From NCBI GenBank assembly GCA_001769535.1, contig MEOH01000012.1, positions 62,001 through 126,000 of the forward strand: a stretch of DNA of 64,000 bases, written 5' to 3'. Of this stretch, positions 1 to 64,000 are shown one piece after another. A program made the position numbers and the translations under genes. Each line of letters begins with the position of its first letter. Positions within the stretch are counted from its first letter, which is position 1. The stretch is from Bacteroidetes bacterium GWF2_38_335 (GTDB lineage Bacteria > Bacteroidota > Bacteroidia > Bacteroidales > GWF2-38-335). Under the pieces are notes generated by a model, which saw nothing but the letters and a program-made list of their open reading frames with translations, was not told the origin of the DNA and did not search any database.

Positions 1-1
1 T

Positions 2-514
2 TATGATTATTTGCAGATTCCCGAAGTCATTCCCAACGAAAATAACAATGACATTACCGCTCTTTCACAGATAAAAAACTACCTGTACCTGATCAGCACC
101 GATAATTTTTCATCAAAACAGGACATGATCGATGCTATTGCAGCAACCAACTTCGATCTGGTGATCATTGACCTGTTTTTTGATGATACAGAATTTACCT
201 CGTCCGAAATTGCCATGTTGAAAACTAAAGCCAACGGGGCCAAACGTTTGGTCATTTCATACATCAGCATCGGTTCGGCCGAAAAATACCGCTATTACTG
301 GAAAAAAAGCTGGGTAAGACACTTTCCATGCTGGATTAAAAAGCGATACGACGGGTATCCCGATGAATTTTGGGTGAAATTCTGGAACAACACATGGCAG
401 GAAATCATTTACGGCAATGATGACTCGTATATGAAAAAAATTCTGAACGCCGGCTTTGACGGAGCTTATCTTGACAATGTGGAAGCATATTATTTTTTGT
501 ATTTTAAGGATTGA
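2..514 (+). CDS. GH114 / endo-alpha-1,4-polygalactosaminidase-like protein, 3' part only
   Basis: The reading frame is open to the first base of the window, so the true start lies upstream and only the last 171 codons or so are visible. The visible part contains ISYISIGSAEKYRYYW followed later by a D-G-x-Y-L-D-N-V segment (GAYLDNVEAYY) near the C-terminus. Both fit the TIM-barrel GH114 family (TM1410-like, endo-alpha-1,4-polygalactosaminidase-related): the first is a core strand, the second a late strand carrying an acidic residue. Members are usually secreted and are thought to cut galactosamine-containing exopolysaccharides. The TTG at position 11 is an artefact of the window edge and not a start. 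The family call is fairly sure; the substrate is inferred from the family only. Confidence 0.72.
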   Translation, partial: YDYLQIPEVIPNENNNDITALSQIKNYLYLISTDNFSSKQDMIDAIAATNFDLVIIDLFFDDTEFTSSEIAMLKTKANGAKRLVISYISIGSAEKYRYYWKKSWVRHFPCWIKKRYDGYPDEFWVKFWNNTWQEIIYGNDDSYMKKILNAGFDGAYLDNVEAYYFLYFKD

Positions 515-572
515 TATTTCTTTGCTAACAAAATATTTTTAATTTTACTTCAAAATTTCTGGTTTGTCAGTT

Positions 573-1505
573 ATGCGCGTATCTGCAACATTATTCTTTT
601 TGCTGTTGACCTGGCTTTCTTATTCTCAGGTTTATCAGTATTATGATAAGGGAAAATCTGTATTCCTGAAAATTAATGGGGATTCGGCCAAACTGCAGTC
701 ATTTGGCAGATATTATCCTCATTTCTACTTTCAGGTTTCTGACGACATACTGAAAAAATCTGTAAAAGGTAAGGACACGTTGTATTCAAATGAAAATGTT
801 TGTTTGAAAATCAGTGGCGACTGGATAAGGATAAAAACCACAAAAGGAAAAAAAACAAAAACACGCACCCGTTTTCTTTACCATTGCAAGATTTCAGATC
901 TGGATTTCTACAGAATAAATGTTTACCTGTCAAAGATACAGTCTCCACTTTATCAATTATTTGACAGTCTCTCGGTAGATAGAAAAGCCCTTGACTCAAA
1001 CTTAATTAAGCGGCAAAATATACTCAAAAGTCTGAAATATGATGATTTCATTAAACAGGCAGATGGATTTTATGATTCACTGCGACTTAATTATATTTCA
1101 AATAGAAATACTATCACAGATGTTTATTACAATGCCACTGACTCTATTTTGCTTTTGGATTCAGCAAGAATAATCAGCTTGTTTGAAAAGGCGGATTATA
1201 ATCACTATTGCTGCAGATTTTTTCTACATCAGTGTGCCCTTCAAAGACCTGATTGTCTGATTTATTTTGCAGAAAAAGATACTCCTGCCAGAAAAAGCTT
1301 TTTGAAAGCAATCAGAAATCACCGGAATTATCGTGAAATCATTAAAAAAGTTAAAGAAACACCCATCGAATCGAAGGGAAAAAAACTCATCCTCAGGCAA
1401 AAATCCACCCGGGTTATTTCAGATGTAGCGATAGCAACTGCAGGAGTTATTCTTGTACTATCTAATATTTCTTTAATGGTTCTGCTTTGCATCTGGATTT
1501 TTTAA
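573..1505 (+). CDS. Secreted or membrane-anchored protein of unknown function
   Basis: The protein has about 310 residues. I chose the ATG at 573 over an in-frame TTG nine bases upstream because the protein then begins with a clean signal peptide (MRVSATLFFLLLTWLSYSQ). The body is rich in Lys, Tyr, Ser and Asp and has no motif I recognise. The C-terminus holds a hydrophobic stretch of about 25 residues (VAIATAGVILVLSNISLMVL) preceded by basic residues. This suggests a single membrane anchor with most of the protein exported to the periplasm. The gene stands alone between the GH114-like gene and a T9SS cargo gene on the same strand. It is probably lineage-specific, and no function is proposed. 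Confidence 0.6.
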   Translation: MRVSATLFFLLLTWLSYSQVYQYYDKGKSVFLKINGDSAKLQSFGRYYPHFYFQVSDDILKKSVKGKDTLYSNENVCLKISGDWIRIKTTKGKKTKTRTRFLYHCKISDLDFYRINVYLSKIQSPLYQLFDSLSVDRKALDSNLIKRQNILKSLKYDDFIKQADGFYDSLRLNYISNRNTITDVYYNATDSILLLDSARIISLFEKADYNHYCCRFFLHQCALQRPDCLIYFAEKDTPARKSFLKAIRNHRNYREIIKKVKETPIESKGKKLILRQKSTRVISDVAIATAGVILVLSNISLMVLLCIWIF

Positions 1506-1556
1506 TTGGAATAAGCAACTTTTATTTGAATAAAAGAGTCTTATTATAAACACACT

Positions 1557-2429
1557 ATGAAAAATATATACCTTTTAGTCTTTGCATTAATAATTAATTA
1601 TTCTGGTCAGAGTCAGCAGACAATTGATTTTGAATTCGGCAGTGCCTGGCAATTTTTTGTTGTTCAGGGCACTGATAGCACCTGGCAGGTAGCCGTGCCT
1701 TCAAAGGGTCGTTTTAACGGGGCCTATTCAGGCAATTACGCCATGATTACTGATTCGGCCAATTCAATAATGTCAGGCGACACTGCTTTAATTGACGTTT
1801 ATATTGAAAATGGAGGTTGTCATAACATGTACTTTTCCTTTTGGCATAAATATTTTACCGATTCACTTCATTCAGGCGGAAGCGTTGAAATGACCTTTGA
1901 TAACGGACTTACATGGATTAATCCGGTGTATGATACTATTTATTACGATATCTGGTTCAATAACTTTTATGGACCCCGCGATACACTGAGTTCAGGGATT
2001 CCATGTTTCATGGGGTCAAGTGATGAATGGAAGTACTCGTCAATCAACCTAGGCAGATGTTTTCTTTGCCAGCAGAATTTTTCCATGGGTTTTCGTTTTG
2101 TTTTTAATACCGACAGCATTGCATTGCCCCTAGAAGGATGGATGATTGATGATGTCAGTCTTTTTGTTTCTCCATGCAAGGTTAAAAATCCGGAAAAACA
2201 AAAAAGTATTGGGTTTGTCTTTAGTCAGAATGATGATAAAACCCTGACAATAACTCCTGATGAGGATTGCACACTGAATATTACCCAAATGTCAGGAAAA
2301 ACAGTTTATACTGCTGAAGGCAAAAAAAAGCAAAAAGATATTATCCCAACAGAATCTTTGCCCCATGGTATTTATATCATAACCGCAATTTTTAAAAACT
2401 CAACCTGTTCAAGAAAATTCAGGATTTAG
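1557..2429 (+). CDS. Secreted protein with T9SS-type C-terminal domain
   Basis: A protein of 290 residues with a signal peptide (MKNIYLLVFALIINYSGQSQ). Residues 20-205 resemble a MAM or jelly-roll carbohydrate/adhesion domain of the kind found in Bacteroidota surface proteins: FDNGLTWINP, then GFRFVFNTDS and EGWMIDDVSLF, the last being a common closing strand of such domains. The last 75 residues look like a divergent T9SS sorting domain, with the pattern LPHGIYIITA followed by a basic end (SRKFRI). The canonical Y-P-N-P opening is absent and appears degenerate (TITPDEDCTLNI). The protein is probably exported and tethered at the cell surface. The domain assignments are by eye and tentative. 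Confidence 0.65.
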   Translation: MKNIYLLVFALIINYSGQSQQTIDFEFGSAWQFFVVQGTDSTWQVAVPSKGRFNGAYSGNYAMITDSANSIMSGDTALIDVYIENGGCHNMYFSFWHKYFTDSLHSGGSVEMTFDNGLTWINPVYDTIYYDIWFNNFYGPRDTLSSGIPCFMGSSDEWKYSSINLGRCFLCQQNFSMGFRFVFNTDSIALPLEGWMIDDVSLFVSPCKVKNPEKQKSIGFVFSQNDDKTLTITPDEDCTLNITQMSGKTVYTAEGKKKQKDIIPTESLPHGIYIITAIFKNSTCSRKFRI

Positions 2430-2459
2430 CAAAAGCTTTTTTAAGCCCGCTTATTTTTA

Positions 2460-2467
2460 TACTTTTG
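2460..2467 (+). promoter_or_regulatory. Candidate -7 box of the rnpA promoter
   Basis: TACTTTTG matches the Bacteroidota -7 consensus TAnnTTTG and lies 30 bases before the rnpA start. No TTTG -33 box sits at the usual spacing (only a T-run does), so this is a moderate call. Confidence 0.45.
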
Positions 2468-2497
2468 TCGGGGGTTCAAACATGAGCCCGGTGAAAA

Positions 2498-2881
2498 ATG
2501 AACCATCGTTTTACAAAAGCGGAGCGACTAACAGGCAAATACGAAATTGACAACATCTTTAAAAAGGGTAAGTCATTCTATGTTTTTCCTTTCCGTGTGA
2601 TGTATTACGAACCCGAACAAAAATCTGAAATCCCTGCCCGAGTCATTATTTCTGTTCCAAAAAGAAAATTTAAGCACGCCAGTGACCGAAATCTCATAAA
2701 AAGAAGAATCAGAGAGGCATACCGGTTGAATAAAAATGATTTTTACGACAAACTCGTGGCCCGGAATCAAAACCTGCATTTCATGATCATCTATACCGAT
2801 CAGGCGATTCAGGAGTACAATATTATTGAATCAAAAATAATTGTAACTTTACAACGTTTGTTACTCGAAAGCTCGACGTAA
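2498..2881 (+). CDS. rnpA: Ribonuclease P protein component
   Basis: A basic protein of 127 residues, typical in length for RnpA, the protein cofactor that helps the RNase P RNA bind and cut the 5' leader of pre-tRNA. The signature RNR motif is clear at residues 64-73 ([10 protein letters not shown]). It is preceded by the conserved F-x-K-G-K segment ([11 protein letters not shown], residues 21-31) and [10 protein letters not shown]. yidD follows with one base between, an arrangement found in very many bacteria (rnpA-yidD), although rpmH is not upstream here. A TAnnTTTG box 30 bases before the ATG is the likely promoter. Confidence 0.97.
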
Positions 2882-2882
2882 T

Positions 2883-3125
2883 TTGAAAAGGTTTATGAAT
2901 ATATTACTCAGTCCGCTGAGTCTTTTGCTTATCGTTCCGGTAAAATTATATCAATGGGTTCTTTCCCCGATTTTGCCAAACGCCTGCAGATATACTCCCA
3001 CCTGCTCAAATTACACCATCGAAGCGATCAAAAAACACGGTCCGTTTTTAGGCGGATATTATAGCATTAAAAGGATTATTTCATGCAATCCCTGGGGCGG
3101 GCATGGACATGATCCCGTACCATAA
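2883..3125 (+). CDS. yidD: Membrane protein insertion efficiency factor YidD
   Basis: An 80-residue protein with the diagnostic YidD pattern: a hydrophobic N-terminus, then [24 protein letters not shown], quoted here as [10 protein letters not shown] plus [10 protein letters not shown], and near the end [10 protein letters not shown] and HDPVP. The family supports insertion of membrane proteins together with YidC, acting at the inner leaflet of the cytoplasmic membrane through an amphipathic N-terminal helix. The start is TTG one base after rnpA's stop; an internal ATG four codons later is an alternative. The rnpA context confirms the call. The S41 protease follows 10 bases downstream, so all three genes may be cotranscribed. 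Confidence 0.96.
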
Positions 3126-3135
3126 ATAAATAAAT

Positions 3136-4818
3136 ATGAAGGAAGTTCGTTACAGAATCAGAGTCTTTGCCATTATTATTGCACTTGCGGTTTCCGGCTC
3201 AATTTTCCTTAATTATTACCAGGATGACGATACGGATTTTGAAGTATCCAAAAACCTCGACATCTATTACTCGCTTTTCAAGGAGTTGAGTATCTACTAT
3301 GTGGATGAAACAGATCCGGGAAAGCTCATCAAAACCAGTATCGACGAGATGCTTAAATCGCTCGATCCTTATACTGTGTACATCCCCGAATCTGAAATGG
3401 AAGATTTCAAATTCATGACAACGGGCCAGTATGGTGGTATCGGTGCGCTCATTCGAAAATCGGGCGATTACATAGTAATTACCGATCCCTATGAAAATTT
3501 TCCCGCTTTCAAAGGCGGGTTAAAAGCCGGTGATGTGATTATGGCCATCGACGGAAAATCCATCAAAGGGAAAAAATCCGATGATGTGAGCGAATTATTG
3601 AAAGGACAGCCAAACACTGAAATTAAACTGACAATAAAAAGACCGGGAACCGAGGATGAGTTTGTTAAAACCCTTACCCGTGAAGAGATTAAACTTGAAA
3701 GTGTTCCGTATTATTCCATGCTCACACCCGAAATAGGGTATATCAGATTGAGAAGTTTTACCCAAAATTGCGGCAATGATGTTAAAAAGGCTTTTCTCGA
3801 ACTTAAAGAGAAAAATGATCTGAAAAAACTGGTGCTTGACTTGCGGGGAAATCCGGGCGGACTGCTCATCGAGGCGGTCAATATTACCAATCTGTTTGTT
3901 GAAAAAGGCAATGAAATAGTTTCCACAAAGGGAAAAGTAAAACAATGGGACAAAACTTACCGGGCTTCTCAGGAGCCTATTGATACCCAGATGCCTATTG
4001 TGGTTCTTGTCAACCGCAGTTCGGCTTCGGCTTCTGAAATTGTTGCCGGAGCAATTCAGGATCTTGACCGTGGCGTGATTGTTGGTCAGCGCACTTTTGG
4101 AAAAGGACTGGTTCAGACTACCCGCCCGCTGAGCTATAATGCCAAACTGAAAGTTACCACTGCAAAGTATTACATTCCCAGTGGCAGATGCATTCAGGCA
4201 CTCGACTATTCACACCGCAACGAAGATGGGTCGGTTGGAAAAGTTCCCGATTCTCTGATCACCGAATTCAAAACCAAATCGGGCAGGAAAGTGTTTGATG
4301 GCGGCGGAATTCTTCCCGATGTTCAAATGGATGCAGTGAAAATGAGCAACATTGCTTATTCCCTGGCCTCAAAAAATCTCATATTTGATTTTGCTACAGA
4401 ATATGTTCTGAAAAACAAAGAAATATCCGATTCCAAATCTTTTACATTATCCGACAACGATTACGATGGATTTGTAAAATACCTTTCGGGTAAGGAATTT
4501 GATTATAAGACTGAAAGCGAAAGCATATTAAAAGACCTGGTGAAAAAGGCAAAGGATGAAAAATATTATGATCTTGCAACGGATGAATTTACCAAACTGC
4601 AGGAAAAACTTGCCCATGATAAGGATAAGGATCTGCGTACCTTTAAAAGTGAAATCATTGAGCTGATTGATGAAGAAATTGCAGGAAGATATTTTTACCA
4701 GCGTGGCAGAATTGAGGCACAAATTGAAAATGATCCTGAAATCAAAAAAGCTGTTGAGGTTTTAGGGGATATGAACAATTATTACAGTCTGCTTAAACCA
4801 TCAACCGAAAAGAAATAA
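3136..4818 (+). CDS. C-terminal processing peptidase (S41A, CtpA/Prc type)
   Basis: A protein of 560 residues. An N-terminal hydrophobic segment (residues 8-26) acts as a signal anchor and places the enzyme in the periplasm. A PDZ domain spans roughly residues 95-180 (GGLKAGDVIMAIDG), and the tail-specific protease core roughly 195-365. The serine/lysine dyad is visible: Ser298 in SSASASEI and Lys323 in RTFGKGLVQ, 25 residues apart as in CtpB-type enzymes. The C-terminal 150 residues form a helical, charged extension common in Bacteroidota members. These enzymes degrade or trim proteins from their C-termini. The gene lies directly downstream of rnpA-yidD on the same strand. Confidence 0.93.
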   Translation: MKEVRYRIRVFAIIIALAVSGSIFLNYYQDDDTDFEVSKNLDIYYSLFKELSIYYVDETDPGKLIKTSIDEMLKSLDPYTVYIPESEMEDFKFMTTGQYGGIGALIRKSGDYIVITDPYENFPAFKGGLKAGDVIMAIDGKSIKGKKSDDVSELLKGQPNTEIKLTIKRPGTEDEFVKTLTREEIKLESVPYYSMLTPEIGYIRLRSFTQNCGNDVKKAFLELKEKNDLKKLVLDLRGNPGGLLIEAVNITNLFVEKGNEIVSTKGKVKQWDKTYRASQEPIDTQMPIVVLVNRSSASASEIVAGAIQDLDRGVIVGQRTFGKGLVQTTRPLSYNAKLKVTTAKYYIPSGRCIQALDYSHRNEDGSVGKVPDSLITEFKTKSGRKVFDGGGILPDVQMDAVKMSNIAYSLASKNLIFDFATEYVLKNKEISDSKSFTLSDNDYDGFVKYLSGKEFDYKTESESILKDLVKKAKDEKYYDLATDEFTKLQEKLAHDKDKDLRTFKSEIIELIDEEIAGRYFYQRGRIEAQIENDPEIKKAVEVLGDMNNYYSLLKPSTEKK

Positions 4819-4838
4819 TTTATTGCATTAAGGAAATT

Positions 4839-5852
4839 TCAGTTTTTTAATTTTTCATCATAAATGAACCGGGCATTGCAGTTTTCACGGTATTCGGGAA
4901 AATTTACTATGCATTGTCCGCGACAGTTGCTCTTGCAGAATTTGGTATAATCCTTTTTAATGAGCTTATAAATGGATGTAAGTTTTGATGCATGAATATT
5001 TCCGTAGGAATATGGAACGGGCGGACAAAAGGTTACTTCGCCCGAAGGCATTACGCAGATATGTTCATTTCCGCCACCCCGGCAGCAATCTGATTCATCT
5101 TTGAATTCAAGCAAAACGGATGGGTTGTTATTAAATTTGTTTCGGTAGTTTTCACGCTCCTCCAGACTTAAATTTTCATTCTGGTTTTCAAATAATTTTC
5201 CCGAAAGCAAAGGAAAAAAGACAAAGGTGATTTCGGCGCCGGCTTTTCTTCCCAGTTCGGCAATGGCATCGAGTTCGTTTTTTGAAGATCTTGCCACATA
5301 AGTCCATATTTGAGTGGCTATTCCAAATTCGCGGGCATATTTTAATGCCGATACAGCTTTGACAAAGCAGCCTTTGACACCACGCAGCTCATCGTGTCGG
5401 GCAGGATCGGCGCTGTCAATGGAAACAATCAGCTCGGTTAATCCGGCCTCTTTAAGTTCCCCGATTTTTTCCCGTGTCAGAAGCAGTCCGTTTGATGTAA
5501 TACTTGATTTAAGTTTCAGAGAATGGGTGTATCTGATCAATTCCATGGCATCGCTGCGCATTAAAAACTCGCCACTGCAGAAATGACAAAGAACCCCGCC
5601 CATTTTTTTGAACTGAAAAATTACATCTTTCACTTCATTTGTTGAAAGATAGGCTGTTCCGCTTCCTGGAAATTTCTCGTAACAGTGAACACAGTTTGCA
5701 TTGCACTGATGAGAGGGACAAATAAAAATGCTGAAAAGCGATGGAAGACCAAGTCTTTTTCTGAGAATTCTTGCCGATTCAAGCTTAATAAACGATAATC
5801 CGTAATACTTATATAACGAATAAAAATCAGAAGTCTTTTTTACAGGTACCAT
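4839..5852 (-). CDS. Radical SAM protein with SPASM-like C-terminal cysteines
   Basis: A protein of 337 residues. The ATG at 5852 is preferred to a TTG three codons upstream. The radical-SAM cluster motif C-x3-C-x2-C is at Cys50, Cys54 and Cys57 (CNANCVHC). It is followed by a glycine-rich strand and TSNGLLLT, typical of MoaA/NirJ-type proteins. After residue 250 a cysteine-rich part (DCCRGGGNEHICVMPSG, then CPP, then CKSNCRGQC) looks like a SPASM domain holding auxiliary Fe-S clusters. Such enzymes modify peptides or carry out heme and cofactor chemistry. No peptide precursor or PqqD partner is adjacent, so the substrate is unknown. It is convergent with the S41 gene and apparently monocistronic. 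Confidence 0.88.
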   Translation of the reverse strand: MVPVKKTSDFYSLYKYYGLSFIKLESARILRKRLGLPSLFSIFICPSHQCNANCVHCYEKFPGSGTAYLSTNEVKDVIFQFKKMGGVLCHFCSGEFLMRSDAMELIRYTHSLKLKSSITSNGLLLTREKIGELKEAGLTELIVSIDSADPARHDELRGVKGCFVKAVSALKYAREFGIATQIWTYVARSSKNELDAIAELGRKAGAEITFVFFPLLSGKLFENQNENLSLEERENYRNKFNNNPSVLLEFKDESDCCRGGGNEHICVMPSGEVTFCPPVPYSYGNIHASKLTSIYKLIKKDYTKFCKSNCRGQCIVNFPEYRENCNARFIYDEKLKN

Positions 5853-6050
5853 AAAATCCAATTATCAAATTAGTTTTCATGGTTTTTAGGTTTTTCTTTG
5901 TGCTGCAAGATTAGTGATTCCAAGCTGTTCTGTAAAATTTTTTCAGCAGTATTTATGGAAAGTGGTTCCATAACATGTTTTACGTGACAAACAGCTTCGT
6001 TTTATCCTCGAAAAGAATAAATCATTTGATAAAAGTAAATTATTTAAGGA

Positions 6051-7058
6051 TCAGCGATTTATTTCCTCAATGGCACGTTCAATGATTTCATCTTTGGTAA
6101 GATCGGTCCAGTCAAATAAAACAGTAATGTCAGGAGGCACACCGTTTTCGTAATTGTTGCCACTGATGTCATAAGTGCGTGTAACCGAAAAGCGGTATGT
6201 CCATCCATTGGGAAGCTGTCCGCCGTTTGGAGCACCCAGTCCGCCCCCCGTAGTATCTCCCATCAGAATAACATTTGGCATAGCCAGGGTCGAGAGTGAC
6301 ATAAATGATCCGGCACTGTAGGTTCCGCGGTCGGTTAGCACGATAACTTTTTTCAGGTATTTAGTGTTTGGTGAGGGTTCAAGGTAAATATCCATGGGTT
6401 CGGTGAACTCATCATGTCCCGGACCAGATTTTTGGCAGGTGCTGTAAATAAGTGTTTTGTTTTCGGTAAAGCGGCTTAGTATTTTGAAAAAATCTCCGGG
6501 ATCTCCTCCTCCGTTTTCCCTGATGTCCAGAATAATTCCTTTTGTATGTTGGTATCTTCCAACAATAAAATCAAGATTTGTATTATTTACCTCACTTGAA
6601 AAGGAGGGAAATCTGATATAGCCTATAGTATTATCGGTTCCGTTGATAAAGTCGTGGTAAAATGGTCCGGTAAAATAATAATCCGAAGGAAGATAATAAT
6701 CTTTTACGATTCTCCAGTCAAAATTGTCCTGACCCAGATCATTGATGTTAAAGTGTGAAATGTTGAAACTTGAAAAAAGATTTGCATGTCCGTCTTCCAG
6801 CTCCAATATCATATCTCCAAGGACTCTGAATAGCTGGTCCTGCGACATATCGTCGCTGATTTTGGCTTCGTACCTTGAGTGAACTTCGTCCCAATCAACA
6901 CCCTTCACATCAAAAAAGGAATATTTTTCATCACATTCTTTCCACAGGTATTCAAAAACAGCATGGGGATCCTCAGAATAGCCATCTTTTTCGAAAAATA
7001 TTTTTTCGCACGAAACCAAAAAGGTAAAAAGGATTGCTGTGAGAATGACTTTTTTCAT
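6051..7058 (-). CDS. S41-family peptidase, lipoprotein
   Basis: A protein of 335 residues. The N-terminus is a lipoprotein signal with lipobox LVSC (Cys17), so the protein is expected to be lipid-anchored. The S41 fold is shown by TIGYIRFPSF, by ILDIRENGGGDPG (around residue 180) and by DRGTYSAGSF with probable nucleophile Ser248. The Lys of the CtpA dyad is not at its usual place: GDTTGGGLGAPNG replaces the R-T-F-G-K-G segment. This is usual for the S41B/tricorn-like branch, which uses other residues, and does not show inactivation. There is no PDZ domain. The gene lies three bases downstream of the neighbouring exported protein and probably shares its transcript. The substrate is unknown. 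Confidence 0.85.
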   Translation of the reverse strand: MKKVILTAILFTFLVSCEKIFFEKDGYSEDPHAVFEYLWKECDEKYSFFDVKGVDWDEVHSRYEAKISDDMSQDQLFRVLGDMILELEDGHANLFSSFNISHFNINDLGQDNFDWRIVKDYYLPSDYYFTGPFYHDFINGTDNTIGYIRFPSFSSEVNNTNLDFIVGRYQHTKGIILDIRENGGGDPGDFFKILSRFTENKTLIYSTCQKSGPGHDEFTEPMDIYLEPSPNTKYLKKVIVLTDRGTYSAGSFMSLSTLAMPNVILMGDTTGGGLGAPNGGQLPNGWTYRFSVTRTYDISGNNYENGVPPDITVLFDWTDLTKDEIIERAIEEINR

Positions 7059-7061
7059 GTT

Positions 7062-7925
7062 TTATTTCGTGTTAAACATTAATGAAAACAGGATAAAATG
7101 GTGAGCCATTTCAAATTTTTCAGGCACAGCAGATGTTTTGTAGGCATCCCAGACATAAGAAATCTTAAGGGAATTACAGTTTTTCAGCTTAATGGTATAA
7201 TCAATAATCGAACTGATTCTGAACCCCGAAAACATTTTATATTCATATTCATAGAAAATCTGTGGAACATCGGAAAGAAAAGTCTGGTTGAAATACAAAA
7301 ACCCATTTCTGAAAGTATTGTTCATGAAAGGCAGGTTAAGCTGCATTGACAATTCCCTTTGCCTGGGAACACGACGATAGGGAATAAAAAACAGTATTTT
7401 TTCCTTTGTTTTTTTTCTTGAAACATCCCTGGTGATTTTTCCTGAAATAAAAATTGTGTGAAACATTTCAAAACCAGTGGAGTTATTGTGCAGATTAACG
7501 TTTGTACGAATGATGTTTGTAAAAAATGCACTGCCTCCAATTTTCAGATTCCATTTTTCGGTCGGCAGTCCATTGAGTTTAAACAGCCGGGTATACTTAA
7601 TTGAATTGATAAATGCTGACGATGAGGTGTATTCGGTAATGCTTGTTGCCCCATATCCCCCAAATGAATTGCTTACCGAAAACATGCGCTCACGTTCCTT
7701 GTCAAATCGCAAAAATTCGAGATTGAAGTTAAACCCGCTACCCCTGTAAATCATGGGAGAGGTTGCAAAATCACGATAGTTTGTGCCGCTGATTCCCAAA
7801 CAAATATTGATAAAAGCAGGACGACTTTTTCTGATTGATTTTGGAGATACACTGTCTGCCGGTTGCTGCGAATAAACAGCGGCCGGAATAAGAAGCAACA
7901 GTATAAAAGTCCTGAATAAAGTCAT
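7062..7925 (-). CDS. Exported protein of unknown function, probably beta-rich
   Basis: A protein of 287 residues with a good signal peptide (MTLFRTFILLLLIPAAVYSQ). The rest alternates polar and aromatic residues (FNFNLEFLRF, GGYGATSITEY, GFLYFNQTFLSDVP, FSGFRISSIIDYTIKLK). This pattern is typical of amphipathic strands in a small outer-membrane barrel, though the last residue is not aromatic. It precedes the lipoprotein peptidase by three bases, suggesting a two-gene envelope operon. I do not recognise the family. Confidence 0.65.
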   Translation of the reverse strand: MTLFRTFILLLLIPAAVYSQQPADSVSPKSIRKSRPAFINICLGISGTNYRDFATSPMIYRGSGFNFNLEFLRFDKERERMFSVSNSFGGYGATSITEYTSSSAFINSIKYTRLFKLNGLPTEKWNLKIGGSAFFTNIIRTNVNLHNNSTGFEMFHTIFISGKITRDVSRKKTKEKILFFIPYRRVPRQRELSMQLNLPFMNNTFRNGFLYFNQTFLSDVPQIFYEYEYKMFSGFRISSIIDYTIKLKNCNSLKISYVWDAYKTSAVPEKFEMAHHFILFSLMFNTK

Positions 7926-8089
7926 AAGTCAATTTCTTCGGATTCAATAATAAGCATTTTCACTGAAACATTGGCTGATATTCTATTTTTTTTGACAGAA
8001 AATCCCCAATCTTAAATTAAACCTTTACCTGAAAATTGTATCTAAACAAAAAACATTATTTTTACCAATAAAACAATAGATCCTGCGCG

Positions 8090-8701
8090 ATGAGCGAACA
8101 GCGGCAAAACATTACAACCGAAACGATTTATATCAGGAACATGCTGTGCCGCAGCTGTATAAAAGTGGTGCGTCAGGAACTTGAAAACGCCGGTGTTGCT
8201 GTGGAGTCAATCAGATTGGGAGAGGCATTGGTAAGCTACAATCCTTCAAAAATATTGATGGCCGATATTGAAAAGGTCCTGTTGAATAACGGTTTTGGCA
8301 TTGTCATTGAACGCGAAAAAATGATTGTGGAGCAGATAAAACAGTGCGTTGTGGAACTCATTCACATGATGAACAATGTTGATTCAATAGTGCGGAGATC
8401 TGAATATCTGGTTGAGAAAATGAATATGAGCTACCAGCAATTGTCAAAACTTTTCTCAAAACATGAGCCATTGACTTTGGAAAAATACATTATCCTGAAT
8501 AAAATTGAACGCACAAAAGAACTGCTGCTTTCAAATGAATTTACACTCAGTGAAATCGCTTATATGATGGATTACAATTCGGTGCAGTATCTGTCAACTC
8601 AGTTTAAAACGGTGACCGGACAATCTGTTTCAGAGTATAAAAAATTGATGACGGTTAATAAGATTCCCCTTGAAGATCTGGGGAAAAATGATAATAAGTA
8701 A
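8090..8701 (+). CDS. AraC-family regulator with an N-terminal heavy-metal-associated-like domain
   Basis: A protein of 203 residues. Residues 10-80 look like an HMA/CopZ-type domain (beta-alpha-beta): TIYIRNMLCRSCIKVVRQEL, then VSYNPSKI and KVLLNNGFGI. The metal-binding pair is Cys20-x2-Cys23. Residues 110-190 are an AraC-type DNA-binding domain: YQQLSKLFSKHEPLTLEKYI, KELLLSNEFTLSEIAYMMDY, then LSTQFKTVTGQSVSEYKK. The cytosolic sensor would bind a soft metal such as Cu(I), or a thiol-reactive signal, and change DNA binding; this is inferred from the fusion only. It lies 138 bases upstream of a six-gene operon on the same strand and is the natural candidate for its regulator. No other DNA-binding gene is close. 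Confidence 0.85.
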   Translation: MSEQRQNITTETIYIRNMLCRSCIKVVRQELENAGVAVESIRLGEALVSYNPSKILMADIEKVLLNNGFGIVIEREKMIVEQIKQCVVELIHMMNNVDSIVRRSEYLVEKMNMSYQQLSKLFSKHEPLTLEKYIILNKIERTKELLLSNEFTLSEIAYMMDYNSVQYLSTQFKTVTGQSVSEYKKLMTVNKIPLEDLGKNDNK

Positions 8702-8763
8702 AAGAGTCATACAGTTATAACTTTTTCACGGAATTTTATAACAGGAAGACTAAATAAGTAATG

Positions 8764-8824
8764 TAATTTTGAAATGAAAAAAATGAAAAACCTTTTAAAG
8801 CCTACCTGCCAGGGGAAGCTTTAA
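8764..8824 (+). promoter_or_regulatory. Leader region of the PqqD/ATP-grasp operon: -7 box and hairpin
   Basis: TAATTTTG (8764-8771) is an exact Bacteroidota -7 box, but no TTTG lies at the -33 distance, so promoter strength is unclear. Downstream, TTAAAGC (8795-8801) pairs perfectly with GCTTTAA (8818-8824) around a 16-base loop. No T-run follows, so it is not a normal terminator. It could be an attenuator, an RNA-stability element, or coincidence with a tiny reading frame that occupies the same bases. Confidence 0.45.
8774..8824 (+). CDS. Possible 16-residue peptide upstream of PqqD (doubtful)
   Basis: A very short frame, MKKMKNLLKPTCQGKL, ends 15 bases before the PqqD-like gene. It is basic, contains one Cys and no acidic residue. 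RiPP precursor genes often sit directly before the gene of their RRE/PqqD partner and can be about this short (PqqA is about 23 residues). Against it: the first ATG lies only three bases after the -7 box, so a transcript from that box would begin inside the frame, leaving at best the second ATG (13 residues). The same bases also form a hairpin. I list it so it can be tested, not as an established gene. Confidence 0.2.
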   Translation: MKKMKNLLKPTCQGKL

Positions 8825-8839
8825 TAATATACCTGTAAT

Positions 8840-9094
8840 ATGAAGATAAAAAAGAACATCGCAGTCAGCGAAAACGGTTTTGTTTTTGATCCCACAACGG
8901 GAGATTCTTATTCGTTGAATGAAATCGGAACAGAATTCCTGAATCTGATGAAAGCAGGAAAATCAAAGGAAAAAATCCAGAAGGAAATCATGAATAAATA
9001 CGATGTGGATGAAATTACTTTTGAAAAAAGTTTCCATGATTTCATTAAAATGTTGGCTACATACCAGTTAATAGAAGATCATGAAGAAAAATAA
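8840..9094 (+). CDS. PqqD-family (RRE-like) small protein
   Basis: A protein of 84 residues with the PqqD layout: short N-terminal strands (VSENGFVFDPTTGDSYSLN), the conserved NEIGTEFLNLM turn into a helix, and a C-terminal winged-helix-like part ending in LATYQLIEDHEEK. PqqD-type proteins bind a peptide or leader and present it to a modifying enzyme; in Bacteroidota many are found without PQQ genes. It overlaps the ATP-grasp gene by 14 bases, so translation is probably coupled and the two proteins are likely partners. No radical-SAM or cyclodehydratase gene is in the operon, which separates it from PQQ or thiazole/oxazole pathways. The peptide or carrier it binds is not known. Confidence 0.82.
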   Translation: MKIKKNIAVSENGFVFDPTTGDSYSLNEIGTEFLNLMKAGKSKEKIQKEIMNKYDVDEITFEKSFHDFIKMLATYQLIEDHEEK

Positions 9095-10232
9095 AACAGC
9101 AATACCTCCGGGGAAAGTTAAAAAGCCTGTTTCGTCTAAGAGCAAAGCGGTTTTAACCCAGGCTTCTCCTAAACCCAAGCCCTCGCGAAAAAGGATTAAA
9201 ATAACTATTGCCGTTACGGGATTAAACAATACCGATAATCCTGGTCCGGGCATCCCCGTAATCAGATCGCTCAGGGAATCGAAAATTTTTGAGCCGAGGA
9301 TAATAGGATTGGCATACGAAAACCTTGAGCCGGGCATTTATATGCGCGACCATGTGGATAAGGTGTATCAGATGCCTTACCCTTCGGCCGGTACCGATTT
9401 GCTGATCAGCAGGCTGGAATACATCAACTCTGTTGAGAAAATTGATGTGTTGATTCCCAACTTTGATGCTGAGCTGTATTCATTTATGAAATCTTCAGCC
9501 AAACTCAAAAAGATGGGCATCAAAACATTTCTGCCCACACTCGAACAATTTGAGGAACGTCATAAAGCGGTTCTTTCCGAATATGGTAAAAAGTATGGCA
9601 TCAGCGTTCCCAAATCAACACCGATTTATTCGGTAAGCGAGGTTTATAATCTTTCAAGGGATTTTGAATTCCCCGTATTGGTTAAAGGAAAGTATTACGA
9701 TGCTTATATTGCTTATAATAATGAGCAAATCATCAATTACTTCAATAAAATTACCTCTAAATGGGGCGTTCCGGTAATCATTCAGGAGTTCATTAAAGGT
9801 ACCGAAGTTAATGTCATTGCTTTGGGCGACGGAAAAGGAAAAACCATTGGTGCCGTGCCCATGCGCAAGCAATATATCACTGATAAAGGCAAGGCATGGG
9901 GAGGTATTACCATTGATGACAAGCAACTGCTTAAAATTACCCGCGATGTGATTTCAAAAACCAAATGGCGCGGGGGAATGGAACTGGAGATGATCAAAAC
10001 AACCAACAATGAATACTTCCTGCTTGAGATCAACCCGCGAATACCTGCATGGGTTTATCTGGCGGTGGGAGCCGGGCAAAATATTCCCGAAGCATTGGTG
10101 AAACTTGCCATGGGAATGCCTGTAATGCCATATACCGAATACGAGGTGGCCAAAATGTTTGTGAGATATTCATACGACATGATCTGCGACATCAAGACAT
10201 TCGAGAAACTTTCTACAACAGGTGAATTGTAA
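9081..10232 (+). CDS. ATP-grasp ligase (carbamoyl-phosphate-synthase-like fold)
   Basis: A protein of 383 residues. Residues 1-38 are Lys/Pro/Ser-rich and look unstructured. The pre-ATP-grasp Rossmann part is at about 40-165 (ITIAVTGLNNTDNPGPGIPV, then DVLIPNFDAE). The ATP-grasp domain covers about 170-345: FPVLVKGKYYDA (ATP lysine), VIIQEFIKGTEVNVIALGD, and the metal-binding end GGMELEMI followed by FLLEINPRIPAW. ATP-grasp enzymes join a carboxylate, through an acyl phosphate, to an amine or thiol. The overlap with PqqD and the decarboxylase next door suggest a joint route that uses an amino acid. The closest families I can think of are PylC-like and peptide-ligase-like proteins, without certainty. 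Confidence 0.88.
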   Translation: MKKNKTAIPPGKVKKPVSSKSKAVLTQASPKPKPSRKRIKITIAVTGLNNTDNPGPGIPVIRSLRESKIFEPRIIGLAYENLEPGIYMRDHVDKVYQMPYPSAGTDLLISRLEYINSVEKIDVLIPNFDAELYSFMKSSAKLKKMGIKTFLPTLEQFEERHKAVLSEYGKKYGISVPKSTPIYSVSEVYNLSRDFEFPVLVKGKYYDAYIAYNNEQIINYFNKITSKWGVPVIIQEFIKGTEVNVIALGDGKGKTIGAVPMRKQYITDKGKAWGGITIDDKQLLKITRDVISKTKWRGGMELEMIKTTNNEYFLLEINPRIPAWVYLAVGAGQNIPEALVKLAMGMPVMPYTEYEVAKMFVRYSYDMICDIKTFEKLSTTGEL

Positions 10233-10262
10233 GCTTTTTTTAAAACTGAAAACAATCAAACA

Positions 10263-11621
10263 ATGGAAAAACTGAGATTTGAAAGGCCGATAATTAAAAG
10301 AATTGAAACCGGCATGCCAAACAAATTTGGCACAAAAACCGAATATGATCCCATTTCACATATCGACGGTGTTGCCGTTGCCGATCTGATTAAAAAATAT
10401 GGAAGTCCGCTTTTCGTGGTCTCTGAAAAAACAATCAGAAAAACCTTCAACGATGCCAAAAGGTCATTCTATACCCGCTACCCGCGCGTGCAGTTTGCAT
10501 GGTCGTATAAGACAAATTATCTGGATGCTGTGTGCCGTGTTTTTCATGATGAAGGTTCCTGGGCCGAAGTGGTTTCGGGTTTCGAATATGATAAAGCCAT
10601 ACGAAATGGGGTAAAAGGCGATAAAATCATTTTTAACGGTCCCGATAAAAGTGAAGCCGATCTTGAAAAAGCTGCAAAAAACGGCTCCATGATTCACCTC
10701 GACCATTTTGATGAACTGTACACTCTCATCGAGCTGGCCGAAAAGAAAAACCTTAAACCTAAAGTTGCTGTCAGGGTGAATATGGACACTGGTATTTATC
10801 CAAGCTGGGACCGTTTTGGTTTTAACTATGAAAATGGCGAAGCATGGGATGCCATCAACAGGATCATGCTTAATAAAAAGCTTGAATTGGTTGGCTTGCA
10901 CACCCACATTGGAACTTATATTTTATCGGTAAAATCTTATGGAATTGCCGCTTCAAAACTTTCTTATCTCGCTTCTGAAATTGAAAAGAAATACGGACAT
11001 GCAATTAAATATATTGATATGGGAGGAGGATTTGCCAGCAAAAACACGCTTAAAGGTGCTTATCTTCCCGGAACCGACACCTGTCCGTCGTTCGATGAAT
11101 ATGCCGAAAGTATAACATCCGGAATTATCAATTCCGAAATTAAACCCGAAAATTTACCTTTCCTGATTTTGGAATCAGGTCGTGCGTTGATTGATGATGC
11201 AGGGTATATAATCGGTACAACTTTGGCAAACAAACGCCTGCCCGACGGCCGCCGTTCCATGATCATTGATGTTGGAGTCAACCTGCTGTTCACCTCTTTC
11301 TGGTATGAGCATAAAATTACTCCGGCCCACGCCTTTACCCAGCACACCGAAGACACAACAATCTTCGGACCGCTTTGCATGAACATTGATGTTATCAGGC
11401 AAAACATTTCATTTCCGGTTCTCAAAAAAGGTGATCAATTTGTTATCAGCAAGGTTGGAGCATACAATATGACCCAATGGCTGCAGTTTATTACCCTTAG
11501 ACCAAAAATTGTGCTCATCGACCTGAAAAAAGGTGTTCATATTATTCGGGAAAGCGAAACAGCAGAAAATTTCATCAGAATGGAAAAAACACCCGAGCAC
11601 TTAACAAGCAGGCAGGAATAA
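10263..11621 (+). CDS. PLP-dependent decarboxylase, alanine-racemase fold (LysA/ornithine decarboxylase type)
   Basis: A protein of 452 residues of the fold-type III decarboxylases. The PLP lysine is Lys83 (SYKTN, in place of the usual Y-A-x-K-A-N). Other marks are GLHTHIGTY (about 211-219), the phosphate-binding DMGGGFAS (252-259), ESGR (304-307, in place of E-P-G-R) and FGPLCMNIDVI, with Cys372 and Asp376 as the catalytic C-x3-D supplied across the dimer. Family members decarboxylate diaminopimelate, lysine, ornithine or related amino acids. The altered specificity segments and the operon argue against simple lysine biosynthesis. Its stop overlaps the next start as TAATG. Substrate unknown; an amino acid or a ligated amino acid is inferred. 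Confidence 0.88.
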   Translation: MEKLRFERPIIKRIETGMPNKFGTKTEYDPISHIDGVAVADLIKKYGSPLFVVSEKTIRKTFNDAKRSFYTRYPRVQFAWSYKTNYLDAVCRVFHDEGSWAEVVSGFEYDKAIRNGVKGDKIIFNGPDKSEADLEKAAKNGSMIHLDHFDELYTLIELAEKKNLKPKVAVRVNMDTGIYPSWDRFGFNYENGEAWDAINRIMLNKKLELVGLHTHIGTYILSVKSYGIAASKLSYLASEIEKKYGHAIKYIDMGGGFASKNTLKGAYLPGTDTCPSFDEYAESITSGIINSEIKPENLPFLILESGRALIDDAGYIIGTTLANKRLPDGRRSMIIDVGVNLLFTSFWYEHKITPAHAFTQHTEDTTIFGPLCMNIDVIRQNISFPVLKKGDQFVISKVGAYNMTQWLQFITLRPKIVLIDLKKGVHIIRESETAENFIRMEKTPEHLTSRQE

Positions 11622-13807
11622 TGAGTGTTGATCTGGGTAAAATAAAACAATTCTTCAGGGGAGTGGTCAACAGCTATTCCCAGATTTTCTTTTCAAACAA
11701 GATTGTTTTTTCATTAATCCTGATCGGAGTTTCTTTTTTTGACATCTACAGTGGATTGTACGGATTGATTGCCGTACTGGTCTCAAATATCACAGCACTT
11801 AGTCTGGGCTTCGACCTACGTAGAATTGCCTCAGGCCTCTATGGTTTCAATTCACTTTTGTTGGGACTTGGAATCGGCATTCATTTCGATCCGGGATATT
11901 TATCCCTTTTTGTCCTGGTTATTTCGGCCATTTTCACGTTTTTTATTTCGGTGGTACTTGAAGGGTATCTGGGAAAATACAACCTTCCTTTTTTGAGCAT
12001 TCCGTTTCTTATTGGCATCTGGACCGTTTCTTTGGCCACGCGTGAATTTGAGGAGTTGATGATCAGTGAACGGGGCATTTTTGTTTACAACGAGCTTTAC
12101 AAAACAGGCGGACAGTCTTTGATAAACCTGTATGAATGGTGGAAGGAAATTTATATTCCCGAATCATTAAAATCCTATTTCATGTCTCTGGGAGCCATCT
12201 TTTTTCAGCCAAATGTTCTTGCAGGAATATTGATCGCCCTGGGATTGTTGATATACTCGCGCATTGCATTTATGCTTTCACTCATTGGTTTTTATGCAGC
12301 CTATTATTTCTATATCAGAATGGGTGTGAATATTGAACAGATAGCATATTCTTACATTGGTTTCAATTATATTCTCACAGCCATTGCACTGGGAGGTTTC
12401 TTTCTTGTTCCAAACAAGTTAACCTTTATGTGGACCATCCTGCTTGTTCCGGTTGTTGCCATGATAACTATCAGTTCATCCTACATTTTCTTTAAACTTC
12501 ATTTGCCTATATATTCATTGCCTTTCAACGCACTGGTTATCATTTTTCTTTATGTGCTGAAGCTTAGGATGACTTATTCCAACAGACTTTCTGAGCCGGT
12601 TGTACAGCATTTTTCCCCTGAAAAAAACCTGTATTATCACCGAAATACTTTCAGCAGGTTTAAAAATGCAGGAAAATATCCGATGAAATTGCCATTTATG
12701 GGTATTTGGCGGGTAACACAGGGCCATAACGGAGATAATACCCATAAGTCAGACTGGAGACATGCCTGGGATTTTGAGATTTTTGACAATGAAAACAAAC
12801 AGTTTCAGGGCGAAGGAAACACTGTTTCCGACTATTATTGCTATGATAAACCGGTACTTGCTCCGCTGGGCGGATATGTGGAAGAAATTATCGATGAAAT
12901 TCCGGATAACCCTGTTGGCGAGATAAACATGAACAATAACTGGGGAAACACAATTGTCATCAGACACACAGATTTTCTGTTTTCCCAATTGAGCCACCTG
13001 AAACCCGGATCGGTAAAAATTAAAAAGGGAGAATATGTAAAACAAGGTCAGAACATTGCTTCAGCAGGAAATTCGGGCCGGTCGCCATTTCCGCATCTGC
13101 ATTTTCAATTGCAGGCAACGCCGTATATCGGGTCAAAAACTTTGGAGTATCCGGTTTCAAATTATATTGTCAAAAACGCAGACACATACGATTTTCAATC
13201 ATATAAAAATCCATCAAACGGTCAGGATGTGACCAATATCGTTCCGCAGAAAATACTGGGCAATGCTTTTAAAATGGTGCCCGGAAAGAAAATGATTTTC
13301 AGTTACAAGGGAAAAACAATCGAGTGGGAAATAGCCACAGATTTTTATTATAACCATTATATATATTGTGCCCTAACAAATTCATATGCCTATTTTTATT
13401 CAGATGATGACCTGTTCTTTTTTAAAGGATTTAAGGGAAAGAAATCGTCCCTGCTTTATCATTTTTATCTGGCAGTTTATAAAATTCAAAAGGGCTTTTA
13501 CAGAAATATAAACCTTACCGACAAATATCCGGTAAATGTAATTGGAAACAAGACTATATTGGCTTTTCAGGATATTTTCGCGCCCTTTTTCATGTTTACA
13601 AAAGGAGTTTACACGATGACCGATGATTTTATTGACGATGAAATGTGGCCGTCGATGATTAAACTCCGTTCCGAAGCAGCTCTCTTCCTGTTTGGTTATA
13701 AAGTTAAATCGGTAAGCTATATTATTGAAATTGATAACGAAGGAATTAAATCAATTACCATTAATGAAAAAAATAAAAACACCCTGGCAACATGCATAAG
13801 ATCCTGA
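11621..13807 (+). CDS. Fusion of a urea-transporter-like membrane domain and an M23 metallopeptidase domain
   Basis: A protein of 728 residues. Residues 25-315 hold about ten hydrophobic segments and look like the SLC14/UT urea channel family: GLYGFNSLLLGLGIGIHF and GKYNLPFLSIPFLIGIW match the repeated L-P-x-x-x-x-P-F pore motif. Residues 370-510 are an M23 (LytM-like) domain: HAWDF, then a lysyl-glycine strand, AGNSGRSPFP and HLHFQ with His492 and His494 as the H-x-H zinc ligands. The last 200 residues have no motif I know. The peptidase is probably on the periplasmic side, but this topology is inferred. The predicted substrate of the channel may be a urea-like or amide molecule. It overlaps the next gene by 16 bases. 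Confidence 0.85.
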   Translation: MSVDLGKIKQFFRGVVNSYSQIFFSNKIVFSLILIGVSFFDIYSGLYGLIAVLVSNITALSLGFDLRRIASGLYGFNSLLLGLGIGIHFDPGYLSLFVLVISAIFTFFISVVLEGYLGKYNLPFLSIPFLIGIWTVSLATREFEELMISERGIFVYNELYKTGGQSLINLYEWWKEIYIPESLKSYFMSLGAIFFQPNVLAGILIALGLLIYSRIAFMLSLIGFYAAYYFYIRMGVNIEQIAYSYIGFNYILTAIALGGFFLVPNKLTFMWTILLVPVVAMITISSSYIFFKLHLPIYSLPFNALVIIFLYVLKLRMTYSNRLSEPVVQHFSPEKNLYYHRNTFSRFKNAGKYPMKLPFMGIWRVTQGHNGDNTHKSDWRHAWDFEIFDNENKQFQGEGNTVSDYYCYDKPVLAPLGGYVEEIIDEIPDNPVGEINMNNNWGNTIVIRHTDFLFSQLSHLKPGSVKIKKGEYVKQGQNIASAGNSGRSPFPHLHFQLQATPYIGSKTLEYPVSNYIVKNADTYDFQSYKNPSNGQDVTNIVPQKILGNAFKMVPGKKMIFSYKGKTIEWEIATDFYYNHYIYCALTNSYAYFYSDDDLFFFKGFKGKKSSLLYHFYLAVYKIQKGFYRNINLTDKYPVNVIGNKTILAFQDIFAPFFMFTKGVYTMTDDFIDDEMWPSMIKLRSEAALFLFGYKVKSVSYIIEIDNEGIKSITINEKNKNTLATCIRS

Positions 13808-15138
13808 TAATTATAATGTTTTTTTTCTTTTTCCGTGGACTTGCTCAGGATACCATCACTTACAGTTATGTGAATGAAAAAACCTATGATTATTACCTAA
13901 AAGGTGAATGGAAAAGTGTATGCAAATTGGGGATGAAAGGTATAAAAAATGACATTGATTATTATTACCTCCGTGCCCGCCTTGGAAAATCATTTTTTGA
14001 AAGAGGAAACTATATGGCTGCAGCCAGACATTTCAGAAAAGCTCTTAAACAAAATTCGGCAGATCCTTTTTCCATGGAATATCTTTATTATTCACTGATT
14101 AATACGGGTGATCTCAGAGAGGCTGCTGTACTCAGAAGTAACATGAGCAATGAACTGGCTGATTATATGAAACTGAACAAAAAGCAACCATTTATTGATG
14201 ATTTTTTATTTGAATTTGCTACCTGCAGCAACAAGGATTTTGAAGAACAATCCGTAATCAATCTGGAAAACTTTCCAATTGGAAGCAAAAAAAACCTGAC
14301 GGATAACTATCTGAATTTAACAATTCTGGCACGTCATCCGTTGTGGAAAAGAGTTGATTATACCCATGCAATAACCCATTTGTCACTGAATGGATTGGAG
14401 CAGTCAAGACCCACCGGAACACCTCCTTTTACACCGCCACCTTATATTGAAGATGAACAGACAGTTTCGCAAAATCAGTATTTCGGAAATATAAATTTTC
14501 ATATTTCCCGAAAAGATGACTTTTCTGTCGGTACACATTTATTGACAAGCAAAACAAGTATAACAAGAGGAGGGAGAGGAAATTATGGCAATATCATGTC
14601 GCGCGAAAATAACGGTGTGGTTTTTGTAAATTATCTCAGATCATTTTCTGTTTTTAAAGCAAATCTTTTTCTTGCAAAAGGAAATATCAACCTTGACAAG
14701 CAATATCAGGGAACAGCAACATTGTACTATTTTCCATTTGGAAACCTGAACTTATATGGATCAACAGAAATCACAGGAATCAGTGAAAATGACACAACAA
14801 ATAAAATTATATGGCAGCAAATGGCCGGATTCAGGGCAATGAAAAACACCTGGCTTGAATTCTCATATATGTCGGGCGATATTAAAAACTACCTTGATAA
14901 GGGCGGACTGATTGTTTACAACAACACAAATACCATTACCTCAAAAGCTGAAGGAACAATTATGGTTTCATTTCCTAAATCACATATAAGGGTTTACTTT
15001 AAATATTTCTATATTACAAGCAAGGGAGATAATTTTTATAGCAGTATCAACGATGCAAATCCAACTGATTACAGTAATCTTAATGCAACCAAATATCATT
15101 TACAAACAATTACCGGAGGACTATTATGGAACTTTTGA
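13792..15138 (+). CDS. Outer-membrane barrel with N-terminal TPR-like region (YaiO-like)
   Basis: A protein of 448 residues. A signal peptide (MHKILIIIMFFFFFRGLAQ) is followed by a TPR-like region (LRARLGKSFFERGNYMAAAR, HFRKALKQNSADP; about 50-125). From about residue 170 the sequence is a run of amphipathic strands (YFGNINFHISRKDDFSVGTH and others) and ends in a terminal aromatic residue (GGLLWNF). This is the outer-membrane barrel signature and the overall form of YaiO-type proteins. It overlaps the transporter/peptidase gene by 16 bases and the next TPR gene by 13, so it is firmly part of the operon. It could serve as an exit or entry channel for the operon's product; that is inference. 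Confidence 0.75.
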   Translation: MHKILIIIMFFFFFRGLAQDTITYSYVNEKTYDYYLKGEWKSVCKLGMKGIKNDIDYYYLRARLGKSFFERGNYMAAARHFRKALKQNSADPFSMEYLYYSLINTGDLREAAVLRSNMSNELADYMKLNKKQPFIDDFLFEFATCSNKDFEEQSVINLENFPIGSKKNLTDNYLNLTILARHPLWKRVDYTHAITHLSLNGLEQSRPTGTPPFTPPPYIEDEQTVSQNQYFGNINFHISRKDDFSVGTHLLTSKTSITRGGRGNYGNIMSRENNGVVFVNYLRSFSVFKANLFLAKGNINLDKQYQGTATLYYFPFGNLNLYGSTEITGISENDTTNKIIWQQMAGFRAMKNTWLEFSYMSGDIKNYLDKGGLIVYNNTNTITSKAEGTIMVSFPKSHIRVYFKYFYITSKGDNFYSSINDANPTDYSNLNATKYHLQTITGGLLWNF

Positions 15139-15743
15139 AAAAAATAACCCTGACAGCAATTGCTGTGATTTTTACTGCCAATGTATATTCACAGACAACA
15201 ACAGAAATTCAGGCAGCTTTTACCCTGAGTTATACCCATGAAAAAAACGGCGAATATGCCAAGGCCATCGATGAGATGAAAAAGGTGCACACCGAAGAAA
15301 GTTATGAAGTCAACCTTCGTTTGGGATGGCTCAATTATGAGGCAGGACACTTTACAGTTTCCATCTCCTATTATCAGAAAGCCATTACCCTGATGCCCTA
15401 CGCCATTGAGGCAAAATTCGGATTGGTTTACCCGGCATCGGCAGCAGGAAACTGGGATCAGGTGATATCCCAATACAACGAGATTTTAAAGATTGATTCT
15501 AAAAACACGGTGGCCAATTATCGCATGGGAGTGATATATTATGAAAGAAAAGACTATAAAAAATCCTTTGAATACCTTGAAAAAGTCGTTAACCTTTATC
15601 CTTTTGATTATGACGGATTGATCATGTTTGCCTGGTGCAATTATATGCTTGGTAATACAAGAGAAGCAAAAGTGCTTTTCAATAAGGTGTTGATGCTTTC
15701 ACCAAGCGACAGTTCGGCTAAGGAAGGGTTGGGGTTGTTATAG
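15126..15743 (+). CDS. Secreted TPR protein
   Basis: A protein of 205 residues with a signal peptide (MELLKKITLTAIAVIFTANVYS). At least four TPR units follow (YEVNLRLGWLNYEAGHFTVS, YYQKAITLMP, VANYRMGVIYYERKDYKKSF, YLEKVVNLYPFDYDG). They fill the protein up to the stop. TPR proteins in the periplasm usually hold complexes together, here perhaps linking the barrel and the membrane peptidase. It is the last gene of the overlapping operon. Its stop codon lies inside the first arm of a perfect 15-base-pair hairpin. Confidence 0.82.
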   Translation: MELLKKITLTAIAVIFTANVYSQTTTEIQAAFTLSYTHEKNGEYAKAIDEMKKVHTEESYEVNLRLGWLNYEAGHFTVSISYYQKAITLMPYAIEAKFGLVYPASAAGNWDQVISQYNEILKIDSKNTVANYRMGVIYYERKDYKKSFEYLEKVVNLYPFDYDGLIMFAWCNYMLGNTREAKVLFNKVLMLSPSDSSAKEGLGLL

Positions 15744-15856
15744 GAATATGCTTACGCATATTCCTATAACGGACATGCAGAGGAGGACATGCAGAGGCAT
15801 GTCCGTACATCTGCGCATTTATTTTGCTCTGCATGTACGTGGTGCGGAATTTTGCA
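15737..15856 (+). repeat. Cluster of palindromes after the PqqD/ATP-grasp operon
   Basis: Three structures follow the operon. A perfect inverted repeat of 15 bases per arm (15737-15751 and 15756-15770, loop TTAC) includes the stop codon of the TPR gene. GGACATGC/GCATGTCC (15785-15792 and 15797-15804) forms a second hairpin whose left half is also a direct repeat of 15771-15782. GTACAT/ATGTAC (from 15805 to about 15838) forms a third. None has a T-run, so they may protect the 3' end or be REP-type repeats rather than simple terminators. The rest of the gap up to dprA is AT-rich and shows nothing clear. Confidence 0.7.
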
Positions 15857-15970
15857 CCAAATTAATTGGAATGCATCGCCTTATCATTTTATAAATCTGT
15901 AAAAAAAATCCCAAAAACAATAAACAAAATCATCATTATTGTTATTATTGCATAATATTTACATAACATA

Positions 15971-17077
15971 ATGAATGATCTTCTTTACAAAATTGCCTTA
16001 AGTCTGATCGATGAAGTGGGCAGCGTTACGGCGAGGAAATTACTGTCATACATTGGTGATCCCTGCGAGGTGTTCAAAGCAAAAGAAAGGGATTTGCTGC
16101 AGGTTCCGGGTATTGGAACCTATGTGGCAGAGAAAATACTTTCCACAAGGGATGAAGCCATCAGACTGGCAGAAAAGGAGCTGGAATTTATATCTTCAAA
16201 AAATATTGAGGTGCTATATTTCCTTGACGAGAAATATCCCGATAAACTAAACCATTGCGAGGATGCGCCGGTGATACTGTATTCAAAAGGAAATGCCGGT
16301 TTCAATCACCGGAAAATCCTGAGTGTGGTTGGAACGCGCGAAGCTACCGATTATGGCCGAAAGTGTTGCCGTGATTTGATCAAAGACCTTGCAGCCAATC
16401 ACCCCGGCTTGTTGATCGTAAGCGGATTGGCATACGGAATCGATATTGCAGCACATCAGGCGGCTCTTGAAAACAAGCTTGAAACAGTGGCCGTCTTAGG
16501 TCACGGCTTGCACATGATTTATCCAACACTGCATTCAAAGGCTGCTGCCGAAATAATGGAACATGGAGCATTGCTGACTGAGTTCAGCAGCAGTTCAACC
16601 AATGATAAAAGCAATTTTGCACGGCGTAACAGGATTGTGGCCGGAATGGCTGATGCTACTGTGGTGATTGAATCCGGACTAAAAGGAGGGTCGCTTATTA
16701 CTGCCGACATAGCCATGTCATATAACCGTGATGTCTTTGCTTTTCCGGGGAAAGCAGGAGATCAGCATTCCTCGGGATGTAATTGGCTAATTAAAACAAA
16801 TAAGGCTGCTTTGGCCGAATCATTTGCCGATATCGAGTATCAGCTGGGATGGCAAACAGGGAAAAAAAAGAAAGCAGATCCGCAAAGGGCATTGTTTATT
16901 GAGCTTTCCGAAACAGAACAAAGAATTATTACGCTTTTAAACAGCGAAAAACTAAGTATAGACATGATCAGCATTAAAATGGATATGCCGGTAAGTAAAA
17001 TCTCACCGGTTTTACTTGAACTTGAGTTTAAAAATCTGATAAAAAACCTTCCCGGAAATATATATGCTATTATCTGA
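15971..17077 (+). CDS. dprA: DNA-processing protein DprA
   Basis: A protein of 368 residues, the usual length for DprA. The N-terminal SAM/helix-hairpin-helix part has LLQVPGIGTYVAEKIL. The Rossmann-like core shows KILSVVGTREATDYGR, VSGLAYGIDIAAHQAAL, VLGHGLHMIYP and SLITADIAMSYNRDVFAFPG. A C-terminal winged-helix (DprA_WH, about 305-365) is present. DprA loads RecA on incoming single-stranded DNA during natural transformation and is kept in many non-competent bacteria. No other competence gene is in the window. It is monocistronic in appearance, with AT-rich gaps on both sides. Confidence 0.97.
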   Translation: MNDLLYKIALSLIDEVGSVTARKLLSYIGDPCEVFKAKERDLLQVPGIGTYVAEKILSTRDEAIRLAEKELEFISSKNIEVLYFLDEKYPDKLNHCEDAPVILYSKGNAGFNHRKILSVVGTREATDYGRKCCRDLIKDLAANHPGLLIVSGLAYGIDIAAHQAALENKLETVAVLGHGLHMIYPTLHSKAAAEIMEHGALLTEFSSSSTNDKSNFARRNRIVAGMADATVVIESGLKGGSLITADIAMSYNRDVFAFPGKAGDQHSSGCNWLIKTNKAALAESFADIEYQLGWQTGKKKKADPQRALFIELSETEQRIITLLNSEKLSIDMISIKMDMPVSKISPVLLELEFKNLIKNLPGNIYAII

Positions 17078-17275
17078 AATTTTTGAAAAAGCATTTATAT
17101 TATGTACAAAATGTTTATTGTCAGAAATATAGAAATTAACGAAGGAAAATGTTATTAACAAAAAATTGTTAATAGTGGTGTTACATAACACAAGACACAG
17201 AGAATACAAGTAACCGAAAAATGATTAATATTGTCTTACTAACAAACGAAAAATTAACTTTAATAAATTAAACAA

Positions 17276-18625
17276 ATGAGTGCAAAAGATCCGCGCGTAG
17301 AAAAGTTTATGGCAAACATCATTGCCAAAAACCCTGCCGAAAAAGAATTTCATCAGGCTGTGGAAGAAGTTGTTGAAACTTTGATTCCTTTCGTTGAAGA
17401 AAATCCAAAGTACAAACATGCAAAAATTCTTGAAAGATTATGTGAACCTGAAAGGGTAATCATGTTCAGAATTCCTTGGATTAACGACAAAGGCGAAGTT
17501 GAAATCAACAGAGGATTCAGAATTGAAATGAATTCAGCTATCGGACCATACAAAGGTGGTATGCGTTTCCACCCGACAGTATGTCTTGGCGTTTTGAAAT
17601 TCTTAGCTTTCGAACAGGTACTTAAAAACAGTTTGACCACACTTCCTATGGGTGGTGGTAAAGGTGGCTCTGATTTCGATCCTAAAGGAAAATCAGACAA
17701 TGAAGTAATGCGTTTTTGCCAGGCTCTCATGAGCGAATTATTCCGTCACATTGGTCCTGATACCGACGTTCCTGCCGGTGATATCGGAGTTGGTGGCCGT
17801 GAAATCGGTTTTATGTTTGGCCAGTACAAAAAACTGCGCAATGAATTTACAGGCGTTCTTACCGGTAAAGGTCTTGAGTGGGGTGGTTCATTGATCCGTC
17901 CAGAAGCAACTGGTTATGGCTGTGTTTATTTTGCTGAAGAAATGATGAAAACAAGAGGTGATTCAATTAAAGGAAAAACTGTTGTTATCTCTGGTTCAGG
18001 AAACGTTGCTCAGTATGCAGTTGAAAAAGTTAACATGATCGGTGGTAAAGTTGTTACTTTATCCGATTCAGCTGGTTACATCTACGATCCTGCAGGTATC
18101 GATGCAGAAAAACTTGCTTACGTTATGGAACTGAAAAACGTAAAAAGAGGCAGGATTAAAGAATACGCCGACAAATACGGATGCGAATACATTGATGGAA
18201 AAACTCCATGGGGCGTTAAATGTGATGTTGCATTACCAAATGCTACTCAGAACGAAATCACAGGCGAAGATGCTAAAATGCTTGTTAAAAACGGTTGCTA
18301 CTGCGTTTCTGAAGGTGCTAACATGCCTTCAACTCCCGAAGCAATTGAAGTTTACCTGGAACACAAAATCCTTTATGGTCCTGGTAAAGCAGCCAACGCC
18401 GGTGGTGTAGCTACCTCAGGTCTTGAAATGTCACAGAACTCTCTCCGTTTATCATGGACAAGAGAAGAAGTTGACGAAAGACTGCACAACATCATGATTA
18501 ACATTCATGCCAACTGTGTAAAACACGGAAAAGAATCTGATGGCTTTATTAACTATGTTAAAGGAGCTAACATCGGTGGTTTCGTGAAAGTTGCCAATGC
18601 AATGCTTGCTCAGGGTGTAGTTTAA
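17276..18625 (+). CDS. gdhA: NADP-type glutamate dehydrogenase
   Basis: A protein of 449 residues, standard for the bacterial hexameric enzyme. It makes glutamate from 2-oxoglutarate and ammonia. Visible marks: GPYKGGMRFHP and LPMGGGKGGSDFDPKGKSD at the substrate site, DVPAGDIGVGGREIG, and the dinucleotide-binding VVISGSGNVAQYAVEK. Codon use is noticeably different from the neighbours, with many GGT, GCT, CGT and AAC codons, as expected for a highly expressed gene. A strong rho-independent terminator follows 21 bases after the stop, so it is a single-gene unit. Confidence 0.98.
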   Translation: MSAKDPRVEKFMANIIAKNPAEKEFHQAVEEVVETLIPFVEENPKYKHAKILERLCEPERVIMFRIPWINDKGEVEINRGFRIEMNSAIGPYKGGMRFHPTVCLGVLKFLAFEQVLKNSLTTLPMGGGKGGSDFDPKGKSDNEVMRFCQALMSELFRHIGPDTDVPAGDIGVGGREIGFMFGQYKKLRNEFTGVLTGKGLEWGGSLIRPEATGYGCVYFAEEMMKTRGDSIKGKTVVISGSGNVAQYAVEKVNMIGGKVVTLSDSAGYIYDPAGIDAEKLAYVMELKNVKRGRIKEYADKYGCEYIDGKTPWGVKCDVALPNATQNEITGEDAKMLVKNGCYCVSEGANMPSTPEAIEVYLEHKILYGPGKAANAGGVATSGLEMSQNSLRLSWTREEVDERLHNIMINIHANCVKHGKESDGFINYVKGANIGGFVKVANAMLAQGVV

Positions 18626-18646
18626 AAATTATTCTTGATATTAAAA

Positions 18647-18673
18647 CCCCGCGGCCACCTGCGGGGTTTTTTT
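18647..18673 (+). terminator. Rho-independent terminator of gdhA
   Basis: CCCCGC (18647-18652) pairs with GCGGGG (18661-18666) around an 8-base loop and is followed by seven T residues. AAAA on the left can extend the stem with the T-run. Confidence 0.92.
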
Positions 18674-18718
18674 ATGCCTTATCGCTATTCCAAGTCTCCG
18701 ACATTTCATTAAAAATAC

Positions 18719-18726
18719 TATTTTTG
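18719..18726 (+). promoter_or_regulatory. Candidate -7 box of the tatD promoter
   Basis: TATTTTTG fits TAnnTTTG and lies 17 bases before the tatD ATG, giving a very short leader. No clear -33 TTTG is seen. Confidence 0.4.
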
Positions 18727-18743
18727 CATCTTTATAAAAACAC

Positions 18744-19511
18744 ATGTATTTTACCGACACTCATACCCACCTGTATTTACCTCAGTTCGATTCTGACCGA
18801 AATAAGATAATTCAAAATGCCATTGCAGCCGGAGTTAACAGATTGCTCATACCCAATGTGGATTCAGAAACCATTGAACCACTGAAAAGTTTGTGCAGCT
18901 CTTTTCCTGATAACTGTTTTCCTATGATGGGACTGCATCCTACCTCAGTAAAGGAAAATTACCGGGCTGAGCTTGATATCATAAAAAAGCACCTTTTCAG
19001 CGAAAAATATATTGCAGTTGGCGAAATAGGCATCGATTTATATTGGGAAAAAAGCAGTTTGAATTTGCAGATAGAGGCTTTTAAAACCCAGCTTAATTGG
19101 GCAAAAGATCAAAAACTGCCTGTGGTGATCCATGTGAGAAACTCTTTTTCTGAAGTTTTTGAGGTGGTAGAAAAAGAACAGGATGGTAATCTTTTTGGCG
19201 TTTTTCATTGCTTTTCAGGAAATATTGCCCAGGCACAAAAGGCCATTGATCTGGGATTTTTACTGGGCATTGGCGGCGTAGTAACTTTTAAAAATTCTGG
19301 TCTCGAGCAGGTAGTTAAATCAATTAGTCTGAATAAACTGGTATTGGAAACTGATTCACCCTATCTGGCCCCCGATCCTTACCGTGGAAAAAGAAATGAA
19401 AGTTCCTATATTCCTTTGATTGCAAAAAAGATTGCCGAAATCAAGGGGTGTTCTGTTGAGGAAATAGCAAAAATCACCACCGAAAATGCAGCTAAAATTT
19501 TCGCAATATGA
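18744..19511 (+). CDS. TatD-family metal-dependent hydrolase
   Basis: A protein of 255 residues, the family's usual length. The amidohydrolase-type metal motif DTHTHL is at residues 5-10 (His7, His9). Other marks are VAVGEIGIDLYW (the bridging Glu), VVIHVRNSF, VFHCFSGN, and LVLETDSPYLAP with the late metal-binding Asp. TatD proteins are DNases or exonucleases with roles in DNA repair or quality control. The four-base ATGA overlap with the asparaginase gene shows translational coupling. Confidence 0.94.
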   Translation: MYFTDTHTHLYLPQFDSDRNKIIQNAIAAGVNRLLIPNVDSETIEPLKSLCSSFPDNCFPMMGLHPTSVKENYRAELDIIKKHLFSEKYIAVGEIGIDLYWEKSSLNLQIEAFKTQLNWAKDQKLPVVIHVRNSFSEVFEVVEKEQDGNLFGVFHCFSGNIAQAQKAIDLGFLLGIGGVVTFKNSGLEQVVKSISLNKLVLETDSPYLAPDPYRGKRNESSYIPLIAKKIAEIKGCSVEEIAKITTENAAKIFAI

Positions 19512-20536
19512 AAAAAACCTCAATTCTGATAATCTATACCGGCGGAACAATAGGAATGGTTAAAGACCATAAAACCGGGTCGCTCAAACCATTTAATTTC
19601 AACCAAATTAAAAAACAGGTTCCCGAACTGGCGCGCTTCGATTACAAACTCGACACCATTGAATTTAATCCGGTTGTTGACAGTTCCGATGCCAACCCCG
19701 GTATCTGGGTAAAAATTGCCAATATCGTAAAAGATAATTACAATAATTATGATGGTTTTGTTGTTTTGCACGGAACTGATACCATGGCATATTCAGCTTC
19801 GGCACTCAGTTTCATGCTCGAAAATCTTTCAAAGCCCGTCATTTTTACGGGTTCTCAGTTGCCTATCGGAACCATCCGCACCGACGGAAAAGAAAATCTG
19901 ATTACTGCCGTTGAAATTGCTGCTGCAAAAAAAGACGGTCTGGCTCTTGTTCCTGAAGTGTGCATTTTTTTCGAAAACAAACTGTTCAGGGGTAACAGAA
20001 CAGGCAAGCAAAACGCTGAGTATTTCAATGCTTTTTCTTCAGATAACTATCCCACACTGGCCGAGGCAGGGATCAACATCAATTATAATTATGGAGCGAT
20101 TTATTATTCGCCCGATGACGCAAATCTCACAGTTCATACAAAACTTTGCACTGATATAGCCATTCTGAAAATATTCCCGGGAATACAGAAAAACGTTACC
20201 GAGGCTGTTTTCGGAATTTCCGGGTTAAAGGCGGTAGTCATGGAAACCTTTGGTGCGGGCAATGCGCCAACAGCCAAATGGTTTTTGGATTGCATTAAAA
20301 AGGCCGTTAAAAAAGGAATCATCATTTTAAATGTGACCCAGTGCAGGGCGGGCAGTGTGGATATGAGCAAATATTCAACCGGCATCGAGCTGCTCAAATC
20401 AGGTGTGATCAGCGGAAACGACATTACCACCGAGGCAGCTGTAACCAAACTTATGTTTCTGCTGGGCAAATATCCTGACCGTGAAGACGTGCTGGAGGGC
20501 TTGAGATCCTCGCTTTGTGGAGAAATAAATCTGTAA
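19508..20536 (+). CDS. ansA: Type I L-asparaginase
   Basis: A protein of 342 residues. The first active-site motif is YTGGTIGMV (Thr11-13 region), the second VVLHGTDTMAYSASAL with the T-D pair, followed by PVIFTGSQLPIGTIRTD. These fit the cytosolic AnsA type, which hydrolyses asparagine to aspartate and ammonia. The absence of a signal peptide supports a cytoplasmic location. The start overlaps the tatD stop by four bases. A GC-rich palindrome (CTCCCC/GGGGAG), of a kind often scattered in Bacteroidota genomes, follows 15-35 bases after the stop. Confidence 0.95.
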   Translation: MKKTSILIIYTGGTIGMVKDHKTGSLKPFNFNQIKKQVPELARFDYKLDTIEFNPVVDSSDANPGIWVKIANIVKDNYNNYDGFVVLHGTDTMAYSASALSFMLENLSKPVIFTGSQLPIGTIRTDGKENLITAVEIAAAKKDGLALVPEVCIFFENKLFRGNRTGKQNAEYFNAFSSDNYPTLAEAGININYNYGAIYYSPDDANLTVHTKLCTDIAILKIFPGIQKNVTEAVFGISGLKAVVMETFGAGNAPTAKWFLDCIKKAVKKGIIILNVTQCRAGSVDMSKYSTGIELLKSGVISGNDITTEAAVTKLMFLLGKYPDREDVLEGLRSSLCGEINL

Positions 20537-20673
20537 AAACTTTTTTGCTCCCCTCCGGGGAGGGGCCGGGGGTGGGTAATAGCTCACCTCTGAATACAGT
20601 ACGGCCAAGCTTCTGCATGGCCTTTGACATTAATTATGGGATTATTACATGATCCCGATAGGGGAGTACGTTC

Positions 20674-20798
20674 AAAGAAAAATTGCCTGAACATCGCTTG
20701 GGCGATGTTTTGGGCTTTTTTGTTTATTAAAAAAAAAGCCCCGCTTTAATTTTTTAATAAACAAAAAAGCCCACCCTTCGGGCAGGCAATTTTTCTTT
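20674..20798. repeat. Large inverted duplication of the tRNA-Ser 3' flank
   Basis: The bases just downstream of tRNA-Ser (20750-20798) reappear in inverted orientation at 20674-20735. Both copies hold AAAGAAAAATTGCCTG at one end and GGGCTTTTTTGTTTATTA at the other. Between these, the left copy carries its own small hairpin (AACATCGC/GCGATGTT) in place of the right copy's terminator stem. The two arms can also pair with each other. The remaining bases between ansA and this element hold the GC-rich palindrome and nothing else I can identify. Confidence 0.75.
20762..20789 (-). terminator. Terminator of tRNA-Ser
   Basis: Read on the minus strand, GCCTGCCC pairs with GGGTGGGC (two G-T pairs) around GAA and is followed by six T residues, about 10 bases after the tRNA. 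Confidence 0.8.
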
Positions 20799-20799
20799 G

Positions 20800-20887
20800 C
20801 GGAAAGGAAGGGATTCGAACCCCCGGTACGGTTTTGCCATACACACGCTTTCCAGGCGTGCCAGTTCAACCACTCCTGCACCTTTCC
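20800..20887 (-). tRNA. tRNA-Ser (GGA)
   Basis: A complete cloverleaf of 88 bases on the minus strand. The acceptor GGAAAGG pairs with CCTTTCC and the discriminator is G. The anticodon arm ACGCCTGGAAAGCGT has GGA in the loop. A long variable arm is present, as required for a class II serine tRNA, and the T-arm is GGGGGTTCGAATCCC. The CCA end is not encoded. Confidence 0.95.
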
Positions 20888-20968
20888 AAATAATATCAAA
20901 AGAACAATTTTTGAGGGCTCGAAAGTACACAAAAATTCTGATTAACACAAAAAATACCTATAAGGTTC

Positions 20969-21808
20969 TTACAAATACCCATACTTCTTCATCACATCCT
21001 CATTGTCGGAAATAATCTTTTTTACCAAATCATTTTCGAGTTCTTCTTTCCAGGAGCCTATAAGTCCCTTGCGGAAAAAATATTTTGCATCCTGCGATTT
21101 TTCTTTGAACCCTTCTTTCTTTTCCTGCTCGGCAAGTACCTCAAAACTACTGAAATTAAGTGCTTTTAATATTTGTTCGTCGGTATGCCTCAATCCCAGA
21201 AATCGGGTCACTTTTTTAAATGTTTCAAAGGTGTTTGTTTTCATTTCCTCATATTTCATCACATGCACAGGAAATGGTTTGGGTGTGGTCCAGCTTTCCA
21301 CATGTCCGCTCCAGGTTAGCAGTTTTTGTCTCAGTTGGTTGTGCAGCTTGTCTGATTTGGAACAGAAAGCATAATCACTGTTGCCCATGGCAGCAATCAT
21401 TTTATCATAGGGCAAATTGGAATGATGGGCAAATGAAGTAGCAACGTCCAAAGGGTTTCTTACAAAATAAATGGCCGCTTTTGTGGCTGTGGTTGGTATC
21501 AGATTTCGCCCATCGTCAAGCTTTGTATAGGCATCGTGTATTTTAAAATACAGGTAATCTTTTGCTTCATCAGAGAGGGATTGGTAAACATCCGGACGAA
21601 GGTTGTCAATTTCGTCGTTTGTGAGCTCGGCCGAGGATAAGCCGGTGGCCTCATCAAACATGTTACGGGCGCTGGCAATCGGAGTACGGTCGAGCTTGTT
21701 GATGCTCACCGGCTCGTCGGTATCTCGCAGCAAATTTGAAAGATAAACCCTGAACCAGGTGTTTCCTGATTTGGGATAAGATGCCAGCCAGATGATTTTT
21801 CCCGCCAT
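20969..21808 (-). CDS. Sulfotransferase-domain protein
   Basis: A protein of 279 residues. The 5'-phosphosulfate loop is at the N-terminus (YPKSGNTW, residues 11-18). The 3'-phosphate part is AIYFVRNPLDVATSFAHH at about 115-130, with the R-x(7)-S-like pair. Later VMKYEEMK and the end KYGYL fit the Sulfotransfer_1 family. It would transfer sulfate from PAPS to a hydroxyl or amine. It is the third gene of a tight minus-strand operon, one base after the PqqD-like gene, after an HprK-like kinase. This is an unusual place for a sulfotransferase and suggests tailoring of a PqqD-bound molecule; that is inference. Confidence 0.88.
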   Translation of the reverse strand: MAGKIIWLASYPKSGNTWFRVYLSNLLRDTDEPVSINKLDRTPIASARNMFDEATGLSSAELTNDEIDNLRPDVYQSLSDEAKDYLYFKIHDAYTKLDDGRNLIPTTATKAAIYFVRNPLDVATSFAHHSNLPYDKMIAAMGNSDYAFCSKSDKLHNQLRQKLLTWSGHVESWTTPKPFPVHVMKYEEMKTNTFETFKKVTRFLGLRHTDEQILKALNFSSFEVLAEQEKKEGFKEKSQDAKYFFRKGLIGSWKEELENDLVKKIISDNEDVMKKYGYL

Positions 21809-21809
21809 G

Positions 21810-22088
21810 TTAAACTTTTACAATTAGTTTTTTCTCGGCCAGTTTATCAAGAAATTCCATGGTGTCTTTCATGCAGTTTTCCCGGTCAACTTCATATTCA
21901 TCCATGAGTTTGCTGATAAGATCTTCGATTTTTATTGGTTTTTCGGTAAGTTCCCAGATTCTTGAACCGATCTCGTTAAGTCCATAATATTCGCCGTTTT
22001 CAATGCTCATCATCACAATTTCATTGTCCATATAGCTTGAGAGCATTTTTGGATCGCGGTGTATGGTATCTTCAGGTGTAAATGTCAT
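21810..22088 (-). CDS. PqqD-family (RRE-like) small protein, second locus
   Basis: A protein of 92 residues. IVMMSIENGEYYGLNEIGSR has the typical PqqD strands and the N-E-I-G turn, followed by a helix (IWELTEKPIKI) and the winged-helix-like C-terminus (FLDKLAEKKLIVKV). In lasso-peptide and related pathways such proteins hold the leader peptide. It overlaps the HprK-like gene by four bases (ATGA). It is clearly distinct in sequence from the PqqD-like protein at 8840. I see no precursor gene in the flanks. Confidence 0.85.
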   Translation of the reverse strand: MTFTPEDTIHRDPKMLSSYMDNEIVMMSIENGEYYGLNEIGSRIWELTEKPIKIEDLISKLMDEYEVDRENCMKDTMEFLDKLAEKKLIVKV

Positions 22089-22993
22089 TTTAGTTTCAGG
22101 TTTTTGATGATTGTTTCAATGATCTCATCCACGCTAAAACCCTTACGTGGCCTTTGAACTGTAAATATTTTTAGTTTGTTGGCCATTTTGCCAATGGCGG
22201 TAAAATGATCCTGCTGCTTTAATAGTCCGTCAACATATTGAAAACGGTGGGTATTTTTTCTGAGCAGATTGAATTTTTCGACTCCTTTTATTTCTTCGAT
22301 TTCAATGCCTTCTGAATTTTTAACGCCTAATACGATCAGAATTTTAAAGGGAACCGGTTTGGGAAGGAAACTGTTGGTGATTTCAAGCCGGTGTTTTTCA
22401 ATGTTTTCGCGGATGCGCTCATATTGGGACGGCTCTTTTCCAAAATTGCGGATGGAATCTGCCCAAAGCTTGACATGCGGAAATCCCGGCATGATTTGTG
22501 GCTGCTCTTCGGCAAAGGAAATCACACAAACATCATCGTTGAGGATTTTAAAGCCCTTATTGATAAAACCCATGGCGAGTGTCGATTTTCCTGCTCCGGA
22601 CAACCCCGATACCACCAGTCCGGCTCCATTGATATCAATGGCCGATCCATGTACAGGAAATAATCCGCGTTGCATGAGAAGGGCACTAAAAGCTGATCCT
22701 AACAGAAAAAGGCGTATGGATTTTTCTTCGGTATTTTCCCCGGCTTCGATGGTGATTAAATTTCCGTTTTCCACAAAAAATGATGCAATATTTCTGATTT
22801 TCAAAAGAAACTGGTTGGGCGCTGCCTGAAAGCAGACTCCTTTTTTTAAGGGGTTTTCAATGGAATCAGGCACTTTGCCAAAAACTATTTCTGCATCATG
22901 AATACCGCTGCCTATAAGCAATTCGGGAAGTTCCAGCTCCGACCCGATGGTCAGTCCGTAAACCGAATATGTGTATTGACTTGCCGTATTCAT
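22085..22993 (-). CDS. HPr kinase/PEPCK-fold P-loop protein
   Basis: A protein of 302 residues. The Walker A loop is GLSGAGKS (residues 130-137), followed by FKILNDDVCVI around 150, as in the C-terminal domain of HPr(Ser) kinase. The N-terminal 100 residues are not the HprK N-domain. Proteins of this shape next to PqqD are known from lasso-peptide and other peptide clusters, where the kinase domain may phosphorylate a peptide. The HprK signature that recognises HPr is missing, so a classic role in carbon control is unlikely. It is the first gene of the three-gene operon. Confidence 0.82.
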   Translation of the reverse strand: MNTASQYTYSVYGLTIGSELELPELLIGSGIHDAEIVFGKVPDSIENPLKKGVCFQAAPNQFLLKIRNIASFFVENGNLITIEAGENTEEKSIRLFLLGSAFSALLMQRGLFPVHGSAIDINGAGLVVSGLSGAGKSTLAMGFINKGFKILNDDVCVISFAEEQPQIMPGFPHVKLWADSIRNFGKEPSQYERIRENIEKHRLEITNSFLPKPVPFKILIVLGVKNSEGIEIEEIKGVEKFNLLRKNTHRFQYVDGLLKQQDHFTAIGKMANKLKIFTVQRPRKGFSVDEIIETIIKNLKLK

Positions 22994-23113
22994 TGTTTTG
23001 TTGTGAATTACAAAAATATAAAAAATATCACTACTGACAGACTAAAATTGGTTGTTTGGTTTAAAGGCCACTTTCTACTGACATTTCAAAACCCCGAAGA
23101 TGCCATAGGGTTA

Positions 23114-23572
23114 TTATTCAGAGGAGATTTCGGTTCGAATGCCATTATGCCTGATGACTTCAAGGATTCCGAAGACTGTTTCGGATTTTATTTTTGGTCC
23201 GGCAGTTACCCGAATGCATAAGTCATTTTTATTAGTAATCATATTGAACTTGCTTTGAAGGGAATCCTGGAGGTTTATGATTAAAAAGGATTCTTTTTCA
23301 AGTTTACAGCTGTCTGCTGAAATAACATCCAATGTAAAGGTGAAAGGGGTGTTGCCTGTATTTTGTTTTTCTATATCTACCAGAATTTTTTGAGATTCAA
23401 TCAGAAGAGAATCAGTGCGCTGGTCTCCGGTGTTTAAGTTCGAATCCATTTTTCCCAAAAGCTGAAGAACAAAAAGCAATGATCCGGCAAAAATAAGTAT
23501 GGTTACGATGGTAACAATGAGAAAAACTTTGTTGATCCTGCGGGATTTTTTTTCTGGCGAAAGTTTAATCAA
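23114..23572 (-). CDS. Small single-pass membrane protein, possibly ExbD/TolR-related
   Basis: A protein of 152 residues. A cytoplasmic basic start (KKSRRINK) is followed by one membrane helix (VFLIVTIVTILIFAGSLLFV, residues 17-36) and a soluble domain of about 110 residues. The end (KSETVFGILEVIRHNGI) resembles the last helix of ExbD/TolR proteins, but the Asp normally placed in the membrane helix is not seen, so kinship is doubtful. The start is a TTG overlapping the stop of the OmpA-family gene by eight bases; no better start exists. It is probably cotranscribed with that gene and involved in the envelope. Confidence 0.55.
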   Translation of the reverse strand: MIKLSPEKKSRRINKVFLIVTIVTILIFAGSLLFVLQLLGKMDSNLNTGDQRTDSLLIESQKILVDIEKQNTGNTPFTFTLDVISADSCKLEKESFLIINLQDSLQSKFNMITNKNDLCIRVTAGPKIKSETVFGILEVIRHNGIRTEISSE

Positions 23573-24260
23573 CGCTTAAGACTTTAAATTCAACCCTCAT
23601 ATTCATTTCCCTGCCTTCTTCACTCATGTTAAAGCCGATGGGTTGTTCCTGACCGTATCCGGCGACAACCAGACGACTTTCCTTGATTCCGTTTTTGATC
23701 AGATAATCGGTCACTGCCTGAGCTCTGTCGAGGGACAGCTTTTTATCGGCAGCTTCTTCGCCCTGGTCATCTGTGTGGCCCGCCAGTTCGATCCTGATTT
23801 TTTTGTTTATTTTAAGGAATTCGACAAAGCGGTTAAGCTCAGGATTGGATGAAGAAAGAAGTACGGCGGTTCTGCCTTCAAAAAACAGGTTGTTAAGCCG
23901 CACCACCTGATCTACTTCGATGGGTGCGAGGTACAAATTCTGATCTTCTACTTCCTGATATTCTGTGAGGTTGGTAACATCAAGGTTTTTGGTAACGCTG
24001 TAATAGCCTTCGGCAATGGCATAGTAACCGTAACTTTTTCCATAGGGAAGGATGATTTTATATTCACCGTTCATGGGGTTCGACCGTGCAATTCCGGCTT
24101 CCTGTCCGTCGGGAAGAATCTCATAAACCACTTTACCTCCAACGGACGACATATTCCGTTCGTTGACCACCTTGCCCGAAATTAGCACCACAGGTTTCAC
24201 GTTTTGTGAGAAAACAAAACCCGAAGAGATAAGGAAAAAGAATAAAAATGCAGTTTTCAT
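23565..24260 (-). CDS. OmpA-family outer-membrane protein
   Basis: I place the start at the ATG at 24260, giving the signal peptide MKTAFLFFFLISSGFVFSQ; a TTG 12 bases upstream is less likely. Residues 25-100 have the look of a carboxypeptidase-regulatory or Ig-like beta domain (VVLISGKVVNERNMSSVGGK). The C-terminal OmpA domain is clear: ELAGHTDDQG, KKLSLDRAQAVTDYLIKNGI and VVAGYGQEQPI. Such domains bind peptidoglycan through diaminopimelate. The protein has 231 residues and probably links the outer membrane to the wall. The membrane protein downstream overlaps it. Confidence 0.87.
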   Translation of the reverse strand: MKTAFLFFFLISSGFVFSQNVKPVVLISGKVVNERNMSSVGGKVVYEILPDGQEAGIARSNPMNGEYKIILPYGKSYGYYAIAEGYYSVTKNLDVTNLTEYQEVEDQNLYLAPIEVDQVVRLNNLFFEGRTAVLLSSSNPELNRFVEFLKINKKIRIELAGHTDDQGEEAADKKLSLDRAQAVTDYLIKNGIKESRLVVAGYGQEQPIGFNMSEEGREMNMRVEFKVLSVD

Positions 24261-24467
24261 ATCATTCAGCAAACATTCAGTTTCAAATGTATGTCATTTT
24301 TTTCAGTTGACAAATAATTGGAGGAGTATATATTTAAAAAGTTTGAACTGGATAATAAAGTAAATTAATATTCTTCACATATATATTTTGTCATTTCAAT
24401 AATAGGAAACGATCCTTCATTCACACCAAGAGAAAAAACATTACAAATTTGAGATTCTGTTTTAATC

Positions 24468-24980
24468 TCATTTAAACAAATATTTAAATTCTCTTTCTAA
24501 CTCATATGTTAGTTTTTTTACGTTATATCGCATAAAAAAATATGGACCTAATAGCATTGCAGCACTGTGTGGAATAAGCATAAATAAAGCGGAGAAATCG
24601 CCTTTTGAAATAACCGCAGTAAAAAATGCAAAATAAAAAATAATCATGAAAACATAAAAAGCAATAAATAAATTATTATATCCCTTTATTTCTGTGCTAA
24701 TTACCAATTTATCATTAATATTAGAAAAAGTTCCATACGATTTAGCATTTGTAAAAGATGAGTCAGCGGGGAAAACTCTCCTTTTTATTTTAAAACCGTT
24801 ATCGTTAACAAATCCTATAAAATTAGATTTTCTTAAATGAGACTTGTCCCAAATATTCTGTGGTTCAAATTTTTCTTTTTCAATTACAGAATTTAACTTA
24901 TTTATAAATTCGGCTTTAGAAATTTGTAAATTAATTGAAAATGAATCGTAAAGCTGCATTTTTTTGAAAAAGTCTCTCAT
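24468..24980 (-). CDS. Membrane protein of a Bacteroidota hypothetical family
   Basis: The open frame runs up to 25112, but I prefer the ATG at 24980 (170 residues). A TATCTTTG promoter box lies at 25019-25026, so a transcript would not include the longer form, and the longer form starts with a TTG. The N-terminal 95 residues form a soluble domain with the phrases SKAEFINKL and GFKIKRRVF. Residues 115-155 hold two membrane helices (LFIAFYVFMIIFYFAFFTAV and ALFMLIPHSAAMLLGPYFFM). The segment GTFSNINDKLVISTEIKGYN resembles a widespread Bacteroidota family of unknown function. The gene is AT-rich compared with its neighbours. Confidence 0.6.
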   Translation of the reverse strand: MRDFFKKMQLYDSFSINLQISKAEFINKLNSVIEKEKFEPQNIWDKSHLRKSNFIGFVNDNGFKIKRRVFPADSSFTNAKSYGTFSNINDKLVISTEIKGYNNLFIAFYVFMIIFYFAFFTAVISKGDFSALFMLIPHSAAMLLGPYFFMRYNVKKLTYELEREFKYLFK

Positions 24981-25018
24981 TTTACTGTTTTTAACTTCCT
25001 TCAGTTTCACAATGGTTT

Positions 25019-25026
25019 CAAAGATA
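25019..25026 (-). promoter_or_regulatory. Candidate -7 box deciding the start of the downstream membrane-protein gene
   Basis: On the minus strand TATCTTTG matches TAnnTTTG. It lies about 38 bases before the ATG at 24980 and inside the longer alternative frame, which argues for the shorter protein. The -33 box is unclear. Confidence 0.5.
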
Positions 25027-25189
25027 CAAAAAAATATTTTTCTTCTATTTGAATACATCAGAATAGAAAAAGTGATATTCTTAAAATATTCTTTTACATT
25101 TCTATCAGCCAATCAGCTGAGAAAATCAATTTGAATTACAAGGATAGCTAGATATTGTTTTAATTTACAAAGATTTAATAATCAGAAAA

Positions 25190-25927
25190 TCACTCAGGTA
25201 AAAAGTAGAAATCATTTTCATAATTAAAAATATCCTCTTTATTTATGCTGCAGAAAGCTCCATTTTTTAAAATAGCCGGTTTAAAACCTTTAGAAACCAG
25301 CAGGTCGAAAACTTTCTCGCGGTTTTCTTTTCCGCTGAGTTCTGTTTGTATCAGAGGTCTTTGTTTTTCAAGGGTTTTCAGCATATTTGAAAACACGAAG
25401 AATTCATAACCTTCCACATCACATTTAATAAAATCTATTTTTTCGATTTGACTAAAAAGTTCATCGGGAATTTTCATTTCCACGTCAAAAAATTTAAGGT
25501 ATTTTTCATCGGCTGTGGAGGTAATTTTGGTCATTCCGTGATGCAACACCCCATCGCGTTCGGGGATACCCATTTGCACGGTTTTGTTTTCTCCCCCAAG
25601 GGCGTAAGGCAGCATGGTGAGGTTGTCGATTCTGGTACGGCGAACATTTTTTTTCCAGATTCCGGCAAATAGCGGTATGGGTTCAACGGCATAAACGCGG
25701 CCTTGTTTTCCGGAATATTTCGACATAAAAAATGAGTAATAACCCACATTGGCGCCAATGTCAACAGAGGTGAATCCGGGTTTAACAATTTTTTCAAGGT
25801 GAAACAATTCGGGGTATTTTGATTTTAGAAATCCGGCATTGACCAGAAACAGGTAAATCCTGCTGACCAAGCTGATGAAAAGTTTCATCCCCAAAATTTT
25901 GTATAGTATTTTCCTGATCAGTTTCAT
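25190..25927 (-). CDS. FkbM-family methyltransferase
   Basis: A protein of 245 residues. The SAM-binding region is FTSVDIGANVGYYSFF (about 52-67) and GRVYAVEPIP (motif II). The FkbM signature IDFIKCDVEGYEFFVF is near residue 170. Family members O-methylate sugars or polyketide-like molecules. The gene follows the small DUF4834-like gene with four bases between and probably shares its transcript. The acceptor is unknown; a surface polysaccharide is likely in Bacteroidota. Confidence 0.9.
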   Translation of the reverse strand: MKLIRKILYKILGMKLFISLVSRIYLFLVNAGFLKSKYPELFHLEKIVKPGFTSVDIGANVGYYSFFMSKYSGKQGRVYAVEPIPLFAGIWKKNVRRTRIDNLTMLPYALGGENKTVQMGIPERDGVLHHGMTKITSTADEKYLKFFDVEMKIPDELFSQIEKIDFIKCDVEGYEFFVFSNMLKTLEKQRPLIQTELSGKENREKVFDLLVSKGFKPAILKNGAFCSINKEDIFNYENDFYFLPE

Positions 25928-25930
25928 AGG

Positions 25931-26176
25931 CTATCTTACTTCTTCGTAATCAATATAATCACCCTGGTTTTTGTCGAATTTTTTTGATTTACTTTTTCCG
26001 AATTCAACTTTCACATCCCCTTCTGGTCTGGGGTTTCTCGATTCATAATAATTTCGTTGTTGTTCCTGCATCCTTTTCTGTACTTTTCTGAGATATCTTT
26101 TGAGCATGATTCTTCCGATCCAGCCAAGCAGATAAAAGGAGGCAATGATAATCAGCAGTACTTTTAAAAATCCCAT
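25931..26176 (-). CDS. DUF4834-family small membrane protein
   Basis: A protein of 81 residues with one N-terminal membrane helix (LKVLLIIIASFYLLGWIGRI), a basic stretch (MLKRYLRKVQKRMQEQQRN) and an acidic end (GDYIDYEEVR). This is the layout of DUF4834, a Bacteroidota-specific family of unknown function. It lies just ahead of the FkbM gene. Confidence 0.75.
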   Translation of the reverse strand: MGFLKVLLIIIASFYLLGWIGRIMLKRYLRKVQKRMQEQQRNYYESRNPRPEGDVKVEFGKSKSKKFDKNQGDYIDYEEVR

Positions 26177-26515
26177 GATAAATTAATTGTGTGACAAAAG
26201 TAAGAAATATTTCATGTTGTGTTTTGGGAATATTGTAAAAAAACATTTTGAGAGGTTAAAATTGTATAAAGAACACTTGAACGGTTGCTATATACCATCA
26301 GAAACTTGCCATAGGTTAAAACCTATAGTTATGGCAGGGCATCCGCTGGCGAGCGGATTAGGGAGCTGGCGAAAAAACGTGGATGTCCTTATATGATGCA
26401 AGCAGGGAATATCGAATATCGAATGTTGAATATTGAATAACGAACAAAGAGCCCGAAATAAGGAACCCCAAACTTGGAACCCCAAACAATGATTGGCTTT
26501 TTGAACCAAAATCAA
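26177..26515. other. Intergenic region with a REP-like palindrome and heptamer-like tandem repeats
   Basis: No gene is seen. At 26308-26338 an imperfect palindrome (TGCCATAGGTT with AACCTAT...ATGGCA) may be a REP-type element. At 26407-26445 short units near seven bases (GAATATC, GAATATC, GAATGTT, GAATATT, GAATAAC) run in tandem, and GGAACCCCAAAC appears twice at 26463-26488. Such low-complexity strings are common between Bacteroidota genes. Confidence 0.6.
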
Positions 26516-26546
26516 TTTGATTTGTTTTTATTAATCAATACATTTG
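26516..26546 (+). promoter_or_regulatory. Bacteroidota-type promoter of the following gene
   Basis: TTTG (26516-26519) is followed after 19 bases by TACATTTG (26539-26546), matching both the -33 and -7 boxes. Transcription would start near 26553, some ten bases before the ATG. Confidence 0.75.
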
Positions 26547-26562
26547 TGAAAACAAACGAAAA

Positions 26563-27957
26563 ATGGACAACAGGATTTTTTCCATTAAACGGAAAGCGCT
26601 ATTAATCAATCTCGATAAACATGTTTATGGTACTTTGGCTGAGATTGGGGGCGGACAGGAAGTTTCCAGGGCTTTTTTTCAGGCCGGTGGGGCTTCGGGT
26701 ACAATTGCAAAAACGATATCCGCTTACGATAAAACATTCAGCGATTACCATTACAACAACAATAAAAGCGATCGCTATGTTTCGGAAACAAGGTTGAAAA
26801 AAATGCTTGATAAGGAATTCGGCGAACTGCTGAAACTCCTTCCTGGTAAAATGGATGAAAAAACCTGCTTTTTTGCCTTTGCCAACACCGTTGAAACGCT
26901 GAATTATTCAAAAACCAATGAAGGTCACGGCTGGATTGGGGTCAGATTTCAACTTGCTCCGGGCGGCGAACCCAACGAGGTAATCATTCATGTCAACCTG
27001 AAGGAAAATGACGGGTTGCTGCAACAATATACTCTTGGTGCACTGGGCGTTAACCTGATTTATGCCTGCTACCATTTTCATGACAAACCCAATTCGTTTC
27101 TCACCAGTTTGATGGATAATCTTGACTCTGACCGCCTTGAAATAAACATGGCGAGCATGAAAGGGCCTGATCTTTCTTATGTTGATAACCGGCTTCTGAG
27201 TGTTCAGCTGGTTAAAAACGGAATGACAAACGCAACGATTTTTGATAGATATGGGAATGTTCAGCAGCCATCGGACTTGTTGTACAAAAAAAATGTTTTG
27301 GCTTTCAGAGGGAGTTTCAGACCAATTACCTATGTTGGATTTGATATGCTTAAATCGAGCTATGCCGCATTCAAGAAGGAAGAGGATTACAATAAGGAAA
27401 ACACCATCGCCTTATGCGAAATGACACTTAACAACCTTCTTTGTGATGGCGGGTTTGATGAGCGTGATTTTTTGGCAAGGGTTGATTTGTTAAACGGAAT
27501 GGGCCAGAACGTGATGATCTCAAATTTCAGGGAATATTATAAACTGGCATCCTATTTTTCATCCATTAAAATTGAAAAACTTCGTCTGGTCCTGGGTGTC
27601 CCCACTCTCATGAACATTTTAGACAGAAAATATTATAAGAAGCTGAAAGGTGGAATTCTCGAAGCATTTGGCCGGCTGTTTGTTGAAAATCTGAAATTGT
27701 ATGTGTATCCGGCGCTTTCGGAAGATGGAAAACTTCTTGATACGCATAATATTGCTGTTGATGATGAAATAAAAATTCTTTACGAATATCTCATAAAATC
27801 GGATAAGATTGTTGATCTGAAAAATGTAAAAAAAGAAAGGCTTCACATTTCATCCAAAGAGGTTTTGGATAAAATTCGAAAGGGTGATGCTTCATGGGTT
27901 GAGATGGTGCCGAAGTATATTTCGGATTATATTCTTAGGGAGAAGTTGTTTGTGTAG
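26563..27957 (+). CDS. Conserved protein of unknown function
   Basis: A protein of 464 residues with no signal peptide and no membrane segment, so probably cytoplasmic. The first 60 residues are highly ordered: LLINLDKHVYGTLAEIGGGQ, EVSRAFFQAGGASGTIAKTI, SAYDKTFSD. The middle contains NEGHGWIGVRFQLAPGGEPN and the QYTLGALGVNLIYACYHF segment. I recall similar proteins in many Bacteroidota and other phyla, where they often carry doubtful names (nicotinate-nucleotide adenylyltransferase, TonB receptor). I see no nucleotidyltransferase motif that would justify such a name. It is transcribed from its own promoter and stands alone. No function is proposed. Confidence 0.85.
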   Translation: MDNRIFSIKRKALLINLDKHVYGTLAEIGGGQEVSRAFFQAGGASGTIAKTISAYDKTFSDYHYNNNKSDRYVSETRLKKMLDKEFGELLKLLPGKMDEKTCFFAFANTVETLNYSKTNEGHGWIGVRFQLAPGGEPNEVIIHVNLKENDGLLQQYTLGALGVNLIYACYHFHDKPNSFLTSLMDNLDSDRLEINMASMKGPDLSYVDNRLLSVQLVKNGMTNATIFDRYGNVQQPSDLLYKKNVLAFRGSFRPITYVGFDMLKSSYAAFKKEEDYNKENTIALCEMTLNNLLCDGGFDERDFLARVDLLNGMGQNVMISNFREYYKLASYFSSIKIEKLRLVLGVPTLMNILDRKYYKKLKGGILEAFGRLFVENLKLYVYPALSEDGKLLDTHNIAVDDEIKILYEYLIKSDKIVDLKNVKKERLHISSKEVLDKIRKGDASWVEMVPKYISDYILREKLFV

Positions 27958-28030
27958 GGACTTGTTGGTCAAGTCATATTGAAATTGCTACTGAGGGTTC
28001 AGCCCCGGAGTAAATTAGAGGATTAATGAT

Positions 28031-28171
28031 ACTCTGCACCAAAGACGTACACAACTGGTGCAGAGCACCACACTCTCTGTAGAAAATGAGTATGAAACGG
28101 TAAAACCGCCGCCCAAAAAGATATATAGAAGGATGATGCTTTTGCGGCGGAAATGAAAACGAATTTTCAAA
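28031..28171 (+). repeat. Dispersed structured repeat R1, copy A
   Basis: Two hairpins in a fixed order: CTCTGCACC (28032-28040) pairs with GGTGCAGAG (28057-28065), and about 40 bases later CCGCCGC pairs with GCGGCGG. Then comes GGAAATGAAAACGA. Copy B at 33975 has the same two stems, the same spacing pattern and the shared phrases CTGTAGAAAA-like, ACCGCCGCCC and GGATGATGCTTT-like, although the bases in between differ. Stems are conserved while loops vary, as for a structured element. It lies in the convergent gap after the conserved unknown gene; the rest of that gap shows nothing else. Confidence 0.7.
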
Positions 28172-28238
28172 GGATGGAAAAATTGGAGATATTCCTAAAA
28201 CACCGTGTTTAAGAATTTACCACTCCCAGGGTCGGCCA

Positions 28239-28934
28239 CTAATAAAGATTAGCAGTTTTTTTGATGCCGTTGAGGTTGATGATTTTTATTTTTCTTCCCT
28301 GCAGCTCAATCAGTTTGTCGTCTTTGAATTCGGAAAGAAGTCTGATTACTGACTCCGTAGCGGTTCCAATAATATTTGCAAGCTCTTCGCGGGTAAGGGA
28401 AATCTGAAGCACACCATTTTTGTCCAATTCAAATTGTTCGGATAAAATAACCAGTACTTCGGCCAAACGTTCACGAACAGATTTTTGAGCAATATCCGCA
28501 AGAAATGAATTGGATTCATCCAGCTCACGGCACACCATCTGAAGAATTTCAAAGGAAAAATCGGCATTGGTCTTAAGCAGTCCGGTCATTGTTTCAGAAG
28601 GGATAAAACATAAGGAAGCATCTTCAATAACCTTGGCAGTTGTGCATGCAAGTTCTTCGGAGAGCACCGATCTGTAGCCGATCAAATGACCTCTTCGGGC
28701 AAATTTAATTATCTGCTCTTTGCCTTCGATACCTGTTTTATATAGTTTTACAATTCCAGAGTTCACACAAAAAAGCCCGTTCATCCTGTTGCCTTCATGG
28801 TAAACAATTGCGCCTTTTTTGTAGATATTACATGATTTTTCAAGGTTCATCTTTTTCAAATCCTCTTCCTTGAGATTCTTAAATATTGACCTGATAAGTA
28901 TATCGCAATCTTTACAGTTATTATTCCTCACCAT
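28239..28934 (-). CDS. Crp/Fnr-family transcriptional regulator
   Basis: A protein of 231 residues. A cNMP-binding-like barrel covers about 15-130 (GNRMNGLFCVNSGIVKLYKT, LIGYRSVLSEE). The HTH_Crp domain covers about 150-225 with VRERLAEVLVILSE, then SLTREELANIIGTATESVIR (recognition helix) and LSEFKDDKLIELQG. The N-terminus has Cys7-x2-Cys10, with further Cys around 32, 78 and 99-109. This pair is common in Bacteroidota members and does not by itself show an Fe-S oxygen sensor. It faces a PflA-like radical-SAM gene, which suggests regulation of anaerobic or redox functions, as inference. Confidence 0.9.
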   Translation of the reverse strand: MVRNNNCKDCDILIRSIFKNLKEEDLKKMNLEKSCNIYKKGAIVYHEGNRMNGLFCVNSGIVKLYKTGIEGKEQIIKFARRGHLIGYRSVLSEELACTTAKVIEDASLCFIPSETMTGLLKTNADFSFEILQMVCRELDESNSFLADIAQKSVRERLAEVLVILSEQFELDKNGVLQISLTREELANIIGTATESVIRLLSEFKDDKLIELQGRKIKIINLNGIKKTANLY

Positions 28935-28996
28935 CTGTGTTTAAATTTCACGCAATTTACAATAATCCTGAGAAAAAATGAAATAATATCCATAAA

Positions 28997-29020
28997 AACC
29001 ACGGTCTATAGGCCATGGTT
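28997..29020. promoter_or_regulatory. 24-base palindrome between the divergent fnr-like and radical-SAM genes
   Basis: AACCACGG, TCTATAGG and CCATGGTT form a near-perfect palindrome (two mismatched pairs). It lies 63 bases from the regulator's start and 35 from the radical-SAM start. It may be an operator or a REP-type palindrome. It does not match the FNR (TTGAT-N4-ATCAA) or CRP consensus. Confidence 0.4.
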
Positions 29021-29054
29021 ATATATCTTTGAAATCAATTTAAAAAAACAGCTT

Positions 29055-29960
29055 TTGTTTGATCTGAAAAATTGCACCATTTGTCCCCGTGATTGCGGTG
29101 TGAACCGGGCAGCCGGTCATGTCGGTTACTGTTCAACACCAGCAGGATACAGCATTTCCTCCATTGTTGTTCACAAAGGGGAGGAGCCGGCGATCAGCGG
29201 ACGAAATGGAATCTGCAACCTGTTTTTTACCGGGTGTAACCTGCGCTGTATATTTTGTCAAAACCACCAGATTTCGGGTAATCTCGCCAAAATAAAATTA
29301 TGGTCCGAAGATCAGGTTATCACCGAAATTGAAAAGATATTGGAAAAAGGTATTCATGCTGTTGGCTTTGTTACCACTTCCCATGTTGTGCCGCAGATTG
29401 TTTCCATAATCCAAAGGTTAAGAAAATCAGGAATCAATGCGGTTACAGTGTATAATACAAACAGCTATGAAAAACCTGAGGTAATAAGGGCACTTGACGG
29501 ACTGATTGATGTGTATCTGCCCGATTTTAAATACATAAATCCTGAATTGGCTTTACAATATTCCGATGCGGCCAACTATCCCGTAGTTGCTGCTGCTGCC
29601 ATAAAAGAAATGTACCGGCAAAAGGGTTCCTATCTGCAAACAAATGAGCATGGCGAGGCGGAGTCGGGTTTGGTGATCAGGCATCTTGTGTTGCCCGGTC
29701 ATACACAGGAAAGCATACAATTGCTTAATTACATTGCGGAAGAAATTTCAACCGGAGTACATATTTCACTGATGTCGCAATATCATCCTGCGCACAGGGC
29801 AGTTCACCATCATACACTTGGCCGTTCATTATATCCCGAAGAATACCGGCAGGTAGCAAATGAAATGCTTAGGCTTGGGTTTCGAAATGGATGGATACAG
29901 GATGAGGAAAGCGTGGACTTTTTTAACCCCGATTTTTATAAGGAACATCCTTTTGAATAG
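29055..29960 (+). CDS. Radical SAM protein related to pyruvate-formate-lyase activating enzyme
   Basis: A protein of 301 residues. Radical-SAM cluster motif GCNLRCIFCQNHQIS (Cys61, Cys65, Cys68). Before it are Cys7, Cys10, Cys14 and Cys26 (NCTICPRDCGVNR and VGYCSTPAG), a cysteine-rich start known from PflX/AmmeMemoRadiSam-type proteins. Later VGFVTTSHVVPQIV, YLPDFKYINPELA and VIRHLVLPGH support the family. The real substrate of most PflX-type members is unknown. The start is a TTG; I see no ATG in frame. The Crp/Fnr-like regulator is divergent. Confidence 0.88.
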   Translation: MFDLKNCTICPRDCGVNRAAGHVGYCSTPAGYSISSIVVHKGEEPAISGRNGICNLFFTGCNLRCIFCQNHQISGNLAKIKLWSEDQVITEIEKILEKGIHAVGFVTTSHVVPQIVSIIQRLRKSGINAVTVYNTNSYEKPEVIRALDGLIDVYLPDFKYINPELALQYSDAANYPVVAAAAIKEMYRQKGSYLQTNEHGEAESGLVIRHLVLPGHTQESIQLLNYIAEEISTGVHISLMSQYHPAHRAVHHHTLGRSLYPEEYRQVANEMLRLGFRNGWIQDEESVDFFNPDFYKEHPFE

Positions 29961-30623
29961 TGGTGGCTTAGTAAACTATGACCCTCTGAGACGGTGGCTT
30001 TAATAAACAACCCTTTTAAAAAACAGGAATATTCTTAAATCAAAATCATTTTCCTGACTTCATCAATGCACCTCTATCTTTTTTTTACACAGGTTCACTA
30101 TGTTTCACCCTGTGGTGTTACAAATCAGTCTTTCAGACTTATGGCGCTAATAAAAGCAAGGGCAACGCCCTGGGGTTGTAACCGCGTAGGGTGAAATGAA
30201 ATGCAACCCTATGCGTAAAAAAAACTATTTTTTTCATCGGGTTACACCATGCTCCACCCGATGTTATTACAAATCGGTCTTTCAGACCTAAAAGGCAGAT
30301 GCTGCAAGGGCAAGGGATTGTGGATGCATTGGGTTTGATGATATGCAACTGTCGATGCACAATTAACCTAACCTAAAATCAACAAAAACTTTAAATTGTA
30401 ACATTTTGACAAAATAGTATAACAAAATAAAAAATACGCCAATGTATTTTTACATTGTTAAAAAGTTTATAATTCAGGAAATGATTAATGACAATCGCGG
30501 CAGAGGAACATCAATACTTTTCGAAAGTATAATTGTTTTCATAAATGGGTTTGGTTTTTCATACCTCTCCGCGGTTGTTTTTTCCCAATATCAAAAACAA
30601 AACAACTATAAAACAGTTCGGAT
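29961..30623. repeat. Intergenic region with repeats of family R4
   Basis: No gene is supported. Two related units occur at 30095-30141 and 30238-30290. They share a CAC-ATG-TTTCACCC-like first half and TTACAAATC, TCTTTCAGA, CTTA as the second half. A GC-rich string with GCAAGGGCAACGCC and GTAACCGCGTAGGG lies between them (30155-30219). The latter also occurs inverted at 39406-39478. At 29963-30013 GGTGGCTT occurs twice as a short direct repeat. The AT-rich end before 30624 shows nothing clear. Confidence 0.6.
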
Positions 30624-32546
30624 ATGAAACAGATTATTTTATTTGGATTTTTTACCCTTTTTCTGGTTAACTTATGTAACTCTCAGCAGTGGGGTTTGTA
30701 CACACTTTATGCAACAAAAAACGGCACAAAAGCTTATTTGATTGATACAGCTACTACTCCTGCTGTTTATCATGAATGGACATTTTCTTCGTCCAAAAAA
30801 TCAGCTTATTCATGTTACCTGATTCCCGGCGATACCCTGGTCAGGACCTACCAATACCAGGCATCAGGGGGAATGAGTGGTGGCGGAGTTACTGGCGGAG
30901 TCCAGAAAGTCTTATGGGATGGAACGGTTGTATGGGATTTTCAATACAATAGCTCATCTTATACCATTCACCATGATATTTGTCCCTTGCCAAATGGCAA
31001 CGTTTTAATGATTTCATACGAAAAGAAAACCTCAACTCAGGCAACACAGGCGGGCTCATCATCTGCCAGCGAGTATTATGCCGAGAAAATTATTGAGGTT
31101 AAACCAACCGGAGCAACAACCGGAACCATTGTATGGGAATGGCATTTGTGGGATCATCTTTGCCAGAATTATAATTCATCAAAGGATAATTATGTGACTT
31201 CAATCCTGGAACATCCCGAGCTGTTGAATATTAATTATGCAGGAACCGGAATGCTTCCCGACAGATGGCACATGAACGGGCTCGATTACAATGAGGAGCT
31301 TGATCAGATTGCATTGAGCATGCACTTTATGAATTCATTGTTTGTCATTGACCACAGCACATCAACCGCAGAAGCTGCCGGTCACACCGGTGGAAATTCC
31401 GGAAAAGGTGGCGATTTTCTTTATCGCTGGGGCAATCCTGCTTCTTACGGTGCATCCGGCTCAGCAATTTTTAGCACCATTCATGATGCTCATTGGGTTT
31501 CAAGTGACAATCCCAATTATCCCGATTACCTCTGCGGATATAATAATAATGGTGGTACAGGAGGAAAAACTGCTGTTGATGTTTGGAACCCTCCATACGA
31601 CGGATCAGGCGGATACACTTATACAGCAGGAACAGCTTATTTGCCATCAACTTATGCATACCAATATAATTCAACATTCACAGCCAATAATGAGGGAAAT
31701 TCTCAACAACTCCCCAATGGAAATATGATTGTAAATAATGCGTTTGGAAATATTTATGAAATTAACTCTGCCGGCACCACTTTATGGACAAAATCCGGTG
31801 CCAACTCATCGCATGCTTATCGTTTTACAAAATGCGAAGTGCGCGGCCCCATCGTTTCTGCATCATCTTCCGAATCGCAGGTTTGTCCCGGTGATCCCGT
31901 AACCTTAAGCTCATCGGCTTACTCGGTTACCGAAACAAGTCCGACTTACTCTTACACCTGGTCTTCGGGCGAAACAACCCAAAACCCTGTGGTCAATCCT
32001 TCTGAAAATACTGTTTATACCGTTACCATTACCAATACTGCCATTGACTGTTCGGCTACGGCTTCAGTTTCAATTAATGTTTATCCCGAACCTGCTGTGC
32101 CCGTAGTTACACAGATTGGTGAAGAACTAAATTCAACTGCCGCAGTATCTTATCAGTGGTACCTAGACGGATCAGAAATTGCCGGTGCAACAAACCAAAA
32201 TTATTCTCCGGTCGAAGATGGGATTTATACCGTTTTAACAACTGATGCAAACGGATGTACTGCATTATCAGACGATTTTTCTTATATCGGTTCAGGTATT
32301 TCAGATGATCTGAACGGGGAACTGAAAGCATATCCGAATCCTACAACCGGAATGGTTTATGTTGAGGGTACGGAAAATTTAAATGATGCAAAAATCATGG
32401 TTTTTGATCTTTTCGGAAAACAAATAATGACTGAAAATGTTGCTGAATACATTGATCTTTCAGTGTTTGAAAACGGAGTGTATTATCTGATTATTGAAAA
32501 TAAAGGCGAGCGAGTTCTATATCAAAAAGTAGTGCTGATGAAGTAA
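30624..32546 (+). CDS. Arylsulfotransferase-family secreted protein with T9SS sorting domain
   Basis: A protein of 640 residues. A signal peptide (MKQIILFGFFTLFLVNLCNS) is followed by an aryl-sulfate sulfotransferase (ASST)-like propeller at about 40-400, shown by HHDICPLPNGNVLMISYEK, by MNGLDYNEELDQIALSMHFM and by a late QQLPNGNMIVNNAFGN. ASST moves sulfate between phenolic compounds without PAPS. After it an Ig-like domain (about 415-485), an S-Y-Q-W-Y-L-D-G type linker, and a T9SS type A domain (KAYPNPTTGMVYVEG to the C-terminus). It is thus a surface-exposed or released enzyme. The ASST active-site His could not be assigned by eye. Confidence 0.83.
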   Translation: MKQIILFGFFTLFLVNLCNSQQWGLYTLYATKNGTKAYLIDTATTPAVYHEWTFSSSKKSAYSCYLIPGDTLVRTYQYQASGGMSGGGVTGGVQKVLWDGTVVWDFQYNSSSYTIHHDICPLPNGNVLMISYEKKTSTQATQAGSSSASEYYAEKIIEVKPTGATTGTIVWEWHLWDHLCQNYNSSKDNYVTSILEHPELLNINYAGTGMLPDRWHMNGLDYNEELDQIALSMHFMNSLFVIDHSTSTAEAAGHTGGNSGKGGDFLYRWGNPASYGASGSAIFSTIHDAHWVSSDNPNYPDYLCGYNNNGGTGGKTAVDVWNPPYDGSGGYTYTAGTAYLPSTYAYQYNSTFTANNEGNSQQLPNGNMIVNNAFGNIYEINSAGTTLWTKSGANSSHAYRFTKCEVRGPIVSASSSESQVCPGDPVTLSSSAYSVTETSPTYSYTWSSGETTQNPVVNPSENTVYTVTITNTAIDCSATASVSINVYPEPAVPVVTQIGEELNSTAAVSYQWYLDGSEIAGATNQNYSPVEDGIYTVLTTDANGCTALSDDFSYIGSGISDDLNGELKAYPNPTTGMVYVEGTENLNDAKIMVFDLFGKQIMTENVAEYIDLSVFENGVYYLIIENKGERVLYQKVVLMK

Positions 32547-32582
32547 AAACTTCAGAAAGCACTGCTTTTTTTAATATCTTGG

Positions 32583-32590
32583 TACTTTTG
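32583..32590 (+). promoter_or_regulatory. Candidate -7 box of the propeller gene
   Basis: TACTTTTG lies 16 bases before the ATG and fits TAnnTTTG. The -33 element is not clear. Confidence 0.4.
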
Positions 32591-32605
32591 TAAAAACTTA
32601 TAATT

Positions 32606-33799
32606 ATGAAAAAAATTACTGCCTTTTGCTTGTTGCTTGTTGCAATGTCCGGAGGGTTTTCTCAAACATTCACCGCTTACACATCCGATGACGGACTGGT
32701 TGACAACTGGGTTAACGGTGTAGCTGTTGACTCTGATAATGTGAAATGGTTTGCAACTCAATCCGGGGTATCAAGCTTTGACGGTACTACATGGACCACC
32801 TACACAACTGCCGACGGACTTGTTTACAACGATGCAAAATGCATTGCCATTGATAATGACCAGAATATATGGGTGGGAACTGACTTTGGTGCCTGCAAAT
32901 TTAACGGAACAACCTGGACTACCTATTCCAGCGCCGACGGTTTGGTTAACGACGGAGTTACCTATATTGCCGTTAATCAGGATGGAAAAATCTGGTTTGC
33001 AACTTATGGAGGCCTGTCAATTCTTGACGGAACAACCTGGACAAACTATACAACCCTTGACGGTATGTCGTCTGATTTGATCAATTTTATTGCTTTTGCC
33101 CCATCAGACCTGACTTATATAGGAACATTCGGCGATGGATTTATGACTTTCGACGGTTCATCATTTGTTGCTTACAACACAGACAACGGATTAATTGACA
33201 ATGCAGTTACTTCAATTGTATTTGAAGGATCGAACGTCTGGGTATCTACTCTTTACGGTGTCTCCAGATTTACCGATGAACCCTCATGGGCTCAAAATTA
33301 CATTGCAACCGACGGCCTCTATTACGCCATGGTGCGCGATATGCTGGTTGACGATTTTGGCCATATATGGTTCGCCATTTATGCCGATTATATCCTCGAG
33401 GGCGGACTTACCAAGTACAACGGTACTGACTGGATCACTTACACCCAAGATCAGGGTGTTACCGGAGTAATCATGAAACGGCTTGCAAAAGACATCAATG
33501 GAAATATCTGGGTAGCGACGGGCGATGGTGTTACTGAAATAAATCTTTCGGTTAATGCACCTCTTCTCTCTGACCATGACAATTTAACCTTTTTTCCGAA
33601 TCCATCCAATGACGTTGTTAATTTTTCCTTCGCGGGAAATATTACCGGCATCTCTGTTTCTGATATTTCGGGAAATATTGTTGCCACGCTGTCCGGAACT
33701 GATAAAAATCTTGATATTACAGGTTTTGCCCCCGGATTGTATTTCATAAACTATATAGAAAATAACACGCCTAAATCCCAAAAATTAGTGGTGTATTAA
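32606..33799 (+). CDS. Two-component-regulator-type propeller protein with T9SS sorting domain
   Basis: A protein of 397 residues. The signal peptide is KKITAFCLLLVAMSGGFSQ. Five to six propeller repeats follow, each near 40 residues, with phrases such as DSDNVKWFATQSGVSSFDGT, DNDQNIWVGTDFGACKFNGT and QDGKIWFATYGGLSILDGT. They belong to the Reg_prop family of beta-propeller blades. A C-terminal T9SS domain starts at FFPNPSNDVVNFS and ends PKSQKLVVY. There is no kinase or DNA-binding part, so this is a secreted binding or enzyme-like propeller. It follows the ASST gene on the same strand by 59 bases and may have its own promoter. Confidence 0.85.
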   Translation: MKKITAFCLLLVAMSGGFSQTFTAYTSDDGLVDNWVNGVAVDSDNVKWFATQSGVSSFDGTTWTTYTTADGLVYNDAKCIAIDNDQNIWVGTDFGACKFNGTTWTTYSSADGLVNDGVTYIAVNQDGKIWFATYGGLSILDGTTWTNYTTLDGMSSDLINFIAFAPSDLTYIGTFGDGFMTFDGSSFVAYNTDNGLIDNAVTSIVFEGSNVWVSTLYGVSRFTDEPSWAQNYIATDGLYYAMVRDMLVDDFGHIWFAIYADYILEGGLTKYNGTDWITYTQDQGVTGVIMKRLAKDINGNIWVATGDGVTEINLSVNAPLLSDHDNLTFFPNPSNDVVNFSFAGNITGISVSDISGNIVATLSGTDKNLDITGFAPGLYFINYIENNTPKSQKLVVY

Positions 33800-33974
33800 T
33801 TTTTGGTAAAAACTGATTAAAATAAGTATGAGAAGCTGAAAGGCAATTTTTAATGGACAAATTGTAAAAATACCCATCTGGCTAGAGGGCAAAAGATAAA
33901 ACAAACAAATAAATAACGTAAAAACCAACAAATGCTATTTACAGCAATCTTGAAAAAAACCAGAAATAGTGCGG
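33800..33974. other. AT-rich gap before repeat R1 copy B
   Basis: Together with copy B and the bases up to 34285 this forms a gene-free stretch of 486 bases. This first part is AT-rich and holds no gene, repeat or promoter I can support. Confidence 0.5.
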
Positions 33975-34144
33975 TGCTCTGCACCATTTTAAAAAATTAC
34001 TGGTGCAGAGCATCTCGGATACTCGACACGAAGTAGTCGGTACCATACTCTTTGTAGAAAAAAGACATGAATTGGTAATACCGCCGCCCGAAAACATATT
34101 TTGAAATATGATGCTTTATGCGGCGGAAATGAAAACGATTTTCC
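33975..34144 (+). repeat. Dispersed structured repeat R1, copy B
   Basis: GCTCTGCACC (33976-33985) pairs with GGTGCAGAGC (34002-34011), then after a variable part CCGCCGC (34081-34087) pairs with GCGGCGG (34120-34126), followed by AAATGAAAACGATTTTC. Order and stems match copy A at 28031, with a longer middle part. An ATTTTGAAATATG-type inner hairpin sits inside the second stem. Neither copy contains a gene or a T-run, so this is not an ordinary terminator. The bases from 34145 to 34285 show nothing else. Confidence 0.7.
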
Positions 34145-34285
34145 AGTGCAAGCAAAAAAGAAAAGCCCGTCCGGCTTGAGGACAAAAGATAATTTAGTAA
34201 ACAATGCTTATTAAAAAAAACGAAAACACTAATTATCACCCAATCAACACCCTCTTTGCCAAAAAGCAAAACAAAAACTAATAAG

Positions 34286-36541
34286 ATGAAGAAACTCGTA
34301 GTTCTGCTGCTCATAGCTTTCAGCCTAACATCCAAAGCCCAAACAAACTTTTACGACCCCTCGCAGGTGCGTGAAATCAAGCTATCCTTTTATGACACCA
34401 ACTGGCAGTTCCTGCTTGACAGCATCTTTGAAGCAGGAACACAGGAGCGCATCCTTGCCGATATAACCATCGACGGCGTTTCCTATGATAGCGTAGGGGT
34501 AAGGTATAAAGGTTACAGCTCGGTGAACCCCGGAGAAATCAAAAACCCCTTTAACATCGATCTGGATTATATGCGTCCCGATCAAAACCATCTTGGCTTT
34601 ATCAAAATTAAACTCTCTAATGTAATTCATGATCCTTCGTTTATCAGAGAGGTGCTATCCTACGAAATTGCCCGAAAATACATGCCGGCTTCAAGGGCAG
34701 GTTTTGCCATGCTTTATGCCAATGATACGCTTATCGGACTCTATACCAACGTTGAAACCGTTAACAAGGATTTTCTCGAATCGCATTTCGGATCAAGAAA
34801 TAACGCCTTTTTTAAGGGGAGTCCCGAAACCCTAATTTATCCCTCGGGGTCAAACGCCAATCTGCAATATTACAGCGACGATTCAACATCACTGTATCCT
34901 TATTATTCAATGGAATCTGATTATGGATGGGCACAGCTTAATGATCTCACCAATATCCTGAACAACCAAACCGACAGTATTGAAAATATTCTCAATACCG
35001 ACAGGGCTTTCTGGATGCTGGCCTTCGATTACGCACTCGTAAACCTTGACAGCTATCTGGCATATGCCCAGAATTACTATGTGTACCGCGATGACAACCT
35101 TCAGTTTAACACAATTCCCTGGGACATGAATATGTCTTTCGGAAGTTTCAGGTTTGCCGATGGCGGAATATCCGGCTTAACGGGCGGACTGTCTGTTGAG
35201 GCAGTGAAAACGGTCAATCCCCTGGCTTTGCTTTCATACTCCGTATCACCGCGTCCGCTTATCAAAAAACTGTTGGTTGAGACAAGGTATAAAAATATGT
35301 ATCTGGCCCACATCCGCACCATCATTGAAGAATGTTTTGTGAGCGGCGAGTACATTGAACGCGGCGAAGAACTCATTTCCTATATTGATGATTATGTGTA
35401 TGCCGATTCCAATAAATTTTATCAGGATTCGGATTTTGTGGATAATTTTTATGAGAAAGTTGGCGGATCAGGCGGCATGATTGAATATCCCGGCATCGTT
35501 GACCTTATGACTGCCCGCACCACCTTCCTTTCGGGATTTTCGTGGTTCACCGACTATCCGGTTTTTACCGACCATTGGACTCTGCCTGAAAATCCGGCAC
35601 CCGGAACAGAAGTTACTTTCATCACAAAACTTGAAAATGCCGACAGCTGTTTTCTTTCCTACCGTTTAAATGATTACGGAAAGTTTATCACAGTCCCCAT
35701 GTACGACGACGGCATGCACAACGACAGCGCGGCAGGTGATTTTATTTTCGGGTACAGTCTTACAGTTGAAAATGTTTGCCAGTATTATTACTATTCTGAA
35801 AACACCACAGCCGGAATGTTTTCGCCCCAGCGGGCAGCTTACGAATATTATGTGCTGCCCATTGAGATCAATCTGCCTGAGCTTGTGATCAATGAATTTA
35901 TGTGCATCAACATTGCCAATGCCCAGGACGAATATGGTCAGTTCGATGATTGGGTTGAGATATACAATAACTCAGATGTTCCGGTTAACATGGCCGGACT
36001 GTTCCTGTCGGATGACACCCTCAACCTCAAAAAATGGGCATTTCCCGATACAACAATAAATGCCGGCGGTTACCTTGTGATATGGGCCGACAATGATATA
36101 TACCAGCCGGGGTTGCATACCGGTTTTCAGTTGGCCTCGGCCGGCGAATCGGTTGTGCTGTCCATGGAAGGCGGCTATATAATTGATGAAATTACTTTCC
36201 CGGTACAGTTTGCCGACATCACCTACGGCCGTTACCCCAACGGAACAGGCAGTTTTCAGTTTTTGCCCCCGAGCATTGGTGCCGAAAACTATCCCTCGGC
36301 CATTGAAGAAATTGACCGTGAAGCAATAAAAGTTTACCCCAATCCGGCCAGCGATTTTGTGTTTGTTGATTTTATGGATGGCGACGAAGCAAGGGAGATA
36401 AAAATCTATAACATGTTTATGCAGGAAGTTTATTCAGGGCAGTACAGCGAAAGTCTGTGCAGAATCGATATTTCAAATATTTCAGCCGGAACATATTTTC
36501 TTAAATCGGATGGTGTTGTGGTGAAGATTGTTGTTTATTAA
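34286..36541 (+). CDS. CotH-kinase-family protein with lamin-tail domain and T9SS sorting domain
   Basis: The ATG at 34286 gives a signal peptide (MKKLVVLLLIAFSLTSKAQ); a TTG ten codons earlier is rejected. The protein has 751 residues. The CotH region covers about 20-370: VRYKGYSSVNPGEIKNPFNI, the KIKLSNVIHDPSFIREVLSY part and an AFDYALVNLDSYLAYAQNYY active-site-like segment with a D-x-N-type W-D-M-N further on (IPWDMNMSFG). CotH proteins are protein kinases of the spore coat in Bacilli; in Bacteroidota they are secreted. Around residues 540-660 is a lamin-tail-like domain (VINEFMCINI, DDWVEIYNNSDVP, GYLVIWAD). The T9SS domain begins VYPNPASDFVFVDF. A surface kinase is inferred from the family. 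Confidence 0.86.
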   Translation: MKKLVVLLLIAFSLTSKAQTNFYDPSQVREIKLSFYDTNWQFLLDSIFEAGTQERILADITIDGVSYDSVGVRYKGYSSVNPGEIKNPFNIDLDYMRPDQNHLGFIKIKLSNVIHDPSFIREVLSYEIARKYMPASRAGFAMLYANDTLIGLYTNVETVNKDFLESHFGSRNNAFFKGSPETLIYPSGSNANLQYYSDDSTSLYPYYSMESDYGWAQLNDLTNILNNQTDSIENILNTDRAFWMLAFDYALVNLDSYLAYAQNYYVYRDDNLQFNTIPWDMNMSFGSFRFADGGISGLTGGLSVEAVKTVNPLALLSYSVSPRPLIKKLLVETRYKNMYLAHIRTIIEECFVSGEYIERGEELISYIDDYVYADSNKFYQDSDFVDNFYEKVGGSGGMIEYPGIVDLMTARTTFLSGFSWFTDYPVFTDHWTLPENPAPGTEVTFITKLENADSCFLSYRLNDYGKFITVPMYDDGMHNDSAAGDFIFGYSLTVENVCQYYYYSENTTAGMFSPQRAAYEYYVLPIEINLPELVINEFMCINIANAQDEYGQFDDWVEIYNNSDVPVNMAGLFLSDDTLNLKKWAFPDTTINAGGYLVIWADNDIYQPGLHTGFQLASAGESVVLSMEGGYIIDEITFPVQFADITYGRYPNGTGSFQFLPPSIGAENYPSAIEEIDREAIKVYPNPASDFVFVDFMDGDEAREIKIYNMFMQEVYSGQYSESLCRIDISNISAGTYFLKSDGVVVKIVVY

Positions 36542-36564
36542 TCTGGAATTTATTTAGTTTATTT

Positions 36565-36597
36565 AGTCAGGGCGCGACTTCAAGTCGTGCACTGACT
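36565..36597. repeat. Palindromic dispersed repeat R2, copy 1
   Basis: AGTCAGGGCGCGACTT pairs with AAGTCGTGCACTGACT in an almost perfect hairpin with a minimal loop, followed by ATTCCTTGAACTG. The same hairpin occurs at 38016, 39513 and 41248. It lies between convergent genes. Confidence 0.8.
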
Positions 36598-36642
36598 ATT
36601 CCTTGAACTGCCGGGGCGGCTACTCGATTACCGCCAGGTTTT

Positions 36643-37476
36643 TTACTCTTTATTCTTTTCTTTAATTCCTTTATTCTTTGATTCAGGTAAATAGTTTTGT
36701 TTTGTTACAACTTTCTTTCCCGATTTTATTTCAAGCTGTTTTCTCGCATCTCCTGCTATTTTCCCTCCTGCCTTTGCTGCCTTTTTGTTCAGCTCAAATC
36801 CTTTGGGATTGGTATTAACAACTATTTCTTTCGTTGATGCTTCTCCCAGCATAGAAAATATTAGTTCGAGGTCAGTCATATGGTCTCTGAGGTTTTGACT
36901 TTTCAAACCCTTCAATTGCTTATGTTTCGATGGTGTAATTCCAAATGTAGCCTTTGAAATCTCAGCAGTTAATATAGAATACTCTATCTGCTCTTTTATT
37001 CCGTGGTTTTTCCATTCCTCAGTGAGTTCTTCCCGAATTGCAATGCTGCGCATTCGTTTTTCAATCCAGTCCTCAGGATATCCTTTAAGCTTATATAATT
37101 CCCTTGTTCTTTGTGTCGCTAATTCAGGGTTTTCAATTTCTTCAAGTCTGTCAGAGCCAACCTGGGCTAACCAAAGCTTAAATGGTTCGGCTTTAGATGA
37201 GGGGATTGATTGAATTATTCTTAATAGTCCTTTAGCATTGGCGCAGTTAAGTTTTTGTTTACCTCCAGAGGTTTCAACGAAAAGGGGGGTGACAATTTGT
37301 CCCCACCCTTGAGAAAGCAATTCATCTCGCTTTCTCATTTTCTTTATGTAGTCTGTTGGATTTGCAGATTCTGTTAGAACTTCTACAACATCAGCGATGA
37401 CAAAGTACCACTTTTGGTCTGATTCATTCCAAACGGTCCTTATTTTCTTACTCTCAAACAGTTTTATGTTGCTCAT
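36643..37476 (-). CDS. dinD: DNA-damage-inducible protein D homologue (BRO-N type)
   Basis: A protein of 277 residues, similar in length to E. coli DinD. The BRO-N-like start has IRTVWNESDQKWYFVIADVV, ESANPTDYIKKMRKRDELLS and KLNCANAKGLLRIIQSIPSS. The rest has FKLWLAQVGSDRLEEIENPE and IAIREELTEEWKNHGIKEQI, characteristic of DinD. The C-terminus is basic. In E. coli DinD (SOS-induced) inhibits RecA filament pairing. Homologues often travel in mobile regions. No LexA site could be identified by eye. Confidence 0.92.
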   Translation of the reverse strand: MSNIKLFESKKIRTVWNESDQKWYFVIADVVEVLTESANPTDYIKKMRKRDELLSQGWGQIVTPLFVETSGGKQKLNCANAKGLLRIIQSIPSSKAEPFKLWLAQVGSDRLEEIENPELATQRTRELYKLKGYPEDWIEKRMRSIAIREELTEEWKNHGIKEQIEYSILTAEISKATFGITPSKHKQLKGLKSQNLRDHMTDLELIFSMLGEASTKEIVVNTNPKGFELNKKAAKAGGKIAGDARKQLEIKSGKKVVTKQNYLPESKNKGIKEKNKE

Positions 37477-37552
37477 AACTCAAATACTTTAACACAAAAA
37501 TAACATAAAATATTTTTGTTAAATAGAATAGTTGTAAATATTTCTTTCGTGT

Positions 37553-37610
37553 AATAACTAAGATTCATGTTGGGTCTCGTTCCTCGACCACACCAAGCTT
37601 AGTTATTGGG
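37553..37610. other. attC-like imperfect palindrome
   Basis: AATAACTAAG (37553-37562) is inverted at 37598-37607 (CTTAGTTATT), with a 35-base unpaired-to-imperfect centre (ATTCATGTTGGG and CTCGACCACACC) and GGGCAACG just outside the right arm. Integron recombination sites have this overall form: outer simple sites with a G-T-T or A-A-C core, long imperfect stem, and a neighbouring open reading frame that runs into the site. The exact R' core G-T-T-R-R-R-Y is not perfectly matched, and there is no integrase gene in the window. It is a candidate only. Confidence 0.35.
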
Positions 37611-37756
37611 CAACGTTTTTTAATTAAATAGTTTTGTAAATCGGGGAAAAATGATTCAACATTGTGGGCAAAATTTTCTAAATCACCCATATATTCATTA
37701 ACACTTGTGTGAACAGGTGGAACAATTGTAGAGTCATTAATGCTTACACCTCTTAA
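37565..37756 (-). pseudogene. Fragment resembling the N-terminus of a Fic-family protein
   Basis: On the minus strand the open frame between stops reads through IVPPVHTSVNEYMGDLENFA and then HNVESFFPDLQNYLIKKRCP, ending in the palindrome described in the neighbouring entry. The P-P-x-H-T-x-x-x-E-x-M-x-D-L-E pattern resembles the start of Fic/Doc proteins, where an N-terminal helix region precedes H-P-F-x-D-G-N-G-R. The catalytic motif is not present and there is no proper start. The frame is about 63 codons with a single internal ATG. It may be a broken gene or the remains of an integron-type cassette. The match is by eye only. Confidence 0.4.
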
Positions 37757-37924
37757 TTAAGAATATTGCAAAAATATTAAATAAGAAAAGTCTTAAATTA
37801 AGTTTATGATTAAAATCTTAATTATTGTGAGATGCTATTTAATGTTGCCAACCAGAAAATATCATTAAAAACCACTCAAAATATTAAACTTTGTTCTGTT
37901 ATTTTCATTGATGATTATTCCCCC

Positions 37925-38048
37925 ACAATATTACAAAAAAAACCAACCCAGCCAAAAACCAAAGGTTGAAATTGCGGGTTGGTGTTTATAGGGAAAAGAG
38001 TGGGTTGGCTTTTTTAGTCAGGGTGCGACTTGAAGTCGCACCCTGACT
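37925..38048. repeat. Long dispersed repeat R3, copy A (includes R2, copy 2)
   Basis: Bases 37925-38031 are identical over 107 bases to 41157-41263. Inside, AACCAACCC can pair with GGGTTGG (twice), giving alternative stems, and a T-run before AGTCAGGG resembles a terminator end. The last 33 bases (38016-38048) are the R2 hairpin. The near-perfect identity of two copies 3.2 kb apart suggests recent duplication or gene conversion. Confidence 0.9.
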
Positions 38049-38375
38049 CCCCCGTGAAGTGCATTTCGGTTCCCAAAACCTATTGGAAGAGGGCAATGCG
38101 TGGCTAAAGAGGACACAGCCATACGACTAGGTCGTGTGTAATTACACCATTAACGTCTTGAAATTATTGAAAGTGGTATATCAGAAAAACCTTCATTCTG
38201 TAAAAAGTTACAAATTTGCGCCAAAGATCTGCCTGTTTGTCAAAAGTGTATTGTTGTGAATGTTTCATGTTTCCTAATTTTATTAATAGCATAAATTAAA
38301 TCTTTTTCAACCTTTTACATCTAATCTGCATATAGTTTGAAAGTATTTAGTAATTTGCAGTTAAATTTTTTAAGC
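38049..38375. other. Non-coding stretch before mscS
   Basis: No gene, tRNA or clear repeat is seen, apart from GTGCATTTCGGTTCC-type bases shared with the bases after R3 copy B. The open frame begins at TTG 38337, but I favour the ATG at 38376 as the start of mscS. Confidence 0.5.
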
Positions 38376-39263
38376 ATGAATAATGTTGAAGAACTTCTGA
38401 GTTGGTTAAAAACCATCTGGAATTTTGAATTGTTCAATTTTGGTGATAGTCCATTCACAACTAAAACATTTCTTTTACTGGTATTTTCAATTTTCCTGTT
38501 ATTTTATTTATCCTCAAAAATCAGGAAGATTTTAGTAAAAAAAGTTTTTCCGCGATATGATCTTGATATCGGTGTCAGTAAGTCCATTGCAAACATTGTG
38601 CGCTATTTGTTGATTATTGTAGGTTTAGTAATCATATTCCAGACCACCGGTATTGATTTGAGTGCATTGGGTTTATTGGTTGGAGCTCTCGGAGTTGGAA
38701 TCGGTTTTGGCTTGCAAAATATCACCAATAATTTTATCAGTGGAATAATCATTTTGTTCGAAAGGCCAATAAAGGTTGGCGACCGTATTGAAATAGACGA
38801 CCTTGCCGGAAATATCGTTGAAATTTCGGCACGGGCAACTACCATTATTACCAACGACAATATTGCCGTCATTGTTCCCAATTCCGATTTTATTAATTCA
38901 AGGGTTATTAACTGGAGTCACAATAATAAGGAGGTTCGGTTGAATTTCCCTGTTGGGGTCTCGTACAACGAGGATCCCGAAAAAATCAGAAGACTTCTGC
39001 AGGAAGTTGCTAAAGACAATTCAGGTGTTCTAAGTTCGCCTAAACCTTATGTTCTTTTTGAATCTTATGGCGACAGCAGCCTTAATTTTAACCTTTTGGT
39101 GTGGACTTCAGAATACATCGATCGTCCTAAGATTTTAAGGAGCGAATTGTATTATGAAATATTTGCAAAGTTTAAGGAACACAATGTCGAGATTCCCTTT
39201 CCTCAGCGGGATATTCATATAAAATCGGGATTTGACCAAGTAATTGATCGAATTGAAAAATAA
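38376..39263 (+). CDS. MscS-family mechanosensitive channel
   Basis: A protein of 295 residues from the ATG at 38376. Three membrane helices lie in the first 130 residues. The pore helix follows the MscS pattern (IDLSALGLLVGALGVGIGFG, then LQNITNNFISGIIILFERPI). The beta domain has VGDRIEIDDLAGNIVEISAR and the following NDNIAVIVPNSDFINSRV. The C-terminal domain ends DIHIKSGFDQVIDRI. MscS channels open under membrane tension and release solutes in hypo-osmotic shock. It is a short, small-type MscS without extra domains, in a patch of accessory genes. Confidence 0.94.
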   Translation: MNNVEELLSWLKTIWNFELFNFGDSPFTTKTFLLLVFSIFLLFYLSSKIRKILVKKVFPRYDLDIGVSKSIANIVRYLLIIVGLVIIFQTTGIDLSALGLLVGALGVGIGFGLQNITNNFISGIIILFERPIKVGDRIEIDDLAGNIVEISARATTIITNDNIAVIVPNSDFINSRVINWSHNNKEVRLNFPVGVSYNEDPEKIRRLLQEVAKDNSGVLSSPKPYVLFESYGDSSLNFNLLVWTSEYIDRPKILRSELYYEIFAKFKEHNVEIPFPQRDIHIKSGFDQVIDRIEK

Positions 39264-39405
39264 TAGTTGATTCATTGCTAACAGAAGAAAAAATCTCCTG
39301 CCGGGAACGCTACCCGTCAGCTTAACTGGAAAGTGTTGGTGAACTTTCCTTGGCGCGGCAATTACAAATAAAAACATTTTTTATTTCGAATATAATTTCT
39401 TTTTT

Positions 39406-39545
39406 ACGCATAGGATTGCATTTTAATTCACCCCATGCGGTTACAATTCCATGGCTTTGCCCTTGCACAATCTGACAGAGGTGTCCTGAATTTTTCAATT
39501 GATCGTTTTTTTAGTCTGAGAGCGACTCCAAGTCGCGCCCTGACT
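39406..39545. repeat. R4 repeat, inverted copy, followed by R2, copy 3
   Basis: Bases 39406-39478 read TACGCATAGGATTGCATTT..., which is the reverse complement of 30158-30220 with several changes. Then 39513-39545 is the third R2 hairpin (AGTCTGAGAGCGACTC with AAGTCGCGCCCTGACT; the outer pairs are less perfect). The rest of the 360-base gap (39264-39623) shows nothing else. Confidence 0.65.
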
Positions 39546-39623
39546 ATTCCTTGAATTGTATGCGCAGAGGGAGAGACTTGTTTTGCGGCAGGCGGAGGTG
39601 GCTGATTGATTGGCGGTAGTAAT

Positions 39624-40634
39624 TTATAGAGTCTTGCCATTTAAGATTCCTTTTTCTCCATTATTAGAAATTGAAAGTGTATAAGAAATTTTATGGCCGT
39701 CGGCACTTTCTTTATTCCAAATATAAATTACTTGATCATCTAATTCTTTTTTTTCATCCGCTGTCATACCATATGTTTTAAATGATTCTTCAAATAAAAC
39801 TTTGGTCCATTTTAAACTTGTTGTTTTAATTCTAAAATTTTTCACCGTACTTTCATGCGTCTCAAGCCATAAATAACACTTTTTAATATTGCCAATGCAA
39901 AGTTTATTATGAAAACTTATAGAGTGATTACCATCTTTTTCAAAGTATTTATATCCTGGTTGGACATATTTATCGTTTATTTCTATTAAATCATAAAAAA
40001 GTTTTTTTCTGATTTGACTATTTGGGTTATCATAACCTTTGGGAAGTTTGTAGGGATATTCAAGAATAGTTTCCCCTCCATAAGTGTAGATATAACTCTT
40101 ATATTTTTTTTTGATAACAGGAAAATTTATGCCCATAGTTAAATTATGATGGACTGGCAATACTTCTTTATTAGTAAAAGGAATATTGTAACCGTACATG
40201 ATATAAATATATCCTTTAATTCCAAAACCAAATTCTGGACGAAATTTTAAAGAGCTTTTCCCATTTTCACTATATAAAAGAAAATTATATCGATTAGCTA
40301 TTAATAAAGGGTATAATTCAATGCTCACTTTTGGGACAACATTTATTTTTCCATTTATAAAGCTTATTTCAGTCCCAATATTTAACCCCGAATTGACATA
40401 TTTCTCTCTTATGTCTGTCCAGTTATACATTAAACCCAATTCGAGATTATTACAAATGTTTTTTGAATAAGCTAATTTAAAAAATACTGGATGATAAATT
40501 CCCGGATCAATAATTGAAACTTTTTCTGGATCATGGCCATTTCCAATTATTTTTAACGTGTCTTCTTTTGTTAATTGAGCATTAGCAAAAACTCCTGATA
40601 GCAAAAAAATAATTGTTAAAATTGATGCTCTCAT
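39624..40634 (-). CDS. Exported protein of unknown function
   Basis: A protein of 336 residues with a good signal peptide (MRASILTIIFLLSGVFANAQ). The middle holds alternating strands and aromatic residues such as LEFLELGLMYNWTDIR-like segments, IKGYIYIMYGYNIPF and SIELYPLLIANRYNFLLY. It could be an outer-membrane barrel of about ten strands, but the family is unknown. The gene is AT-rich, with many AAA and TTT codons, in contrast to its neighbours, as expected of acquired DNA. Confidence 0.6.
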   Translation of the reverse strand: MRASILTIIFLLSGVFANAQLTKEDTLKIIGNGHDPEKVSIIDPGIYHPVFFKLAYSKNICNNLELGLMYNWTDIREKYVNSGLNIGTEISFINGKINVVPKVSIELYPLLIANRYNFLLYSENGKSSLKFRPEFGFGIKGYIYIMYGYNIPFTNKEVLPVHHNLTMGINFPVIKKKYKSYIYTYGGETILEYPYKLPKGYDNPNSQIRKKLFYDLIEINDKYVQPGYKYFEKDGNHSISFHNKLCIGNIKKCYLWLETHESTVKNFRIKTTSLKWTKVLFEESFKTYGMTADEKKELDDQVIYIWNKESADGHKISYTLSISNNGEKGILNGKTL

Positions 40635-40649
40635 ATTATCTGATTAACT

Positions 40650-41092
40650 TTACTTTTTTTGGTTAGTTTTTTTCTCTAACACTTTCAAACTCTCCAAATA
40701 GTTTTTTTCTGCTTCGCTTCTTTTCGAATATACTCGTTAAGTCGTTTGGTTGCCCATTGGCGAAACTGTGTGCCTCGCAGGGATTTTACTCGGTAACCTA
40801 CTGAAATTATTACATCCAGGTTGTAATGCTTTACCGCAATTTTTTGCGTTTTCCCTTCAATGGCGCCATGTTGAGTGGTTAGTCGGAAACTCCGACATGC
40901 CACTTCTTCGATTAATTCATTTTCTTTAAAAATGTTTTGTATGTGCTCGGTAATGGTTGTACGAGCCTTGCCAAAAAGCAATGCCATTTGTTCTTGTGTA
41001 AGCCATACGGAATCATCCTCAAAACGAACATCCACCGAAATTTTTTCGTCCTCTGTTTTAAATAAAATAAATAACGACCGATTGGTTTCCAT
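40650..41092 (-). pseudogene. rhuM-like gene with internal deletion and frameshift
   Basis: The N-terminal 115 residues match the RhuM/virulence-RhuM family (BRO-type, DNA-binding): VWLTQEQMALLFGKARTTIT, KHYNLDVIISVGYRVKSLRG, TQFRQWATKRLNEYI. Family proteins have about 300 residues or more; here the frame ends after 135 (KEAKQKKTIWRV). In the next frame the same bases read SEAEKNYLESLKVLEKKTNQ, which looks like the family's C-terminal tail. So the central 150-200 residues are deleted and the join is out of frame. It lies between an exported-protein gene and repeat R3, copy B. Confidence 0.75.
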
Positions 41093-41156
41093 TTTAAGTT
41101 TTTTGTATTTTACTTTCTGTTAATTTCCAATTGTTTTCATTAGGATTATTCCACCT

Positions 41157-41279
41157 ACAATATTACAAAAAAAACCAACCCAGCCAAAAACCAAAGGTTG
41201 AAATTGCGGGTTGGTGTTTATAGGGAAAAGAGTGGGTTGGCTTTTTTAGTCAGGGTGCGACTTCAGTCGCACTCTGACT
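41157..41279. repeat. Long dispersed repeat R3, copy B (includes R2, copy 4)
   Basis: The first 107 bases are identical to copy A at 37925; the R2 hairpin (41248-41279) has one base pair fewer in the centre (CTTCAG rather than CTTGAAG). Positions after it, such as GGGCATTTCGGTC, also resemble copy A. Confidence 0.9.
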
Positions 41280-41326
41280 CTCCGGCAAAGGGCATTTCGG
41301 TCTCCAAGGCCAATAAGGAGCATAAT

Positions 41327-41357
41327 AAAAAACGCCACCCGTAGGCAGCGCTTTTTT
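41327..41357 (-). terminator. Probable terminator of ilvE
   Basis: On the minus strand GCGCTGCC and GGGTGGCG can form an imperfect stem around TAC, followed by TTTTTTATT. It lies about 20 bases after the ilvE stop. The stem needs one bulge. Confidence 0.5.
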
Positions 41358-41378
41358 ATATATAAATCAGGTTAGTAT

Positions 41379-42398
41379 TTACTCAACAAAAGCATTCCAT
41401 CCAAACTTGTCGGGCGAATCGCCTGTTTGGATTGACTGCAGTCTTTCGTATAGTTTAACGCTCCATGGTCCGGGGTTGCCGTCTTTTGAATACTGGAAAA
41501 TTTCTCCGGTATCATCGTCGTGGATGGCTCCGATCGGACTGATAACCGCGGCGGTTCCGCATGCTCCGGCTTCTTCGAAAGTGGCCAGTTCTTCAACCGG
41601 AATTGGCCTTCTTTCCACTTTCATTCCAAGATCTTCGGCAATTACCAACAGAGACATGTTTGTGATGGACGGAAGTATGGAGTCGGATTTTGGTGTGATG
41701 TAGGTGTTGTTTTTTATTCCGAAGAAATTGGCCGGACCACATTCGTCAATGAATTTCTTTTCTTTGGCATCAAGGAACAAAACCGAGGCAAAACCACCGT
41801 CGTGGGCTTTGTGCATAGCTCTTAATCCGGCTGCATAGTTACCGCCTGCTTTGATACTGCCTGTTCCCAGTGGCGCAGCACGGTCGTAAGCACGGCTTAC
41901 CATCATTTTAACAGGCTTAAATCCTTCTTTGAAGTATGGGCCAACCGGAGTAACAAATACCATGAAAAGGTATTCGGTGGCGGGCTTAACACCTACCTGA
42001 GGTCCTGAGCCTATGAGGAGCGGACGAAGATATAATGATGCTCCTGATCCGTATGGCGGAACAAATCTCTCGTTTAATTTAATCGCTTTTACAATGGCTT
42101 CTTTGAATATTTCATTTGGAACTTCAGCCATAAGCAAACCGCGTGCAGATGACTGCATCCTTTTGCTGTTTTCTTCCCAACGGAACAAACGGATTTTTCC
42201 GTCTTTTCCCCTGAAAGCTTTCATGCCTTCGAATGCTTCCTGACCGTAATGAAGGGCCGTGGCAGCAATATGCAAATCAACATGCTCTGATGATGAAACT
42301 TCAAGAGAACCCCATTTTCCGTTGCGATAATAACAGCGAACGTTATAATCTGTTTTCATGTAGCCAAAAGGGAGGCTTTTCCAGTCAATATTTTCCAT
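41379..42398 (-). CDS. ilvE: Branched-chain amino-acid aminotransferase
   Basis: A protein of 339 residues of fold-type IV. The PLP lysine is Lys183 in GSIKAGGNYAA. Other marks are YGQEAFEGMKAFRGKDGKIR at 51-70, LYLRPLLIGSGPQVG and CGTAAVISPIGAI. These fit the class IIb BCAT that transfers amino groups between leucine, isoleucine, valine and 2-oxoglutarate. The gene is alone, with a possible terminator downstream and R3 copy B beyond it. Confidence 0.97.
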   Translation of the reverse strand: MENIDWKSLPFGYMKTDYNVRCYYRNGKWGSLEVSSSEHVDLHIAATALHYGQEAFEGMKAFRGKDGKIRLFRWEENSKRMQSSARGLLMAEVPNEIFKEAIVKAIKLNERFVPPYGSGASLYLRPLLIGSGPQVGVKPATEYLFMVFVTPVGPYFKEGFKPVKMMVSRAYDRAAPLGTGSIKAGGNYAAGLRAMHKAHDGGFASVLFLDAKEKKFIDECGPANFFGIKNNTYITPKSDSILPSITNMSLLVIAEDLGMKVERRPIPVEELATFEEAGACGTAAVISPIGAIHDDDTGEIFQYSKDGNPGPWSVKLYERLQSIQTGDSPDKFGWNAFVE

Positions 42399-42563
42399 TT
42401 TGTAACAAATTTTAAGCGTTAAATAACAATTCGAAACTTATATGTATCAAAAATAGATAAATTGTAAATAAAACACAAGGTTTTTGTTATGTTGTATAAT
42501 ACTGATTTTTTCAGTGTTCTGTAAGGTTCTGAAGCGTGAATTACCAAAAATGACAAATTGCAA

Positions 42564-44075
42564 CTATCTGGTTTTCAATAACAGTTCATCAACATATTTC
42601 CTGTCGTTTGAAAGCCGGGGTATTTTATTTTGACCTCCAAGCTTTCCACGATCCTTAAGCCAGTTAAAGAATGTGTCTTTGGGCATGGAATGAATCAGGG
42701 GTTTGACCAGCGTAATATCCTTGTATCGTTTTGCTTCGTAATCTGAGTTTACCGACTGCAGTGCATTATCAAGCAATGTGAGAAAATAATCAAGATCCTG
42801 TGGCTCCTTTTCAAATTCGAACAGCCACTCGTGGGTACCCTTGCGGTTTTCACCCATATAAACCGGTGCTGCTGTGTATTCGTTGATAATCGCCCCTGTT
42901 TTTTCGCAGGCAATTTCAATGGCTCTTTCTGCATTGTCAATGATCACTTCTTCTCCAAAGGCATTCATGAAATGTTTGGTGCGCCCGGTGATTTTTATTT
43001 TATATGGATTTTTTGAGGTAAATTTTACGGTGTCACCTATCATATAACGCCACAAGCCTGCATTGGTTGTAATTATTATGGCGTAATTATTTTCAAGCTC
43101 TATATCTTCAATGGTTACAACTTTTGGATTTTTCTTCCCAAGTTCCTCAAGTGGCATAAATTCGTAAAAAATGCCATAGTCCAGCATCAAAAGAAGTCCC
43201 TCGTCATTCAGGTCATTCTGCAATGCAAAAAAACCTTCGGATGCATTATAAGTTTCCAGATAATTCATTTTATCTGACGGAATCAGCTTTTTAAACTGTT
43301 CCCGGTAAGGGGTAAAACTTACTCCTCCATGGTTAAACAACTCCAGTTCGGGCCATATTTCCAACAGGTTTTTTTTGCCGGTTTTTTCAAGGATGTGTTT
43401 TAACAGTACTAAGGTCCAGGATGGAACGCCGGCAATGCTTGTAACATTTTCCCTGATGGTTTCCTCGGCAACTTTTTCAATTTTTTCTTCCCATTTATCC
43501 ATCAGTGCCACTGAGGTTTTTGGGGTTCTGATAAACTCAACCCAAAAAGGCAGATTCTGAATCAGGATGGCCGACAAATCGCCGTAGTACGATTCGTTGC
43601 TGAAATTATTGATTTGATGGCTCCCGCCCAGGGTAAGCCCCTTGCCCATAAAAATTTTGGTTTCGGGAAACCTGTTGGTGTAGAAAGCGAGCACATCGCG
43701 GCCGCCCCTAAAGTGGCAATCTTCCAGGGCATCGGTACTTACAGGGATAAACTTGCTTTTATCTCCGGTTGTTCCCGATGATTTGGCAAACCACTTGATG
43801 GTGCCGGGCCACAGCAGGTTTTTTTCACCCTGACGCAACCTGATGATGAATTTTTTTATGTCTTCGTAGTCCTGAACCGGGACACGTTTCTGGAAGTCTT
43901 CAAATGATTTAATCGACCTGTAGCCGTATTTTTTCCCCCATTCGGTGTCTTCGGCCTTTTCTATCAGCTTAAAAAAGGTTTCACGCTGAACATCAAAGGG
44001 ATATTTCATCGAGAGGTCAATCTGATGAAGACGTTTGGTGTTTAACCAGGAAACTATGGAATTAATCCAGGGCAT
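42564..44075 (-). CDS. GH3-family acyl-acid-amido synthetase-like protein
   Basis: A protein of 503 residues. ATP/AMP motif 1 is SSGTTGDKSKFIPVS (about 114-128); a second motif around NAFGEEVIIDNAERAI and LWRYMIGDTVKFTSK further on fit the GH3 fold (ANL superfamily). In plants these enzymes join amino acids to auxin or jasmonate. In Bacteroidota the substrate is unknown; the function is known only for a few bacterial examples. It is alone on this strand between ilvE and the methyltransferase. Confidence 0.9.
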   Translation of the reverse strand: MPWINSIVSWLNTKRLHQIDLSMKYPFDVQRETFFKLIEKAEDTEWGKKYGYRSIKSFEDFQKRVPVQDYEDIKKFIIRLRQGEKNLLWPGTIKWFAKSSGTTGDKSKFIPVSTDALEDCHFRGGRDVLAFYTNRFPETKIFMGKGLTLGGSHQINNFSNESYYGDLSAILIQNLPFWVEFIRTPKTSVALMDKWEEKIEKVAEETIRENVTSIAGVPSWTLVLLKHILEKTGKKNLLEIWPELELFNHGGVSFTPYREQFKKLIPSDKMNYLETYNASEGFFALQNDLNDEGLLLMLDYGIFYEFMPLEELGKKNPKVVTIEDIELENNYAIIITTNAGLWRYMIGDTVKFTSKNPYKIKITGRTKHFMNAFGEEVIIDNAERAIEIACEKTGAIINEYTAAPVYMGENRKGTHEWLFEFEKEPQDLDYFLTLLDNALQSVNSDYEAKRYKDITLVKPLIHSMPKDTFFNWLKDRGKLGGQNKIPRLSNDRKYVDELLLKTR

Positions 44076-44133
44076 TAATTGTTTTTTACAAAATTAGTAA
44101 GTTTAATCTTTATACAAAATCATGGTATAAAGA

Positions 44134-45186
44134 TTATTGTTTCTGAAATACAACAATTACTTTAGGTGTTGTTAGGTCAACCGGAGTAATTTCAGGATAG
44201 TTTTGTTTGCATTGATCCAGGATATCACCGGTTAACATTCTGATATGCTGTTCGCGTGTAAACTGATAGCAGGCCAATAATTTCAATCCGGCTTTTTCAG
44301 CATATTTTTTCATTTTCTCAATAGACATTCTGTTAAGTCCTTTCAGGTAAAATGATTTTGCCTGATCATACTCCGTTTTTCTTTCCTGCTCAAGATATTT
44401 CAGAAAATCTTTTTCACCAAGTCTGACATGCCCCCAGAAAAAATCAAGGGTACAAAGGCTGTGGCCGCCGTTCAGACTGAAAAACGGGTTGTATTCATTT
44501 ACCGAAATGCCTCCTTTTTTAAGAATCCGGCTGATATTCTCAAAAGCATTTGCCGGCTCTGCCAGATGTTCAAGCACATCCCAGCTTACAACTATATCAA
44601 ATGCTCCGGTTGGCAATACCGAATTGCAGATGTCATCATCCACAAATTTCACATTGTCAGCATTTTTAAAATGCCCGGCTACCCTTTTCCGGAGTATCTG
44701 CAGAGACTCGTCGGCTTTGTTAAGTGTTGTTTGCGTTACCTCTGTCATTCTAGTTGATTCAACCTTGTAACCCGAAAATTCGGTTCCGGTCACGGTGGCC
44801 CCCATATCCGCCAGAGCGTAAGAAACAACTCCTGAATGGCAACCAATTTCAAGGATTTCCGATTTTGAAATATTTACCCCAAATGCACGGGTAAACGACA
44901 ATAAACGGTCGGTAAGCAGACTGCTGTTGCGGGCCATTTTGGATATTTCGTCATCGGTATACACTTTTTCCTTTTTCATGGCTTCGGCCACAGATGAAGC
45001 TCCTGGTTTCACAATGTTTCTTAATTCATTGTACAGGATATGGCTGTTCCCCTTTGAATCGACAAAGGATCCTTTTTTTGTAAAAGATGATTCTGAAATT
45101 GGGGCCTCAAAAGCAGACTGAACTAATTTGCTTTTTTTTGCCTGCCTGATAAGGTATTGCAGAATTTTATTTTTTAGTTTTCTCAT
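44134..45186 (-). CDS. Class I SAM methyltransferase
   Basis: A protein of 350 residues. SAM-binding motif I is ILEIGCHSGVVSYALADMG (around 118-136). Then VDDDICNSVLPTGAFDIVVS and WDVLEHLAEPANAFENISRI are typical of Methyltransf_11/25-type enzymes. The N-terminal 85 residues are an unassigned helical domain. It overlaps the flippase gene by four bases, which suggests a job on a polysaccharide or lipid-linked sugar. The exact acceptor is not known. Confidence 0.88.
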   Translation of the reverse strand: MRKLKNKILQYLIRQAKKSKLVQSAFEAPISESSFTKKGSFVDSKGNSHILYNELRNIVKPGASSVAEAMKKEKVYTDDEISKMARNSSLLTDRLLSFTRAFGVNISKSEILEIGCHSGVVSYALADMGATVTGTEFSGYKVESTRMTEVTQTTLNKADESLQILRKRVAGHFKNADNVKFVDDDICNSVLPTGAFDIVVSWDVLEHLAEPANAFENISRILKKGGISVNEYNPFFSLNGGHSLCTLDFFWGHVRLGEKDFLKYLEQERKTEYDQAKSFYLKGLNRMSIEKMKKYAEKAGLKLLACYQFTREQHIRMLTGDILDQCKQNYPEITPVDLTTPKVIVVFQKQ

Positions 45187-46682
45187 TTGTTTTTCAAGAC
45201 TTTTTGTTTAACCAGAATTATCACCTTATGGTAGATAATGTTAACTTCTTCAGAAACTTTCAGGGAAATGGCAAGGGTGCCGAAACAGATTGTCATGACT
45301 GAAGTTCTCAGGAACATATCCAGAAAATGGTTGCCGGCAAAAGGCAGAATCCAGGCCACAAACCAACTAATCACTGCAATTAAAATAATAAGCAGGGATC
45401 GGTAATTATAGGGCTGCATTTTAAACGTCCGGTTAAGGTAAACAAACCTGATGAAGTTATAAAGAAATTTGGAAAGCACAGTTGAAATTGCTGCACCGAT
45501 GATTCCGTAAACGGGTATCAGCAAATAATTAAGCAATACTACAATGCCGATCAGAAAAATCTGCAATGTTGTAGTGGCTTTGTAATATTTTGAAGTGGCA
45601 AGCAAAGCAGAGGAAACGCCACTGGCCATTTCGAACATAAATCCTATACCAATAAAAAATATTACATACCTTCCTTCGGCATATTTGGCGGGCAAAATGA
45701 AATCCATGATATTGTCAATATTGCTCCATATTCCAATAAAAATAAAAGATCCGATCAGCAATTGGTTGATCACACTTTTATAATAAATTTTGTAAACTGT
45801 TTCAAGATCCTGATCTTTCCAGGCATCAGCAAGCATTATGGAAGATATTTTGATAACCGACCGTGAGGGAATAATCACAATGCTTCCGAAAAAATAAGTA
45901 ATGATATAGATTCCGGCTGCCCTGATATCAATCATTGCATTAACCATAAGCTGATCTATATAAAGGATAAGCGATGAGCCAAGTGTGGTAATAAGTGCGT
46001 AAATTCCTACGCTGAACATTTTTTTTCGCATTGCTGCATCTGCAAATCCGGGTGAGGCAGTGAGTGATAGGTTGCCCGATATCATCAGCTTGACTATAAG
46101 CATTAATAATGGCAGGAAGTTGGATAAGATAAAAGCAATGATAAACCCGTTAAAATCAATATACCCATAATAGTAAAGGGCAATGCCGATAATCATGTAA
46201 ATTCTTTGCCAGATTTCTTTCAGGGATATCCCGATTGTTGCGTTGTACAAAACTTTTATATACGCATCAAGAATATTGAAAAGCTGAAGTATGAAGGTAA
46301 GAGGAATCAGGACATCAATATAGTCGGCGAAGAGTGCAGAATCTTCCAGGTTGCTGCTTATGAGCCATGGCCTCAGCACAAAATAAACTATCATGGAGAA
46401 AATAAAACCTGCCGAGGAATATTTGAGGATAAGTATCAGAAATCCGTTGTGCTTTTTTTCAGGATTTCTGAAATAGGGAAAAAACATGGTAATAACATTG
46501 GCCAATCCGATGTTAGCCACATGCGCCATAATTACCGAAACGGCCATGAGCAACCCCCTGAGTCCGTTTTCTTCCGCAGTCAGAATCTGCGGAAGCATAA
46601 ATCCGGTAATCAGGAATCCCAGAAAAGCACCAATATACGAATATAAGGTGCCCCTGATGGATTGTTTTTTTATCTCGCCCAA
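45183..46682 (-). CDS. Polysaccharide/lipid-linked oligosaccharide flippase (Wzx/MATE-like)
   Basis: A protein of 499 residues with about 12-14 membrane helices. Typical parts are RGTLYSYIGAFLGFLITGFM, LFNILDAYIKVLYNATIGIS and GIIGAAISTVLSKFLYNFIR. It belongs to the MOP superfamily (polysaccharide biosynthesis protein). These move undecaprenyl-linked sugar units to the periplasmic side. The start is TTG just after the YfhO-like stop; I see no ATG at a suitable place. The overlaps and spacing suggest one transcript with YfhO and the methyltransferase. Confidence 0.88.
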   Translation of the reverse strand: MGEIKKQSIRGTLYSYIGAFLGFLITGFMLPQILTAEENGLRGLLMAVSVIMAHVANIGLANVITMFFPYFRNPEKKHNGFLILILKYSSAGFIFSMIVYFVLRPWLISSNLEDSALFADYIDVLIPLTFILQLFNILDAYIKVLYNATIGISLKEIWQRIYMIIGIALYYYGYIDFNGFIIAFILSNFLPLLMLIVKLMISGNLSLTASPGFADAAMRKKMFSVGIYALITTLGSSLILYIDQLMVNAMIDIRAAGIYIITYFFGSIVIIPSRSVIKISSIMLADAWKDQDLETVYKIYYKSVINQLLIGSFIFIGIWSNIDNIMDFILPAKYAEGRYVIFFIGIGFMFEMASGVSSALLATSKYYKATTTLQIFLIGIVVLLNYLLIPVYGIIGAAISTVLSKFLYNFIRFVYLNRTFKMQPYNYRSLLIILIAVISWFVAWILPFAGNHFLDMFLRTSVMTICFGTLAISLKVSEEVNIIYHKVIILVKQKVLKNK

Positions 46683-46690
46683 GTTTTTAT

Positions 46691-49600
46691 TTATTCTTTT
46701 TCACGGGGCTTAACGGCCATACTTTTTTTTATTTGCAGGCCAAGTGCACCGAGTAAAATTAAAATCAGCAGAATTGAACCTAACATTGAAATGGTTTTGC
46801 CGGTGTAATAGGAGGAAGGTTCAAATTTCCATTCGATGGTATATTTTCCTGCAGGAACAACCATTCCCCTAAGCACGTAGTTTACCCTGCAATAATCTGC
46901 CTGCTCACCATTGATATATACATTCCATCCTTTATCATAGAAAATTTCAGAAAATACAACAAACTGCTCTGTTTTAGCGGAGTAATCAAAGGTCAGGTGA
47001 TTGGGCTTGTATTCTGTCATTTTGATTATTGTTGCACTGTCTTTAACAAATTTCTTTCCCTCGATAAGTGAGGCGTATTTTTCATTGATGATGGCTGTAT
47101 TTTTGGAATCAAAGGAATTTAAACCGTTTATTTTGTCGCGAAGTCCTGTGATTTCTTCAAATAATTTCAGCATTTCCTTAGTCGGTTTGGCATTTTCTTT
47201 CTTAAGCCTGATTAACTCGGTTTCCTTTTCATTTTTCAATTTGTAAAGTTCAACCACTTCGCCGGGTTTTTCAGGACTGATCAGGGAAGCCATTTCTTCA
47301 TCGGCTGTTTTGACAACCTTTATATCTTCTACTGCCCAGGCGTTTCCGTTGGCAAATGGATTTACCAGCGGGGCAGCATCCCTGCTCACAATGATATACT
47401 TTGTGTTGAGCATATTCAGTACCGGAAGCTGTGTGCCAAGGAACTCAAAAAAGGCACTGTCACTTTTGATGGTGGGCATTACCGATCGGAACAGGCGATC
47501 TTCGGGTGTGATTTTAAAGTCAATCAGCTCCTGATATTTTCCAAGTTTTGCGCCGTGATATCCTCCCAAAGATTTATGGTAGTATGAAACCTGCGGATTT
47601 GTAAAAGCACTTTCAAGTGTGTACACGCGATAATTCGTGCTGAAGGCAAGCTCTCTGAAAGCAATTTTTTCCTGCTCCTTCGCTTTGTTTTTGCCGTCAA
47701 TTTTATTGTTTTTAAAATGTTCGGCTGTTGCCGCCTGAATTTTTTCCTCAAGCTGTGGATTTGCTTTGGCCTCCAGTTTAAATATTTCTATATCGGCTTT
47801 TGTGGGAGCAAATGGATGGTATTTTTCATAAGGCTCCTGCCATGCCAGATATTTTGCTTTGTCTTTTTCATTGTTCAGATACCTTTTGTTGATGGTCCAT
47901 AGATCAATGAGCAGGAGCAGGCCCAGACCAATTATTAAATATTGCTGTTTGAATTTCAATTTCATATAGGCGAAAATCAATGCGCCGGTGAGCAATAAAA
48001 ATAAAATGGTTCTCAGAAGGTCTTTGGAAAAAATATCTATGCGGGCTCCTTCAAGTTCTGATTTATACATTTCAAAAGTTTCAGGCTGGTCGATTCCCTG
48101 AAATTCCTTGATGTAATCAAAACCCTGTTTTGCCATGGGCTGAGTTTTAAAAAATGCCTGTGGATCATTGAGTGCGGCTTTTTCCTGGGAACTGAAAAAA
48201 TTGAAAAAAGTACCCGGCATGAGATAGAAAAGTATAAAAACACCGGTAATTATTCCGGATGCAATAAGTACTTTTTTCCTTTCGATTTGTCGGGTAAAAA
48301 GCTCATGGAGAAACATTATCCCAACCAAAGAAAAGATCATCTGAACAAGTACAAGTATTAGTTTACTGTCGCGGAATTTATTGAACAGGGGAAAATATGA
48401 AATGAAAAAGTCAATCATGGCTCCTGAATGAATTGCCAACGAAAGTGAAAGTACCACCACTCCCAGAAACACCCATTTTATCTGGTCTTTGATGAAAATC
48501 ATTCCTAAAATAAATAACATGAAAATGACTGCGCCAAAATAAAATGCGCCCCCGGTAAAGGTTTGCTCTCCCCAATAGTTCGAAGAATAAGCTATTGGTC
48601 CGGCAATTTTCGGGTCAAATCTGGATGTAAAATCCTGTATTTCTTTTTGGTTTTTCGGATCGCTGACCAATTTGGAGAAAATGGTTGAGGATTCTCCTCC
48701 CTTAACATTTGGGATCACCAATGACCATAACTCCCCGACTCCAAAATTGTATTCGGTAATATACCATCGCTCCAATCCTGAGGTGGTTTGCTCTTCCTGT
48801 CTTACTTCCTGAATAATTGTTAATTCGGTTTGACTGCGTGTGGTATATTTTCCATACTCATTGGTGGTCATCAGATTTGACATGGTGGGTAAAACACCTA
48901 TTATTCCGGCTGCCACCAACAATCCTGATGCGATAAAAAATTTCTTCATCATTTTTTCACGGATATGCCTGAAAAATTCAAAGCCAATAATACCCGCAAT
49001 CAAAAACAACAGATAATAAGTTTCCTGAATATGGTTGGCTGAAATTTCAAGACAAACAAACAGAGCAGTTAAAACAGCCCCAATAATCATGTTTTTGCGA
49101 TAAGTATAAAAAACACCCCCGATAACAGCGGGCATCAGGGCAATTGCATGCACCCTGGTGTAATGACCGGCTCCGAGATAAAGAATATTAATGGTTGACA
49201 GTCCATATGCTACCGAGCCAAGTATGCTGATCCAGGGAGAAATTCCAAAAAGAATAAGCATTATATAAAAACTTAACATGGCAATGAAAAGTAGTCCGGC
49301 CGGACTTTTTACAACGTCAAGAATGATATTTTCAGCACTGCGGATATAATTGGTTTTGTTTTCCACATCAATCTGATATGCAGGCATACCACAGAACATG
49401 GAATTTGTCCAGAGGGGATCTTCGCCGGCTACATCCCTGAAATTTCTGATTTCCTGACTCATTCCTACATAATTGGTATAGTCACCAGCCCTCAGGGTAA
49501 GTCCCTTTGTTTGAGGAGAAAAATAAACCAGGCTGATTGCCAAAAAAATCACAATTGCAACTACATGAGGTACTGCTTTTTTAAATGAAATGCGGTTCAT
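46691..49600 (-). CDS. YfhO-family large membrane protein
   Basis: The ATG at 49600 (MNRISFKKAVPHVVAIVIFL) is favoured over the longer frame. The protein has 969 residues. The first 600 hold about 13 membrane segments with a long periplasmic loop, and QTKGLTLRAGDYTNYVGMSQ lies near the N-terminus. The C-terminal 350 are a soluble beta-rich domain ending with a membrane segment. This is the form of the YfhO/GT-C-type proteins, thought to glycosylate teichoic acid or exopolysaccharide in Firmicutes. In Bacteroidota the role is not known. It is the first gene of the YfhO-flippase-methyltransferase operon. Confidence 0.85.
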   Translation of the reverse strand: MNRISFKKAVPHVVAIVIFLAISLVYFSPQTKGLTLRAGDYTNYVGMSQEIRNFRDVAGEDPLWTNSMFCGMPAYQIDVENKTNYIRSAENIILDVVKSPAGLLFIAMLSFYIMLILFGISPWISILGSVAYGLSTINILYLGAGHYTRVHAIALMPAVIGGVFYTYRKNMIIGAVLTALFVCLEISANHIQETYYLLFLIAGIIGFEFFRHIREKMMKKFFIASGLLVAAGIIGVLPTMSNLMTTNEYGKYTTRSQTELTIIQEVRQEEQTTSGLERWYITEYNFGVGELWSLVIPNVKGGESSTIFSKLVSDPKNQKEIQDFTSRFDPKIAGPIAYSSNYWGEQTFTGGAFYFGAVIFMLFILGMIFIKDQIKWVFLGVVVLSLSLAIHSGAMIDFFISYFPLFNKFRDSKLILVLVQMIFSLVGIMFLHELFTRQIERKKVLIASGIITGVFILFYLMPGTFFNFFSSQEKAALNDPQAFFKTQPMAKQGFDYIKEFQGIDQPETFEMYKSELEGARIDIFSKDLLRTILFLLLTGALIFAYMKLKFKQQYLIIGLGLLLLIDLWTINKRYLNNEKDKAKYLAWQEPYEKYHPFAPTKADIEIFKLEAKANPQLEEKIQAATAEHFKNNKIDGKNKAKEQEKIAFRELAFSTNYRVYTLESAFTNPQVSYYHKSLGGYHGAKLGKYQELIDFKITPEDRLFRSVMPTIKSDSAFFEFLGTQLPVLNMLNTKYIIVSRDAAPLVNPFANGNAWAVEDIKVVKTADEEMASLISPEKPGEVVELYKLKNEKETELIRLKKENAKPTKEMLKLFEEITGLRDKINGLNSFDSKNTAIINEKYASLIEGKKFVKDSATIIKMTEYKPNHLTFDYSAKTEQFVVFSEIFYDKGWNVYINGEQADYCRVNYVLRGMVVPAGKYTIEWKFEPSSYYTGKTISMLGSILLILILLGALGLQIKKSMAVKPREKE

Positions 49601-49658
49601 GATATCCAGTTTAAAATTTGACGCTAAAAGTAGCAAAAGTTTTTTAATAAAATCCCAT

Positions 49659-49666
49659 TATCTTTG
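49659..49666 (+). promoter_or_regulatory. Candidate -7 box of the CoA-binding gene
   Basis: TATCTTTG fits TAnnTTTG and lies 45 bases before the ATG at 49711. It is in the divergent gap with the YfhO-like gene. Confidence 0.45.
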
Positions 49667-49710
49667 CATTGAATAATCAGGCCGGTAAACGGTTACTAAA
49701 ACAATTATTT

Positions 49711-50076
49711 ATGAATCAGAAAACATTGGTCATTGGGGCAAGTGAAAAGCCCGACAGATATTCAAATATGGCTGTAAAAAGTTTGCAGGATCATGGTTAT
49801 GGTGTTGTTGCATTGGGTGCGCGCCATGGATTAATTGGAAAGATAGAAATTCTGACCGGTAAGCCAATCATTGAAAATATTGATACCGTAACCTTGTATC
49901 TTTCTCCGGCAAACCAAAAAGAGTACTATTCATATATAGCCGATGATGTAAAGCCGCAAAGGGTAATTTTTAATCCGGGAACCGAGAATATGGAATTTAT
50001 GAAAATTCTTGAAAGAAAAGGCATCAACTGCGTTGTGGCATGTACTTTGGTGATGTTGTCCACAGATCAATTTTAA
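49711..50076 (+). CDS. CoA-binding domain protein (YccU-like)
   Basis: A protein of 121 residues from the ATG at 49711; the upstream TTG form is less likely. TLVIGASEKPDRYSNMAVKS is the nucleotide-binding start of CoA_binding_2 domains, followed by VIFNPGTENMEF and CVVACTLVML. Related proteins are single-domain Rossmann proteins with no assigned reaction; they are related to the start of succinyl-CoA synthetase alpha. It precedes the CPBP gene by 12 bases. Confidence 0.88.
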   Translation: MNQKTLVIGASEKPDRYSNMAVKSLQDHGYGVVALGARHGLIGKIEILTGKPIIENIDTVTLYLSPANQKEYYSYIADDVKPQRVIFNPGTENMEFMKILERKGINCVVACTLVMLSTDQF

Positions 50077-50088
50077 TCAAGAGAACAA

Positions 50089-51024
50089 ATGAGTTTTATC
50101 AGAAAAGCATTTTCTTCGGCACATCCGGGGGTTAAAATAATATTCGGAATCAGTTTTGCTTTTATTACTGCCATTTTTGCTTTTGCAGCAGGGTCAATAA
50201 TCATAAAAGCCTTTTTGGACGTTGATATGTTAAAGGAAGGAGCGGGAACTCTTAAACCCGGTGATATTTCGATGATCAACGCATTGAGGATTCAGCAGAT
50301 TTTGCAAAGCATCTGTATGTTCATTATTCCGGCCATCATTCTGGCTTGGCTTTATGGCAGCAATACCCGGGAATATTTAAAACTAAACGGCAAACTGCTG
50401 GCATTTTCAGTTATTTTAGGTTCTCTGGCAATGATCATGATGCAGTATTTTAACGGATTAACATCTGAACTGAATTTAAGGATGCAATTGCCCGAAAGCA
50501 TGAGCGGTTTTGAGGATTCACTTCGCAGATCTGAAGAATCGGTTGCCCGTACTACCGAGGTGTTTGTTTATGTTACTTCAATAAAAGCACTTCTTTTTAA
50601 TATTTTTATGATTGCTGTTTTGCCTGCCTTGGGCGAGGAATTGTTTTTCAGGGGAATAATTCAGAAACTGTTTAGTGAATGGTTTAAAAATCCTCATGTG
50701 GCAGTCATCTTAACTGCAATTATTTTCAGCGCTTTCCACATGCAGTTTTTTACTTTTCTGCCGCGATTTTTTATGGGATTGGTGCTTGGATACATGTATT
50801 TATGGAGCAGGTCAATCTGGTTGCCGATAATCGCCCATTTTGTAAACAATGCCTTGGGGGTGTTCGTGTTTTACCTTACCCATAACGGATATATTACAAG
50901 CGATCTGGAAAAGCCCGAATTAAACGGAGAATTGGTAATAGTCGGATTGGTTTCTGCAGGTATAACCCTGGTATTGCTTCGACTAATTTTCGTCAAAGAA
51001 AAGCGAGTACTGAAGGTCCTTTGA
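50089..51024 (+). CDS. CPBP-family intramembrane metalloprotease
   Basis: A protein of 311 residues with about eight membrane segments. CPBP motif 1 is LGEELFFRGII (E-E-x3-R), motif 2 FSAFHMQFF (F-x3-H) and motif 3 IAHFVNNALGV (H-x3-N). Such proteins are related to the Rce1 CAAX protease; bacterial roles vary (bacteriocin self-immunity and others) and none is evident here. Its C-terminal 42 bases overlap the convergent gene at 50983, so the two 3' ends share sequence on opposite strands. The CoA-binding gene lies 12 bases upstream. Confidence 0.9.
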   Translation: MSFIRKAFSSAHPGVKIIFGISFAFITAIFAFAAGSIIIKAFLDVDMLKEGAGTLKPGDISMINALRIQQILQSICMFIIPAIILAWLYGSNTREYLKLNGKLLAFSVILGSLAMIMMQYFNGLTSELNLRMQLPESMSGFEDSLRRSEESVARTTEVFVYVTSIKALLFNIFMIAVLPALGEELFFRGIIQKLFSEWFKNPHVAVILTAIIFSAFHMQFFTFLPRFFMGLVLGYMYLWSRSIWLPIIAHFVNNALGVFVFYLTHNGYITSDLEKPELNGELVIVGLVSAGITLVLLRLIFVKEKRVLKVL

Positions 51025-51837
51025 TTCGGGAACCAAATCTTCCTCTTTTTCTTCTTTCGAGTAACTGTCAATAACTGCCTGTCTCTGTGAAACCAGTTCA
51101 GATGGTTCGAATATTTCTTCGATAACCGATTCTTCTCTGGCAATTTCTTCACGGTCGTTGAGCCTGTCGTAATATATGACTCCAAAAACCTTTGCTTTTT
51201 CGCGCATTTCTTCGGCAGGGATATCTTTATAGTGGTTTTCAATTTCGTTCCATAAGGCCAGAATTATACTGTCGGCTTCACTGCGCATGCTGATGATTCT
51301 TTCGTTGGCACGCTGGGTAGTTATTTGCAATGATTTCTGTGAACGGTAAGCAGCAATGAATTGTTCGTAACGTACTTTTACCACCGCAATTGTTGGATTT
51401 GTAATGGGATTGCGGCCCTTTGAAATCCTGGTGATTTCACCCTTAATAAGCTTTTCGCCCCACTCAAGCACATCTTTTTCGGTATATAGGTTGGGAATCC
51501 GCTTTTCATCTTCATCCATCTCGTAAAAGGTACGTGTAATGGGAGGAAGTTCGCCGCGCACAATTGCAAAATTCATCACCTGAATGAAATGTGACAAATA
51601 TAACTTTGCCTTTTTATATACCTCCTGATAATTTTTGCTTTTTGAAACCTGATTCTGGTGACAAGCCTTTAAATTAATGATGGCCTGGTCAAAGTCGGGG
51701 CAAAAAGTTCTGAGCTTACTGTAGGTGGGCTGACTGAAAGGGAGCTGGTAAGGAGATAAACCATCACTTTGCTGGAATGCGGTTTTCAGAGCTCTGAGCC
51801 TTGCACTGTCAGTATTTGGTAATCGGCGGTATGGCAT
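50983..51837 (-). CDS. Conserved Bacteroidota protein of unknown function
   Basis: A protein of 284 residues, mostly helical and charged, with no signal peptide. The N-terminus has MPYRRLPNTDSARLRALKTA and then FCPDFDQAIINLKACHQNQV; the C-terminus is very acidic (EEKEEDLVPESKD). I recall similar proteins in other Bacteroidota without any assigned function. Its 3' end overlaps the CPBP gene by 42 bases in opposite orientation. The long, high-quality frame and the N-terminal motif support a real gene. Confidence 0.75.
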   Translation of the reverse strand: MPYRRLPNTDSARLRALKTAFQQSDGLSPYQLPFSQPTYSKLRTFCPDFDQAIINLKACHQNQVSKSKNYQEVYKKAKLYLSHFIQVMNFAIVRGELPPITRTFYEMDEDEKRIPNLYTEKDVLEWGEKLIKGEITRISKGRNPITNPTIAVVKVRYEQFIAAYRSQKSLQITTQRANERIISMRSEADSIILALWNEIENHYKDIPAEEMREKAKVFGVIYYDRLNDREEIAREESVIEEIFEPSELVSQRQAVIDSYSKEEKEEDLVPESKDLQYSLFFDEN

Positions 51838-52048
51838 GTTTTAGTTTTTAGTCAATTAGAAATCTAATCTTCACGAAGGTAGAAAATGAAGATGTTTTTA
51901 TTTTCAAAAATCATTTCAAAATATAAACAGCGGGGTGTTGATAAACGCGAATGGCGATTTAAAACGCTAATTGAAAGTATGTTCGGCAAATAAAATCAAG
52001 GGTATTATCCGGTTTTAATAAAAAAGTTTATTTTTGATAAAAAAAGTT

Positions 52049-52666
52049 ATGGGACTCTTCAGCAAAAAACCAAAGAAACCAGATTATTCAGATGTGATCT
52101 GGATGAAACGTGAAATCAAGATCAAAAAGATGTTCGAATTCATAAAGAATGAATCGGAAAAACGAAAGGTTTTTGTGGTTTCCTCTTTTGGTGATACCCT
52201 GGATATTGTTGAACAGGCAATGAAAATTTCCGGAATATCTTATAAAAGACTGAATTACTTGTCTGATTACTCCGGTGATCTCAGAGTTTGCGTTATGCAC
52301 AGCAATCTGCTTGCCGAAAATACCAGCGGTAATTTGAGGGAAGCGGTAAGCCCTGCTGTGGTTTTTACCGAACATTTTCCGCTCCCCGAAAGGGATGTGG
52401 CCATAATGCAGAATCTTGTTGGACTGATGAATGAGCCGTCATTGTTATATTACCTTTCTCTTGAAGATCCGATCATGCAGCTTTTTGGCTCAGAAAGGAT
52501 TATCGGGTTGATGCACACCCTGGGCATGGGCGAAGATGAATCCATTGAACATTCTTTTGTTTCAAAAGCCCTTTCCAATGCTCAGGAAAAAGTAGCCAAA
52601 AAGGTGGCTTCCGAAATAAAATCTGAATCAGAAGAAACCTGGTACAGGATGAATGTTAAAGAATAA
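52049..52666 (+). CDS. Small SecA-like protein (nucleotide-binding domain 2 only)
   Basis: From the ATG at 52049, 205 residues; a TTG 15 bases upstream is less likely. FVVSSFGDTLDIVEQAMKI, then GISYKRLNYL, and LFGSERIIGLMHTLGMGEDE, ESIEHSFVSKALSNAQEKVA resemble the second nucleotide-binding domain and helical end of SecA (F-A-S-D-R-V, x-I-x-H-S-M-I-x-K-S-I-E-x-A-Q-x-K-V). The first nucleotide-binding domain, the preprotein cross-linking domain and Walker motifs are absent. It is therefore not a functional translocase motor. Whether it partners SecA or is a separate Bacteroidota protein is unknown. Confidence 0.75.
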   Translation: MGLFSKKPKKPDYSDVIWMKREIKIKKMFEFIKNESEKRKVFVVSSFGDTLDIVEQAMKISGISYKRLNYLSDYSGDLRVCVMHSNLLAENTSGNLREAVSPAVVFTEHFPLPERDVAIMQNLVGLMNEPSLLYYLSLEDPIMQLFGSERIIGLMHTLGMGEDESIEHSFVSKALSNAQEKVAKKVASEIKSESEETWYRMNVKE

Positions 52667-52690
52667 CCCCGGTTCTCAGGCCGGGGTTAT
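52665..52690. terminator. Bidirectional terminator between convergent genes
   Basis: AACCCCGG (52665-52672) pairs perfectly with CCGGGGTT (52681-52688). The T-run is short on both strands (TTATAT on the plus strand). It starts inside the stop of the SecA-like gene and ends six bases before the end of the convergent gene. Confidence 0.65.
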
Positions 52691-52693
52691 ATG

Positions 52694-53881
52694 CTAATCA
52701 ATAATGATCTGCTGAATGTCGTTATTGTTAAGGTTACGCCTGTTGATCTGGTTGTTGTAGTAAATCTGTTTGCCGGGATTGTTAATCTGGGTGGTGTCAA
52801 TGGAAATATAATTTTTATGAACCCAGTTGTTTAAGTCATTGTCAATGGTGGTAAACAGTGCTGCATCGGTTACCGAGTTAATGATCAGGGTGGTTGATTT
52901 GTTCACTTCACGGGATGTTTTTTCTCCCTTTGCAGCTTTTTCCATCATAGATAAAATTTGGTTTTCAGTAGTTTTCTCAAAGGTCTTGTCTTTTTCAACT
53001 TTACTAACCGCCTCAACAATAATGGCATCAAGCAATTTGTTCCAAAGATCTGAAAAGAGTTTTTTGCTGCTGTAAATATCCATTCCGTAAACCTCCCCGT
53101 TAATGGCATAGGCATAACCGATGGCGGTATTGTTTTTTTCAAGCATTGAAAACAATTTGTCCTTGTATTTTTTTCTGATGTCTTCGAGGTCTTTGTTTTC
53201 GAGGGTTAATTGCAGACTTGAGGCAGATGCATTTTCTGTAACATTCACCGATTGTCCTTTGATGGCGGTGATTTTTTCATTCAACTGTACCTGCTGTTCA
53301 CTTACTTTGTTCCATACCTGCGACTGGTCAGCATTCATTTTTGAGGCAACTTTTAAGTCGCGCGAGGATATAATACTGGTGTTTGCCGAAAAATTCCCAA
53401 CGGCCTCAGTCCCCCTTTGTGTCCACCTGCCATGCTCAACGCAGAAACTGATAAGCGGAATATTATCTGCTTTTGGCGGGATGATGACATCAAAACTCAG
53501 GGTGCGGTCTTGTCTGCCTCCCTTTACAATATCTCCGGCATGTATAAATATATAATGATTGCTGGTGTTTTTAATAGACAACTCATTTACCGAGCCTGTT
53601 TCGTTTACCACAGCATAATTTTTCTCAAGTGCTTCGCTCAGGGTTATGTAATCGCGGTGCGGAATATCTTTACTGCTTGCGAATAAAAAGACTTGCAGGT
53701 TGTCGTGCGAATCATCTGCTATCATTACCAGTGAATCGGGGTAGTTTACTGCCGGTATGGGTGCCGGAGAAGGTTTGTTGGCCGATGCATCACGATCTGT
53801 GGTTCCCGAATTGCTGCAGAAGGTCAGCACAATAAATAAGAGGGGAAGATAAGCAGGCCAGAATTTTTTTAACGTTTTCAT
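52694..53881 (-). CDS. Lipoprotein with ARPP-1-like domain
   Basis: From the ATG at 53881, 395 residues. The lipobox-like LTFCSN gives a Cys at about residue 22, suggesting a lipoprotein. The ARPP-1-type region covers about 50-330: NTSNHYIFIHAGDIVKGGRQ, then DRTLSFDVIIPPKADN, SFCVEHGRWTQRG. This fold has been described in proteins linked with rhodanese/phosphatase domains; no activity is known. The C-terminus is Asn-rich (NNQINRRNLNNNDIQQIIID). The gene stands alone, convergent with the SecA-like gene. Confidence 0.7.
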   Translation of the reverse strand: MKTLKKFWPAYLPLLFIVLTFCSNSGTTDRDASANKPSPAPIPAVNYPDSLVMIADDSHDNLQVFLFASSKDIPHRDYITLSEALEKNYAVVNETGSVNELSIKNTSNHYIFIHAGDIVKGGRQDRTLSFDVIIPPKADNIPLISFCVEHGRWTQRGTEAVGNFSANTSIISSRDLKVASKMNADQSQVWNKVSEQQVQLNEKITAIKGQSVNVTENASASSLQLTLENKDLEDIRKKYKDKLFSMLEKNNTAIGYAYAINGEVYGMDIYSSKKLFSDLWNKLLDAIIVEAVSKVEKDKTFEKTTENQILSMMEKAAKGEKTSREVNKSTTLIINSVTDAALFTTIDNDLNNWVHKNYISIDTTQINNPGKQIYYNNQINRRNLNNNDIQQIIID

Positions 53882-54076
53882 GATATTTCCTTTTATGTTT
53901 TTAATCAAAGGTATTTTGCGGATTGCCCTAAAAAAAGCGAAAATGGGTGAGTAGATTGTTTCGGTGGGTAAAAGGGCTTTATCAGTGGGATTTGTTAATC
54001 AGATCGAAAAGTCTTTGTTTTAATTGGGCACAATAACTACTTGCTTAAGACCGTGGTTATGAAAGGAGGAATAGAT
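53882..54076. other. Non-coding stretch after the ARPP-1 gene start
   Basis: This is the first part of a 534-base gene-free region before metK. I see no gene or promoter in it apart from an ACCGTGGTTATG string at 54050-54061 that resembles half of the palindrome at 28997. Confidence 0.5.
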
Positions 54077-54077
54077 G

Positions 54078-54226
54078 AGGTTGTCTCAAAATGGCTTTTT
54101 GAAACCAATTCTTGAAAATCCGATTTACCCCATCCCTAAAGGGTGGCTGATTTTCAAGTGCTTCCCTTTAGGGATCAAGGGTAAAAGCACTTGAAAATCG
54201 TTGGGGAAATTAATTTGAGACAGCCT
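54078..54226. mobile_element. MITE-like element with terminal inverted repeats
   Basis: AGGTTGTCTCAAAAT at the left end and ATTTGAGACAGCCT at the right form terminal inverted repeats with 13 of 14 matches. The interior has further inverted parts (CTTGAAAATC and GATTTTCAAG, CCCTAAAGGG) but no gene. Ends of this form are known from insertion sequences in Bacteroidota. The length, about 150 bases, and the absence of a transposase suggest a non-autonomous element. No target-site duplication could be recognised. Confidence 0.6.
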
Positions 54227-54260
54227 GATCCCATGAGGAAAAATAATTATTTCGAATTCA

Positions 54261-54293
54261 TTTGGAACTATTCAAAATAAAACTGTAATTTTG
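54261..54293 (+). promoter_or_regulatory. Bacteroidota-type promoter of metK
   Basis: TTTG (54261-54264), 21 bases, then TAATTTTG (54286-54293). Both boxes match the consensus. Transcription would start near 54300, just before the riboswitch. Confidence 0.82.
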
Positions 54294-54303
54294 CAGCGAT
54301 AAT

Positions 54304-54355
54304 TTTGTGGAAAGATTTGGATTGATTGCAACCACGATAAAAAATGCTAAAAACA
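54304..54355 (+). promoter_or_regulatory. SAM-II riboswitch of metK
   Basis: GTGG (54307-54310) pairs with CCAC (54332-54335) as P1, with GATTT (54314-54318) and TTGCA inside the loop. Then GATAAAAAATGCTAAAAA follows (54336-54353). This order (G-A-T-T-T, T-T-G-C-A, G-A-T-A-A-A, x-T-G-C-T-A-A-A) is the SAM-II consensus, in which the 3' part returns into the P1 loop as an H-type pseudoknot. SAM-II occurs in Alphaproteobacteria and Bacteroidota before methionine/SAM genes. It would lower metK expression when SAM is abundant. It begins just after the predicted transcript start and ends 61 bases before the ATG. Confidence 0.85.
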
Positions 54356-54415
54356 ATACTGCAGTCAATCTGATATTTTTCCCCGGTAATAAATTTAAAA
54401 CAAAATTTTAGTATT

Positions 54416-55672
54416 ATGTCATATTTATTTACATCAGAGTCCGTATCAGAAGGACATCCCGACAAAGTAGCAGATCAGATTTCTGACGCATTGCTTGACG
54501 AATTTCTGGCTTTCGATCCCGATTCAAAAGTAGCTTGTGAAACTTTGGTAACTACCGGTCAGGTTATTCTTGCCGGCGAAGTTAAGTCAAAAACCTATGT
54601 TGACGTGCAGGAAGTGGCACGCAGGGTAATCAACCGCATTGGATATACCAAAAGCGAATATATGTTTGATGGCAACTCATGTGGCGTGCTTACTGCAATC
54701 CACGAACAGTCGCAGGATATCAACCGTGGTGTTGATCGTGAAAACAAGATGGATCAGGGTGCCGGCGATCAGGGTATGATGTTTGGATACGCCAGCCGCG
54801 AAACCGATGATTATATGCCTTTGGCTCTCGTTCTTTCACATATGTTGCTGATGGAACTTGCAAACATCCGCCGCGAGGGCAAAACAATGACGTATCTTCG
54901 TCCGGATGCCAAATCACAGGTAACCATCCAGTATGCTCAGGACGGCACTCCCGAAAGAGTCCATACCATTGTTGTATCAACACAGCATGATGAATTCGAC
55001 AACAACGACGAACGCATGCTTGCTAAAATCAAGGAAGATGTCAGGACCATCCTGATTCCCGCAACCATTAAAAAATTCCCCGAAAGAGTTCAGAAACTTT
55101 TCGACGGAAATTTCACCCTTCATGTTAACCCCACAGGAAAATTTGTGATTGGTGGTCCGCACGGTGATACCGGTTTAACCGGAAGAAAAATCATCGTTGA
55201 CACATACGGTGGAAAAGGTGCCCATGGCGGTGGAGCATTCTCAGGAAAAGATCCCTCAAAAGTTGACCGCTCTGCAGCTTATGCAGCACGTCATATTGCT
55301 AAAAATCTTGTTGCATCCGGAGTGGCAAATGAGGCACTGGTGCAGCTTTCATACGCCATTGGTGTGGCCCAGCCCATCAATATTTATGTAAATACCTATG
55401 GCAGTTCAAAGGTGAAAATAACCGATTCTGAAATTGCCGATAAGGTAGCCAAACTGTTTGATCTGAGGCCTGCTGCCATTGAAGAAAGACTGAAGCTCAG
55501 AAATCCAATTTACGAGGAAACCGCAGCATACGGACATATGGGCCGCGACCACAGAACAGTAAAGAAAGTTTTCAAATCACCATACTGGGGAACCGTTGAA
55601 AAAGATGTTGAACTGTTCACCTGGGAAAAACTGGATTACGTGGAGAAAATTAAGGCGGAATTTGGGATTTAG
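54416..55672 (+). CDS. metK: S-adenosylmethionine synthetase
   Basis: A protein of 418 residues. It makes SAM from methionine and ATP. Marks: [20 protein letters not shown] at the N-terminus, [12 protein letters not shown] (about 117-128), the P-loop-like [20 protein letters not shown] and [13 protein letters not shown]. The length is slightly above the E. coli enzyme, as usual in Bacteroidota. Expression is probably controlled by the SAM-II riboswitch upstream. A large stem-loop terminator lies 31 bases downstream. Confidence 0.99.
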
Positions 55673-55703
55673 TTTTTATAGGCTTGTAATTAACGTTTTT
55701 TGT

Positions 55704-55778
55704 TTGCCGCGAATGCGCGAATGATATTGAAAATAAGCTAAATTGCTTTTTTCATTCGCGCATTCGCGGCAATTTTTT
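55704..55778. terminator. Large stem-loop terminator between metK and the convergent gene
   Basis: Arms of 21 bases (55704-55724 and 55752-55772) are perfectly complementary, with the core GCCGCGAATGCGCGAATGA and its complement. TTTTTT follows at 55773-55778 on the plus strand. The arm sequence resembles a repeat often found between Bacteroidota genes. Confidence 0.85.
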
Positions 55779-56718
55779 ATCTTCGAATCGCTAGTTTTTC
55801 AGTTTTCCTTATGCTGCCATCCGCACTGTAAATAACAAGAATGTATGTTCCTGTTGCCACATTGTCCAAACCAATCATTGTTAGTTCAGAATCCAACACA
55901 CCTTCAGAAATTATTTTTCCGTTTATTGAAAGAACCTGATATCTTGACTGCTCAGGGAATCCCGTAGTTTCTATATTTATAAAATCTGAGGCCGGATTGG
56001 GATAAACCTTAATGTTGACGGTCACAGCTTCGGTTTCATTTATAATTTCGGTTGTCTGGTTTTCAGGAAGCAATTCATTGTTTAATGGGGCTATAGCCAA
56101 CGTATCAGCAGGCAAAGAATCGGTTTTGGTTTTAACAATGACCGGAATCAATTTGTCACTGCATCCGTCAAGGGTAAATTTAATGGGAATCACAAAACTT
56201 ACATTCACCGGTTTACCTCTTTGTTTACCGGGAATCCAGTCGGGCAAATTTTTAATGACTTCCACAGCCGGCTCATCCAAAAGGGGATGGATACTTCTGA
56301 TTACTTTCACATCATCAACCTTGCCTTTTTTTGTAATGGTAAATTGAATATAAACTGTTCCGGTAATGCACCCGTCAACGGCCATTTCGGGATATTTGAC
56401 CGTGTGTGCCATGTAATCAAGAAGGGCTTGATCTCCACCGGGGAATTCGGGTCGATGTTCGACCAGTATGAAATCAATGCATTCACATTCTTCTATACAT
56501 TCGCAATTGGAAATGATGGTTTCATGTGAAAATGCGACAACGGAGTCCTTCAAAACAAACACCTCCTCCGTAATAGGATTCAAATGGGGTTTTACGACTT
56601 CTGAAATTTCGGGAGATTGTTTTTTTATTCCGGAAGGTACTCCGGCTTCAATTTTTTCTGAATTGCCCGGCGGCAAAACCATAGATGCGGCTGTGGCAAA
56701 GTAAATAATGGCTTTCAT
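55777..56718 (-). CDS. TonB-domain protein with T9SS sorting domain
   Basis: I favour the ATG at 56718 (MKAIIYFATAASMVLPPGNS); ATG 56742 and a TTG at 56775 are alternatives. About 313 residues. The TonB C-terminal domain is at about 95-190: GGDQALLDYMAHTVKYPEMA, TGTVYIQFTITKKGKVDDVK and LDEPAVEVIKNLPDWIPGKQ. A linker follows, then a T9SS type A domain (VYPNPASDFINIETTGF to KTEKLAIRR). TonB-type domains together with a sorting domain suggest an exported protein that does not act as a normal TonB. The N-terminal helix is a weak signal peptide. It is convergent with metK. Confidence 0.8.
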   Translation of the reverse strand: MKAIIYFATAASMVLPPGNSEKIEAGVPSGIKKQSPEISEVVKPHLNPITEEVFVLKDSVVAFSHETIISNCECIEECECIDFILVEHRPEFPGGDQALLDYMAHTVKYPEMAVDGCITGTVYIQFTITKKGKVDDVKVIRSIHPLLDEPAVEVIKNLPDWIPGKQRGKPVNVSFVIPIKFTLDGCSDKLIPVIVKTKTDSLPADTLAIAPLNNELLPENQTTEIINETEAVTVNIKVYPNPASDFINIETTGFPEQSRYQVLSINGKIISEGVLDSELTMIGLDNVATGTYILVIYSADGSIRKTEKLAIRR

Positions 56719-56823
56719 GTTAGTAATTTTTAAAGGGTTCATGAAAGACAGTGCAGATATTGTGCCAAAATCCAATGGTTTATTTAAGAATCACAGGAGG
56801 GAGAAGGTCAATATTGATTTCCG

Positions 56824-57411
56824 TTACTCAACCTTTCTAAAAGTAAAGGTATGGTAACCCACCACATCGCATTTCCTGTTATAGTCATCGTAATAAGTAT
56901 CGGTGAAATCAAGGACAAGGACCATTTCTTTTTCGGTAAGTCTTTTTATATCATATTCAGTTTTTCCTTCATAAACTAAATCCAGGGCATCCAGGTCAAT
57001 ATATTCTTTCCTTTTGCCCTTACTTGTCCAATACCATTCTCCTTTACTATTCCAATTATAAAAACCTTCCCCTTCTGCCCTGTATGAACAATTATTAGTT
57101 TGATCCTCGTTAATGTCCATTAAGATATCAAAGTATTCATAATAAAAGGTTATTTTTACTCCTGAAGAAATATAAATGTAGTATACTGTCATTTGGTCGT
57201 TAACATTTTCATCGTAGTAAAAATCATACATGATTTCTTCACCATCGCTTCGGTAAACAGTGTTTGATCCGATTAGACTTGCGAGGTTCCAGCTTCCTGT
57301 GACCCGGTTATCGCGCGAGCGAAAAGAGAGAAAAGGGTCGTCTTCGCCTTTTTTGCAGGAAGGTAAAATAAACACAGGGATCAATAATAAAAGCAAGAAA
57401 ATTTTTTTCAT
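56824..57411 (-). CDS. Lipoprotein of unknown function, lipocalin-like
   Basis: A protein of 195 residues. Lipobox ILPSC (Cys19) in MKKIFLLLLLIPVFILPSCK. The body has RVTGSWNLASLIGS, then strands with Tyr/Asp repeats such as YDFYYDENVNDQMTVYYIYI and the end VGYHTFTFRKVE. This is the form of the lipocalin-like DUF family in Bacteroidota (W-x-L-x-S start). No ligand is known. The gene lies 105 bases downstream of the TonB-domain gene's start, on the same strand. Confidence 0.72.
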   Translation of the reverse strand: MKKIFLLLLLIPVFILPSCKKGEDDPFLSFRSRDNRVTGSWNLASLIGSNTVYRSDGEEIMYDFYYDENVNDQMTVYYIYISSGVKITFYYEYFDILMDINEDQTNNCSYRAEGEGFYNWNSKGEWYWTSKGKRKEYIDLDALDLVYEGKTEYDIKRLTEKEMVLVLDFTDTYYDDYNRKCDVVGYHTFTFRKVE

Positions 57412-57539
57412 AAACTCAGGGTTAATTAATTACTTTGGATAAAATGTGCCTGAATGAATGCTATTTCTGGAGTAAAGATATATTTTTCCAAGTTAAAATT
57501 CTCATTAAAATGAAAAATTATATACTTTTGCACCCGATT

Positions 57540-57611
57540 GGTCCTATAGTTCAATGGATAGAATAGCGGTTTCCTAAACCGTAGATCCAAGTTCGATTCT
57601 TGGTAGGACTA
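57540..57611 (+). tRNA. tRNA-Arg (CCT)
   Basis: A cloverleaf of 72 bases. The acceptor GGTCCTA pairs with TAGGACT (first pair G-T), discriminator A. D-arm TAGTTCAATGGATAGAA, anticodon arm GCGGTTTCCTAAACCGT with CCT in the loop, T-arm CCAAGTTCGATTCTTGG. A TACTTTTG -7 box at 57523-57530 lies nine bases upstream. The CCA end is not encoded. Confidence 0.92.
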
Positions 57612-57626
57612 CACTAATAACAGCTA

Positions 57627-57665
57627 AACCATTTGATTACAGTAAGTTAATTAAGTGGTTTTTTT
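57627..57665 (+). terminator. Terminator after tRNA-Arg
   Basis: AACCATTTGATTA pairs with TTAATTAAGTGGTT allowing G-T pairs and one bulge, followed by a T-run of seven. It lies 15 bases after the tRNA. Confidence 0.65.
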
Positions 57666-60267
57666 ATTCCACGACCACCTTCCCGCCAAAACTCTTTTCT
57701 CCTGAAAATACTTTGATGTAATAGATTCCACTGCTGAATTTTTCAAGATTGATGGTTGTCGATTCCTTCTCTGTTTTTGCCTGATACATCAAACTCCCGG
57801 TGAGATTGTACATCATTATGAGATTCTCTCCCTTCAATCCCGAAAGGGTAACCTCACTGGTGGCCGGATTGGGGTAAATCCTGATGCTGCTGATCTCTAC
57901 CACATCCACCGATTCTTCAACCATCCCCGGATCCAGCGTGAAATTGTCAATATACAGGTGGTTGCCTCTTTTGTTTTTTCCAACCAGCTTAAATCTGACC
58001 ATCGCATCGGGATCCAGTCCGGTTATGGGAATATGTTCTCTTCTCCATTGTTCGGGCAGTTCGGGCATAAAATCCGGAGTGATGGTGTCCCAGGTGCTCA
58101 GATCTGTTCCGTTTTTGGCGTAAATTACAAAGGGATAGCTGTTGCCACAGTCGGTTGACATAAAAATGGTCAGCGAATCAATAAAAGTATTGCTTCTTTT
58201 TTGGTAGGCCAGATCAAAGGTGAGGGTTACGGTGTCTGTTTCGCTTGATGTTGATAAATCTATTGGCGGAGTAATAATCTCATCTTTTTCGTATAATGGT
58301 GATTCGTAACCGAACGACATGAAAAGCGAATGGTTGTTTTCACCAAGTCCGCCTGTACTCAAAGTATCCCAGGTAATTCCGCCGTCAGGATTTATTATGG
58401 TCCAGTTCATTGTGTCAATTCCGCTTTCAAAATCCTCGAAAAAAGGAACTGCAAAGGGATTTTCTATATTGGTCCTGAAATACCTGTGGTTATTGTAATT
58501 GTCCACTTCAGTCAGACTGTCTGCCAGATACACATGAAACCGAAAGATGCTTTCTCCAGGAAGCAGGCTGGTCATTTCAGGGAGATCTATTGTAACGGTA
58601 TCTCCGGGTAGCAGACTGCCATTCCAGTAAATTGTGTCAATAGCTGTTCCGTTTAATTCGTAGGAAAGTTGAAAATGGCTTACAGTGCTTTCGCCTTTAT
58701 TGGCAATTTTCACATGGGGTGTGAGGTTGTTTTGACAGTATTGGAGCCATTCCGGACTGAATATCTCAGCAATGGAAATATCCCATGGGTAGTGCGGGGC
58801 AACGGGAGTGTGGCTTGCAGCAAGATATTCATAAGCAGCATACACATCAATCAGTCCCATGCCGTAAACATTATCTTCGCCTGCATCACCTTTGTCAATG
58901 GCGGTATAATACAAAGCACGCATCAGGTCTTCGCCTGGCAGATATGGAAAAGCTTCTTTCAGTAAAAGCACTGCGCCCGAAACATGCGGACAGGACATGG
59001 ACGTTCCCGAAATGGAATTGTATTCGTTACTTCCCCAGGCCGAGCGTACATAATAGCCCGGAGCCACCACTTCGGGATGTATCGATAAGGCCGAGTCAGA
59101 AGGCAGACATTGTGACGGTCCGCGCGTTGAAAAATACACAATGGGGTAGGTGTCCATATTTCCGTCGATGGCGCCCACGCAGAATGTATTTACTTCATTG
59201 ATTTTTACTCTTTGCGGGGAATTGACACCGGTGTTATCCGGACCAGAGTTTCCGCCCGAAAAAATATTGGCAATTCCCACAGCTTCAATGGCATTTAACA
59301 GGTCCACCACAAATCCCTCACATTCAACCGTGTCAATTTCATCGCGCCAACGCCATGAGTTGTTGATCACATGGGGGATGTCATTTACGGTTGAGAAATC
59401 ACCATCGGGATTGAGAGCCCATTCAAAGGCATCAACAAGGTCACTCACCGGAGGAACCTCGTCAATGGTTCCTTTAATAATATCAGTGGCAATCCAGTAT
59501 GCTTCAAAGGCAACGCCAATGGTGTCGGCAGCGTTTTTATCCAACCCGATTGCGGTTCCCAGAGTATGTGTTCCATGATCGTTTAAAATGCCGGTTGGTT
59601 CTTCATTCCAGAACCCGTACCAACACTGTTCCGGAGGATAATATCTTCCAAGATATCTGTCAGAAAAAGAAGGATGGTCGGGCCAAACCCCGGTATCGTA
59701 TCCGTAAATCAGCGTTCCGCGTCCGGTGTACCCCAGAGCCCATAAAGCCGGAGCGTTAATGGCAACCAGTCCGGGCTCCGGACCCACAGCGTCTTTCTGA
59801 GAATTCTGAGCGGTTCCCTTGAACGGTTCAATAAGGTCAACGCCGCGTGCAGCGTAATCAAAATACCTTATATCAGTTCTGTTTTCCAATAATTTGAGCG
59901 AAGATGCATTGGCTTCAACAAGGATCATGTTGCAGATAAAATACTGTTTCAGGATTTTTATTTTATGACCGTCGCGGGTGGAGGATGAGATAGATTCAAC
60001 AAGATTTTTCTGTGAAGAGGCAGATTGGTTTCTGAGCATTGAAATAACCTGACCAGCCCTGTTTTTCAGAGGCATTTTCTGATCATTAAACAGTTTTTTC
60101 AGAGAAACAAAGTCAAGCTGTTCATTCAAAACTATAAAGACAGGAATAGTCCGGTCGTTTTTGGTATCAGACAGTTTTTGTTTCAGAAGATCCGAGTAAT
60201 AAGGGTTCTGGCAAAAAGCATTCAGGGTGCACAAAATGGGCACAATGAGAAAAAGCAGTTTTTTCAT
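57664..60267 (-). CDS. Subtilisin-family (S8) secreted peptidase with T9SS sorting domain
   Basis: A protein of 867 residues. Signal peptide MKKLLFLIVPILCTLNAFCQ, then an I9-type propeptide region to about 150. The catalytic triad is visible: Asp191 (YGYDTGVWPDH), His231 (NDHGTHTLGT), Ser423 (SGTSMSCPHVSG). Asn304 (INNSWRW) is near the oxyanion position. The middle has a beta domain of the CARDB type (HVKIANKGESTVSHFQL) and a MAM/jelly-roll region. The C-terminal T9SS type A domain begins IYPNPATSEVTLSG. The protein is a surface or released protease. It lies 25 bases downstream of the aminotransferase gene and may share its transcript. Confidence 0.95.
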   Translation of the reverse strand: MKKLLFLIVPILCTLNAFCQNPYYSDLLKQKLSDTKNDRTIPVFIVLNEQLDFVSLKKLFNDQKMPLKNRAGQVISMLRNQSASSQKNLVESISSSTRDGHKIKILKQYFICNMILVEANASSLKLLENRTDIRYFDYAARGVDLIEPFKGTAQNSQKDAVGPEPGLVAINAPALWALGYTGRGTLIYGYDTGVWPDHPSFSDRYLGRYYPPEQCWYGFWNEEPTGILNDHGTHTLGTAIGLDKNAADTIGVAFEAYWIATDIIKGTIDEVPPVSDLVDAFEWALNPDGDFSTVNDIPHVINNSWRWRDEIDTVECEGFVVDLLNAIEAVGIANIFSGGNSGPDNTGVNSPQRVKINEVNTFCVGAIDGNMDTYPIVYFSTRGPSQCLPSDSALSIHPEVVAPGYYVRSAWGSNEYNSISGTSMSCPHVSGAVLLLKEAFPYLPGEDLMRALYYTAIDKGDAGEDNVYGMGLIDVYAAYEYLAASHTPVAPHYPWDISIAEIFSPEWLQYCQNNLTPHVKIANKGESTVSHFQLSYELNGTAIDTIYWNGSLLPGDTVTIDLPEMTSLLPGESIFRFHVYLADSLTEVDNYNNHRYFRTNIENPFAVPFFEDFESGIDTMNWTIINPDGGITWDTLSTGGLGENNHSLFMSFGYESPLYEKDEIITPPIDLSTSSETDTVTLTFDLAYQKRSNTFIDSLTIFMSTDCGNSYPFVIYAKNGTDLSTWDTITPDFMPELPEQWRREHIPITGLDPDAMVRFKLVGKNKRGNHLYIDNFTLDPGMVEESVDVVEISSIRIYPNPATSEVTLSGLKGENLIMMYNLTGSLMYQAKTEKESTTINLEKFSSGIYYIKVFSGEKSFGGKVVVE

Positions 60268-60292
60268 TTTGTAAACAGGTTTAAAAAGCCAA

Positions 60293-61432
60293 TCAGAGTT
60301 TTACAAGTCTCTCGGCAGCTTTTTCAAGCGTTTCATTTGATTTGGCAAAGCAAAAGCGCAGCACTTTATTGTCGAAAGATTTGTGATAAAAAACAGAAAC
60401 CGGAATAGAGGCAACGCCATATTCTTTGGTCATTCTTTCGGCAAAGGCCACTTCTTTTTCCTTGGTTATTTTGCTGTAATCGAGCAGTTGAAAATAAGTC
60501 CCGCTGCTTGGTTTGATGTTAAAATTTGATCCTTTGAACAGATTGATAAAGAAATTCCTTTTTTCCTGGTAAAACTGTTTCAATCCCAGATAAGTGCTTT
60601 CGTCTTTCAGGTAATCGGCAATGGCGTGTTGCACGGGGGTATTCACCGCAAAAACGAGGAACTGGTGAACCTTTCTGAATTCGGCCATGAGAGGGGCCGG
60701 AGCGCAGCAGTAGCCAACTTTCCAGCCGGTTGCATGAAATGTTTTGCCGAAAGAAGAAACGATAAAACTGCGTTCGGCGAGTTTGGGAAAACGGGCAATG
60801 CTTTGGTGTTCGTATCCGTCGAAGATAATGTGTTCATATACTTCATCGCTCAGCACAATAATTTTTGATCCGGTGGTAATTTTGCTCAGTTTTTCCATAT
60901 CGTGAGCGGTAAGAATAGATCCGGTAGGGTTATGCGGAGTGTTGATGATGATCATGCGTGTTCTGCTGTTGACAGCTTTTTGCACTTCATTCCAGTCGAT
61001 CCGGTAATCAGGCATTTTAAGCTGTATAAAAATTGGTCTGCCCCCATTAAGTTCAATGGCAGGGACATAGCTGTCGTATGAAGGTTCGAAAACAATGACT
61101 TCGTCGCCATCGCGCACAACGGCAGTTATGGCTGTGTATAAAGCCTGGGTTCCTCCGGCGGTGATGGTAATTTCAGATTCCGGATTGTATTTGCGCGAAT
61201 AAAGGTTCTCGGTTTTTTCGGCGATGATTTCACGCAGGCTAACCACTCCGGCCATTGGAGCGTACTGATTCACACCTTTTTTCATGTGTTTGTTCACAAG
61301 GGAAATGAGTTTTTCGGAAACCTCAAAATCCGGAAAACCCTGGGACAGGTTAATGGCGTTATAGTCGGCAGCCATTTTTGACATCACTGTAAAAATGGTT
61401 GTTCCCACGTTCGGCAGCTTTGAATTGATCAT
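60293..61432 (-). CDS. Class I aminotransferase, methionine aminotransferase (YbdL) type
   Basis: A protein of 379 residues. INLSQGFPDFEVSEKLI at the start, GVNQYAPMAGVVSLREII, TAGGTQALYTAI, NTPHNPTGSILT and the PLP lysine in SSFGKTFHATGWKVGYC (Lys230). Together these features fit the YbdL/KAT branch, which uses methionine and a broad set of 2-oxoacids. The presence of metK nearby may be chance. The start is not followed by a clear promoter; a TACTTTTG box lies about 25 bases upstream on the minus strand. Confidence 0.9.
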   Translation of the reverse strand: MINSKLPNVGTTIFTVMSKMAADYNAINLSQGFPDFEVSEKLISLVNKHMKKGVNQYAPMAGVVSLREIIAEKTENLYSRKYNPESEITITAGGTQALYTAITAVVRDGDEVIVFEPSYDSYVPAIELNGGRPIFIQLKMPDYRIDWNEVQKAVNSRTRMIIINTPHNPTGSILTAHDMEKLSKITTGSKIIVLSDEVYEHIIFDGYEHQSIARFPKLAERSFIVSSFGKTFHATGWKVGYCCAPAPLMAEFRKVHQFLVFAVNTPVQHAIADYLKDESTYLGLKQFYQEKRNFFINLFKGSNFNIKPSSGTYFQLLDYSKITKEKEVAFAERMTKEYGVASIPVSVFYHKSFDNKVLRFCFAKSNETLEKAAERLVKL

Positions 61433-61664
61433 TTCTTTTAATCAGTTAAATAAAGATCAAAAGTAATAAATTTCTGTTTTGCTGTGGACAGAATTGAAAT
61501 GTTTTCGGAAAGGTCGGTGTGAAATAGCATAAATGTCTGTTTTTTATCAATTCAATAGTATCATTTGAGTAATCAATGCTTCATTTTATAAAAATGACAA
61601 AAAATTATTAGGAAAAAGAGTCTAAAATATTTAATTTTAATGGATTACAATATTTCCCAGACCT

Positions 61665-64000
61665 ATGACAATTCAGAGTAAGCTTGTATTATATCTTTTG
61701 GTATTATTTTACCCTGTTATTGCTGTGTCTCAGTATTCTGAAACATACAGTTGTTCTGGTGGTTTGTTAGGGGTAGTATTGGATTATGATCAGCAGACCT
61801 GTACATCACAATGCAATGGCAATTACCAGATTAATGTGACGACCGGTGTTGGTCCATATACTTTTTCTGTGACCGGACCTTCATATACAAGCACTTTGAA
61901 TGTTGATTCAAATCTTTGTCCGGGGAATTATTCAGTCACCGTTACGGATATTGGACAGGGAATAAACTGTGTGCACAGCTTCGAGGTTTTGGAACTTAGT
62001 CCGATTGAATATACGGTTTCAGTGACAAATACTTCTTTTGCGGGCTTGTGTGATGGATCTGCCGAAATTACTTTGACCGGAGGAGTTCCCCCTTATTACT
62101 ATCAGTGGTATGATTCAGATACCATCCCCATTCCCGGTGAAACTGCAAATGTTATTGATGATTTATGCGCAGGTACTTATTTTGTCCAGTATTGGGACCA
62201 TACGCCACCATGTGGCTGGGGAACGGGTGGTTGCGGAACAGCAGGATCGGGGCTGAATGTTGTTGCGGTTACGGTTATGGATCCACTGGAGATATCGGTA
62301 ATGGCTTATCCGGAAACTTGTCCGGGAAATTGTACAGGTTCTTTAAACATAACAGTTACAGGAGGTTCGGGAAATTATTCTTATAATATTTCTGTTAATG
62401 AATATACATACGGTACCCATGCACATGCATATGCTAATAATCTTTGCTATGGTGGATTCACATTAGTTGTTACAGATGATGCAGGCCATTCTGCCAGTCA
62501 ATGGGTAGAAATTTATTTAGTTGGCATTGGCTGGTGTGTTCCTGTTATCCACAATGAAACTTGCCAGGGTGACTGTAATGGTTCCGTATCATTTAATACA
62601 TTTTATGGTGGCCCAGCACCTGATTCTTTTAGTAAGAACGGAGGAATTACCTGGCAAACATCAAATACATTTACAGGTTTATGCCCTGGAAATTATTATT
62701 TTGTAAGTCGTATGACAGGGTATAATCCGAATTGTATATTTCCTTTGGGAAATTATTCAATTCAACCGGGAGCAAGTAATTCCACTAGCACAAATTTTAT
62801 TACCGCATGTGATTCATACACATGGCTTAACGGACAAACATACACGGCAAACAACAGCACAGCGACATATACAATCAATAATGCAGCGGGGTGTGATTCG
62901 GTTATTACATTGAATTTGACAATCAACCACAGTTCTGACATTGATACTTTTGCAACAGCGTGCGACAATTTTACGTGGTACGGAAACAACTATACAGCAT
63001 CTGGAAACTATACAAAGTCATTTATCAATTCTCATGGATGTGACAGTACAAAAACACTTCATCTTGAAATAAACAGCAATGCTGGAGTCGAAATGGTTTC
63101 TGCTTGTGATTCCTATACCTGGATTGACGGAATTACCTACTTTGATAATAACAATGTGGCAACTTATACGTTGACAAACGTTGCCGGATGTGATTCTGTT
63201 GTAACCTTAAACCTTACCATGAATCATAGTTCCCCGGGAAATATTTCAGTTACTGCCTGCGACAATTTTGAGTGGTATGGAAATGTTTATTCCACATCGG
63301 GTACTTATTTTAAAAACCTGAATACAGTAAACGGTTGTGACAGTTTGGTTACCTTAAATCTGGTAATAAATAATTCTTACAACTCAGATACTTTAGCAAC
63401 AGCCTGTGATACGTTTATCTGGTACGGAACAACCTATACTTTATCTGGAATGCCAACGTACGGATATAATACAGAAAACGGATGTGACAGCATCATTACA
63501 TTGAATTTATCAATTGAAAACAGCAATTATCTGGGAGAGGATGTCTGGGCTTGTGAAACTTTTACATGGATAGATGGAATAACTTATACACAGGATACAA
63601 CTGTAAGTCTTTATTATACAAACTCAGTGGGATGCGACTCGGTACATACCATGCATCTGGATATTTTACAAAATTCCCAAACCGCGATGTCGGCTACTGT
63701 CTGCGACAACTTTCAATGGTTTGGATCTGATTATACTTCATCCGGCACCTATTTTCATACCCTGACTGCAGAAAACGGCTGTGATAGTTTGTTAACCTTA
63801 AACCTGACAATAGTTAATTCGTCCAATACCGATACTACTGCAACAGCATGCGATCTTTTTACCTGGTACGGAACCACTTATTCAATGTCGGGGATGCCAA
63901 CCCATGTCTATACTGCTGAAAACGGATGCGACAGCATTATAACCTTGAATTTATCGGTTTTTCACAGCAGCAATGTGGGTGATTATGTTTGGGCTTGCGA
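61665..64000 (+). CDS. Start of a large repetitive surface adhesin (SprB-type and GCDS repeats), cut by the window
   Basis: The frame is open to the window end (778 codons visible). Signal peptide MTIQSKLVLYLLVLFYPVIA then VSQ. Residues 25-370 hold SprB-type repeats (YQINVTTGVGPYTFSVTG, GSAEITLTGGVPPYYYQW, GSLNITVTGGSGNYSYNI) with Cys pairs. From about residue 378 a repeat of about 48 residues occurs eight times and begins a ninth: A-C-D-x-F-x-W-Y-G-x-x-Y, then N-G-C-D-S-x-x-T-L-N-L. The units group in threes, with IDGITY heading one of each three. Such proteins are T9SS cargo and take part in gliding or adhesion. The true end lies beyond the window. Confidence 0.9.
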   Translation, partial: MTIQSKLVLYLLVLFYPVIAVSQYSETYSCSGGLLGVVLDYDQQTCTSQCNGNYQINVTTGVGPYTFSVTGPSYTSTLNVDSNLCPGNYSVTVTDIGQGINCVHSFEVLELSPIEYTVSVTNTSFAGLCDGSAEITLTGGVPPYYYQWYDSDTIPIPGETANVIDDLCAGTYFVQYWDHTPPCGWGTGGCGTAGSGLNVVAVTVMDPLEISVMAYPETCPGNCTGSLNITVTGGSGNYSYNISVNEYTYGTHAHAYANNLCYGGFTLVVTDDAGHSASQWVEIYLVGIGWCVPVIHNETCQGDCNGSVSFNTFYGGPAPDSFSKNGGITWQTSNTFTGLCPGNYYFVSRMTGYNPNCIFPLGNYSIQPGASNSTSTNFITACDSYTWLNGQTYTANNSTATYTINNAAGCDSVITLNLTINHSSDIDTFATACDNFTWYGNNYTASGNYTKSFINSHGCDSTKTLHLEINSNAGVEMVSACDSYTWIDGITYFDNNNVATYTLTNVAGCDSVVTLNLTMNHSSPGNISVTACDNFEWYGNVYSTSGTYFKNLNTVNGCDSLVTLNLVINNSYNSDTLATACDTFIWYGTTYTLSGMPTYGYNTENGCDSIITLNLSIENSNYLGEDVWACETFTWIDGITYTQDTTVSLYYTNSVGCDSVHTMHLDILQNSQTAMSATVCDNFQWFGSDYTSSGTYFHTLTAENGCDSLLTLNLTIVNSSNTDTTATACDLFTWYGTTYSMSGMPTHVYTAENGCDSIITLNLSVFHSSNVGDYVWAC

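Follow-up and report, generated by a model that had tools for sequence, protein, structure and literature searches.

A candidate RRE system of Bacteroidota in which an enzyme's leader-type tail may organise a precursor-free ligase-decarboxylase module

We tentatively describe a new RRE system, in which a leader-type tail of an enzyme, held by a stand-alone PqqD-family RRE, would organise a precursor-free ligase-decarboxylase module and feed a fusion of a urea channel with an M23 peptidase predicted to lie in the cytoplasm, while the tail itself may be a substrate. The genes form an operon in the window (the whole 64,000-nucleotide stretch of DNA analysed here), and our best guess from their sequences is that the product is a small amino-acid-derived compound that passes the envelope. 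Searches for peptide natural products make use of RREs and assume that a precursor peptide goes with each of them. Because the only conserved ligand motif here is on an enzyme, a share of the many "orphan" PqqD proteins may serve as adaptors that dock enzymes and not belong to RiPP clusters that were missed. Further, the product can be sought directly, since the set occurs widely among Bacteroidota, its carriers include cultured, harmless strains of Algoriphagus, Mariniradius, Prolixibacter, and Rhodonellum, and its six parts offer clear knock-outs.

Layout and conservation of the operon

Six same-strand open reading frames at 8840-15743 encode, in order, PqqD, ATP-grasp, decarboxylase, urea-transporter/M23, TPR-barrel, and TPR proteins (A to F), listed here with two parts of these proteins and a neighbouring regulator (R):

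8090..8701, + strand, R: regulator of 203 aa with an HMA-like domain (weak) and an AraC-type HTH (HTH_18, 49.9 bits)
8840..9094, + strand, A: PqqD-family RRE of 84 aa (PF05402, 42 bits)
9081..10232, + strand, B: ATP-grasp carboxylate-amine ligase of 383 aa (Pfam/NCBIfam ATP-grasp)
10263..11621, + strand, C: alanine-racemase-fold PLP decarboxylase of 452 aa (Orn_Arg_deC domains)
10263..10355, + strand, tail of C: leader-like N-terminal extension MEKLRFERPIIKRIETGMPNKFG..., with [Y/F]xxPxI at residues 6-11 and invariant K21
11621..13807, + strand, D: fusion of urea-transporter, M23, and C-terminal beta domains, 728 aa (PF03253, 211 bits; PF01551, 51 bits)
12707..13114, + strand, M23 domain of D: conserved residues, predicted cytoplasmic by loop charges
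13792..15138, + strand, E: signal peptide, then predicted periplasmic TPR and outer-membrane barrel (AF2 model)
15126..15743, + strand, F: secreted TPR protein of 205 aa (TPR_2, 79.9 bits, four repeats; N-terminal signal-like sequence)

The coordinates and all five junctions from A to F (a 14-base overlap, a 30-base gap, TAATG, a 16-base overlap, and a 13-base overlap) agree with a preliminary description of this DNA, which had reported six overlapping or abutting genes, and Pfam/NCBIfam profile scores bear out its domain calls. Its proposal that the genes act together gains from their conservation: the order A-B-C-D-E-F is kept across the Bacteroidota, in 63 of 77 complete neighbourhoods, and the divergence of the genes is correlated (Mantel r 0.69-0.89, permutation maximum 0.25). 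The genes of the set are inherited together. Nor is the set restricted to close relatives, an outcome that the description had named as grounds for dropping its idea; it reaches far beyond them, including another class, in which 8 further neighbourhoods carry A-B-C-D-F plus a separate barrel homologous to that of the missing E (hhalign probability 96, E 3e-9). One genome has the set split over two loci, A-B-C and D-E-F, which fits two modules, and D is found without A-B-C nearby in some loci, part of them on short contigs. As the description had also held, no described pathway with this gene content was found in the open-access literature. A role as a defence system was rejected, the set having no PADLOC match.

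The tail of the decarboxylase and its match with the RRE

Protein A scores 42.2 bits against PF05402 (cutoff 23.4), and the only PDB matches of its profile are the lasso RREs TbiB1 (E 3e-13), TfuB1, and PbaB1, each solved with its own leader (PMC13381572). The ligand motif of such RREs, [Y/F]xxPx[I/L/V], recurs on C, whose N-terminal tail of ~30 residues bears [Y/F]ERPx[I/L/V], a form of the YxxP motif through which RiPP leaders are bound by lasso-type PqqD proteins. It is found in 114 of 116 C tails versus 25 of 656 (3.8%) control neighbouring proteins, and C is the only operon protein in which a motif of the YxxP type is near-universal. [YF]6, P9, and K21 are kept in all 175 C sequences, and G23 in 172 of 176.

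The cleft of A matches this motif. Its residues in the window are N27, S64, and F68; N27 is kept in 176/176 sequences and F68 in 169/176, while position 64 is D/N/Y in relatives (D/N in 125/176). Position 27 aligns with LppB N33 and PbaB1 G42, and position 64 with LppB D70 and PbaB1 Q79; in LppB, the Tyr of the leader forms a hydrogen bond with D70, while N33 holds the kink at the Pro in place (PMC13381572). The cleft residues N27, D/N64, and F68 are common to A, the discrete lasso RREs (TbiB1, TfuB1/FusB1, PbaB1), and LppB.

Position 64 of A also covaries with position 6 of C. D/N at A64 pairs with Tyr6 in 124/124 cases and other residues with Phe6 in 50/51, the lone exception being one locus, L210, with His64-Tyr6; the window itself combines S64 with F6. 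This pair gives the top score among ~38,000 residue pairs, C6 is the sole column of C that tracks A64 (99.4%, next best 79%), and 4 independent pairs support the coupling with 0 opposed. C20 likewise covaries with A64 (Z 14.9), and the signal is confined to positions 6 and 20, with no tail-wide MI excess (21 of the top 200 pairs vs 18 expected). As independent coupled A64/C6 changes number only about 4-7, the case from covariation leans on its exactness and on the chemistry of solved complexes over event counts. Given the YxxP motif, the place of A64 at the position of the Asp that contacts the leader Tyr, and this covariation, A very probably docks on the tail of C. The preliminary description had suggested testing whether the PqqD and ATP-grasp proteins bind each other; our evidence does not point to that pairing, and the covariation favours the tail of the decarboxylase as the partner of PqqD. 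Folding, or closure of the active site, could also be why the tail is conserved.

Judged from these sequences, an RRE gripping an enzyme's tail rather than a separate precursor seems to be a use of the family for which no description was found in the open-access literature. Lasso systems differ in that here an enzyme of 450 residues carries the motif on its tail and the set has no precursor peptide, lasso peptidase, or cyclase. No conserved small ORF lies upstream of A (the window's 16-aa ORF at 8774-8824 has no counterpart in relatives), and no family of small ORFs with YxxP was found in >5 loci of the neighbourhoods. Compared with what marks a RiPP cluster, the set has no separate precursor peptide encoded nearby and does have a leader motif of the kind that such RREs recognise, on the tail of C.

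C might itself be a fused precursor and enzyme, its tail comprising a leader and a short conserved core, G17..K21-F22-G23, which would be modified by B (e.g., at invariant Lys21) and released by the M23 domain as a cofactor-like peptide. K21 and G23 are conserved beyond the RRE motif, C20 covaries with A64, and the operon holds an ATP-grasp ligase and a peptidase predicted to be cytoplasmic, all of which would suit such a design; conserved cores are usual in cofactor RiPPs, e.g., PQQ, and borosins, in which the precursor is fused to its own methyltransferase, offer a likeness. However, an enzyme of 450 residues would be spent on each product, C retains its full set of decarboxylase residues, and there is no sign that its tail is cleaved; we consider a fused precursor unlikely.

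The ligase and the decarboxylase

In B, E303, E316, N318, and K202 are invariant and the first ~40 aa are not conserved; its nearest PDB entries are 2pn1 and CPSase. C combines Orn_Arg_deC_N (104 bits) with a C-terminal sheet domain, conserves K83 and C372 among the decarboxylase residues, and is nearest in the PDB to an N-citrylornithine decarboxylase (7kh2, 281 bits). It has in common with FslC/FigC (7kh2) the fold, the PLP lysine, a cross-dimer Cys with Met next to it, and T344 and Y348 (T327 and Y331 there), and differs by its additional N-terminal RRE tail and by replaced citrate contacts, I375 and Q405 standing where FigC has the citrate-binding residues H357 and R387 (PMC7857480). Citrate as the acyl group was rejected because of these replacements. 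Profile scores of C lie below the cutoffs of both NCBIfam NF041039 (N-citrylornithine decarboxylase, FslC; 224.8 bits, cutoff 500) and TIGR01048 (LysA; 211 bits, cutoff 297.9). The possibility, raised at the outset against a special role, that C is the only lysA falls away, as a true lysA lies elsewhere beside aspartate kinase, and a housekeeping LysA role was rejected on that ground. Plasmid-borne spread of C was likewise rejected, just one distant lysA having been found as a plasmid-borne copy.

The general scheme that we put forward, still tentatively, is an RRE-docked enzyme module with an envelope export path. It keeps the working idea of the preliminary description, a small product derived from amino acids that would pass the envelope. 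In the cytoplasm, A would hold C via the YxxP tail and so gather it with B, which is assumed to sit in an assembly with A and C and whose gene overlaps that of A. B would link a carboxylate to an amine, and C would then strip the alpha-carboxylate from the acylated amino acid; the action of FslC/FigC on N-citrylornithine and of BtrK on a carrier-bound glutamyl group are models for the latter step. That ligation precedes decarboxylation has, in our estimate, slightly less than an even chance. Butirosin biosynthesis likewise joins an ATP-grasp ligase (BtrJ, which does the loading step) to an AR-fold decarboxylase (BtrK, structurally related to C), but it employs a carrier protein, whereas the present set has no acyl carrier protein and its small protein is an RRE.

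B and C could also make a rhizoferrin-like acyl-diamine chelator, exported by D-E-F under control of the HMA/AraC regulator, a reading suggested by the N-citrylornithine decarboxylase as nearest relative of C and by the HMA-domain regulator that is often adjacent. We find a metallophore improbable, as the citrate-binding residues of FigC are replaced in C, the set has neither a TonB receptor nor an NIS synthetase, and the UT pore is too narrow for a siderophore.

The transporter-peptidase fusion and the route through the envelope

UT (PF03253, aa 14-313; 211 bits vs cutoff 25) and Peptidase_M23 (PF01551, aa ~363-498; 51 bits) domains are both present in 51/51 D relatives, and the AF2 model of D (pLDDT 92) has a UT part with TM 0.85 to dvUT. 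D has the UT fold, 10 TM, and C-terminal PE.N segment of urea transporters (dvUT, UT-B), and differs from them by the M23 and C-terminal beta domains (predicted cytoplasmic) and in its pore, where Phe and Gln are kept while the Glu of dvUT, one of two pseudo-symmetric polar pore-lining residues, is A192. In the M23 domain, H375, D384, H459, H492, and H494 are invariant, leaving the Zn ligands and catalytic His intact.

The UT loops alternate between positive and negative charge with both ends positive, which indicates an N-in, C-in topology, and the M23 domain is attached at the PE.N segment after TM10. By these loop charges, the domain, termed murein-peptidase-like in the preliminary description, is probably cytoplasmic and would not be a murein-facing enzyme. 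It would, if true, be unexpected for a urea-channel fold to carry a peptidase of the M23 (murein hydrolase) family on its cytoplasmic face. Envelope remodelling, with M23 cleaving peptidoglycan in the periplasm, a small turnover product entering through UT, and B and C acting on peptides recycled from murein (in a step on bound DAP resembling that of DAP decarboxylase), could explain the intact M23 fold and residues, the nearest stand-alone M23 relatives, which are mostly secreted or lipoproteins, and the relationship of C to DAP decarboxylase. It is a poor candidate in our view, since the loop charges and the attachment after TM10 argue for M23 inside, and C bears an FslC-like CM motif where DAPDC has CES.

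In the docked-module scheme, the M23 domain would trim the product or a by-product beside the mouth of the urea-transporter-type pore. At their constriction, UT pores measure about 2-2.5 Å across (PMC10541013). A bulky acyl-diamine would not fit, so what passes the pore may rather be a small by-product or substrate.

The AF2 model of E (pLDDT 91) has TPR helices (aa 24-125) followed by a 14-strand barrel (aa 137-447), upholding the initial barrel call, and its best fold matches are the FadL family (FadL/TodX), CymA, and OmpG-like proteins (VIA Z about 20). As modelled, E would have the plan of a TPR-barrel exporter, i.e., an N-terminal periplasmic TPR before an outer-membrane barrel, as in BcsC, PgaA, AlgK/AlgE, and Slam. 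It differs from these in its 14 strands, in a fold nearest to FadL/CymA/OmpG, and in belonging to a set without a polymer synthase, and its sequence matches to BcsC/PgaA/AlgE/Slam are weak only. Slam was considered because of the TPR and 14-strand plan, and is absent among the fold matches listed. F and E (or the separate barrel in other classes) would complete the route over the periplasm and outer membrane, with outward transport an even call.

The set might conversely serve uptake, UT importing urea or a small amide for B and C and E acting as an inward porin. The UT fold, the conserved pore Phe and Gln, and the likeness of the barrel to the uptake channels FadL/TodX/CymA favour this, whereas the pore-lining Glu of dvUT is A192 in D, the set has no urease or amidase, and the RRE would be left unexplained; we judge uptake and assimilation unlikely, if marginally less so than the chelator, murein, and fused-precursor readings. 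R, likely a local regulator accessory to the set, immediately precedes A in 24-25 of the 77 complete loci, with both genes on one strand, and is divergent in 3.

Conservation and variation of the gene set

8090-8701, HMA plus AraC-type regulator (R), upstream of A
8840-15743, forward strand, six genes: PqqD-family RRE, of the protein family that binds leader peptides in RiPP pathways (A); ATP-grasp ligase (B); AR-fold PLP decarboxylase (C); urea transporter (UT)-M23 fusion (D); TPR-barrel (E); secreted TPR protein (F)

Rechecking the six ORFs, their strand, and all junctions reproduced the preliminary description, and its domain names match the Pfam calls; an NCBIfam search of all six proteins gave no curated system name for any. 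D served as query against whole-genome sets from the order (295 genomes) and the phylum (395 genomes), and neighbourhoods were then retrieved; the full-length fusion turned up in ~115 and ~35 of these genomes, respectively. The order A-B-C-D-E-F on one strand was kept in 63 of 77 complete neighbourhoods, and a further eight, all of another class, carried A-B-C-D-F together with a separate ~275-aa barrel gene that adjoins F in most; hhalign identifies this barrel as a homologue of the one in E (probability 96, E 3e-9). Complete A, B, and C occurred in 78 of 96 further D-anchored loci (the remainder include short contigs and loci with A-B-C not adjacent), and one genome divides the set between two loci, A-B-C and D-E-F. 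Divergence was strongly correlated among the set's genes (Mantel r 0.69-0.89 vs a permutation maximum of 0.25), and named carriers include Rhodonellum, Prolixibacter, Mariniradius, Aquiflexum, and Algoriphagus. Restriction to close relatives, which would have counted against a joint function, was not what we found: the set is kept far beyond them.

Several neighbourhoods carry additional genes. A secreted DUF2202 protein, which we take to be ferritin-like, is encoded near the set in 19 loci (e.g., L070:12836-13540, there between R and A), and in the other class (L098-L105) the product of the gene directly upstream of A is often secreted and carries a type IX secretion C-terminal domain. The C-D interval optionally holds an IF-2B-fold protein (6 loci) or an acyltransferase-3/HGSNAT membrane protein (a few others; examples of such optional genes are L079:7751-8695 and L069:3036-4076), which may be pathway tailoring enzymes.

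The C tail as a candidate ligand of A

C begins with ~30 residues that are not part of its catalytic domain (family-profile PDB matches start at ~28-34) and that follow the consensus M-E-K-x-x-[Y/F]-E-R-P-x-I-x-K ... G-x-x-N-K-F-G, with Tyr/Phe at 6, Pro at 9, and Lys at 21 in 175/175 sequences. YxxP is the recognition motif of lasso, LPP, and PQQ-type RREs (PMC12710340; PMC13381572). The tail motif was present in 114/116 C tails vs 25/656 other proteins of the same loci, and among operon proteins is near-universal only in C (D 47/201, others ≤4). No small ORF upstream of A was conserved, and no YxxP-bearing small ORF in the neighbourhoods recurred in more than 5 loci.

Among solved structures, the profile of A matches three, TbiB1, TfuB1, and PbaB1, lasso RREs each solved with leader (PMC13381572). 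A64 aligns with LppB D70 and PbaB1 Q79, and A27 with LppB N33 and PbaB1 G42; in the published structure of LppB with its leader, D70 forms a hydrogen bond to the Tyr and N33 holds the Pro kink in place; PbaB1 binds WxxP and lacks both equivalents (PMC13381572). A27 is Asn in 176/176 sequences and A68 is Phe in 169/176.

Among ~38,000 A x C column pairs, A64-C6 ranked first (Z 17.6) and A64-C20 second. Where C6 is Tyr, A64 is Asp/Asn in 124/125 (the single exception, L210, has His); where C6 is Phe, A64 is Tyr, Ser, Ala, or His in 50/50, a rule that the window member fits (Ser64 with Phe6). Only C6 among C columns tracks A64 (99.4%; next best column, 79%). On a tree of B, the catalytic part of C, and D, A64 changed 6 times and C6 5 times, with four independent A64/C6 pairs on supported branches and none in the opposite direction. 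Because these events are few, we weigh the covariation together with the solved-complex chemistry, and on both grounds A would very probably dock on the C tail. One genome (G067) has two cluster copies, L070 and L083, whose A64/C6/C20 residues differ (N-Y-D vs D-Y-N), as though the two were meant to stay orthogonal.

Ligase and decarboxylase

The ATP-grasp residues of B are invariant and its PDB relatives distant; a ~40-residue Lys/Pro/Ser-rich N-terminal extension (9081-9206) is absent from aligned relatives. The possibility that C is simply the genome's only lysA fails, since a true lysA lies beside aspartate kinase elsewhere and an arginine-decarboxylase-like gene is also present. The nearest solved relative of C is N-citrylornithine decarboxylase (7kh2, 281 bits), then DAP decarboxylase (1twi, 213 bits), and its cross-dimer Cys loop reads CMNID, compared with CMQHD in FslC and CES in DAPDC. 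Residue roles of N-citrylornithine decarboxylase (PMC7857480) were transferred onto C via alignment: T327 and Y331 are retained as T344 and Y348, but I375 and Q405, both well conserved across the C family, stand in place of the citrate contacts H357 and R387. From this pattern, we infer that the substrate would be a large N-acylated compound, not citryl.

Envelope proteins and a possible pathway

In the AlphaFold2 model of D (pLDDT 92), the UT portion superposes on dvUT (TM 0.85), and the segment after it resembles M23/LytM domains. All five M23 active-site residues are invariant. Because net loop charges alternate (N-terminus +1.6, -0.9, +1.5, -0.2, +1.0, -1.9, +1.0, -1.2, +1.0, 0.0, C-terminus +3.6) across 10 TM segments, both ends, hence the M23 domain, are predicted to be cytoplasmic, which we consider likely; the termini of UT-B are cytoplasmic. 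Since most of the closest M23 relatives that stand alone are secreted, this placement stays a prediction. The model of E (pLDDT 91) has TPR helices followed by 14 strands, its barrel matching FadL, CymA, and OmpG (Z ~20), which speaks to the fold alone, and F is a TPR protein with a signal peptide.

Tentatively, A docked on the C tail might organise a ligase/decarboxylase module whose product would feed a membrane path. Sequence directly supports the putative A-C docking, enzyme competence, and predicted M23 side; we infer the chemistry and transport direction. Taken singly, RREs, AR-fold decarboxylases, UTs, and M23 domains have all been described, and we found no description in the open-access literature of their combination, of an enzyme tail as RRE ligand, or of a UT fold that carries a cytoplasmic M23. 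We file the set under RRE-dependent biosynthesis, as a variant of that kind.

In L106 (G299), a stop splits D so that it spans two ORFs, and a few other genomes (G222, G261, and G057) show one internal stop in D. A stand-alone M23 relative (L200, G413) has several N-terminal TM segments, then a Lys/Arg-rich stretch, and is perhaps another cytoplasmic M23. Directly after F, a repeat-rich, palindromic stretch occupies 15743-15850.
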